This document shows, piece by piece, positions 1 through 31,779 of a DNA stretch of 31,779 nucleotides (within the stretch, counting starts at the first letter, position 1; every line of letters starts with the position of its first letter). Origin of the DNA: a virus; IMG/VR virus record IMGVR_UViG_3300023175_003986, positions 1-31,779 of that record; one strand, written 5' to 3'. A program made the translations under genes and the position numbers. The notes beneath the pieces were generated by a model. That model saw nothing but the letters and a program-made list of their open reading frames with translations. It had not been told where the DNA came from and made no database searches.

Positions 1-960
1 CGCAGAACAGATTGGGAAGTTGTATCACTAGATCGTTTAGATTATAGTGGCAATCTTAACCGTCTACATGATATACTAAATGATCTACCAGCAGATCAAA
101 AGAAAAGAGTAAAAATCGTTTATCATGATCTTAAAGCCGAACTTAATCCTATGATTGTAGCAGATATTGGACGCATTGATTATGTTGTTCATATGGCTGC
201 TGGTTCACACGTAGATCGTTCTATTACTTTCCCAGAAGAATTTGTAATGGATAATGTCGTTGGTACTTGTAATATTTTAAATTATGGTCGTCATCTTGAT
301 AGTCTAGAAAAGTTTATTTACTTTAGTACAGATGAAGTATTTGGCCCTGCTCCTAATGGTATTAAATATGATGAATATGCTCGTTATAATTCAACCAATC
401 CATATAGTGCTACTAAAGCAGGAGCTGAAGAATTAGCAGTTGCTTTTGAAAATACTTATAAAATGCCTATGATTATTAGTCATACAATGAACGTATTTGG
501 TGAGCGTCAACATCCTGAAAAGTTTATTCCAATGTGTATTAAACGTGCTCGCGATGGTGAGGTAGTTACTATTCATAGTGATCCATCTAAAACTGTTGCA
601 GGCTCTCGTCATTATATTCATGCTGCTGATGTTGCAGATGCAATGATGGTACTTTTAGAGAATGATGTACATCAACCAATTAATGATAACTCTGGAATTA
701 GAGCTCAAAAATATAATATTGTAGGTGGCGAAGAATTAAGTAATCTTGATCTTGCAAAAATTATTGCGGAGGCGCAAGGTAAAGAACTCAAGTATGAAAT
801 GGTAGATTTTCATTCAGCACGTCCTGGACATGACTTACGTTATGCAATGAGTGGTGATCGTATGAAAGATTTATTTGGTTGGGAACCAGTTCCAGTAAGA
901 GATAGAATTGCAGAGGTAGTTGAGTGGACACTTAAAAATGACCGCTGGTTAAAAGCATAG
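1..960 (+). CDS. RmlB-like NAD-dependent sugar-nucleotide dehydratase/epimerase (5' partial)
   Basis: Extended short-chain dehydrogenase fold resembling dTDP-glucose 4,6-dehydratase, which converts an NDP-hexose to its 4-keto-6-deoxy form. The frame is open from base 1, so the N terminus with the usual GxxGxxG NAD-binding loop lies outside the window; an internal ATG at 151 is not the true start. Seen here: HMAAGSHVDRS, the catalytic STDEVFG (Thr-Asp-Glu, as in RmlB) near visible residues 110-115, and the YxxxK pair in NPYSATKAGAEE near 135-139. The TDE triad favours a dehydratase over a plain epimerase. It ends 8 bp before a methyltransferase-like gene and heads a carbohydrate block. The exact sugar substrate cannot be read from sequence. 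Confidence 0.88.
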   Translation, partial: RRTDWEVVSLDRLDYSGNLNRLHDILNDLPADQKKRVKIVYHDLKAELNPMIVADIGRIDYVVHMAAGSHVDRSITFPEEFVMDNVVGTCNILNYGRHLDSLEKFIYFSTDEVFGPAPNGIKYDEYARYNSTNPYSATKAGAEELAVAFENTYKMPMIISHTMNVFGERQHPEKFIPMCIKRARDGEVVTIHSDPSKTVAGSRHYIHAADVADAMMVLLENDVHQPINDNSGIRAQKYNIVGGEELSNLDLAKIIAEAQGKELKYEMVDFHSARPGHDLRYAMSGDRMKDLFGWEPVPVRDRIAEVVEWTLKNDRWLKA

Positions 961-968
961 GAGAAATA

Positions 969-1547
969 ATGAATTTTTCAGACGTAATAGAACAAGAATA
1001 TCAACAAGTATTAAATACACCTGGTGATATTAATGAACACTTAGAACTATTATATGAATTAGCTTGTGAATGCGATCATGTAACTGAATTTGGTAGTCGC
1101 TTTGGCGATAGCACAAAAGCCTTTTTAAGAGCTCCTTGTAAATTAAGAGCATATGATTTAGAAATGCATCCACCTTTACAAAATTTATTTAATTTGGCTG
1201 AGCTAGATGGTAAAGATGTTAAGTATAGAAGAGGAAATACTTTAACACTTCTTATTGAACCAACTGATATGATTTTTATTGATACTTGGCATTCAAAAGA
1301 ACAATTACAAAAAGAATTAAAATTACACGGTAATACACCTAAAAAATATTTAGCATTTCACGATACTCATACTTATGGAGTAAGAGATGAAGATAAAGAA
1401 TGGTGGAAAAATCCGGATCGTAAAGCAATTAAAGGACAGGGACTACTTCCTGCAGTAATTGAATTTGTAATTGCAAATCCTCATTGGAAATTTAAAACTC
1501 ATAGAACAAATAATAATGGACTTACAGTATTGGAGAGAGTAGAATAA
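969..1547 (+). CDS. Class I SAM methyltransferase-like protein
   Basis: A 192-residue protein preceded by GGAGAAATA. The segment VTEFGSRFGDSTKAFL (about residues 38-53) resembles the Gly-rich SAM-binding loop, followed by an acidic AYDLEMH, then DMIFIDTWHS, and later LAFHDTHTYG and GQGLLPAVIEF. This pattern recalls the Methyltransf_24 / cephalosporin-hydroxylase-like (CmcI) group, which includes sugar O-methyltransferases. It sits 1 base before the GT17-sulfotransferase gene, so modification of a glycan is a reasonable inference. The substrate is unknown and the family assignment is from motif pattern only. Confidence 0.65.
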   Translation: MNFSDVIEQEYQQVLNTPGDINEHLELLYELACECDHVTEFGSRFGDSTKAFLRAPCKLRAYDLEMHPPLQNLFNLAELDGKDVKYRRGNTLTLLIEPTDMIFIDTWHSKEQLQKELKLHGNTPKKYLAFHDTHTYGVRDEDKEWWKNPDRKAIKGQGLLPAVIEFVIANPHWKFKTHRTNNNGLTVLERVE

Positions 1548-3104
1548 ATGGCGATTGTAGATTGTTTTCCATTTTTTGCACCTTACGGTGAAGAGCTTCT
1601 TTATTTACGTGTTAACTTATTAAAAGATCATGTAGATAAATTTATTATTGTTGAATCAAATAAAACTCATAGTGGTAAACCAGTAGAAAGAAAGTTTATG
1701 GAAATTGCTCGTAAGCTTGGACTTCCTATTGAAAAGATTCATTATGTAGAGCATGATATTCCCGAAACAAAAGACTTACAAATTTTAGAAATTGATAAAA
1801 GAAATGCGGGAGTAAATGCAAATAATACTGAATCATTATATGCTCGTGTAAGAGAACGCTTACAAAAAGATGCTGTAATGATGGCAATGCAAGATTTCCA
1901 ACCTGATGATGTATTCATTTATGGAGATGCTGATGAGATTATTAATCCACAACATATTAAATGGGTAGCAGGATTAGCAAAAAACAATCCAGGAATTCTT
2001 GTAAAAATTCCATTAGTATATTTGCAAGGCCGCGCAGATTTAAGAATCCATCATAGAAATGGTGCTCCTGTTGTTTGGTGGAAAGCAATGTTTTTTGCAA
2101 CTAAGCAAAAAATTATGGAAAATAAAATTAGTAATATGAGATGTGGAAACGTTTCTATGCCAGTACAACATCCAAGACATAATGGAGAAGTAATACAAGA
2201 TATGGGTTGGCACTTTGCTTGGATGGGAAATAAAGATCAAAGACAAACTAAAGCAGATTCATTTGCTCATGCATATGACAGCTTTAAATGGATGGATACA
2301 GGCGAAGGCTATTCTGATTATAAAAAGTTTGTAGATACAACTGCACCTATTGAAGGTAATGTTGCTCCGGATGGAAACAAAGATCATGTATTAAAAAGAT
2401 ATCCGCATTCGTCATTACCAAAATTAATATTTGAAAAGCAATGGATTAAAGATTTCTTATTACCTGAAGTTAAATTAGATGAGCCATTTGCATTTAATGA
2501 TTGTCATTGTTATTGGTGTCAAAAACTAGAGTTTCCTTTAATGTATCAATTAGATAAAGAAGGTAAACAGACTTGGTTTGAAATTCCAAGAAGTTGTTCT
2601 GTAACAATGAAAGAAAGTTTTCCAGATCGTCAACAGGTATTGCGCAGTACAAAGCTATATAAAGACCTTGCTAAAAGAAGCAAGCCAATTGTTGTATGGA
2701 CAGATCCAGTTGATAGATTTATTTCTTTAATTAATGTATTTGTTGTTCCTAAACAAAGATACTGGGATTATGGAGATAATCTTTTTCAATCGTTCGATGT
2801 AAAATTAGAAGATTGTACTAAGCAAGAAAAAATAGATTATTTCTTTGCAAATATGAATAAAATTAATTCTTTTCATCAAGTACATCACTTTCATCCACAG
2901 TGTAGATTTGTTGATACAGATAATTTTAAAGAATTTACAATCATTAAAAGAGAAAATTTAAATAAAGAATTAAATATTGATTTGCATTATAATGCTACTG
3001 AAAAAGAAATCACCAAAGAAGATTTAACTAAAGAGCAGATAGAATTTATTAAACGAGCATACGCTAGCGATTACGAGTTTATTAAAAAATATGGCAAAGA
3101 ATGA
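1548..3104 (+). CDS. GT17-type glycosyltransferase fused to a sulfotransferase-like domain
   Basis: 518 residues with two domains. Residues 1 to about 300 resemble Glyco_transf_17 (the beta-1,4-N-acetylglucosaminyltransferase III family): VDCFPFF at the N terminus, VDKFIIVESNKTHSGKP (29-45), a DxD-like FIYGDADEI (123-131) and GWHFAWMG (220-227). Residues from about 340 resemble a Sulfotransfer_2 carbohydrate sulfotransferase: IPRSCSVTMK (346-355) sits where the 5'-phosphosulfate loop of PAPS would bind, WTDPVDRFISL (384-394) matches the RDPxxRxxS 3'-phosphate motif with Arg replaced by Thr, and HHFHPQC (446-452) matches the family's H..PQ element. Residues 319-324 (CHCYWC) carry three Cys at the join. 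It overlaps the next gene by 14 bp. Transfer of a sugar and then sulfate to one glycan is inferred, not shown. Confidence 0.8.
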   Translation: MAIVDCFPFFAPYGEELLYLRVNLLKDHVDKFIIVESNKTHSGKPVERKFMEIARKLGLPIEKIHYVEHDIPETKDLQILEIDKRNAGVNANNTESLYARVRERLQKDAVMMAMQDFQPDDVFIYGDADEIINPQHIKWVAGLAKNNPGILVKIPLVYLQGRADLRIHHRNGAPVVWWKAMFFATKQKIMENKISNMRCGNVSMPVQHPRHNGEVIQDMGWHFAWMGNKDQRQTKADSFAHAYDSFKWMDTGEGYSDYKKFVDTTAPIEGNVAPDGNKDHVLKRYPHSSLPKLIFEKQWIKDFLLPEVKLDEPFAFNDCHCYWCQKLEFPLMYQLDKEGKQTWFEIPRSCSVTMKESFPDRQQVLRSTKLYKDLAKRSKPIVVWTDPVDRFISLINVFVVPKQRYWDYGDNLFQSFDVKLEDCTKQEKIDYFFANMNKINSFHQVHHFHPQCRFVDTDNFKEFTIIKRENLNKELNIDLHYNATEKEITKEDLTKEQIEFIKRAYASDYEFIKKYGKE

Positions 3105-3321
3105 TCCAAACAAAAAAGTAATTCAAGGTCTTGAATTAGAATTAAATCAAACAAAAGCATCAACTTCTAATATGCGCAAAGAAATAGATAAAATCAGAAA
3201 TAAAAATATGATTTTACGTGATATATTAATTGCACTTGTAGAAGATGAAACTTATTGGTCAGATAAAGCAAAAAATGATGGTACTATTTCTCGAATTAAA
3301 AATATGTTAGAAAATAGTTGA
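3091..3321 (+). CDS. Small coiled-coil protein, unknown function
   Basis: 76 residues. The start ATG lies inside the end of the GT17-sulfotransferase gene, which implies translational coupling. Residues 8-45 are rich in Glu, Lys, Leu and Ile with heptad-like spacing (LELELNQTKASTSNMRKEID), so a coiled coil is likely. No family is recognised. The stop codon TGA is part of the TTGACA -35 box of the following promoter, which shows how tightly the region is packed. Confidence 0.6.
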   Translation: MAKNDPNKKVIQGLELELNQTKASTSNMRKEIDKIRNKNMILRDILIALVEDETYWSDKAKNDGTISRIKNMLENS

Positions 3322-3346
3322 CATTTTCTGAAAACTGTGTTATAAT
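3318..3346 (+). promoter_or_regulatory. Sigma70-type early promoter P1
   Basis: TTGACA at 3318-3323, 17-bp spacer, TATAAT at 3341-3346: a perfect consensus. The preceding gene's TGA stop lies within the -35 box. About 38 bp around it are identical to the promoter at 21711. It would drive the metallophosphoesterase starting at 3374. Confidence 0.88.
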
Positions 3347-3373
3347 TAATATTATTAAAATTACTTTTAGAAA

Positions 3374-3901
3374 ATGGCAGACATCTGGCTTATAAGTGAT
3401 ACTCACTTTAATCATGAAAAAATTTTAGAATTTACCAGACATGATACTGGTGATCTTGTGCGTGGACATCTCTGGCAAGATGTAGAATCAATGAACGAAG
3501 AACTTATTGATAATTGGAATAGTGTTGTTAAACCAAACGATTTAATATACCATCTTGGTGATTTTATGCTGGGTGAAAATAAAGAAGAGTGGCTAGCAAA
3601 TAATATGCATAGACTTAATGGTAAGAAACATCTCATATTAGGTAACCATGATAATCCTAAATTTCTTGCTCCATATTTTAAATCAATACAATTATGGAAG
3701 ATGTTTGATGAAGCAATTCTAACTCATTTGCCTATGCATCCATCTACTTTACAAGAAAAGAACAGATGGAAAGATGGTATTAGTGGTCTTAATATTCATG
3801 GCCATATCCATAGTAATCCGTGTCCAAAAGGACCATATAGATGTGTAAGTGTAGAAGCAATTAATTTTACACCAGTAAATTATGAACTGGTTAAAGCATA
3901 G
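3374..3901 (+). CDS. Calcineurin-like metallophosphoesterase
   Basis: 175 residues with the metallophosphoesterase metal ligands in order: ISDTHFNH (Asp-x-His), YHLGDF (GD), LILGNHDN (GNHD) and NIHGHIHS (GHxH). These bind a di-metal centre that hydrolyses phosphoesters. The protein is close in size to small bacterial and phage calcineurin-like enzymes. It is the first gene after promoter P1, with a leader of roughly 20 nt and a weak ribosome site. The substrate (nucleotide, RNA end or sugar phosphate) cannot be told. Confidence 0.88.
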   Translation: MADIWLISDTHFNHEKILEFTRHDTGDLVRGHLWQDVESMNEELIDNWNSVVKPNDLIYHLGDFMLGENKEEWLANNMHRLNGKKHLILGNHDNPKFLAPYFKSIQLWKMFDEAILTHLPMHPSTLQEKNRWKDGISGLNIHGHIHSNPCPKGPYRCVSVEAINFTPVNYELVKA

Positions 3902-4055
3902 CGGAATTTGGATTAACTTCGCACTAAATCCTTTTCACTGGTCGTTTAGGTTTAACACTATAGTACCAGATGAATTAAGTCCATTTGGATGGAGAATTGA
4001 TATTCAATTTTTATTTTTAAATATAAGAATTGTTTTAGATAATGGTGATTGGTAA
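3882..4055 (+). CDS. Small hydrophobic/aromatic protein of unknown function
   Basis: 57 residues, beginning MNWLKHSGIWINFALNPFHW and ending LFLNIRIVLDNGDW. The ATG overlaps the end of the metallophosphoesterase gene by 20 bp and the reading frame fills what would otherwise be a 300-bp gap. It is rich in Trp, Phe and Ile without a clear single membrane helix. It resembles in style the small basic/aromatic protein at 24268, but no family is recognised. There is no good Shine-Dalgarno, so coupling to the upstream gene is assumed. Confidence 0.55.
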   Translation: MNWLKHSGIWINFALNPFHWSFRFNTIVPDELSPFGWRIDIQFLFLNIRIVLDNGDW

Positions 4056-4061
4056 AAACAG

Positions 4062-4090
4062 TTGACAAATGAAAAAACCTATGATATTAT
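4062..4090 (+). promoter_or_regulatory. Sigma70-type early promoter P2
   Basis: TTGACA at 4062-4067, 17-bp spacer, TATTAT at 4085-4090 (one mismatch to TATAAT). The A-rich lead AAAACAG matches that of P3 and P10. It would drive the gene at 4202 and those following. Confidence 0.7.
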
Positions 4091-4212
4091 ATTATAATAA
4101 TCGTAAAGATTTTAAAGAAGCTATGAAGTGCTTTTTACAAAATGATTACGAAATATTAATTGATATAGATGAATTAAAAATTAATGTATTAGGAGATATT
4201 AATGTCCAGTGA
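4069..4212 (+). CDS. Possible small protein, 47 residues
   Basis: The frame MKKPMILYYNNRKDFKEAMK... ends at a TGA that overlaps the start of the next gene by 11 bp. The composition (acidic IDIDELKINVLGDI tail) looks protein-like. The ATG lies between the -35 and -10 of promoter P2, so this start could only be used on read-through RNA from P1. The alternative is that the stretch is simply the leader of the 4202 gene. Confidence 0.3.
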   Translation: MKKPMILYYNNRKDFKEAMKCFLQNDYEILIDIDELKINVLGDINVQ

Positions 4213-4549
4213 AAAATATGTTGTAGTAACAGCAACTTCTACTCATCGTATGCGTTACGTTGTTCCTGTAAGTGAATTGCAAAAGCTAAATACAAATACT
4301 ATAATTGATGATGATAAAGCAATTGAGTGGGCTCAAGATTCTGTTGTATGTGAAGATGTAGCAGAATTTTCTCAACATTATATGGGTGAACATATTGTAG
4401 ATACTGAAATTGTTGATGAGCAGCAAATATTAAATTTGTGGGATCGTGATAATGATTACATGGCAAATTTAACTACAGAAGAAAAGCTCAAAAGGATTCA
4501 CGATTGGAAAGACCCTTATAAGCAAAAGCAAACAGGAACAATTTTATAA
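4202..4549 (+). CDS. Conserved-looking phage protein, unknown function
   Basis: 115 residues, preceded by TTAGGAGATATTA. The N terminus YVVVTATSTHRMRYVVPVSEL reads as a beta-hairpin with a structured look, and the rest is acidic with DxWDRDNDYMANLTTEEKLKRIHDW near the end. No catalytic motif or membrane segment is visible. It overlaps the next start by one base (TAATG). The family is not recognised. Confidence 0.65.
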   Translation: MSSEKYVVVTATSTHRMRYVVPVSELQKLNTNTIIDDDKAIEWAQDSVVCEDVAEFSQHYMGEHIVDTEIVDEQQILNLWDRDNDYMANLTTEEKLKRIHDWKDPYKQKQTGTIL

Positions 4550-5316
4550 TGAATATTTCTATTTTTGGTTATGGATTTGTAGGTAAAGCGCATGCTCTTG
4601 CCTTAGAAGGTAATTCAATCAAAACTCATGTATACGATCCTGCATTAGGATTTGATCAATTACACGACAATCCAGACGCTGCAATCATTGCAGTTTCTAC
4701 TCCCCAAAAAGAAGATGGTTCATGCGATATGTACAATGTATATAACGCCCTTTCACTTATTCCTGAAGATGTTCGTGTTCTTATTAAAAGTACTATTTCG
4801 CTTGAAGGTTGGAGAACAATAAAAAATGAATATCCAAATCGAGCAATTACATTTTCACCAGAGTATTTAAGAGCAGCTTATGCTTTAGAAGATTTTAAAA
4901 ACCAAGATCTTGTTTATATTGGTGATGGTGATACTTATTTTTGGGAAGATTTAATTTCAGATGCTTTAAATATACAAGTAGTATCAGTATATGGTGCAGA
5001 AGAATTAATTTTATCTAAGTATTTCATAAATAGTTTTCTTGCTACAAAGGTTTCATTCTTTAATCAAATATATGATTTATGCAAAACAGCAGAAATTGAT
5101 CCAGACGTAGTTTGTACATTAGTAGCAGAAGATAAAAGAATTGGTGATAGTCATAGTTATGTTACAGAAGAGCGAGGCTTTGGCGGACATTGTTTCCCTA
5201 AAGATACATCAGCAATTGCTTTCACAGGACAAAACTTCAATTCGCCATTAACTATAATTGAATCAGCAATAAAATATAATAATGAGTTAAAAAATGAAAG
5301 TAGGAATAACATTTAG
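4549..5316 (+). CDS. UDP-glucose/GDP-mannose dehydrogenase-like protein, short form
   Basis: 255 residues. The N-terminal NAD-binding loop IFGYGFVGKAHA (5-16) and the central-domain active site GFGGHCFPKDTSAI are present; Cys215 is the expected thioester nucleophile that oxidises the C6 alcohol of a UDP-sugar to a uronate. AVSTPQKEDGSCDM and FSPEYLR also match the family. Typical enzymes are about 390-450 residues; this one lacks the C-terminal UDP-binding domain. It overlaps the cytidylyltransferase gene by 23 bp. Activity on a full UDP-sugar is therefore uncertain. Confidence 0.85.
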   Translation: MNISIFGYGFVGKAHALALEGNSIKTHVYDPALGFDQLHDNPDAAIIAVSTPQKEDGSCDMYNVYNALSLIPEDVRVLIKSTISLEGWRTIKNEYPNRAITFSPEYLRAAYALEDFKNQDLVYIGDGDTYFWEDLISDALNIQVVSVYGAEELILSKYFINSFLATKVSFFNQIYDLCKTAEIDPDVVCTLVAEDKRIGDSHSYVTEERGFGGHCFPKDTSAIAFTGQNFNSPLTIIESAIKYNNELKNESRNNI

Positions 5317-5713
5317 TACGTTTGATTTGTTACATGCTGGTCATGTACAAATGCTACGTGAAGCAAAAGATCAATGTGATTATCTAATTTGTGGTTTGCA
5401 AATGGATCCAAGTTTAGATCGTCCAGAAAAAAATTCTCCAGTACAAACTGTAGTTGAAAGATATACTCAACTTAATGCAGTTCAATATGTAGATGAAATT
5501 ATCCCATATAATTCTGAAAAAGATGTCGAAGATATATTGACAATGTATGATATCCATGTTAGAATATTAGGAGAGGAGTATAAAGAGCTGGATTTTACCG
5601 GTAAGGATATTTGCAAAAAACGCGGTATCCAATTATACTTTAATAAAAGAGATCATAGATTTAGTTCAAGTGATTTAAGAAAAAGAGTCAAGGAGAGAGA
5701 AGATGGTAGATGA
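5294..5713 (+). CDS. Cytidylyltransferase-like protein (TagD/glycerol-3-phosphate cytidylyltransferase type)
   Basis: 139 residues, the usual length of this family. The HxGH nucleotide-binding motif is LLHAGHVQML (His14, His17), followed by an ERYTQLNAVQYVDEIIPY segment as in TagD, and a C-terminal RFSSSDLRKRV that corresponds to the RTxGISTTxI-type motif. Such enzymes join CTP to glycerol-3-phosphate or a related alcohol phosphate. The gene is nested between the dehydrogenase and a small ORF, in the sugar block. The acceptor is not known. Confidence 0.82.
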   Translation: MKVGITFSTFDLLHAGHVQMLREAKDQCDYLICGLQMDPSLDRPEKNSPVQTVVERYTQLNAVQYVDEIIPYNSEKDVEDILTMYDIHVRILGEEYKELDFTGKDICKKRGIQLYFNKRDHRFSSSDLRKRVKEREDGR

Positions 5714-5882
5714 AAAAGATAGATCAGATCAAGAAATGATTTTATTCATGCATGATATTGCTCGTACATTAGAAAAAGGACATACTGATTTTGGCAATAA
5801 ATTAAGAGAATGCGCCGATCGTTTTAGTGAATTAGCGAATAAGGCTGCTACTCGTCGTCATTGGTGTAACGGACAGGAGTAA
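5703..5882 (+). CDS. Small hypothetical protein, 59 residues
   Basis: Starts MVDEKDRSDQEMILFMHDIA and ends RRHWCNGQE. A strong ribosome site, AAGGAGAGAG, lies just upstream within the cytidylyltransferase gene, and the two overlap by 11 bp. The middle looks like one long amphipathic helix (ARTLEKGHTDFGNKLRECAD). The stop lies 1 bp before the next ATG. No family is recognised. Confidence 0.6.
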   Translation: MVDEKDRSDQEMILFMHDIARTLEKGHTDFGNKLRECADRFSELANKAATRRHWCNGQE

Positions 5883-5883
5883 T

Positions 5884-6093
5884 ATGTTTTGGTCATTATT
5901 TTTAATTACGAATATAGCAAACAGTAATTTTGCAGAAGCCTCAAATATGGGAACCCTCGAAGACGTGAGATATACCCAAATTCAAAATTTTGAAAACAGG
6001 TATTCTTGTGAAAGTTATAAAGAACAATACTTAGGAGAAAAAAAGCTAAATATCTATAATGAAAGAGTTGCGTGCTTAAAAACAGATGAATAA
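5884..6093 (+). CDS. Small exported protein with probable signal peptide
   Basis: 69 residues preceded by GGACAGGAGTAAT. The N terminus MFWSLFLITNIANSNFAEAS is hydrophobic and could be a short signal peptide with cleavage near AEA-S, although it lacks a charged n-region. The mature part has two Cys residues (YSCES and VACLK) that could form a disulfide in the periplasm. It overlaps the radical SAM gene by 8 bp. Function unknown. Confidence 0.55.
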   Translation: MFWSLFLITNIANSNFAEASNMGTLEDVRYTQIQNFENRYSCESYKEQYLGEKKLNIYNERVACLKTDE

Positions 6094-6986
6094 AGAAATT
6101 ATGATAGATGCAAGTAATCTATGTAATATTAAATGCCACAAATGTGAAAGACAAGCTTATTTCAAAAACAAAGAAAAAATTCCTGGAGGAAATTTAACTA
6201 TAGAACAATTTAAAAAAGTAATTAGTTATTATAACGATATGGTTGGATTTTGTGGTCAAAGATCTGATCCAGTTTTAAATCCAAATTTACCAGAATTTTT
6301 AAAAATATTATACGAAAGAAATATTAAATCAGATGTTTATACTGCATCAGATTATAGAGATTTAGAATGGTATAAGAATTGTTTTAAAATAAATCCTGAA
6401 ACAAAATGGACTTTTGGATTAGACGGTTTACCTGAGCAAAGTCATTTATATCGTAGAAATCAAAATGGATTTAAGATGTGGGAGATTATGTGCGAAGCGT
6501 CTAAATATTTAAAACAAAAACCAGTATGGCAATATATAGTTTTTAGTTATAACGAAGATAATATAGAAGAAGCAAAGCAAATGGCAAAAGAAAATAATAT
6601 AATATTCGAATTAAATATTTCTTCGAGATTTGATGTATATGATCCGTATTTGCCAAAGAATAAAATATATGCAAAAAATATATCCTAAATGTTTATCAGG
6701 AATGATAAGAAAAAGTTTAACGGCAGATGGATTTATAGTTCCTTGCTGCTGGGTTGATAATTATAAATGCAGAAAAGATAAAATATTTAAAGAATTTTTT
6801 AAAAAAGAAATGCATATTGATAATTTTGAAAATATAGAAGATATAGAAAAATCTGAATTATGGAATAATTTTTATAATATGATAAAAAATAATAATAAAA
6901 ACTTATGGCAATGTTTTGATCGTTGTCCAAAACCTGCAACAGTTTCAGGTGAAACAGAAATGAGAGATAGAATAAAATATGAATAA
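6086..6986 (+). pseudogene. Radical SAM protein with SPASM-like C terminus, frameshifted at an A6 run
   Basis: The first part (6086-6688) carries the radical SAM cluster motif CNIKCHKC (CX3CX2C: Cys13, Cys17, Cys20), which holds a [4Fe-4S] cluster that cleaves SAM, then GLDGLPEQSHLYRR typical of the barrel. The frame then stops, but the downstream frame (to 6986) continues in register with PKCLSGMIRKSLTADG, VPCCW and LWQCFDRCPKP, a Cys-rich SPASM-like auxiliary-cluster region. The two join at GCAAAAAATATATCC: removing one A from the A6 run (6673-6678) gives a single protein of about 299 residues. This may be a true frameshift, a sequencing or assembly slip, or less likely a +1 programmed shift. 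SPASM enzymes modify peptides or sugars; the substrate here is unknown. Confidence 0.78.
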
Positions 6987-7683
6987 ATTTATATTTGATG
7001 TAGATGGTACTTTAACACCAAGTAGAGGAGTTATTAATAAAAAATTTAAATCTTGGTTTGATAAATTTGCTTCAAAGAATGACGTTTATCTTGTTACAGG
7101 TTCTGATAAATCAAAAACTGTAGAACAAATTAGTGAAGACACGTATAACTTATGTAAGCGTGTTTATAATTGTAATGGAAATGATACGTGGGAAGGTGAT
7201 ACTAATATTGAATATAATACTTGGATATTAGAAGATGATGAACATCAATGGTTAGCCAAACAATTAAATGATAGTAAGTTTCCATTAAGAACTGGTAACC
7301 ACTTTGAACATAGACCAGGCATGTTAAATTTTTCTATAGTAGGTCGTAATGCAGATCCAAGCGAGCGTCATAAATACGTTATGTGGGATACTGCAACAAA
7401 AGAAAGAGAACAAATTGCATACAAATTTAATCAAGAGTTTCCTCATTTAGAAGCAAAAGTTGGTGGTGAAACTGGATTAGATATTGCTCCAAAAGGAGCA
7501 GATAAAAGTCAAATATTAAAAGATTTTTCTGACGAAGATACTATTATTTTCTTTGGAGATAAAATGGAAGAGGGTGGAAATGATTTGCCTTTAGGTGAAG
7601 CTCTCGTAAATAATCAAAAAGGCAAAGCGTTACAAGTTATTGATTGGAAAGATACTTGGAAAAAGTTAAAGGAGATGTTATAA
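6979..7683 (+). CDS. Eukaryotic-type phosphomannomutase-like HAD protein
   Basis: 234 residues with the HAD motif I FDVDGTLTPSR (nucleophile Asp7, acid/base Asp9), HRPGMLNFSIVGRNADPSERHKY (the substrate-binding GMLNxSPxGR element of PMM1/PMM2), GGETGLDIAPKGADKSQIL and the metal loop FFGDKMEEGGNDLPLG. These together match the eukaryotic PMM family (Pfam PMM) rather than the bacterial ManB/AlgC fold. It would interconvert mannose-6-phosphate and mannose-1-phosphate for GDP-mannose. It overlaps the frameshifted radical SAM gene by 8 bp and the peroxiredoxin gene by 1 bp. Confidence 0.87.
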   Translation: MNKFIFDVDGTLTPSRGVINKKFKSWFDKFASKNDVYLVTGSDKSKTVEQISEDTYNLCKRVYNCNGNDTWEGDTNIEYNTWILEDDEHQWLAKQLNDSKFPLRTGNHFEHRPGMLNFSIVGRNADPSERHKYVMWDTATKEREQIAYKFNQEFPHLEAKVGGETGLDIAPKGADKSQILKDFSDEDTIIFFGDKMEEGGNDLPLGEALVNNQKGKALQVIDWKDTWKKLKEML

Positions 7684-8204
7684 TGAATGTTCCAGAAATT
7701 ACATTTATGTATAGAGTAGGAGATGAACAGCCTATGGATGGTGGATGCCCAATCGGCGGTGAGTGGGTTCCAGTAAAATCAACTAATATGTTTGGTGGTA
7801 GGAGAGTATTAGTATTCTCATTACCTGGCGCGTATACACCAACATGTTCAACTTATCAACTTCCTGGTTTTGAAGAAAACTATGAAAAGATTAAAGAAAT
7901 GGGTATTGAAGAAATTTACGTAAGCTCTGTTAATGATAGCTTCGTAATGAATGCATGGGCAGATTATCTTGGAGTTAAAAATGTTAAAGTAATTCCTGAT
8001 GGTAATGGTGAATTTGCTGATGCTTTAGGTATGCTTATCGATATGAGTGTTGTAGGATTTGGTAAGCGTTCTCGTCGTTTTGCTGTTGTAATTAACGACA
8101 ACGAAGTCGAGAAAATGTTTGTTGAACCGCCGTCAACTAAAGAGAATGAAGATCCTTATGGTGAAACTTCTCCTGAAACAGTGATGGCTTATTTAGAGGG
8201 ATAA
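7683..8204 (+). CDS. Peroxiredoxin, Prx5-like
   Basis: 173 residues from ATG 7683, chosen because it follows AAGGAGATG at good distance and gives a TAATG overlap with the previous stop; an in-frame start at 7644 would lie in the previous gene. FSLPGAYTPTCSTYQLPGF holds the peroxidatic Cys55 in PxxxTxxC, and IEEIYVSSVNDSFVMNAWA matches the Prx5/PMP20 group. The only other Cys is Cys22, so the resolving residue is unclear. It would reduce peroxides using thiols, perhaps protecting infected cells or oxygen-sensitive partners such as the neighbouring radical SAM enzyme (inference). Confidence 0.9.
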   Translation: MNVPEITFMYRVGDEQPMDGGCPIGGEWVPVKSTNMFGGRRVLVFSLPGAYTPTCSTYQLPGFEENYEKIKEMGIEEIYVSSVNDSFVMNAWADYLGVKNVKVIPDGNGEFADALGMLIDMSVVGFGKRSRRFAVVINDNEVEKMFVEPPSTKENEDPYGETSPETVMAYLEG

Positions 8205-8205
8205 C

Positions 8206-8544
8206 ATGAGTAAAATTCATAATATGAGATGGCATATTGGAGGAGAGATAGCCAAACAAGATGATCGTTATACTGTAAGAGATAATACTATTCTTAAAAA
8301 TCTTGTATTGAGTTCTACCGATCTATATCCAAATAAAAGCACATCCGGACATAAGCATGAAGGACAAGAAGAAGTCTATATGTTTATCGAAGGTTCCGGA
8401 ACAATGGAACTAGATGATAAAACTATTTTTGTTAAAAAAGGTGATACTGTTTTAATTGAAGATGGTGTGTTCCATAAAGTTCATGCTGGAGAACAGGGTT
8501 GCTATTTTGTTTGTGTATTTGATGGAAGACGAGGTCATAAATGA
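8206..8544 (+). CDS. Single-domain cupin protein
   Basis: 112 residues. The two cupin motifs are visible: SGHKHEGQEEVYMFIEGSG (metal ligands His49, His51, Glu55) and DTVLIEDGVFHKVHAG (His90). Small cupins of this kind are isomerases, epimerases or metal-binding sensors; those near sugar-nucleotide genes often act on sugars. Its start is 1 bp after the peroxiredoxin stop. No substrate can be assigned. Confidence 0.88.
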   Translation: MSKIHNMRWHIGGEIAKQDDRYTVRDNTILKNLVLSSTDLYPNKSTSGHKHEGQEEVYMFIEGSGTMELDDKTIFVKKGDTVLIEDGVFHKVHAGEQGCYFVCVFDGRRGHK

Positions 8545-8789
8545 TTAAAGAAAAATTTACTGCGTATGGCGAAAGTAAAATTTTAGATCAATTTGAAGAA
8601 ATAGCCATGCAGTGGGCAATGGAACAAGTCTATAATCATTTTAATAAAAGCCATTTAGATCTTACTAAAGATGAGATTGAAGAAGTAAAAGCCGAAGGCG
8701 AATTATTATATGGGTATAATGAAACTTTAGGATTGATGATGCTTGAATTAGTAACAGAGTGGGAGGAAGCACAAGATGAAGAAGAGTGA
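8541..8789 (+). CDS. Acidic small protein, unknown function
   Basis: 82 residues, ATGA overlap with the cupin stop. The sequence is strongly acidic and mostly helical (DLTKDEIEEVKAEGELL, VTEWEEAQDEEE). No motif recognised. Confidence 0.6.
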   Translation: MIKEKFTAYGESKILDQFEEIAMQWAMEQVYNHFNKSHLDLTKDEIEEVKAEGELLYGYNETLGLMMLELVTEWEEAQDEEE

Positions 8790-8973
8790 CGGACCATTTA
8801 AAGATAAAATTGAAGCAGAAGAGTTGGGTATTTTAAAAGAAGTATATACAACTTATAGAGTTATTGATGGCTATCTTGAAAAGTCAACAGTAACTAGAGA
8901 TCATAAAGTAATTGATAATGATTATCATGATACTACAAAAGTAGAAAGATTAGTGGAGGTAAGTAATGGCTAA
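8776..8973 (+). CDS. Small hypothetical protein, 65 residues
   Basis: Begins 14 bp inside the previous gene with a good ribosome site (GGGAGGAAG). MKKSDGPFKDKIEAEELGIL leads into a short beta-rich segment TTYRVIDGYLEKSTVTRDHK. It overlaps the next gene by 8 bp. No family is recognised. Confidence 0.55.
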   Translation: MKKSDGPFKDKIEAEELGILKEVYTTYRVIDGYLEKSTVTRDHKVIDNDYHDTTKVERLVEVSNG

Positions 8974-9100
8974 AACAACATCAACAACTCTGAAAGCACA
9001 CAGAATTAAAAAGAAAACATCTATTGGAAAAAGCAATTTTTCCAGGCCCTCTAATAAAGGCCAAAAGCTTTCTTGGAAGAAATATAGAGGTCAAGGATAA
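8966..9100 (+). CDS. Small highly basic protein, 44 residues
   Basis: Begins MAKTTSTTLKAHRIKKKTSI and ends KLSWKKYRGQG, with about a third Lys and Arg. GGAGG at 8955-8959 precedes the start. The ending WKKYRGQG and the KKKTSIG core resemble a tiny conserved basic protein known from T4-like cyanophages and pelagiphages (from memory, not checked). Nucleic-acid or ribosome binding is plausible on charge alone. Confidence 0.65.
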   Translation: MAKTTSTTLKAHRIKKKTSIGKSNFSRPSNKGQKLSWKKYRGQG

Positions 9101-9107
9101 AAAACAG

Positions 9108-9136
9108 TTGACATTTCCTTAAAACTGGTTTATAAT
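9108..9136 (+). promoter_or_regulatory. Sigma70-type early promoter P3
   Basis: TTGACA at 9108-9113, 17-bp spacer, TATAAT at 9131-9136. It starts 8 bp after the previous stop and precedes the gene at 9173. Confidence 0.88.
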
Positions 9137-9172
9137 TATAAATGAATAACTAAATAATGAGGAGTTTATATT

Positions 9173-9370
9173 ATGAGTAAAGAAATTTTACTAGAAGAGT
9201 TAGAAGCAGTTAAACACTGTATTGAAATGACTAATGAAAAGATCGGTCACGATGCAACACGAGATAAGATTGTAGAAGTATTAAATAATCGAATCGCTGA
9301 ATTGCAAAAATTTGTCGATGCAAAAATTGCATCAGAAGATTTAGTAAGTGAACCTTTCGAAGTAGCATAG
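9173..9370 (+). CDS. Small helical protein, 65 residues
   Basis: First gene after promoter P3, with GAGGAGTTTATATT before the ATG. The sequence (ILLEELEAVKHCIEMTNEKI, then VEVLNNRIAELQKFVDAKI) predicts two amphipathic helices that could form a helical hairpin or coiled coil. Function unknown. Confidence 0.65.
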   Translation: MSKEILLEELEAVKHCIEMTNEKIGHDATRDKIVEVLNNRIAELQKFVDAKIASEDLVSEPFEVA

Positions 9371-9379
9371 GAGTATAAT

Positions 9380-9505
9380 ATGAAATTTGATACATTTACA
9401 TCAGAAAAAGGTTATGGGCATGTTGCCTTTAACAGAGCAAAAGAAGGAACTATAAGAGCAGCAATCTTTTTTATCGCCGCAATTATTATTGTAGGAATTT
9501 TCTGA
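9380..9505 (+). CDS. Small membrane protein, 41 residues
   Basis: MKFDTFTSEKGYGHVAFNRA followed by a short Lys/Arg stretch and a C-terminal hydrophobic helix AAIFFIAAIIIVGIF. This is a C-tail-anchored single-span layout. TAGGAG precedes the start and the stop overlaps the next ATG by one base (TGATG). Function unknown. Confidence 0.6.
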   Translation: MKFDTFTSEKGYGHVAFNRAKEGTIRAAIFFIAAIIIVGIF

Positions 9506-9708
9506 TGCCAATTAAAGGAAAAGTAGAAGGTCACAAAGGTGGACATTATATTGCCGGAGTTGGTACAGAAGAAGGTAATCATAAAAACAAGAAACGCTGG
9601 TTAAAAGGAAAGAAACGCCCGGACTTAGACGCGCTAGAAGCAGGTGATCCTGACGGAAATGTTATTGATTGGTCTACTGGATTTTTAAGTAAGATTAATA
9701 AAGTATAG
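9505..9708 (+). CDS. Small basic protein, 67 residues
   Basis: MPIKGKVEGHKGGHYIAGVG then a Lys-rich KNKKRWLKGKKRPDLDALEAGDPDG. Many Gly and Lys residues suggest a flexible nucleic-acid binding protein, but no family is recognised. It is coupled to both neighbours by one-base overlaps (TGATG upstream, TAGTG downstream). Confidence 0.6.
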   Translation: MPIKGKVEGHKGGHYIAGVGTEEGNHKNKKRWLKGKKRPDLDALEAGDPDGNVIDWSTGFLSKINKV

Positions 9709-9866
9709 TGTGGTTTAACCATCAGCAAAATCTCGAAAAGAAAATGCGAGAGTTTTTAGAATACTATGACGGCGTAGTGCCAGATCCTGAGCACTACCCG
9801 TTGCAGTTTGCATTTTATGTAAAAATGTACAACCTTTACCTTGAAAGGAAGAGAGATGAAAGTTAA
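9708..9866 (+). CDS. Conserved-looking small phage protein with GTG start, 52 residues
   Basis: GTG at 9708 overlaps the previous TAG by one base. The product reads MWFNHQQNLEKKMREFLEYY then DGVVPDPEHYPLQFAFYVKM and ends in a basic LERKRDES. The central PDPEHYPxxFxFxxKMY pattern looks like a small conserved protein of T4-like marine phages (from memory). It overlaps the next gene by 11 bp. The frame would be missed if only ATG starts were allowed. Function unknown. Confidence 0.7.
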   Translation: MWFNHQQNLEKKMREFLEYYDGVVPDPEHYPLQFAFYVKMYNLYLERKRDES

Positions 9867-10425
9867 TATTGGTCCATTTGTAGATGAAGGTGATCGAGTA
9901 ATAGATGTTCATATCGATGAGTTTGATACTTGGAGCATGGATGATACTCTTTCTCATATTATCTTACCAATGCTCAAGCAATTAAAAGAAACAAAACATG
10001 GAGCACCTAACGTTGATAAAGAAGATGTTCCGTCTGAACTTAGACCAACTATTGGTGAAGAATTACGCTTTAAAGAGAAAGGTGAAACTGACGAAAACTA
10101 TTTTAAACGTTGGGATTATGTAATGGATCAAATGATTTTTTCATTTGAAAATAAATTAAATGAAACTGCTGACGAAGCATTTTTTAATTATGATGATAAT
10201 GAAATGGCTACAGCATTTCACGAAATACAATGGAAAGGAGTTGGTCCTGCACAATTACTTTTATTCCCAGATGAAGATGGTAAAATGGAAGAGTACAATT
10301 CATATGAATGGTTACCTGCAAATGAACCATCAAAATTTGACAAACAAGGATTTTTAGAGTATAATAATAAAATAGATAATGGTTTTAGATTATTTGGAAA
10401 ATATTTTCAAAATTTGTGGGATTAA
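9856..10425 (+). CDS. Conserved-looking phage protein, unknown function (189 residues)
   Basis: Start chosen at ATG 9856 after GGAAGAGAG; a TTG at 9841 in frame is less likely. MKVNIGPFVDEGDRVIDVHI, WSMDDTLSHIILPMLKQLKE and TKHGAPNVDKEDVPSELRP are segments that recur in T4-like marine phage proteins of unknown role (recollection). The middle is acidic and helical and the end contains NGFRLFGKYFQNLW. No catalytic motif can be pointed out. Confidence 0.75.
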   Translation: MKVNIGPFVDEGDRVIDVHIDEFDTWSMDDTLSHIILPMLKQLKETKHGAPNVDKEDVPSELRPTIGEELRFKEKGETDENYFKRWDYVMDQMIFSFENKLNETADEAFFNYDDNEMATAFHEIQWKGVGPAQLLLFPDEDGKMEEYNSYEWLPANEPSKFDKQGFLEYNNKIDNGFRLFGKYFQNLWD

Positions 10426-10428
10426 AAT

Positions 10429-10746
10429 ATGAGCACACCAGCTTGGAAAAAAAGACTTAATAAAGAAAAACAAATGAATGCTAAACTCAAACGTGATTAT
10501 GAAAAAATGTTTGAGCCTAATAAAAATTATAAAAAAGAATTTAAACCACTTAAATGGAATCCACAAGTAAGAGAGACTCGTCATATTCCTAGTTTAGATT
10601 CTGGTAATGGTTTTGCTGCTCGTGCAGAGCCAAAAAAATATACTGGAGATCTTATTGTAGGAATTGCCACGATGCATAAATCAAATGCTGTTCCAGTTAT
10701 GAAAGGTACATCACAAGCTGAAGATCTAGCACATATGCGAAGATAG
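10429..10746 (+). CDS. Conserved-looking basic phage protein, unknown function (105 residues)
   Basis: Lys-rich N terminus (AWKKRLNKEKQMNAKLKRDY) and a C-terminal segment EPKKYTGDLIVGIATMHKSN followed by AVPVMKG, a phrase I recall from small proteins of T4-like cyanophages. It may be DNA or RNA associated by charge. It ends just before a late-type promoter. Confidence 0.7.
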   Translation: MSTPAWKKRLNKEKQMNAKLKRDYEKMFEPNKNYKKEFKPLKWNPQVRETRHIPSLDSGNGFAARAEPKKYTGDLIVGIATMHKSNAVPVMKGTSQAEDLAHMRR

Positions 10747-10748
10747 TT

Positions 10749-10756
10749 TATAAATA
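10749..10756 (+). promoter_or_regulatory. T4-type late promoter (TATAAATA)
   Basis: Exact TATAAATA overlapping the last bases of the upstream stop region and 30 bp before the ATG at 10786. In T4 this -10 element is read by host RNA polymerase with phage gp55 and gp33. Its position between genes supports use. Confidence 0.65.
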
Positions 10757-10785
10757 GTTCATACAGGAATAATTATGGACTTATT

Positions 10786-11211
10786 ATGTGGTTATATAAT
10801 GGTGAGGAATTTACCTCTGAAATGATTGGTGATTATGTCGGATTTGTTTATGTAATTACTGATCTTTCAAATAATAAAAAGTATGTTGGTAAAAAGACTT
10901 TAATATCTAAAAGAAAACTTAAACCTCTTAAAGGAAAAAAGCGCAGAAGAACTAAGATAGTAGAGTCAGATTGGCAAACATATTATGGATCTTCTGATGA
11001 AGTAAAAAGTTTAGTTGAGGAATTAGGAACTAATAATTTTCAAAGAGAAATATTACATCTATGTAAATCAAAAGGTGAAATGTCTTACTTAGAATTAAAA
11101 GAACAAATGGAACGTGAAGTGTTATTAAATGATGATTATTATAATGGAATTATCCAAGTTAAGATTCATAGATCACACGTACAAAGCTTAAAAAACGGAG
11201 CAAAAGCATGA
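10786..11211 (+). CDS. GIY-YIG-like nuclease domain protein (SegE-like)
   Basis: 141 residues. DYVGFVYVITDLSNNKKYVGKKT resembles the GIY-YIG core (GFVYVI...KKYVGKK, with FVY and YVG in place of GIY and YIG), followed by a basic stretch KLKPLKGKKRRRTKIVESDW and WQTYYGSS, as in the SegE-like GIY-YIG proteins of T4-like phages. A Glu-rich C terminus (MEREVLL) could hold the metal-binding Glu. Whether it cuts DNA and acts as a homing enzyme is not shown. It overlaps the next gene by 4 bp (ATGA). Confidence 0.72.
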   Translation: MWLYNGEEFTSEMIGDYVGFVYVITDLSNNKKYVGKKTLISKRKLKPLKGKKRRRTKIVESDWQTYYGSSDEVKSLVEELGTNNFQREILHLCKSKGEMSYLELKEQMEREVLLNDDYYNGIIQVKIHRSHVQSLKNGAKA

Positions 11212-11822
11212 TAATTTTATTTAATGGTCCACCAGGATCAGGAAAGGATGTTGCTGCAGATTATTTTAAAGAGCACGGATTTAAACATCTTTCATTCAAA
11301 TATCAACTTTTTAATGAAACAATTAATCATTATGGAGTAGACCAAGAATGGTTTATGGAAGGTTATAATAACCGTGAGAAAAAAGAATTTAAATCATCGA
11401 AATTGGATAATCTATCTCGCCGTGAAGCGATGATACACGTATCTGAAAATCTAATCAAACCAGAAAAAGGATTAGATTATTTTGGTAAACTGGTTGCAGA
11501 AGAAATCGACCCAGAAAAAGACTATGTTATTTCTGATGGTGGCTTCATCGAAGAGTTAGTACCAGTTTTAGAGAAATGTGGTGCAGAAAATTTTGTACTT
11601 GTACAACTTACTCGTGAAGGGTGCGACTTTTCAACAGATTCAAGACGCTACTTCCAAGGTAATCATATGGTAACTGAATATGTTCTTAATAAAAGAACTG
11701 ATATTAATGAAGAGCATGTATTACCAGAAAAGTTTGATGTAAGAATGTATAGAGTGCATAACAATTCTACAATTGAAAACTTCTATGAGACCATAGATAT
11801 TATTCTTAATAAGGAGAAATAA
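11208..11822 (+). CDS. Deoxynucleoside monophosphate kinase, T4 gp1-like
   Basis: 204 residues starting with a Walker A loop FNGPPGSGKDVAADYFKE (GPPGSGKD at 7-14). Later features include KLDNLSRREAMIHVSENLIK, VISDGGFIEELVPVL and the basic DSRRYFQG, which could serve as a lid arginine region. The pattern and length suit phage dNMP kinases that supply dNDPs for replication. It follows the GIY-YIG-like gene with an ATGA overlap and precedes an Sm-fold protein. Base specificity is not readable. Confidence 0.78.
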   Translation: MIILFNGPPGSGKDVAADYFKEHGFKHLSFKYQLFNETINHYGVDQEWFMEGYNNREKKEFKSSKLDNLSRREAMIHVSENLIKPEKGLDYFGKLVAEEIDPEKDYVISDGGFIEELVPVLEKCGAENFVLVQLTREGCDFSTDSRRYFQGNHMVTEYVLNKRTDINEEHVLPEKFDVRMYRVHNNSTIENFYETIDIILNKEK

Positions 11823-11825
11823 ACA

Positions 11826-12092
11826 ATGTTTTTAGAAAATATTGATCGTGATGATGTAATTGCAAGACTTAGATCTGGCAATGTAGAAATTGATTTCCAA
11901 AAAGTTAATGGTGAAAGACGTGTAATGACTTGTACTTTACAAGAAAGCGTTTTACCAGAAAATGCTGAAACTATGCAAGGTGCAGAATCAGTAGAAAAAG
12001 AAAAACCAAACACAGCTCTATCAGTGTGGGATGTAGATAATAATGGTTGGAGAGCTTTTAGATGGGATTCTATTTTTAGTATTTCGGAGTAA
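11826..12092 (+). CDS. WYL_2/DUF2693-like Sm-fold (SH3 barrel) phage protein
   Basis: 88 residues after AAGGAGAAATAAAC. VEIDFQKVNGERRVMTCTLQ and a closing NNGWRAFRWDSIFSI match the pattern of the WYL_2 Sm-like SH3 beta-barrel family (F.K.dG..R.m.cTL ... W d....gWRsfr). Such proteins are common in T4-like phages and may bind nucleic acid, but no role is proven. It ends 2 bp before the glycosyltransferase gene. Confidence 0.75.
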   Translation: MFLENIDRDDVIARLRSGNVEIDFQKVNGERRVMTCTLQESVLPENAETMQGAESVEKEKPNTALSVWDVDNNGWRAFRWDSIFSISE

Positions 12093-12094
12093 TT

Positions 12095-13072
12095 ATGAGT
12101 TGTATTCTTAAAGGTGAGGTTGTAGAAACCGAACTATCAAAAAATTCTAATGGTGGCACTGAGATGATGCGTAAGCGTCTAATTAATAGTGTTGACAAAG
12201 AATTACTTAAACCATTTGCAATCCATTTTTCTAGACCAAGAGAAATTCCTGAAGATGTTATTAATATATTATACGCACATGATTTAGCAGAAGATCCAGA
12301 GAATAAAGTTTTGATTAATGGTGGTTGGAATAAATTCGATCATTTTGTTTTTGTAACAGCATGGCAAAGAGATCAATATATTCTAAGATTTGGTATTCCA
12401 TATTCCAAGTGTTCTGTAATTCCTAATGCAATTGAAAAAAGGTATTCAGCAAAAATTGATGATAGAAAATTTGATACTATTCGTTTCATTTATCATACGA
12501 CACCACATCGTGGTTTAGAATTGTTAGTTCCAGTTTTTGATGCATTAACAAAAGAATATGATAATATCCATCTAGATGTTTATTCTTCTTTTGGAATTTA
12601 TGGTTGGGAAAATAGAGATGTACCATATCAAGAGTTATTTAAAAAGATTGAAGAACATCCAAATATGACTTATCATGGATTTGAAAATAATGAAACAATA
12701 TTAAAAGCATTAGATGATGCACATATTTTCTTATATCCTAATATTTGGAAAGAAACATCTTGTATTGCATTAATTGAAGCAATTCGTAGTGGATTAATTT
12801 GTATTCATCCTAATTATGGTGGATTACCAGAAACTGCCGGTAATGCAACTATCATGTATGATCATACAGAAGATAATCAAGAACATGCTAATATTGCATA
12901 TGCAATTGCTAAAGGTATTTTAGAAGAGCAGAAAAAAGATAATAATTTCATTAATCGCTTTACTACTTCTGATAGATTTGGTCTAGTTAATAATGATATT
13001 GGTTCATTTACAACTTTATGGAATAAAACTTTGAGAGTGTTAGTTGATAAAAAAGGGTTGACATCTTCTTAA
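12095..13072 (+). CDS. GT4-like glycosyltransferase
   Basis: 325 residues. FVFVTAWQRDQYILRFGIPYSKC, VIPNAIE, FIYHTTPHRGLELLVPVFDAL, and the C-terminal HIFLYPNIWKETSCIALIEA (the E-x7-E-type donor site of GT-B GT4 enzymes), then NYGGLPETAG. The NSNGGTEMM near the N terminus replaces the typical Gly-rich loop. It would transfer a sugar from an NDP-sugar to a glycan or protein. The last codons (Leu-Thr-Ser-Ser-stop) are encoded by the -35 box and spacer of promoter P4, so the 3' end is shaped by the promoter. Confidence 0.82.
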   Translation: MSCILKGEVVETELSKNSNGGTEMMRKRLINSVDKELLKPFAIHFSRPREIPEDVINILYAHDLAEDPENKVLINGGWNKFDHFVFVTAWQRDQYILRFGIPYSKCSVIPNAIEKRYSAKIDDRKFDTIRFIYHTTPHRGLELLVPVFDALTKEYDNIHLDVYSSFGIYGWENRDVPYQELFKKIEEHPNMTYHGFENNETILKALDDAHIFLYPNIWKETSCIALIEAIRSGLICIHPNYGGLPETAGNATIMYDHTEDNQEHANIAYAIAKGILEEQKKDNNFINRFTTSDRFGLVNNDIGSFTTLWNKTLRVLVDKKGLTSS

Positions 13073-13086
13073 ATCTATTATATAAT
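13058..13086 (+). promoter_or_regulatory. Sigma70-type early promoter P4
   Basis: TTGACA at 13058-13063, 17-bp spacer, TATAAT at 13081-13086. The -35 and part of the spacer code for the C terminus of the upstream glycosyltransferase. It drives the RNase H gene at 13119. Confidence 0.88.
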
Positions 13087-13118
13087 AGTATTATAAAATA
13101 AAATATTGAGAATATATC

Positions 13119-13979
13119 ATGGCAATACTAGTAGATTATAATCAGGTAATCCTTGCTTCGCTATTTGCAAGCATTGGAAATCATTATGATATCGCTCCTG
13201 ATGAAAATATTATTCGTCATATGTTTCTAAATTCTTTACGTTTTAATCGTAAAAAGTTTCATGAAGAATATGGCGAGATTATCATTTGTGCTGACGGCAA
13301 AGATTCTTGGCGTAAAGAAGTATATCCATATTATAAAGCAAATCGTCGTAAAAATAGAGATGAATCCGAAATGGATTGGTCTGCATTATTTGATGTAATG
13401 AATACAATTAGAGATGAGCTTAAAGAGTTCTTTCCTTATAAAGTTATTCATATAGATCATTGTGAAGCCGACGATATTATTGGTACAATTATCCATCAAG
13501 AAGGCACTGATCTTAATATTGGTGCTGAAAAATTCTTAATACTTTCTGGTGATAAGGATTATATCCAATTACAAAGTTATGCTAATGTAGATCAATATGA
13601 TCCAATTCGTAAACGTTGGATTCGTAATGATAATCCAGATCAATATCTAAAAGAACATATTTTAAAAGGTGATACAGGTGACGGTGTTCCTAATGTTCTT
13701 TCTCCTGATAACTGTCTTGCTATTGGTGAACGCCAAAAGCCTATGACACAAAAGCGATTACTTGCTCTAAATGAAGGACCAAGTAATATGGATGAAGAAA
13801 CTCTTCGTCGTTATCATCGTAATAAAATGATGATTGATCTAAAAGAAATACCAGATAAATATACAAATATAATTAAACAAGAATATAATAAAGATAAAGG
13901 AATTGGTAGGGAACATTTATTTAATTTCTTTATTAAAAAGAAACTTAAACATTTAGTAACCGATTTACAGGATTTTTAA
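13119..13979 (+). CDS. rnh: RNase H / 5'-3' exonuclease, T4 Rnh-like
   Basis: 286 residues of the FEN/5'-nuclease family. Metal-binding acids sit in ILVDYNQ, IICADGKDSWRKEVYPYYKA, CEADDIIGTII and LSGDKDYIQL, with the helix-hairpin-helix region at KGDTGDGVPNVLSP. The YPYYKANRRKNR segment is the basic helix over the active site. In T4 this enzyme removes RNA primers from lagging-strand fragments. It is first in the P4 transcription unit, followed by a DUF6433-like gene, an arrangement seen in T4-like phages. Confidence 0.9.
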   Translation: MAILVDYNQVILASLFASIGNHYDIAPDENIIRHMFLNSLRFNRKKFHEEYGEIIICADGKDSWRKEVYPYYKANRRKNRDESEMDWSALFDVMNTIRDELKEFFPYKVIHIDHCEADDIIGTIIHQEGTDLNIGAEKFLILSGDKDYIQLQSYANVDQYDPIRKRWIRNDNPDQYLKEHILKGDTGDGVPNVLSPDNCLAIGERQKPMTQKRLLALNEGPSNMDEETLRRYHRNKMMIDLKEIPDKYTNIIKQEYNKDKGIGREHLFNFFIKKKLKHLVTDLQDF

Positions 13980-13980
13980 T

Positions 13981-14409
13981 ATGGCAGTAAGAGCATCAAT
14001 TGCAGAGATTGTCCAATGGGCAAGTGAAGCAAAAACAACAAAAGAAAAAATAGCAGTATTACATAAATGGGATAATCCTGCTTTACGAATGGTACTTAAA
14101 TTTACTTATGATACTAAAACAATTAATTTTTTAATCCCAGATACTCCTCCCCCGTGGAAGAAAAATCAATATGAAGATGAAGCAAAATCAATGCTATATG
14201 GCGAAGCTCGTCGATTAAAGATTTTTGTGAAAGGTGGTGGTTATGACAATTTAGATCAAGTAAAACGTGAGCAGTTGTTTATTAGTTTATTAGAAGATGT
14301 AGATAATGATGATGCAGAATTATTATGTAAAATGATAGCACAAAAACCTCTTAAAGGATTATCTAAAAAGGTAATTGAAGAGGCATTTCCAGAATTAATT
14401 GCAGCATAG
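13981..14409 (+). CDS. DUF6433-like phage protein
   Basis: 142 residues. IAEIVQWASEAKTTKEKIAV, LHKWDNPALRMVLKFTYD and FLIPDTPPPWKKN followed by a helical acidic C terminus (LLEDVDNDDAELLCKMIAQK) match, as I recall, a conserved T4-like phage protein of unknown function placed beside RNase H. It lies one base after the RNase H stop. A replication link is only inferred from position. Confidence 0.72.
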   Translation: MAVRASIAEIVQWASEAKTTKEKIAVLHKWDNPALRMVLKFTYDTKTINFLIPDTPPPWKKNQYEDEAKSMLYGEARRLKIFVKGGGYDNLDQVKREQLFISLLEDVDNDDAELLCKMIAQKPLKGLSKKVIEEAFPELIAA

Positions 14410-14418
14410 GTAATAAAC

Positions 14419-14601
14419 ATGGCCAAAGGCTTTAAAAATTTCCGCGATAGTTATGATCAGGATGAGTGGGGCGATAAAAGAGAGTTTGATAAGTCCCATC
14501 GCAACAAAGAAAAACGAATTGAAAAGCGCAGAAAAAACCAACGAAAAAAGTTTTCAGAGCGCTGGAATGACGAATTTCCTCCCCAAAAACGCAAAAAATA
14601 A
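14419..14601 (+). CDS. Small, highly charged basic protein
   Basis: 60 residues, starting MAKGFKNFRDSYDQDEWGDK and dominated by Lys, Arg and Glu (KEKRIEKRRKNQRKK). Probably helical and nucleic-acid binding by charge. The frame chosen has the better start context (AGGTAATAAACATGG); the alternative frame at 14453 lies inside it and ends in low-complexity sequence. Function unknown. Confidence 0.65.
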   Translation: MAKGFKNFRDSYDQDEWGDKREFDKSHRNKEKRIEKRRKNQRKKFSERWNDEFPPQKRKK

Positions 14602-14630
14602 TCACTTTTTTGAAAAAAAATTCACATTTT

Positions 14631-14713
14631 TTCTAAGCCATTGATTTTTATGGATTTTTTCTGCGCATTTTTTTCACAAAAAGGTTGACATCTTCTTGAA
14701 ACTAGTGTATAAT
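14631..14713 (+). promoter_or_regulatory. Sigma70-type early promoter P5 with upstream element
   Basis: TTGACA at 14685-14690, 17-bp spacer, TATAAT at 14708-14713. Its core is nearly identical to P9 at 27061 over about 40 bp. Both also carry TTCTAAGnnATTGATT exactly 54 bp before the -35 box, with T/A-rich DNA between, which may act as an UP element or reflect duplication. The 14602-14684 stretch holds no gene. Confidence 0.88.
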
Positions 14714-14747
14714 ATAACTATATTAAATAATAAAGCAAGGAGAAAAA

Positions 14748-15017
14748 ATGAAAAATTATGTAACTGGTTATGAATATACGGGTCACAATGCTGCCATTCT
14801 TTCTGCTACAGGTGTTGATTCAGTAGTTACTTTTAGACAAGCTCTTTCTATTCCAGGTGTTTCTGGTAAAACTATGAAAGGTCTAAAAGCTATTGCTACT
14901 TTGGTTCGTTTTTCTAAAAAAGAAACTGTTGAAGATGAAAATGGCGTTGCTAAACCTAAGCCAATTTATTTTTCAGTGTTTGATGTTGCGGCTATCTTAG
15001 CTCGCAAAGCTGTTTAA
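14748..15017 (+). CDS. ArdC N-terminal-like ssDNA-binding mini-protein
   Basis: 89 residues. YVTGYEYTGHNAAILSATGV, VVTFRQALSIPGVSGKTMKG and ATLVRFSKKE follow the ArdC N-domain pattern (YxGxN...L, tFkqA, GkkGxk...vvfF), a ssDNA-binding fold first seen in plasmid antirestriction proteins. The usual C-terminal metalloprotease-like part of ArdC is absent. It is the first gene after strong promoter P5 with a clear AAGGAG, so it is probably made early and in quantity. An antirestriction or ssDNA-protecting role is inference. Confidence 0.6.
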   Translation: MKNYVTGYEYTGHNAAILSATGVDSVVTFRQALSIPGVSGKTMKGLKAIATLVRFSKKETVEDENGVAKPKPIYFSVFDVAAILARKAV

Positions 15018-15044
15018 TTTTACTATTAACAAGGAGAATATAGT

Positions 15045-15410
15045 ATGAAAAAAGTGAATGCATTTAATAAAGTTGCTCTAGTTGAATTGCGTGAAGAACT
15101 TAATAAAGTATTTAAAAAGTTCGAAAGTAAAGGAATTAAATTAAACGTAGGGAATATGCGTTTTGATTCCGCGGAAGTTGATATTAAAGTAAAAGGTACT
15201 GTGATTGGTGCTAAAACACGTGGTAATGCTCTTGTAGAATCAATTGCTAAATCAAGAGGTTTTGCTCTTGAAAATGCTCGTGGTGATAAGTTAGTTGATT
15301 ATAAAACACGTAGTCCAAAATATCCATTCGTTTATGTTGATGGCGTAGATGGTAAGCGTTATAAGTGTACTGAAGATTCAGCTCGCTCTCGTTTTGGAGG
15401 TAATGCTTAA
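15045..15410 (+). CDS. Early phage protein, unknown function (121 residues)
   Basis: After AAGGAGAATATAGT. N-terminal helix VALVELREELNKVFKKFESK, then a beta-rich part with VDIKVKGTVIG and SPKYPFVYVDGVDGKRYKCT. Basic overall. It overlaps the next gene by one base (TAATGG). I do not recognise a family; the position behind the ArdC-N-like gene suggests the same early programme. Confidence 0.65.
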   Translation: MKKVNAFNKVALVELREELNKVFKKFESKGIKLNVGNMRFDSAEVDIKVKGTVIGAKTRGNALVESIAKSRGFALENARGDKLVDYKTRSPKYPFVYVDGVDGKRYKCTEDSARSRFGGNA

Positions 15411-16006
15411 TGGTTAAAGGTTTGTCAAATAAAGTAATTCTGACAGACGTAGATGGAGTACTCCTTGATTGGGAGTACTCTTTTAATGCTTGGATGAATA
15501 AGCACGGGTATGAAGTAGTACCTGGAAAAGAAAATGAATATAACGTAGGTAAAAAATACGGATTAAATAAGGTTGATAAAGAAAGGATCGTTCGTATCTT
15601 TAATGAATCTGCAACTATTCGTAAAATTCCACCTTTACGTGATGCTATTAAATATGTTAAGAAACTTCATGAAGAACATGGTTATGTATTTCGTGTAATT
15701 AGTTCTTTAAGTGATGATCAGTATTCACAACACTTACGTACTAAAAACTTACGTGAAATGTTTGGAAGTACTGTTTTTGAAAGTTATGTTTATTTAGATA
15801 CTGGTGCTGATAAAGATGAAGCGCTGGCTCAATACAAAGATACTGGTTGTTATTGGGTAGAAGATAAACCAGAAAATGCTGATTTAGGTTTAAAACTAGG
15901 ATTAGAAAGTATTCTATTCCAACACGATCATAACAAATCTTATGATGGATTAGCTCCAACTGTAAAAAATTGGAAACAGGTCTATGAGACGATCGTCGGA
16001 GTATAA
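15410..16006 (+). CDS. HAD-family phosphatase-like protein
   Basis: 198 residues. HAD motif I is LTDVDGVLLDWEYSF (Asp nucleophile and Asp+2), motif II is probably FRVISSLSDD, and the C-terminal motif IV region is YWVEDKPENADLGLKLG. Resembles 5'-nucleotidase-type HAD proteins seen in T4-like marine phages, which dephosphorylate nucleotides or sugar phosphates. Note that the DNA around 15455-15480 contains an inverted repeat of GGAGTACTC inside the coding sequence. Confidence 0.83.
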   Translation: MVKGLSNKVILTDVDGVLLDWEYSFNAWMNKHGYEVVPGKENEYNVGKKYGLNKVDKERIVRIFNESATIRKIPPLRDAIKYVKKLHEEHGYVFRVISSLSDDQYSQHLRTKNLREMFGSTVFESYVYLDTGADKDEALAQYKDTGCYWVEDKPENADLGLKLGLESILFQHDHNKSYDGLAPTVKNWKQVYETIVGV

Positions 16007-16009
16007 ATA
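16002..16009 (+). promoter_or_regulatory. T4-type late promoter (TATAAATA)
   Basis: Exact TATAAATA overlapping the HAD gene's stop codon. It lies only 26 bp before the stem of the terminator at 16035, so RNA started here would meet the hairpin almost at once unless read-through occurs. No other late-type element is seen between genes upstream of the PhoH and tail-fibre genes. Confidence 0.55.
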
Positions 16010-16034
16010 AACTTAAATATAGGTTAACTTAACT

Positions 16035-16059
16035 AGGTACCTATATGGTACCTTTTTTT
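16035..16059 (+). terminator. Rho-independent terminator
   Basis: Stem AGGTACC (16035-16041), loop TATAT, stem GGTACCT (16047-16053), then TTTTTT. A perfect 7-bp stem with a U-tract. It closes the P5 unit. Confidence 0.85.
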
Positions 16060-16075
16060 ATGCAGGAGGCTAAAT

Positions 16076-16312
16076 TTGCCAACTTATACATTTGAAAATA
16101 TCGAAACAAAAGAACGTTTCGAAGAATCTATGCGAATCTCAGAGCTCGACGAGTTCAAAAAAAATAATCCAAATTTAAGACAAGTAATTGTTGGAGCACC
16201 ATCAATTGGTGATCCTGCCCGTCTCGGTCTGGTGAAACCTGATGACGGTTTTCGTGATGTATTAAAAAATGTTAAACATCACCATAAAAAAGATAACATC
16301 AATACTTGGTAG
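16076..16312 (+). CDS. FmdB-like small phage protein with TTG start
   Basis: 78 residues from TTG 16076, chosen because AGGAGG (16064-16069) sits 6 bp upstream and the resulting MPTYTFENIETKERFEE matches the usual N terminus of FmdB-like (zinc ribbon) proteins. The zinc Cys pairs are missing. The C terminus KPDDGFRDVLKNVKHHHKKD is a form I recall from T4-like phages. Function unknown; it precedes PhoH by 28 bp. Confidence 0.75.
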   Translation: MPTYTFENIETKERFEESMRISELDEFKKNNPNLRQVIVGAPSIGDPARLGLVKPDDGFRDVLKNVKHHHKKDNINTW

Positions 16313-16340
16313 GGAGGTTATCTGACACAAAGGAGGTTTC

Positions 16341-17090
16341 ATGGGAAAACAGCGACGATTATCAAGATCTGAAAAGCGCAGACAAGATAGAGATATGGAG
16401 CATATGGTAGGCATTCTAAATACTAAGTTTGGAATGAGACATATTCAACCATTAACGCCAACTCAATCTAGTATGTTCGATTCATATAATCAAGGTAATA
16501 ATATCGCAGCCATTGGAACAGCAGGCACAGGTAAAACAATGAGTGCAATGTATTTAGCACTCAACGATGTAATGCAAAAAGGAGGATATAACAGAGTCAT
16601 CGTAATAAGATCTGCGGTTCAGACGCGCGAACAGGGTTTCATGCCCGGCTCACTCACACAAAAACAAGCAGTTTTTGAAACACCATATACTGATATCGTT
16701 AATGATCTCTTTGGGAGGGGAGATGCATATCAGATCTTAAAACAAAAAGGTATGATACAATTTATGACTTCCTCATTTGTACGAGGCTTGACTTTTGATA
16801 ATGCTATTATCATTGTAGACGAATGTCAATCAATGACCTATCACGAATTAGACACTATCATTACACGTGTAGGTGAATCATCTAAGATTATTTTCTGTGG
16901 TGATACAAGGCAAGACGATCTTAAAACATCTAAAAATAAAGCAGATGTTTCTGGTCTTTACGATTTTATGAGTGTATTAAGAAAGGTAAAATCTTTTGCA
17001 ATACATCATTTTGGTATTCCAGATATTGTAAGGTCGGGTTTAGTAAAAGAATATATAATTGCAAAAGAGCGATTATTAGAAGTAGCTTAA
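16341..17090 (+). CDS. phoH: PhoH-like P-loop ATPase
   Basis: 249 residues after AAAGGAGGTTTC. Walker A is IGTAGTGKTMSA (GTAGTGKT at 59-66), Walker B is AIIIVDECQSM, and VIRSAVQTREQGFMPGSLTQ and FVRGLTFDNA and FCGDTRQDDL are the typical PhoH segments. The basic N terminus (KQRRLSRSEKRRQDR) is specific to the phage form. PhoH is a widespread gene of marine phages, with a proposed link to phosphate stress or RNA metabolism that remains unsettled. Confidence 0.92.
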   Translation: MGKQRRLSRSEKRRQDRDMEHMVGILNTKFGMRHIQPLTPTQSSMFDSYNQGNNIAAIGTAGTGKTMSAMYLALNDVMQKGGYNRVIVIRSAVQTREQGFMPGSLTQKQAVFETPYTDIVNDLFGRGDAYQILKQKGMIQFMTSSFVRGLTFDNAIIIVDECQSMTYHELDTIITRVGESSKIIFCGDTRQDDLKTSKNKADVSGLYDFMSVLRKVKSFAIHHFGIPDIVRSGLVKEYIIAKERLLEVA

Positions 17091-17103
17091 TAAAGGAGAA
17101 CTT

Positions 17104-17127
17104 AAGAGTGCCCTTCGGGGCATTCTT
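17104..17127 (+). terminator. Stem-loop with TTCG tetraloop, probable terminator
   Basis: AAGAGTGCCC, loop TTCG, GGGCATTCTT: ten pairs including one G-T. It follows the phoH stop and is trailed by ATTTAATT rather than a pure T-tract. UUCG loops of this kind are common in T4 intercistronic hairpins. A Shine-Dalgarno-like AAAGGAG lies just upstream (17093-17099) and the next ATG just downstream (17140). Confidence 0.7.
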
Positions 17128-17139
17128 ATTTAATTACAT

Positions 17140-17436
17140 ATGCAAAGTTTAGTAAGAGTAGGAAGAGATAGACATATAGGACATGCTAGTCCTACACCAA
17201 ATCCATTTCATGCAACAATTTATTTAAATCCAAATCAAGGTAAAGTAACAGTCGAAAGAGCTTGGGCTGTTGTTGTGGGTGGTTCAACAGCTTGTGGAGA
17301 TCCAGCAATTACAGGATCTGCTAAAGTTACAGTCCAAAATATACCAGTTCATAGAGTAGGTGATTTAACTGGTGGTCACGGATCGTGGGTTCCAAATGCA
17401 GCTGCAACAGGTTCATTATACGTAAGAGCAGGATAA
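17140..17436 (+). CDS. PAAR-domain spike-tip protein
   Basis: 98 residues. The PAAR pattern is clear: an N-terminal VRVGRDRHIGHA, many short beta-strands rich in Gly, Thr and Val, VGGSTACGDPAITGSAKVTV, then VPVHRVGDLTGGHGSW-like text with GDLTGGHG near the end. In T4-like phages PAAR proteins (gp5.4) cap the membrane-piercing spike and hold a metal with His/Cys. No Shine-Dalgarno lies at the normal distance; see the hairpin upstream. It starts the host-recognition block. Confidence 0.88.
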   Translation: MQSLVRVGRDRHIGHASPTPNPFHATIYLNPNQGKVTVERAWAVVVGGSTACGDPAITGSAKVTVQNIPVHRVGDLTGGHGSWVPNAAATGSLYVRAG

Positions 17437-17437
17437 T

Positions 17438-17809
17438 ATGGCTAATCCGAATTATGCTTCTTTACTTGCGCAAATTGCTGCCGAAACAGATCCAGTAATA
17501 AAACAGCAATTAATTGAACTTTGTTATGTTTTCGAACAAGAACTCACTAGAGAAGAAAAAGAACTTTTTGAATATTGCGAATTCGATTATGTAGAAGATA
17601 ATCCCGGATATGAAGAAGGAACAGGAGATCCTTTATATGTTCTTGCTGGATATGTAGCTGATGGTTATATAAATAATATATCAAGTAATACTTCACTTTA
17701 TGTATTATCTGGCTATATGACAGATGGATATGTTGCAACGCAAGTAAGTGGAGATAATTTTATATCATATGTTGGAACATACTTTAATGATAACGGGGAT
17801 AGAACTTAA
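17438..17809 (+). CDS. Probable tail/fibre-associated protein, unknown fold
   Basis: 123 residues between the PAAR and fibre genes. Residues 1-50 form an acidic helix; then two copies of a motif, LYVLAGYVADGY and LYVLSGYMTDGY, about 20 residues apart, and a third diverged FISYVGTYFNDNG. It overlaps the fibre gene by one base. A virion role is inferred from position and repeats. A TATAAATA at 17668 inside the gene could be a late promoter. Confidence 0.65.
   Translation: MANPNYASLLAQIAAETDPVIKQQLIELCYVFEQELTREEKELFEYCEFDYVEDNPGYEEGTGDPLYVLAGYVADGYINNISSNTSLYVLSGYMTDGYVATQVSGDNFISYVGTYFNDNGDRT
17668..17675 (+). promoter_or_regulatory. Possible internal late promoter (TATAAATA)
   Basis: Exact TATAAATA within the 17438 gene, about 134 bp before the collagen-like fibre gene. 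The match may be chance because the local codons (Tyr-Ile-Asn-Asn) are A/T-rich. Confidence 0.3.
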
Positions 17810-20442
17810 TGGCAATTACTAAAAGAAGTGATAAAGGATCAGCGCTAACTTATACGGAGATGGACGATAACTTTGATGCTATCGCTCCACGCACAAGTGC
17901 TAATGGTTCTATTCAAATTCCAGCAGGTACAACAGGAGAAAGAGATAGTTCTCCTCAAGTCGGTTATTTAAGATATAACACTTCAACATCAAGCTTCGAA
18001 GGTTATATTAACGGTTCTTGGTCAGGAGTTGGTTCTGGCGGAGGAGCAGCAGGAGCACAAGGTGTTCAAGGTATTATAGGTTTACAAGGTACCGATGGAG
18101 CAGCAGGATTAAATGGCTCTAACGGTATTCAGGGTGTACAAGGACCAGCTGGTGGCGGTGTTGGTGGTGGCACTCAAGGTGTACAAGGACCTCAAGGTGT
18201 AGAAGGTTCTGGAGGAGATCCAGGTATTCAAGGTCTTATAGGTAATCAAGGTACACAAGGATTAACAGGAGCTGGTGGAACCGGACCACAAGGTGTTCAA
18301 GGTTTTGATGGAACTGGCTCACAAGGTGCACAAGGTACTGACGGTGGTTCTGGTTTACAAGGTATTCAAGGTCCTGCCGGATCAGGCGGTGTTGGTGGTG
18401 GCTCTCAAGGTATTCAAGGACCACAAGGTTTACAAGGTGGTGAAGGTCCTGAAGGTCCTGCTGGTGACAGTATTCAAGGTACACAAGGTACTGATGGAAC
18501 TGGTGGTCAAGGTACACAGGGTATTCAAGGTGGTCCAGGATTTGGAGCTCCAGGTCCTCAAGGTATTCAAGGTACTGAAGCACAAGGTATTCAAGGTATT
18601 CAAGGTGATTTAGGACCTGCTGGTTTTGGTGCTCAAGGTCATCAAGGTGTACAAGGTAATATAGGTCCAGGCGGAACCGGACCACAGGGTGTTCAAGGAT
18701 TTACTGGACAGGGTGTACAAGGTAATATAGGTCCAAATGGTCCTGATGGCCCACAAGGTATTCAAGGTATTCAAGGCCCAGAGGCACAAGGTATTCAAGG
18801 TAATATTGGTCCATCCGGTGTTGGTGTTCAAGGTATTCAAGGTACAAGCATACAAGGAATTAAAGGTTTTGATGGCCCACAAGGTGCTCAAGGTACAACT
18901 GGTATTCAAGGCTTACAAGGTCTTAGTATTCAAGGTAATTATGGTCCACAAGGTACTCAAGGCCTTCAAGGTAATCAAGGTGTAAAAGGAGATCAAGGAG
19001 ACGAGATTCAAGGTATCCAAGGTCTTCAAGGTCTTGGTATTCAAGGATTTACTGGTGGAACGGGCGCACAAGGCACAGATGGTGCGCAAGGTATCCAAGG
19101 TTTACAAGGTGTTCAAGGTAATGGCCCGCAAGGTTTTCAAGGTGTTCAAGGTACTGAAGGAACTCCAGGATATCAAGGTGTTCAAGGTAATCAAGCTGCG
19201 CAAGGTATTCAAGGTACTCGTGGTTTAATTGGTATTCAAGGTCCATCTGATGGTGTTCAAGGTATTCAAGGTAATCCTGGTCCACAAGGTCCTGCAGATG
19301 GTCCACAAGGTACTACTGGTACAGCCGGTTCTGATGGTACAGATGGTGCACAAGGATTTCAAGGCTTACAAGGAGAAACCGGACCGCAAGGTATAATCGG
19401 TATTCAAGGACCTGCAGATGGTCCACAAGGTACTCAAGGCGTCCAAGGAGTTCAAGGCACAACTGGTCTTCAAGGTTTAATTGGAACAGGTGCACAAGGT
19501 ACAACCGGTCTTCAAGGTTTATTAGGTAATCAAGGTGTACAAGGTACATTAGGTTTACAAGGACAAGCAGGATCTAGTCAAGGTATTCAAGGTTTACAAG
19601 GTCCATCTGATGGTGCTGATGGAGCACAAGGTATTCAAGGTGTTCAAGGCGCGCAAGGCACAATTGGTCTTCAGGGCTTATTAGGTAATCAAGGTGTTCA
19701 AGGACCTCGTAATTTCCAAGGTATTCAAGGTATTCAGGGCATCCAAGGTATTCAAGGTCTTCAATCAATACAAGGTATACAAGGTGGCACAGGCCCATCT
19801 GGTGGACTTGGACCACAAGGTGTTCAAGGTAACCAAGGTGTACAATCAATACAAGGTTTACAAGGACAGGCAGGATCTAGTCAAGGTGTACAAGGTTTCC
19901 AAGGTATAATAGGTCTTCAAGGTGCTGTTGGAACTGGAGATATGAATGATCTAATTGATGATACTAGTCCAGATCTTGGTGGTAACTTAGACTTAAACTC
20001 TAATGATATTATAGGTACTGGTAATATTACCATTACTGGTTCTGTTTCTGCAAATACTCTAAATATTGATGGTTTAACAACAATTGCAGAAATAACGGAA
20101 GTAACATCAGCTTTAACTGGAGCTACTGGTACTGTTACTCATAATATTAATAATGGTTTAATATTCGATCATACAAGTTTAGCTGCGAACTTTACTGCTA
20201 ACTTTACAAACGTTCCAACTACAAATAGTAGAACTATAAATGTTGTTTTAATTTTAACTCAAGGTGCTACTGCTTATATGCCAACCGCAGTTCAAATTGA
20301 TGGCTCGGCGCAAACTATTCTATGGCAAAATGGATCTACTCCTTCAGGAACTACAAGTGGAACTGATATTGTAAGTTTTACTTTGATTAGATCTTCTGGT
20401 GGAGCCTGGAAAGTTATTGGATCAGCAACAGGTTATTCATAA
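17809..20442 (+). CDS. Collagen-like tail fibre protein
   Basis: 877 residues. N terminus (1-80) with SALTYTEMDDNFDAI, a sequence type found at the start of many marine phage fibre proteins, probably the attachment part. Residues about 80-715 are Gly-X-Y repeats, mostly GxQG hexapeptides such as GIQGVQGPQG, expected to form a collagen-type triple helix without hydroxyproline. The last 160 residues (DLGGNLDLNSNDIIGTGNIT, then a beta-rich domain ending VIGSATGYS) look like a trimerisation or receptor-binding head. It lies directly before the propeller gene. Many open frames on both strands inside it are shadows of the repeat. Confidence 0.9.
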   Translation: MAITKRSDKGSALTYTEMDDNFDAIAPRTSANGSIQIPAGTTGERDSSPQVGYLRYNTSTSSFEGYINGSWSGVGSGGGAAGAQGVQGIIGLQGTDGAAGLNGSNGIQGVQGPAGGGVGGGTQGVQGPQGVEGSGGDPGIQGLIGNQGTQGLTGAGGTGPQGVQGFDGTGSQGAQGTDGGSGLQGIQGPAGSGGVGGGSQGIQGPQGLQGGEGPEGPAGDSIQGTQGTDGTGGQGTQGIQGGPGFGAPGPQGIQGTEAQGIQGIQGDLGPAGFGAQGHQGVQGNIGPGGTGPQGVQGFTGQGVQGNIGPNGPDGPQGIQGIQGPEAQGIQGNIGPSGVGVQGIQGTSIQGIKGFDGPQGAQGTTGIQGLQGLSIQGNYGPQGTQGLQGNQGVKGDQGDEIQGIQGLQGLGIQGFTGGTGAQGTDGAQGIQGLQGVQGNGPQGFQGVQGTEGTPGYQGVQGNQAAQGIQGTRGLIGIQGPSDGVQGIQGNPGPQGPADGPQGTTGTAGSDGTDGAQGFQGLQGETGPQGIIGIQGPADGPQGTQGVQGVQGTTGLQGLIGTGAQGTTGLQGLLGNQGVQGTLGLQGQAGSSQGIQGLQGPSDGADGAQGIQGVQGAQGTIGLQGLLGNQGVQGPRNFQGIQGIQGIQGIQGLQSIQGIQGGTGPSGGLGPQGVQGNQGVQSIQGLQGQAGSSQGVQGFQGIIGLQGAVGTGDMNDLIDDTSPDLGGNLDLNSNDIIGTGNITITGSVSANTLNIDGLTTIAEITEVTSALTGATGTVTHNINNGLIFDHTSLAANFTANFTNVPTTNSRTINVVLILTQGATAYMPTAVQIDGSAQTILWQNGSTPSGTTSGTDIVSFTLIRSSGGAWKVIGSATGYS
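18050..19940 (+). repeat. Collagen-like coding repeat array (CAAGGT-rich)
   Basis: About 1.9 kb of short imperfect repeats built on CAAGGTATTCAAGGT-like units that code for Gly-X-Gln-Gly. Wobble-position changes are frequent, so it is kept as protein repeat, not as recent DNA duplication, but length change by slippage or recombination is possible. Confidence 0.88.
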
Positions 20443-21704
20443 TGGCTAGAGTAGCCAGTTTAACATCGCAGGCATTAATAGGATTAGGTGTCAGCAGAGA
20501 ATGGAGCCTGTTCCACACACTAGATAACCCAAGTGCTTATGATACTAGTTATGATGATTCTTTTGGTTATTCGGTAGCAATATCAGGTGATCGTGCGATT
20601 GTAGGTGTTCGTAACGAAGATGACGCCGGTGGTTTAAGTTCAGGTAAGGCTTATATTTTTAATACCATAACTGGAGCATTAGTACATACACTAGATAACC
20701 CAAATGCTTATAGTACTAGTGCTAGTGATTATTTTGGTTCGTCGGTAGCAATAGATGGTAATTATGTCATCGTTGGTGCTGATGCGGAAGATGACGCCGG
20801 TGGTACTAGTTCAGGTAAAGCGTATATCTTCCACACGGCTAATGGTACTTTAGCTCATACATTAGATAACCCAAATGCTTATAGTACTACTGCTGGTGAT
20901 GGCTTTGGTATTTCAGTAGGAATAAGTGGCAACTATGCTATTGTAGGTGCTTATAATGAAGATGATGCTGGTGGTACTAGTTCAGGTAAGGCTTATATCT
21001 TCCACACTGCTAATGGTACTTTAGCTCATACACTAGACAATCCTAATGCTTATGATACTAGTGCTGATGATTTATTTGGTTATTCGGTAGCAATATCAGG
21101 TGATCGTGCTATTGTTGGTGCTTTTCGAGAAGATGATGCAGGTGGTACCAATTCAGGTAAAGCATACATTTTTGATGTATCAACAGGTGCTTTGGTTTAT
21201 ACACTTGATAATCCAAATGCTTATAGTACTAGTACTAGTGATATCTTTGGTTCGTCGGTAGGAATAAGTGGCAACTATGCTATAGTAGGTGCTTATGGAG
21301 AAGATGATTCAGGCGGCAATACATCTGGTAAAGCGTATATCTTTAGTACTTCTACTGGTAACTTAGTTCATACATTAGATAATCCCAACCCTTATGATAC
21401 TAGTGCTAGTGATTATTTTGGTGACTCAGTAGCAATCGATGGCAACTATGCCATCGTCGGTGCTTATCTTGAAGATGATGCTGGTGGTATTAGCTCAGGT
21501 AAAACTTATATCTTCAATGTAACTAGCGGAGATTTAGTAAAGACGTTAGATAACCCAAATGCTTATAGTACAAGCGCCACTGATCGCTTTGGTTACTCAG
21601 TAGCAATAAGTGGTAATTATGCGATTGTAAGTGCTGATAGAGAAGATGATGATGCTGGTATACGTAGTGATGCAGGTAAAGCATATATCTACAAACTCTC
21701 TTAA
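20442..21704 (+). CDS. Seven-repeat FG-GAP-type beta-propeller protein, probable receptor-binding
   Basis: 420 residues. After a short N terminus (SREWSLFHT), seven repeats of 57 residues follow, each starting LDNPNAYSTS and containing DxFGxSVAISGNYAIVGA, then a loop EDDAGGTSSGKAYIF. FG-x-SV-A and the Gly/Asp-rich loops match FG-GAP integrin-type repeats. Seven copies would close a seven-bladed propeller, with the N-terminal FHTLDNP strand completing the last, shorter repeat (KAYIYKLS). It overlaps the fibre stop by one base, so it probably works with the fibre in host binding. Nearest functional description is inference. Confidence 0.85.
   Translation: MARVASLTSQALIGLGVSREWSLFHTLDNPSAYDTSYDDSFGYSVAISGDRAIVGVRNEDDAGGLSSGKAYIFNTITGALVHTLDNPNAYSTSASDYFGSSVAIDGNYVIVGADAEDDAGGTSSGKAYIFHTANGTLAHTLDNPNAYSTTAGDGFGISVGISGNYAIVGAYNEDDAGGTSSGKAYIFHTANGTLAHTLDNPNAYDTSADDLFGYSVAISGDRAIVGAFREDDAGGTNSGKAYIFDVSTGALVYTLDNPNAYSTSTSDIFGSSVGISGNYAIVGAYGEDDSGGNTSGKAYIFSTSTGNLVHTLDNPNPYDTSASDYFGDSVAIDGNYAIVGAYLEDDAGGISSGKTYIFNVTSGDLVKTLDNPNAYSTSATDRFGYSVAISGNYAIVSADREDDDAGIRSDAGKAYIYKLS
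20520..21704 (+). repeat. Seven tandem 171-bp repeats
   Basis: The unit start (C/T-TAGAT or close variant) recurs at 20520, 20691, 20862, 21033, 21204, 21375 and 21546, an exact 171-bp period with no length change; the last unit is 159 bp. Copies differ by scattered, often synonymous, changes, with some patches (repeats 2-3-5 and 1-4) more alike. Confidence 0.92.
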
Positions 21705-21710
21705 AAATAG

Positions 21711-21739
21711 TTGACATTTTCTGAAAACTGTGTTATAAT
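21711..21739 (+). promoter_or_regulatory. Sigma70-type early promoter P6
   Basis: TTGACA at 21711-21716, 17-bp spacer, TATAAT at 21734-21739; only 6 bp from the ATG at 21746, so the transcript from this site would start at or after that ATG. Core and flanks identical to P1 for about 38 bp. Either the gene at 21746 is translated with almost no leader from P6, or from read-through, and P6 serves the genes after it. Confidence 0.85.
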
Positions 21740-21745
21740 TATATT

Positions 21746-22120
21746 ATGAAAAATGTAGCAATACGCGGTAGATATAAACCAAAAAATACTCTTAAATATG
21801 ATGGCAATGTAAATAAAGTTACATACCGTTCTATGTGGGAGCGTAGATTTATGTTATATTGTGATCGTAGTCCAAAAATTCTTAGATGGTCATCAGAAGA
21901 AATTCATATTCCATATGTTTCGCCTAAAGATAATAAGTGGCATAACTATTATCCAGACTTTGTTATTGAAACAACTTCTGGTAGAACTATTATGGTTGAA
22001 ATAAAACCTTCTTATCAAAAGCGTTGGGATGTAAATAAATCAAAATGGAGTTATGCAGAAAAGTTTTGTATAGATAATAATATGGAATTTAAAGTATTAA
22101 CGGAAAAGGAGTTATTCTAA
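21746..22120 (+). CDS. Head-completion nuclease-like protein, T4 gp4 type
   Basis: 124 residues. RGRYKPKNTLKYDGNVNKVT, YRSMWERRFMLYCD, RWSSEEIHIPYVSP and YYPDFVIETTSGRTIMVEIK are close to T4 gp4 as I recall it. The putative PD-(D/E)xK active site is Glu32 (WERRF), Asp71 (PDF) and Glu85-x-Lys87 (VEIKP), as in TnsA-like endonucleases. gp4 acts late in T4 to finish DNA-filled heads. Here the ATG is only 7 bp beyond the -10 of an early-type promoter, which is unexpected for a late gene. Confidence 0.82.
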   Translation: MKNVAIRGRYKPKNTLKYDGNVNKVTYRSMWERRFMLYCDRSPKILRWSSEEIHIPYVSPKDNKWHNYYPDFVIETTSGRTIMVEIKPSYQKRWDVNKSKWSYAEKFCIDNNMEFKVLTEKELF

Positions 22121-22332
22121 TGCAATACGAAGCAATGGTTGATATAGAAAATAGTGGATGTGAATATTGTACACCAAAAGGAACTACTCGCGCGGGCACA
22201 CATCATAATATTATTAAAATGATTGTTGAAGCGAAATCAATGGAAGAAGCTGAGAGAATTTTTAATACTATTGGGAAAAAGTTTTCAAACATAAAAGAAA
22301 TAGATAATACTTGTGGGATGAGTAGAAAGTGA
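22120..22332 (+). CDS. Small Cys-containing protein, unknown function
   Basis: 70 residues. MQYEAMVDIENSGCEYCTPK has a CxxC, and a third Cys is near the end (DNTCGMSRK). HHNIIKMIVEAKSMEEAERI reads as a helix then an alpha/beta segment. It overlaps the gp4-like stop by one base. A metal site is possible but not complete. Confidence 0.6.
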   Translation: MQYEAMVDIENSGCEYCTPKGTTRAGTHHNIIKMIVEAKSMEEAERIFNTIGKKFSNIKEIDNTCGMSRK

Positions 22333-22350
22333 ACAGTGAGGTAACGAATA

Positions 22351-22689
22351 ATGGTACTGTATCTACATAAAGTAGCAAGACTACTTGGACTGAAACCCAA
22401 AGAACTAAAACATCATATTCGGTTGGGCAATTTGCATCTCAATGATGCTGGCTATGTTGACTGTGATGAAATCAAAATACTCTATCCCAAGGAATGGGAA
22501 CGTGCTACACGGAACAAGCAGATAGAATATCTTGAAGCAGTCAAGGACACTTGTCATAACTGGAAGAATGGTCGCAAGGAAAAGATGGCACAGGAAGATC
22601 GTGCCAAACTTGTAAATACAATTCGCAGTCTTGAAGCAGAAAACTATATGCTTCGTCAGAGGATTATCGAATTGGAAAAACAACGTTGA
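22351..22689 (+). CDS. Helix-turn-helix plus coiled-coil protein of unlike base composition
   Basis: 112 residues. The first 45 residues (YLHKVARLLGLKPKELKHHI, then GYVDCDEIKILYP) look like a MerR/excisionase-type winged helix: an HTH followed by a short wing. The last 35 (LVNTIRSLEAENYMLRQRII) form a clear coiled coil, as in dimerising regulators. The DNA is visibly richer in G+C than its neighbours and uses AAG, CTG and CCC more, suggesting separate origin. GTGAGG precedes the start. It may be a phage transcription regulator; DNA target unknown. Confidence 0.65.
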   Translation: MVLYLHKVARLLGLKPKELKHHIRLGNLHLNDAGYVDCDEIKILYPKEWERATRNKQIEYLEAVKDTCHNWKNGRKEKMAQEDRAKLVNTIRSLEAENYMLRQRIIELEKQR

Positions 22690-22696
22690 GAACCTT

Positions 22697-23131
22697 ATGG
22701 TAAAAACCATAAAAGAAATAGACTTTGAAACAATTAAAAATTATTGGATTGAAGTAGATCATTTTAAAGATCCAAAGAAAAATATAGTAGAAGTTGTTAA
22801 GCATTTAGGACCGCATACAACAATTTACCACGATCCTAGGCGCATTTCTTATGGATTGTATGACAGTGATAAGTTAATAGGTGCTACACAATTAATACAG
22901 TGGGATGAAAATAGAGTAAGATATAGAACTCTTAATATACGTAAAGAATATAGAGGTAAAGATCTTGGATGGTTTTTATTATCAAATTCATATGAACGTG
23001 ATTGGAAAAACTACGGAAAATTATTTGGTTGGATAAGAGATTCACATTACAACTGGGCTAAAGCGCATGGTTTTGTACAAATAGATAATAAGTGGACGAA
23101 TGATCATATAGCGATGGAAAGGAAAATGTAA
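22697..23131 (+). CDS. GNAT-family acetyltransferase
   Basis: 144 residues from ATG 22697; the open frame extends back to 22631 but that part lies inside the previous gene. RYRTLNIRKEYRGKDLGWFL holds the acetyl-CoA motif A (R/K-x-x-G-x-G/D-x-G-like: EYRGKDLGWFLL), and WIRDSHYNWAKAHGFVQIDN is the usual motif B strand and helix (N..a..y..lGF). The acceptor may be a small molecule or host protein. The stop overlaps the next ATG by one base (TAATG). Confidence 0.78.
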   Translation: MVKTIKEIDFETIKNYWIEVDHFKDPKKNIVEVVKHLGPHTTIYHDPRRISYGLYDSDKLIGATQLIQWDENRVRYRTLNIRKEYRGKDLGWFLLSNSYERDWKNYGKLFGWIRDSHYNWAKAHGFVQIDNKWTNDHIAMERKM

Positions 23132-23304
23132 TGATAAAAAAAAGAAAAATATTTAGATGGTTAATAGATACTTTTGATAGCATCAATTTTTGGTTTGAAG
23201 ATACTTTTAATCTCAATCCAAAACGTACATTATTAGAAAGAAAACAAGATCTAGTAACATTAAAAGAACTTGATAAAACAATTGGAAAAAGTTTAGATTT
23301 ATGA
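23131..23304 (+). CDS. Small hypothetical protein, 57 residues
   Basis: MIKKRKIFRWLIDTFDSINF, then ...NPKRTLLERKQDLVTLKELD. Basic N terminus with aromatic residues and a helical C-terminal half. It starts at the previous stop and overlaps the nuclease gene by 4 bp (ATGA), with AAAGGAAAA as ribosome site. Function unknown. Confidence 0.6.
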   Translation: MIKKRKIFRWLIDTFDSINFWFEDTFNLNPKRTLLERKQDLVTLKELDKTIGKSLDL

Positions 23305-23972
23305 CATTTAATCACGCAGATCACGGGATTACTCTCCCGTCATTAACACGTAAAACAACCGAGAGTGGAAGAAAATACTTTACACCAGAAGGAAATGCAT
23401 ATCCTTCTATTACAACAGTATTATCAATTATTGGTAAAGAAAAAATCATAGAATGGAGGAAACGAGTAGGTGAAGCAGAAGCTGATAAGATTTCACAACA
23501 AGCAGCGACTAGAGGAACAGCAGTCCATAAGCTCGCAGAAGACTACCTCAATAATATTGAAAATTGGCAAGGTGACCAGATGCCAGCTAATCTCTTTACC
23601 TTTAATCAAATCAAATCCGTTCTTGATAAAAGAGTAAATAATATTTGGATGCAAGAAAGTTTTTTATATAGTGATAAATTAAAATGTGCCGGTCAAGTTG
23701 ACTGTATCGCAGAATTTGACGGAGAACTTTCTATTATAGATTTTAAAACATCTAGAAAGCCAAAGAAATTAGAATGGATTACAAACTATTTTATTCAAGT
23801 TTCTTTTTATGCTGCAGCATTTTTAGAACGCACGGGCATTCCTATCAAACAAGGTGTAATTTTAATTGCTGTAGATGATAATGAACCGCAAGTATTTAAA
23901 ATTAACACATACGATTATTTAGAACATTTCCTTTCTGTAAGAAAAAAATACAAAGAAATGTACGAAAAATAG
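23301..23972 (+). CDS. PD-(D/E)XK exonuclease-like protein (RecB/Cas4-like fold)
   Basis: 223 residues. SITTVLSIIGKEKIIEWRKR, then RGTAVHKLAEDYL (His76 metal ligand), CAGQVDCIAEFDGELSIIDF with Asp134 and the IIDFKTSRKPKK motif (Asp147-Phe-Lys149), and QVSFYAAAFLER with Gln166 (Q-x3-Y). This is the order of the PDDEXK_1 exonucleases found in T4-like marine phages. It probably degrades DNA ends during host DNA breakdown or recombination. It ends at the start of promoter P7 (TAG directly before TTGACA). Confidence 0.85.
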   Translation: MTFNHADHGITLPSLTRKTTESGRKYFTPEGNAYPSITTVLSIIGKEKIIEWRKRVGEAEADKISQQAATRGTAVHKLAEDYLNNIENWQGDQMPANLFTFNQIKSVLDKRVNNIWMQESFLYSDKLKCAGQVDCIAEFDGELSIIDFKTSRKPKKLEWITNYFIQVSFYAAAFLERTGIPIKQGVILIAVDDNEPQVFKINTYDYLEHFLSVRKKYKEMYEK

Positions 23973-24001
23973 TTGACATCTTTTTGAAACTATTATATAA
24001 T
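23973..24001 (+). promoter_or_regulatory. Sigma70-type early promoter P7
   Basis: TTGACA at 23973-23978, 17-bp spacer, TATAAT at 23996-24001. The stop TAG of the nuclease gene is immediately upstream. Drives the gene at 24031, which has the leader AAAAGGTGCTAAATG shared with the 25558 gene. Confidence 0.88.
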
Positions 24002-24030
24002 AATATTATAAAAATTAAAAAAGGTGCTAA

Positions 24031-24267
24031 ATGGAAACACTAAATCCAACAATTAAAAATAAAATTTGGAATAAACAATTTGATGAAAGTTGTTATGGTT
24101 ATGTAATACATCATACTATTCATAACGCAAAAGGAAATGGATTTTATACTTATGATGTTTTTTGTAAAGCAGGTGGGCCAAATCCTGTCGCGCATGGTTG
24201 GGCAATGGATGAAAAACAATGCATTGAAAAAGCTAAGCAAGGATATAAATTATATGGTGTTCATTAA
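24031..24267 (+). CDS. Small early protein, 78 residues
   Basis: METLNPTIKNKIWNKQFDES then SCYGYVIHHTIHNAKGNGFY and WAMDEKQCIEKAKQGYKLYG. Mixed alpha/beta with several His and Cys residues but no clear metal motif. First gene of P7. Family not recognised. Confidence 0.62.
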   Translation: METLNPTIKNKIWNKQFDESCYGYVIHHTIHNAKGNGFYTYDVFCKAGGPNPVAHGWAMDEKQCIEKAKQGYKLYGVH

Positions 24268-24447
24268 ATGAAAAAATTTTGGTGGAGAATTCGTGTTACA
24301 TTTTCTATAGTATGGATTTTTCGTTCTCATAGAGGTCTCAATTTTAATCTTGGATGGAGAGTATCTGAAAAACTGTGGAGAAAAGCAAGACATAAAACTC
24401 CGTGGGATGCTGCAATTGATGAGATTACTAATTGGTACTGCGACTAA
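24268..24447 (+). CDS. Small basic aromatic protein, 59 residues
   Basis: Reads MKKFWWRIRVTFSIVWIFRS then ...LNFNLGWRVSEKLWRKARHK, ending WYCD. The ATG immediately follows the previous stop. It is rich in Trp and Arg and could lie on a membrane surface or bind nucleic acid. Unknown function; similar in style to the 3882 protein. Confidence 0.6.
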   Translation: MKKFWWRIRVTFSIVWIFRSHRGLNFNLGWRVSEKLWRKARHKTPWDAAIDEITNWYCD

Positions 24448-24469
24448 GGAAAAATGATAAATACTGTTT

Positions 24470-24772
24470 ATGGATGAAGATAAAAAGAAAGCTAAAAAAT
24501 TTTTTGTAAATCAAAATTTCAAACATTTGCCTTCATATTATATTGCAGGTATTTACGCTCCCAAACGTAACGCGTGGGTAGGAGACTTTATTGCTTCTGT
24601 AGAAGAGCTTTATGACTTTGGTTCTAGACCAGGATTAGATGAGGCTAGATTTCAAGCAGTTAATAGAATGATCGAAACCCAACAGATTTATGAAGAGTGG
24701 TGGTATGATACTTTAGAAACTGTTAAAATTATGGATGAAATGAAGAAAAACCAAGAAGAGAACGACGACTAA
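24470..24772 (+). CDS. Hypothetical protein, 100 residues
   Basis: MDEDKKKAKKFFVNQNFKHL, then YYIAGIYAPKRNAWVGDFIA and a helical acidic C terminus. It has no evident motif. The start lacks a strong Shine-Dalgarno; TAAGGAAAAATG lies 20 bp upstream. It is spaced 6 bp from the oxygenase gene. Confidence 0.6.
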   Translation: MDEDKKKAKKFFVNQNFKHLPSYYIAGIYAPKRNAWVGDFIASVEELYDFGSRPGLDEARFQAVNRMIETQQIYEEWWYDTLETVKIMDEMKKNQEENDD

Positions 24773-24778
24773 TTTATA

Positions 24779-25360
24779 ATGACAATGAATAAGGAACTTT
24801 GGTTCCCACAAATAATATGGGATGATGTAACTCATTTTGCAGATAATGATGCAATAAAAGAATGGGCTTATGAAAAACAAAAAAGAGATCATGGCCGTGA
24901 AATTAGTAATTGTGGCGGATGGCAAAGTCCTGATATAATTTTTGGTGAGTGTCAAGCTATTGATAATCTTATTGAATACTTAGATGTGCAAGTAAATATT
25001 TGCGCAGCTGAAGTAGGATTACAACAACTTAAACTAGGAAACATTTGGATTAATATAAATCCGCCTGGCGCATATAATTTATTGCATATGCATCAAGGCA
25101 GTGTACTAAGTGGGTGCTATTATGTAGATGCTAGTTCAGAACAAGGAGATATTTTCTTCCAGCGTAATGATGGAGCAGAATATCATTTACCAGATAGTTG
25201 GCCATTAACACAGTTCACAGCATCAAGAACTAGTTATAATGTAGAAACCGGTGCTCTTTATATTTTTCCTTCTTGGCTTAATCATTACGTAGAATCAAAT
25301 AGAACAGATAAAGATAGAATTTCAATAGCATTTAATTATGGAGAAAAAAATGATGATTGA
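24779..25360 (+). CDS. 2-oxoglutarate/Fe(II)-dependent oxygenase (TIGR02466 type)
   Basis: 193 residues. WININPPGAYNLLHMHQGSV followed by LSGCYYV gives the first metal ligands (HMH at 103-105), GALYIFPSWLNHYVESN gives the second His (169), and DKDRISIAFN gives the Arg (180) for 2-oxoglutarate. This order matches the TIGR02466 family seen in cyanophages. Such enzymes hydroxylate proteins or small molecules; the substrate is unknown. ATG at 24779 and 24785 are both possible. It overlaps the next small gene by 11 bp. Confidence 0.85.
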   Translation: MTMNKELWFPQIIWDDVTHFADNDAIKEWAYEKQKRDHGREISNCGGWQSPDIIFGECQAIDNLIEYLDVQVNICAAEVGLQQLKLGNIWININPPGAYNLLHMHQGSVLSGCYYVDASSEQGDIFFQRNDGAEYHLPDSWPLTQFTASRTSYNVETGALYIFPSWLNHYVESNRTDKDRISIAFNYGEKNDD

Positions 25361-25505
25361 TTTAAATAAACGATACGGAGCTACAACATCTTATCTTAAA
25401 GAAGAAGATGAGCGACCTTTAATTTTTGAGCGGGTTGGTGACACGGTTTACGCACGTTATTTTGGAGATAAACCTGAAACTCGTTGGGTATATAAAAAAG
25501 GTTGA
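25350..25505 (+). CDS. Small hypothetical protein, 51 residues
   Basis: MMIDLNKRYGATTSYLKEED, then RPLIFERVGDTVYARYFGDK and a basic end. Compact beta-like sequence, possibly an SH3-like barrel. The TGA stop falls inside the TTGACA of promoter P8. No family recognised. Confidence 0.55.
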   Translation: MMIDLNKRYGATTSYLKEEDERPLIFERVGDTVYARYFGDKPETRWVYKKG

Positions 25506-25530
25506 CATCTTCTTAAAACTATGTTATAAT
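25502..25530 (+). promoter_or_regulatory. Sigma70-type early promoter P8
   Basis: TTGACA at 25502-25507, 17-bp spacer, TATAAT at 25525-25530. The stop TGA of the previous gene is within the -35 box. Drives the 25558 gene. Confidence 0.88.
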
Positions 25531-25557
25531 AGTACTATAAAAATAAAAAGGTGCTAA

Positions 25558-26019
25558 ATGAGTTTAATGTATACTGAAGAATCTAAACAAGATTCTATCG
25601 ATCAAGTTAATTTTATTGTCAGCAAATTAGTTAAATACCCAAAAAATACTGCTGGCTATAAATTTCATCGTAGACTTCTTGATAGAGCAATACGTTATTA
25701 TTGCGATTATATTCCTATTCCTTTTATATCAGTTGCTGCTAAAAATAAAACTGATGTAAATCTTTTTGATTATGTTTATCATCAACAATATAAATTTGAT
25801 GATGGGCGTAAAGTTTTTATACAAGAACACAAATATCCAATCAGTGATATGATTGAAGATATGTTAAAAAGTCCAGAAAAAGCTGGTGATATTTTACAAC
25901 AAGTAGAATTTGGTTGGATATTAAAAGAAGAAGATAAACTTTTACCAAAAAATAAACGCGGTGATCATGATAAAATATACAAAGAAGCTGGTATTGAATT
26001 GATAAGGAATAATCTATGA
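25558..26019 (+). CDS. Early protein of unknown function (153 residues)
   Basis: Helical N terminus (DSIDQVNFIVSKLVKYPKNT), a basic RRLLDRAIRYYCDYIPIPFI segment and a charged middle. Overlaps the next gene by 4 bp (ATGA). First gene after P8, with the AAAAGGTGCTAAATG leader also found at the 24031 gene. No family recognised. Confidence 0.62.
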   Translation: MSLMYTEESKQDSIDQVNFIVSKLVKYPKNTAGYKFHRRLLDRAIRYYCDYIPIPFISVAAKNKTDVNLFDYVYHQQYKFDDGRKVFIQEHKYPISDMIEDMLKSPEKAGDILQQVEFGWILKEEDKLLPKNKRGDHDKIYKEAGIELIRNNL

Positions 26020-26585
26020 ATATGTTTGTTTTACATTCTGATCCTATTATTGCTGCTCGTATGGTATGCGATAAACATTGTCCAAAAATGATTGTAGAAT
26101 CAGGCCAAATGTTATCAACAGCTCATCGTATGATTGATGGTTATATTGAAAAACGTCCATCTAAATCTGGCTTACGATTAATAAATTATTGGGTACATCC
26201 TGATAAAGAATTAGAAGATATTTTATATAGAGCAGTACATCATAATCATCCTTGTACTATTTGGACTCGTGAATCTAAAGAAAATTATCAATGGCATTAT
26301 GAGCACTTTATTGGCTTATGTGATGAATTTGAAAAGCGTTTTGGTAAGGTCCACGCTACCCGCCAGAAGCTCGAGGATCCTCTTAGAGAGGCTCCATCGA
26401 ATATGTTAAATAGCAATATTACTACTTTCCCACAAGCCATGAAAAAGTATCCAGAGTGCATGGTAGAGGGAGATCCAGTACAAGCTTACCGTAATTATTA
26501 TCACTACTCCAAACCTTTTGCTAAATGGGAAAAAGGCACACCAGCGCCTGATTGGTGGGAAGGTTATAAAGGCATAGCAGCTTAA
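26016..26585 (+). CDS. Conserved-looking protein with His/Cys-rich N terminus (189 residues)
   Basis: FVLHSDPIIAARMVCDKHCP, KMIVESGQMLSTAHRMIDGY, HHNHPCTIWTRESKENYQWH and a C-terminal AYRNYYHYSKPFAKWEKGTP form a pattern I recall from T4-like cyanophages and some bacteria as a conserved protein of unknown function. Several Cys, His and Trp residues are arranged like a metal or nucleic-acid site, but no known catalytic motif fits. The 3' part (26340-26400) is locally richer in G+C. Confidence 0.7.
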   Translation: MNMFVLHSDPIIAARMVCDKHCPKMIVESGQMLSTAHRMIDGYIEKRPSKSGLRLINYWVHPDKELEDILYRAVHHNHPCTIWTRESKENYQWHYEHFIGLCDEFEKRFGKVHATRQKLEDPLREAPSNMLNSNITTFPQAMKKYPECMVEGDPVQAYRNYYHYSKPFAKWEKGTPAPDWWEGYKGIAA

Positions 26586-26586
26586 T

Positions 26587-26594
26587 TATAAATA
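26587..26594 (+). promoter_or_regulatory. T4-type late promoter (TATAAATA)
   Basis: Exact TATAAATA just after the previous stop and 33 bp before the ATG at 26627, with a good AGGAG between. Well placed for late expression of the 26627 gene. Confidence 0.7.
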
Positions 26595-26626
26595 AATTTA
26601 ACGTATTTGATTAACTAGGAGTAGTA

Positions 26627-26983
26627 ATGCGAGTACAAAGTCCCAAAGGAAAAAATACCAGATGGATTATCGTAGATCCTGAAGAAGGTATATTTTTAGG
26701 TACTAAATCGGAAAATTATGATAGTAAAGGCTCTGGTATTATAGCCTTATTTTCTGCTGAAAATATCTTTGATATTACTAAAGCTGTTTCTTTTGAATCT
26801 GAAAAAGAAGCAAAAAATTATATGAAACATCATATTACTTTTATGTGCCCAGCTGCATATACAGTACCAGTAAAATCTAACGAGGAATTCGTAGATGTCG
26901 TCGATCTAATTAAATCAGGATATGGCACGCACGCCCTTGATATGATGGACGCTTTACCTATGAAAAGCCTATCTGTACATTAA
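26627..26983 (+). CDS. Probable late protein, unknown function (118 residues)
   Basis: MRVQSPKGKNTRWIIVDPEE, then IIALFSAENIFDITKAVSFE and a C-terminal DLIKSGYGTHALDMMDALPM. Mixed alpha/beta with no motif. It is the only gene of the block behind a late-type promoter and is followed by P9, so it sits alone in its unit. Possibly structural, from promoter type alone. Confidence 0.65.
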   Translation: MRVQSPKGKNTRWIIVDPEEGIFLGTKSENYDSKGSGIIALFSAENIFDITKAVSFESEKEAKNYMKHHITFMCPAAYTVPVKSNEEFVDVVDLIKSGYGTHALDMMDALPMKSLSVH

Positions 26984-27006
26984 TTTTTAAAAAAATTTAA
27001 AAATAA

Positions 27007-27089
27007 TTCTAAGTTATTGATTATTAACATCTTTTTATTTGAAAAAAAGTGAAAAAAGGGTTGACATCTTCTTGAAACTAGTGTATAAT
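27007..27089 (+). promoter_or_regulatory. Sigma70-type early promoter P9 with upstream element
   Basis: TTGACA at 27061-27066, 17-bp spacer, TATAAT at 27084-27089; core matches P5. TTCTAAGnnATTGATT begins at 27007, exactly 54 bp before the -35, as at P5. The 26984-27060 stretch is A/T-rich and holds no gene. Confidence 0.88.
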
Positions 27090-27121
27090 ATAACTATAAA
27101 ATAAAAAAAGAAGGTGCAAAT

Positions 27122-27463
27122 ATGAATAAACAATTTACAAGATCACAATTCACTATTAAAGAAATTGCTCAAGGTTCAGCTCATATTTGGTGGAATATCG
27201 AAGGTTTTTGGACTGACGATACTATCACTTTACATATTGAAAGACACAATGGCAAATGGACTTTTGATTTAGGTTCAAGTTCAGGTGGTCATGAAAAAGG
27301 TTTTGATCCAGTTGTTAGAGCTCGTAACTTTGCGGCTGCTATGGCTGATGCTGCTGATACTATCGAATTTCTTAAATCAGTTGAAGATCAATTAGAAATT
27401 GGTTTCAAAGAACATCAAGAAAAAGTATCAAAAGAATTTATGAAACAATTTGCAGGAGCGTAA
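27122..27463 (+). CDS. Early protein, unknown function (113 residues)
   Basis: MNKQFTRSQFTIKEIAQGSA, a beta-rich middle (IERHNGKWTFDLGSSSGGHE) and a helical C terminus (FLKSVEDQLEIGFKEHQEKV). First gene after P9 with AAGGTGCAAAT as weak ribosome site. No family recognised. Confidence 0.65.
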   Translation: MNKQFTRSQFTIKEIAQGSAHIWWNIEGFWTDDTITLHIERHNGKWTFDLGSSSGGHEKGFDPVVRARNFAAAMADAADTIEFLKSVEDQLEIGFKEHQEKVSKEFMKQFAGA

Positions 27464-27464
27464 T

Positions 27465-27692
27465 ATGGAATTAGTTGGAATGAAATTTAATATGCCAGTA
27501 TTTAATATTAAAACAGGTGAGTTTGATCTTACTGAAACTAAAGTTACTGGATGGTGCGATGGTTCAGATCTTACAGGAGATATTTTAACTATTGAACAAA
27601 ATGGCGAAAGCAAAGATGTTGTAAGTGAAAAATTTATTAACAGCATAATTAAAGCTTGTGAAATGTTTGGCGAAAAAGAGGTGATATTATAA
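27465..27692 (+). CDS. Small beta-rich protein, 75 residues
   Basis: Start at ATG 27465 after GCAGGAGCG; an in-frame TTG at 27450 is inside the previous gene. MELVGMKFNMPVFNIKTGEF, then VTGWCDGSDLTGDILTIEQN. It overlaps the next gene by one base (TAATGG). Unknown function. Confidence 0.6.
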   Translation: MELVGMKFNMPVFNIKTGEFDLTETKVTGWCDGSDLTGDILTIEQNGESKDVVSEKFINSIIKACEMFGEKEVIL

Positions 27693-28039
27693 TGGGTACA
27701 CGATCAGCAATTGCAAATTTAAATGAAGATGGAACTGTTACTTCTACTTACTGTCATTATGACGGATATTTAGAGCATAACGGAGAGATTTTAAAAACTT
27801 ATTATAATACTCCAGACAAAGCAGAAGCTGTTGCTAACTCTGGATATATTTCTGCTTTAACAAAAGATTTAAGAGAAAGTATTAATAGATCTGTGCATCG
27901 TGAAGAGCCAGATATGTTTAAAACTGAAGAAGAATTTTGGAAGTCTGCTATGTACTATGGAGCAGAGTTTCTTTATCTATATGACGGAGAAGGTTGGAAG
28001 TATTTCGATCGTTATGGTGATAAAAGAGGATATGTTTAA
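27692..28039 (+). CDS. Conserved-looking phage protein of the MGTRSAI type, unknown function
   Basis: 115 residues. MGTRSAIANLNEDGTVTSTY and CHYDGYLEHNGEILKTYYNT are phrases I recall from proteins in many phages and plasmids, with no experimental role known to me. The C terminus has FLYLYDGEGWKYFDRYG. It ends 8 bp before promoter P10. Confidence 0.75.
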   Translation: MGTRSAIANLNEDGTVTSTYCHYDGYLEHNGEILKTYYNTPDKAEAVANSGYISALTKDLRESINRSVHREEPDMFKTEEEFWKSAMYYGAEFLYLYDGEGWKYFDRYGDKRGYV

Positions 28040-28047
28040 AAAAACAG

Positions 28048-28076
28048 TTGACATATCTTTTAAAATGATGTATAAT
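28048..28076 (+). promoter_or_regulatory. Sigma70-type early promoter P10
   Basis: TTGACA at 28048-28053, 17-bp spacer, TATAAT at 28071-28076. It precedes the DUF932 gene at 28109 by about 30 bp with AAAGGAAAAAAA as ribosome site. Confidence 0.88.
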
Positions 28077-28108
28077 AATATAGTAAGTTAAATAAAAAAG
28101 GAAAAAAA

Positions 28109-29065
28109 ATGGCACATGAACTTGAATTTGTAGATGGCGTTGCTCAAATGGCTTACCGTGAATCTAAGGGTAAACCTTGGCATGGATATGGTACTCCAGT
28201 TAGTGACGATATGACTCCTGAAGAAATGATGATTACTGCAGGACTTGATTGGGAAGTATCAAAAGTTGATACATTCTATACACATAATAATAAAGAACTA
28301 CCAACTGGCCAACAAGCGCTAGTTCGTTCTACTGATGGAAAAATTCTAACTAACGTTGGTAAAGGTTGGAACCCTGTCCAAAATGCAGAGGCTTTCGATT
28401 TCTTTAAAGAATTTGTTAGCTCTGGCGATATGATTATGGATACTGCCGGTTCACTTAAAGGTGGACAAATCGTATGGGCTCTTGCTGATGTTAAAGATGG
28501 TTTCTCACTATTTAATGGTGATGAAGTAAAAGGATATCTGCTATTCTCGAATCCACATCAATATGGAAAGTCTGTTGATATTAAGTTTGTAATGGAACGT
28601 GTTGTTTGTAATAATACACTTGCTGTTGCACTTACTGAAAAAGGACAGCCTTCAATTCGATTGAATCACAGAAATGAGTTTAACCCTGAAAAGGTTAAAG
28701 AGGTTCTGGGTCTCTCTCACAATAGAGTCCAGAAATTCAAAGAAGCAGCCGAGTTCCTCGGTTCTAAACGCTACGACGCCGCTAGCTTAGAGCGCTTCTT
28801 TGGTCAGGTCTTTGGCGAAAGTACTCGCGAAGATCGTATTCTATCTCCCACTGCTGAACTAGCAATGGCGAGAGTTGAGGATCAGCCGGGCGACAATTTC
28901 CGTCCCGGCACCTGGTGGAATGCCTATAACGCGGTTACCTATATGGCTGACCACGAACTAGGACGCTCGACTGATACTCGCATGACTTCTGCTTGGTTTG
29001 GTTCTAATGCTAAACGTAAAGTTGAAGCTCTAGATCTAGCTATTGAATTAGCGGAGGCAGCGTAA
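28109..29065 (+). CDS. DUF932 / phage-plasmid-like protein (TIGR03299 type)
   Basis: 318 residues. Opening KGKPWHGYGTPVSDDMTPEE, then VGKGWNPVQNAEAFDFFKEF, GGQIVWALADV, VMERVVCNNTLAVALTE and RLNHRNEF are the usual DUF932 signposts; the length also fits. The molecular role is not established. It has its own strong promoter P10, so it is likely made early. The last third (about 28700-28960) is visibly richer in G+C and uses more C-ending codons than the first part. Confidence 0.9.
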   Translation: MAHELEFVDGVAQMAYRESKGKPWHGYGTPVSDDMTPEEMMITAGLDWEVSKVDTFYTHNNKELPTGQQALVRSTDGKILTNVGKGWNPVQNAEAFDFFKEFVSSGDMIMDTAGSLKGGQIVWALADVKDGFSLFNGDEVKGYLLFSNPHQYGKSVDIKFVMERVVCNNTLAVALTEKGQPSIRLNHRNEFNPEKVKEVLGLSHNRVQKFKEAAEFLGSKRYDAASLERFFGQVFGESTREDRILSPTAELAMARVEDQPGDNFRPGTWWNAYNAVTYMADHELGRSTDTRMTSAWFGSNAKRKVEALDLAIELAEAA

Positions 29066-29073
29066 GCTGCCTC
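29054..29073 (+). other. Stem-loop with GTAA (GNRA) tetraloop over the DUF932 stop codon
   Basis: GAGGCAGC, loop GTAA, GCTGCCTC: eight perfect pairs, with the TAA stop in the loop and stem edge. No T-tract follows, so simple intrinsic termination is unlikely; it may stabilise or mark the RNA end. Confidence 0.7.
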
Positions 29074-29086
29074 ACTCAATATATTA

Positions 29087-29428
29087 ATGACTATTACAAC
29101 AGGAATTAATATCGCCAGTATGGCATTATATGTCGGTACTGGCGACTTTGAGTTTATGTTTGGTGCTTTAGGATTAGCATTTTGGCATATCTTTATACAT
29201 GTATTTGGAGTCGGATCATTATTAGGAACTGCAGATATTGCTGAATTCGCTAGTAATCCTAAGTTTGAAATTCTATCACAATTTACATCACAATTAACTA
29301 ATGGCGCAGTTGCATATATATTATATATGAATGAGTGGTATTTTTTAGCAGGCGGATTAGCATTGCATGCTGCAACATATACTATTTCTCTATTTGTTGG
29401 TTGGTTTTTTACAGAGGAAAGATATTAG
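29087..29428 (+). CDS. Small multi-span membrane protein
   Basis: 113 residues with about three hydrophobic helices: IASMALYVGTGDFEFMFGAL, FWHIFIHVFGVGSLL and FLAGGLALHAATYTISLFVG. Near-complete lack of charged residues between them. No Shine-Dalgarno is seen at its start, which follows the DUF932 stem-loop. Function unknown. Confidence 0.65.
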   Translation: MTITTGINIASMALYVGTGDFEFMFGALGLAFWHIFIHVFGVGSLLGTADIAEFASNPKFEILSQFTSQLTNGAVAYILYMNEWYFLAGGLALHAATYTISLFVGWFFTEERY

Positions 29429-29848
29429 ATGAAAATTTTGGTAATGGGTCTACCTGGAGCAGGTAAAACTCACCTGGCTCAACGATTACAAAAAAATTTA
29501 GATTGTGCATGGTTTAATGCAGATAAAATTCGCTCTCAAGCAAATGATTGGGATTTTAGTTTAGAAGGAAGAGATCGACAATCTAAACGAATGCGTAATA
29601 TAGCAGATTATGAAAAAGAAAATGGAAGATTAGTAATATGCGATTTTGTTTGTCCAACTAAAAAGACGCGACATGAATTTGATGCAGATCTTGTTATTTG
29701 GGTAGATACTATTAAAGAAGGAAGATTTGAAGATACTAATCAAATGTTTCAACCTCCTGAGCATATTACATTTAAAGTAGACTCTCATTTAACAGATGAA
29801 GAGATTAAAGAATTGTCAAATACTATTAAGAGGTTAATTAATGTTTGA
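29429..29848 (+). CDS. APS kinase (adenylylsulfate kinase)-like protein
   Basis: 139 residues. P-loop MGLPGAGKTHLA (residues 6-17), ADKIRSQANDWDFSLEGRDR with the family's D...R, DWDFS and GR, then CDFVCPTKKTRHEF and VDTIKEGRFEDTN. These are the CysC-type elements that bind APS and ATP, giving PAPS, the sulfate donor of sulfotransferases. It is shorter than cellular CysC (about 200). It overlaps the next gene by 8 bp. Non-sulfate small-molecule kinases share the fold, so activity is likely but not proven. Confidence 0.78.
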   Translation: MKILVMGLPGAGKTHLAQRLQKNLDCAWFNADKIRSQANDWDFSLEGRDRQSKRMRNIADYEKENGRLVICDFVCPTKKTRHEFDADLVIWVDTIKEGRFEDTNQMFQPPEHITFKVDSHLTDEEIKELSNTIKRLINV

Positions 29849-30248
29849 TTATAAAAAACCTACAGCACAAATGTTAGGACGTTGGCAACCTTGGCATGAC
29901 GGTCACACAGCTTTATTTAAAAAAGCTATGGAAGAAACTGGTCAAGTGTGTATTATGGTTCGAGACGTTTACAATTATGATGGTGATGCTGGTGATGGCA
30001 GAACTTGTGCACAAACTGATAATCCTTTTGGTGAAATTATTGTAGTAGAAAACATCGAAAAGGCATTAGAAAAACACGGCTATCGCAATGGATACGAATA
30101 TATTATTATTTGTGTTCCAAATATTGTCGATATTAGCTATGGTAGAGGTGTTGGGTATACATTTACTCAGCATGATTTGGGTGAAGAAATTCACAATATT
30201 AGCGCAACCAAAATTCGTGCAAAAATGCGTGAAGATGGTGAGCTTTAA
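29841..30248 (+). CDS. HxGH nucleotidyltransferase, possible ATP-sulfurylase- or cytidylyltransferase-like
   Basis: 135 residues. LGRWQPWHDGHTALFKKAME has the HxGH motif (His19, His22) of the nucleotidylyltransferase superfamily, and the C terminus HNISATKIRAKMREDGEL matches the ISGTKxR-type nucleotide motif used by ATP sulfurylase, NMN adenylyltransferase and cytidylyltransferases. Being coupled to an APS kinase gene, an ATP-sulfurylase role (making APS) is attractive, but the QxRNP motif of that family is absent, so other nucleotide-activating roles remain open. Confidence 0.75.
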   Translation: MFDYKKPTAQMLGRWQPWHDGHTALFKKAMEETGQVCIMVRDVYNYDGDAGDGRTCAQTDNPFGEIIVVENIEKALEKHGYRNGYEYIIICVPNIVDISYGRGVGYTFTQHDLGEEIHNISATKIRAKMREDGEL

Positions 30249-30260
30249 CCGGAGAAAAAA

Positions 30261-30449
30261 ATGAGTGAAACAACAAACGCTTTAAAAGAAGCAATGGATA
30301 CTTTTCTTATGGAGAACGAAAAATTTGAAGGTGGCAATGGTGCAGCTGGTACAAGAGCACGTAAAGCTCTTCAAGAAATGGCTAACGCTGTAAAAGCTCG
30401 CAGAAAAGAAATTTCAGAAACAAAAGCAGCTCGTAAAGCGGCAAAATAA
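30261..30449 (+). CDS. Histone H1-like small DNA-binding protein
   Basis: 62 residues with GGNGAAGTRARKALQEMANA, then VKARRKEISETKAARKAAK. The Ala/Lys-rich end and GTRARKAL helix are like the Hc1/H1-like proteins of marine phages and Chlamydia, which compact DNA. It starts after CCGGAGAAAAAA. A nucleoid role is inferred. Confidence 0.65.
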   Translation: MSETTNALKEAMDTFLMENEKFEGGNGAAGTRARKALQEMANAVKARRKEISETKAARKAAK

Positions 30450-30462
30450 TAAGGAATATATT

Positions 30463-30750
30463 ATGGATACAATGTTACCACAGGTTATTACTCCTGATAC
30501 TCGTAAAGTAATTCAAGATGCTTTACAAGAAATGTCAAATTCTATGACAAGAGTTGAAGCAGAAAAAGATCATCAAAAAGCAATTGGTGATAAAGTTCTT
30601 GAAGATTGTGGAGTTCCTAAAAAAGACTTTAATAAACTTGCAAGAATTTTTCATGCATCTAACCTTGCTCAAGAAGCAGCTAAGAACGAAGAATTTATGT
30701 CTTTTGCAGAAGCTGTTATGGGCAGTAGTACAACAGCATTAGATGCATAA
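30463..30750 (+). CDS. DsbA-like dsDNA-binding late-transcription protein (tentative)
   Basis: 95 residues. All helical: TRKVIQDALQEMSNSMTRVE, AEKDHQKAIGDKVLEDCGVP, KKDFNKLARIFHASN. Length and the pattern of two helices, then KxFNKLA, recall the T4 late-transcription double-stranded DNA-binding protein DsbA. Assignment rests on pattern only. It overlaps a zinc-ribbon microprotein gene by 8 bp. Confidence 0.5.
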   Translation: MDTMLPQVITPDTRKVIQDALQEMSNSMTRVEAEKDHQKAIGDKVLEDCGVPKKDFNKLARIFHASNLAQEAAKNEEFMSFAEAVMGSSTTALDA

Positions 30751-30859
30751 TTGCGCCGTTTGTAATAAAACAATTTTTAGCCCAGTTTATCACACGTATG
30801 ATAGACAAATATTTTTTTGTAGTGCCAAGTGTAGTTTAAATTGGGTTAAAAATAAATAA
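30743..30859 (+). CDS. TRASH/MYM-like zinc-ribbon microprotein, 38 residues
   Basis: Product begins MHNCAVCNKTIFSPVYHTYD and ends KCSLNWVKNK. CAVC and FFCSAKC give a CxxC and CxxxC pair separated by about 20 residues, as in TRASH and MYM-type treble-clef zinc fingers. The ATG is inside the previous stop region (ATGCATAA). Likely binds zinc; role unknown. Confidence 0.65.
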   Translation: MHNCAVCNKTIFSPVYHTYDRQIFFCSAKCSLNWVKNK

Positions 30860-30863
30860 TTTT

Positions 30864-31121
30864 ATGTATAAATTTTTTATTATAACATTATTTTTTCTAA
30901 TATCATTTGCATCAGAAGCTACGGTTATAAATGCATTTGATGATAGTTATGGTGATGAAATTTTATATATTGATCAAAATATAGTTGTTACTGATAAAGG
31001 AGTTTATAGTAGAAGAACTGGAAAGATAATTGAATTTACTTCAGCTCCAGATTGGGAAGAAGAAGACTTTTTTACACAGCAAGAAAAATACTGCGAAAAA
31101 GATGCAAAAAGTAAAATTTAA
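30864..31121 (+). CDS. Small exported protein, 85 residues
   Basis: N terminus MYKFFIITLFFLISFASEAT is a clear signal peptide with likely cleavage after ASEA. The mature part is acidic and beta-like (GDEILYIDQNIVVTDKGVYS), ending in a Cys (EKYCEKD). It overlaps the next gene by 20 bp. Function unknown; probably periplasmic. Confidence 0.65.
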   Translation: MYKFFIITLFFLISFASEATVINAFDDSYGDEILYIDQNIVVTDKGVYSRRTGKIIEFTSAPDWEEEDFFTQQEKYCEKDAKSKI

Positions 31122-31269
31122 ACATTGGAAAACTGGTAAAGAATTATCTGTCGAAGGAGTTGTTGTTAATTGGGTCAACGAACAAAGTGATAGAATAGTT
31201 GTAGAAAAACAAAAAGGAGAATACGAAGATATTCTCAAAAATACAATAATTAGTATAGAAGAAATATAA
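31102..31269 (+). CDS. Small SH3-like protein, 55 residues
   Basis: MQKVKFKHWKTGKELSVEGV then VVNWVNEQSDRIVVEKQKGE and YEDILKNTIISIEEI, a run of short beta-strands. Start at ATG 31102; an earlier in-frame start at 31030 would fall inside the exported-protein gene. The stop overlaps the next ATG by one base. Unknown function. Confidence 0.55.
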   Translation: MQKVKFKHWKTGKELSVEGVVVNWVNEQSDRIVVEKQKGEYEDILKNTIISIEEI

Positions 31270-31406
31270 TGTATATTTGGAAAGCTAAAATTTTAATTGA
31301 TGGTATTCCAAGAGATATGACAACTAATGCGGATAATCAAATGGTTGCCCGCACATATTTTGAAACTTTTGGAAAAATATTAAACGGACCAAGAATTATT
31401 GGTTAG
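31269..31406 (+). CDS. Small hypothetical protein, 45 residues
   Basis: MYIWKAKILIDGIPRDMTTN, then a helical ADNQMVARTYFETFGKILNG. A one-base overlap (TAATG) with the previous gene, and its end overlaps the tail end of the opposing gene by 11 bp. Function unknown. Confidence 0.5.
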   Translation: MYIWKAKILIDGIPRDMTTNADNQMVARTYFETFGKILNGPRIIG

Positions 31407-31779
31407 CATCAAGAGGTTTTGGATGAACTGCTCCAGTACAATGAAGTATTTCATGACCAAGGATTGCTAATGTTTCTCTATCATCCCAACTACTTGGTGG
31501 TGGAATAACAACAATACATTTAGCCGTTTCTTCGTTTACTAGTGCAAATCCTTTTACATGCCAACTTTTTTTATCAGGATCTTTATTAAATTCTTTCCAT
31601 AAAGCTTGCATATCTTCATCAGTTAACGCAACATACAAATGTACCGTAAAGTCAGACCTTTTAGGAATAACTTTCGCGTCTTGCCCGAAATATGCTAAGT
31701 CATAATTGTCTTTCGATACAGATATTGCAGATGCAATTGAAGAGAAAAATAAACTTAGTAAAAATAAGATTTTTACCAT
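31396..31779 (-). CDS. Exported metzincin-like metalloprotein
   Basis: 127 residues, the only minus-strand gene; its ATG is at the window edge, so upstream signals are unseen. Residues 1-18 (MVKILFLLSLFFSSIASA) are a signal peptide with an ASA cleavage site. LAILGHEILHCTGAVHPK contains HEILHCTGAVH, an exact HExxHxxGxxH zinc site of metzincin proteases (His109, Glu110, His113, His119). The protein is short for a full protease domain and has two Cys (CIV and HCTG). It may cut periplasmic or surface proteins of the host, but this is inferred. Confidence 0.75.
   Translation of the reverse strand: MVKILFLLSLFFSSIASAISVSKDNYDLAYFGQDAKVIPKRSDFTVHLYVALTDEDMQALWKEFNKDPDKKSWHVKGFALVNEETAKCIVVIPPPSSWDDRETLAILGHEILHCTGAVHPKPLDANQ

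Follow-up and report, generated by a model that had tools for sequence, protein, structure and literature searches.

The last gene of the window, that is, of the whole 31,779-bp stretch of viral DNA analyzed here (record G000), is real and constrained, standing under purifying selection, and encodes a very small exported protein, P0001, which is probably a zinc protease to judge from its conserved residues. P0001 belongs to a protein family, found in marine phages, that had not been named before; its sequence features mark it as a minimal zincin-like protein of unassigned clan and not as a metzincin. Because the zincin genes of this family usually lie in operons with membrane-attack genes, a role in envelope breakage late in infection is probable. 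As the best explanation we tentatively favor a late-expressed periplasmic zinc protease that would weaken the envelope for lysis. The features discussed below are collected in Table 1.

Table 1. Features of the P0001 gene, its surroundings and related loci
Feature	Position	Strand	Evidence
Exported zincin-like protein gene, 127 aa, P0001	31396..31779	-	ORF call, homologues, purifying selection
Predicted Sec signal peptide, residues 1-18, AxA cleavage site	31726..31779	-	Sequence; equivalent AxA/lipobox N-termini across family
Cys88, invariant	31516..31518	-	Alignments
Candidate zinc site H109-E110-x-x-H113-C114-x-G116-x-x-H119, shortly after invariant WDDRE (98-102)	31423..31455	-	Alignments; sole six-frame motif
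Cys114, invariant; candidate disulfide partner of Cys88 (putative pairing)	31438..31440	-	Alignments
Overlap with + ORF 31269-31406, 11 bp, convergent; position of early(+)/late(-) switch	31396..31406	.	ORF calls; synteny
T4 DsbA-like transcription regulator, synteny anchor before strand switch in relatives	30463..30750	+	phrog_639 E=1e-16; synteny
MscS-beta neighbors of family genes	L002 1436-1768; L003 2797-3129; L018 3016-3351 (-); other loci		PF00924
Distant relatives: Alteromonas phages PT11-V22 gp25, PT15-A5 gp7; Phage C48C1 CDS0072, CDS0150; Xanthomonas phage Rb1 CDS29			

The Gene and Its Product

The ORF comprises 127 codons with an ATG start. A chance ORF is ruled out by the homologues, by dN/dS and by the motif expectation: dN/dS lies between 0.05 and 0.32 for eight of nine homologue pairs (the ninth, at 0.72, is too close to inform), and HEILHCTGAVH, residues 109-119 of the protein, is the sole HExxHxxGxxH in the six frames of the window, with 0.0014 expected by chance. 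The N-terminus, read by eye, is MVKILFLLSLFFSSIASA^ISVS, showing one lysine, a hydrophobic stretch and an A-S-A site; the protein also includes GHEILHCTGAVH. With the ORF confirmed, the signal peptide read from the sequence and homologues carrying an AxA site or a lipobox, the minus-strand gene with an export signal that the preliminary description had proposed is borne out.

All other accepted genes of the window lie on the plus strand, and the 3' end of the P0001 gene overlaps that of a 45-codon plus-strand ORF. Both observations agree with the preliminary description, but the overlapped ORF is unproven as a gene, having no homologue outside its own phage among the loci compared. The record breaks off at the start codon of P0001, which holds its last base. 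Just one further contig of the phage extends as far as this gene; it is 99.8% identical over 6.4 kb and ends on the same base. A third contig, L062, stops short of the gene, and a 26-base exact search of IMG/VR for sequence past position 31779 returned only the contig with the identical end base. That two IMG/VR contigs (the window and L001/L060) stop at the first base of a start codon may reflect either an assembly break or boundary trimming.

Elsewhere in the window, positions 17809-20442 encode an 877-aa collagen-like protein with GxQG-type repeats, just preceded by a PAAR-like ORF (17140-17436, recognized by eye), and positions 20442-21704 encode a 420-aa, beta-propeller-like protein with six or seven tandem units of 171 bp.

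A Family in Uncultured Viruses and Its Distant Relatives

Iterative scans of the uncultured viruses in IMG/VR uncovered about 52 loci with 40 distinct proteins, 27-46% identical to P0001. The family is defined here by an export signal, Cys88, WDDRE and GHExxHC....H; P0001 shows all of these and is found by hmmsearch with E about 1e-36, being itself among the profile members. Invariant in the 33 core sequences (P0001 numbering) are D24, G32, R41, F78, C88, W98-D99-D100-R101-E102, I106, G108, H109, E110, H113, C114 and H119; this conservation of the catalytic residues supports a zincin-like protein. Most members have L, F, Y, M or A in place of Gly116. Full-length homologues begin with a hydrophobic export signal, in which AxA usually directly precedes the mature N-terminus LDDFDL; L037 and L039 show the lipobox LSGC in place of the AxA site.

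P0001 alone revealed no Pfam, PHROG, NCBIfam or PDB family match. None of the homologues passed the curated cut-offs of Pfam and NCBIfam or gave a clear E-value with the PHROGs; the best was phrog_1365 (E=0.0024, L007), rejected as a related family, being absent from 14 homologue-bearing records. P0001 and L003 as queries gave no match in a phage collection (50,697 phage records for P0001), and a scan of 84,980 species genomes with narrow patterns found no cellular homologues.

With L037 and L022 as queries against deposited phages, weak matches appeared in Alteromonas, C48C1 and Xanthomonas phages. All five of these distant relatives are annotated as 'hypothetical protein', measure 107-126 aa and are exported, with a lipobox-like site as read from their sequences. 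They share with the P0001 family a strand Cys before the helix, GHExxHC and a third His close by, shortly after which the chain ends; they differ in their low identity (about 20-28%) and in having neither WDDRE nor LDDFDL; in four of the five, Rb1 being the exception, the third His lies one residue further on.

Clan Assignment and Predicted Structure

The site had been described as an exact metzincin zinc site. The motif HExxHxxGxxH, which metzincins (the MMP, astacin and pappalysin clans) share with P0001 and a few relatives, is indeed exact in P0001, but membership in the clan does not hold. Metzincins are defined by the extended zinc motif plus a Met-turn (PMC6949598). Only eight residues, none of them Met, follow the third His in P0001, two do so in L036 and one in L042; because just 1 to 8 residues remain in several members, there is no space for a Met-turn. 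Gly is replaced in most relatives while the H, E, H and H stay invariant, and this alone decides nothing on metzincin status, since mirolysin also lacks Gly, having Asp231 there (PMC6949598). The family is metzincin-like in that the helix ends at the second His and the third His follows six residues on, and unlike metzincins in that it has neither Met-turn nor C-terminal subdomain, no conserved Gly and no profile or fold match.

Nor does the family fit the gluzincins (M48, M4, etc.), whose third ligand is a Glu downstream of HExxH: the sole invariant downstream candidate ligand is His119, and no Glu is kept after it across the short members. The M48-type periplasmic proteases LoiP and BepA resemble the family as envelope-located zincins, and sub-threshold Pfam M48 matches occur within it (E 0.008-0.07). 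It is unlike them in being much shorter, in its candidate third ligand, His rather than Glu, and in these scores below the cut-off. A zincin-like protein has HExxH in a helix plus a further invariant ligand, and in this family H109, E110, H113 and H119 are all invariant.

The AlphaFold2 models (pLDDT 82.3 and 85.4, pTM 0.64 and 0.75) have a good core with the predicted order strand-helix-strand-strand-helix, in which HExxH closes the last helix, modeled at residues 101-113. The top fold match in BFVD was A0A6J7WQR9, an uncharacterized phage protein (E=1e-5), and weaker matches there include phage proteins annotated as metalloproteases or SprT. Foldseek against the PDB gave no significant fold match, with MMP-11 as the best zincin at rank 25 (prob 0.15), a second PDB fold comparison had no zincin among its best 50 matches, and sequence-profile comparison with the PDB returned nothing significant. 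The absence of a matching solved structure, together with a mature length of about 110 aa, below that of typical zincins, and the missing C-terminal subdomain, would suit a zincin scaffold without activity, a periplasmic inhibitor that binds metal or a hydrolase with a different kind of substrate. We consider such a function improbable, given that the catalytic Glu and the three His are invariant in 33 of 33 core sequences, which argues for catalysis.

Gene Neighborhoods

After DsbA, T4-like relatives have a few small plus-strand genes and then a convergent minus-strand late block that ends in the major capsid gene, with gp23-gp18 on the minus strand at the corresponding spot; the minus block of L070 includes the major head protein, scaffold, head protease, portal and tail tube. 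The late motif TATAAATA occurs in L070 in five copies, all on the minus strand; the window itself shows no enrichment of it, as fits a stretch that is mostly early block. Nine consensus sigma-70 promoters, TTGACAT-N16-TATAAT, lie in the window (3318-28076), all on the plus strand and none expected by chance; eight of them sit inside a conserved 56-nt repeat. From synteny we infer that the P0001 gene is probably the last (3'-terminal) gene of a minus-strand late operon, with gp23 just past the record end. A profile search found no family member beside DsbA in the T4-like relatives, so the zincin gene is an accessory at the DsbA boundary.

The preliminary description had called the gene lone, which its likely position at the convergent end of the late block and the same-strand neighbors in most family loci argue against: the upstream gene shares the strand in 35 of 38 loci and the downstream gene in 34 of 37, and the most common arrangement is a 4-bp overlap on the upstream side. 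Like 'exact metzincin site', 'lone' is a window-limited statement, because the record stops at the start codon and nothing upstream is visible.

Neighbors were counted within six genes in the 31 loci with genes on both sides. A protein with three transmembrane segments (3-TM) stands near the zincin gene in 15 loci, a coiled-coil TM protein in 14, DUF1353 in 12 and a mini MscS-beta protein in nine. The 3-TM protein resembles GTA_holin_3TM weakly (E=0.026, below the Pfam cut-off) and is a possible holin. DUF1353 passed the Pfam cut-off in all eight loci tested; its member TtaP is a phospholipase A2, and the same is expected for other members by the authors of that work (PMC11525133). One open frame of L041 (633-1601) combines DUF1353 with the zincin and a membrane segment or signal, on a single contig where a sequencing indel is possible. 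L018 carries an Rz-type (Rz-like) spanin pair 6 kb from the zincin gene, and the visible part of this contig has no DUF1353 next to it. By eye, no endolysin was recognized beside the zincin gene in any locus, and a search of the window for DUF1353, 3-TM, coiled-coil and MscS-like proteins, TerL, portal and the neighbor lipoproteins found none.

Several neighbors deserve mention in their own right. The MscS-type proteins, which have 110 aa, a single TM and an MscS beta-domain (PF00924; for L003, E=1e-5), are possibly phage-encoded mini mechanosensitive-channel-like proteins; in L018 the MscS-like gene adjoins a Class 3 lipase-like gene (2247-3026, minus strand; GHSLG motif, by eye). On the phage contigs L028, L044 and L045, a curli-like cassette lies beside or facing the zincin gene; it combines CsgG (PF03783, with E from about 1e-51 to 1e-56) with curlin repeats (PF07012). 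L050 has a second zincin-like gene near the homologue (3867-4493, minus strand), cytoplasmic-looking and SprT-like below the cut-off. TusA-, IscA-, IscU- and glutaredoxin-like genes, identified by eye in the homologue-bearing L045 (10116-10340, minus strand), L024, L011 and L020, suggest sulfur-metabolizing hosts for these phages.

Possible Roles in Infection

Small lipoproteins (c15, c18, c22) and the exported c19 are frequent neighbors, and in L033 and L035 the zincin is fused to c19. The zincin may accordingly be a processing protease that activates or releases a co-encoded exported phage lipoprotein or membrane partner, much as the Listeria Mtz cleaves the neighboring lipoprotein Tim (PMC8235301). 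We regard this as unlikely, as no single lipoprotein partner is common to all loci and none occurs in the window.

A different context is seen in L007, L019, L022 and L037-39, where the homologues lie near tail-fiber-like genes, and in the Alteromonas phages, where V22 gp25 and A5 gp7 stand directly upstream of the tail fiber within a host-recognition module common to unrelated phages (PMC10579305). The main rival to a role in lysis starts here: the exported zincin would trim or destroy the surface receptor that the phage itself uses, which would keep infected cells or debris from capturing new virions, be it as superinfection exclusion or as a release aid. The lipoprotein forms, which would put the enzyme at the membrane, fit this as well. 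T4-like phages, however, express their classical superinfection exclusion genes early, whereas the gene in the window probably has a late position. In most family loci the zincin is accompanied by 3-TM, DUF1353 and coiled-coil genes rather than by tail fibers, and the link to A5 and V22 consists of weak similarity (E 0.1-0.9) plus the shared motif. On balance, receptor processing seems rather doubtful. The relatives beside tail-fiber genes could also speak for a virion-associated protease acting at entry, a role that the preliminary description had allowed for. It is very unlikely, because Sec or lipoprotein export would take the protein out of the cytoplasm, where tails assemble, and no tail-binding domain is visible.

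We therefore return to a late periplasmic protease as an accessory of lysis, which the preliminary description had also considered and which the operons with DUF1353, 3-TM, coiled-coil and lipoprotein genes make plausible. The zincin would be made late, as the final gene of the minus-strand structural operon, and exported by Sec to the periplasm, with some relatives anchored as lipoproteins. A Cys88-Cys114 disulfide would hold it together, and His109, Glu110, His113 and His119 would bind zinc and cut the substrate, an envelope protein of the host or else a phage lipoprotein that is exported alongside the zincin; cleavage may then weaken the envelope and aid holin and lipase in lysis. This explanation draws on the invariant H, E, H and H, the two Cys and WDDRE across the 33 core sequences, on the export signals of the full-length homologues, on the same-strand operons with their recurrent neighbors, the DUF1353 fusion and the L018 spanins, and, for late timing, on the minus-strand gp23-gp18 block of the relatives, the minus-only TATAAATA of L070 and the plus-only sigma-70 promoters of the window. 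Against it stand the lack of a significant PDB fold match, of a recognized endolysin beside the gene and, within the window, of any partner of the DUF1353, 3-TM or coiled-coil kind, as well as the sub-threshold holin match of the 3-TM protein and the tail-fiber neighbors of the L007, L019, L022 and L037 homologues and the Alteromonas relatives.

A precedent exists in the Listeria monocytogenes metzincin Mtz, which is phage-derived and exported and acts with Tim to increase sensitivity to phage lysis (PMC8235301). The shared features are an exported HExxHxxGxxH protein, phage origin and a proposed accessory function in lysis. Compared by description rather than by sequence, Mtz differs in its Met-turn (AIMLD) and Gram-positive host, while the P0001 family has no Met-turn, a variable Gly, and the invariant Cys88, Cys114 and WDDRE. 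Exported phage-derived zincins with an effect on lysis are thus known in principle; new is the combination of a minimal zincin in which the Met-turn is missing, two invariant Cys and a mature protein that starts with LDDFDL, of which we found no description in the papers searched.

Significance

Lysis by phages of Gram-negative bacteria is usually accounted for by holin, endolysin and spanin. To this set a dedicated protease in the periplasm would, if true, add an enzymatic step, and it could explain some phages that have no recognizable lysis genes nearby. Going further, many marine phages might carry an undescribed envelope-attack module of a disulfide-bonded periplasmic zincin, a DUF1353 phospholipase, a 3-TM protein and lipoproteins; we consider this somewhat unlikely, but if true, it would add proteolysis and lipolysis to the holin-endolysin-spanin steps. 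With about 100-110 residues left after signal removal and a fixed Cys pair in place of the C-terminal subdomain, these proteins would rank among the smallest exported zinc proteases, and some 40 distinct natural sequences together with cultured distant relatives in Alteromonas and Xanthomonas phages make the family testable.
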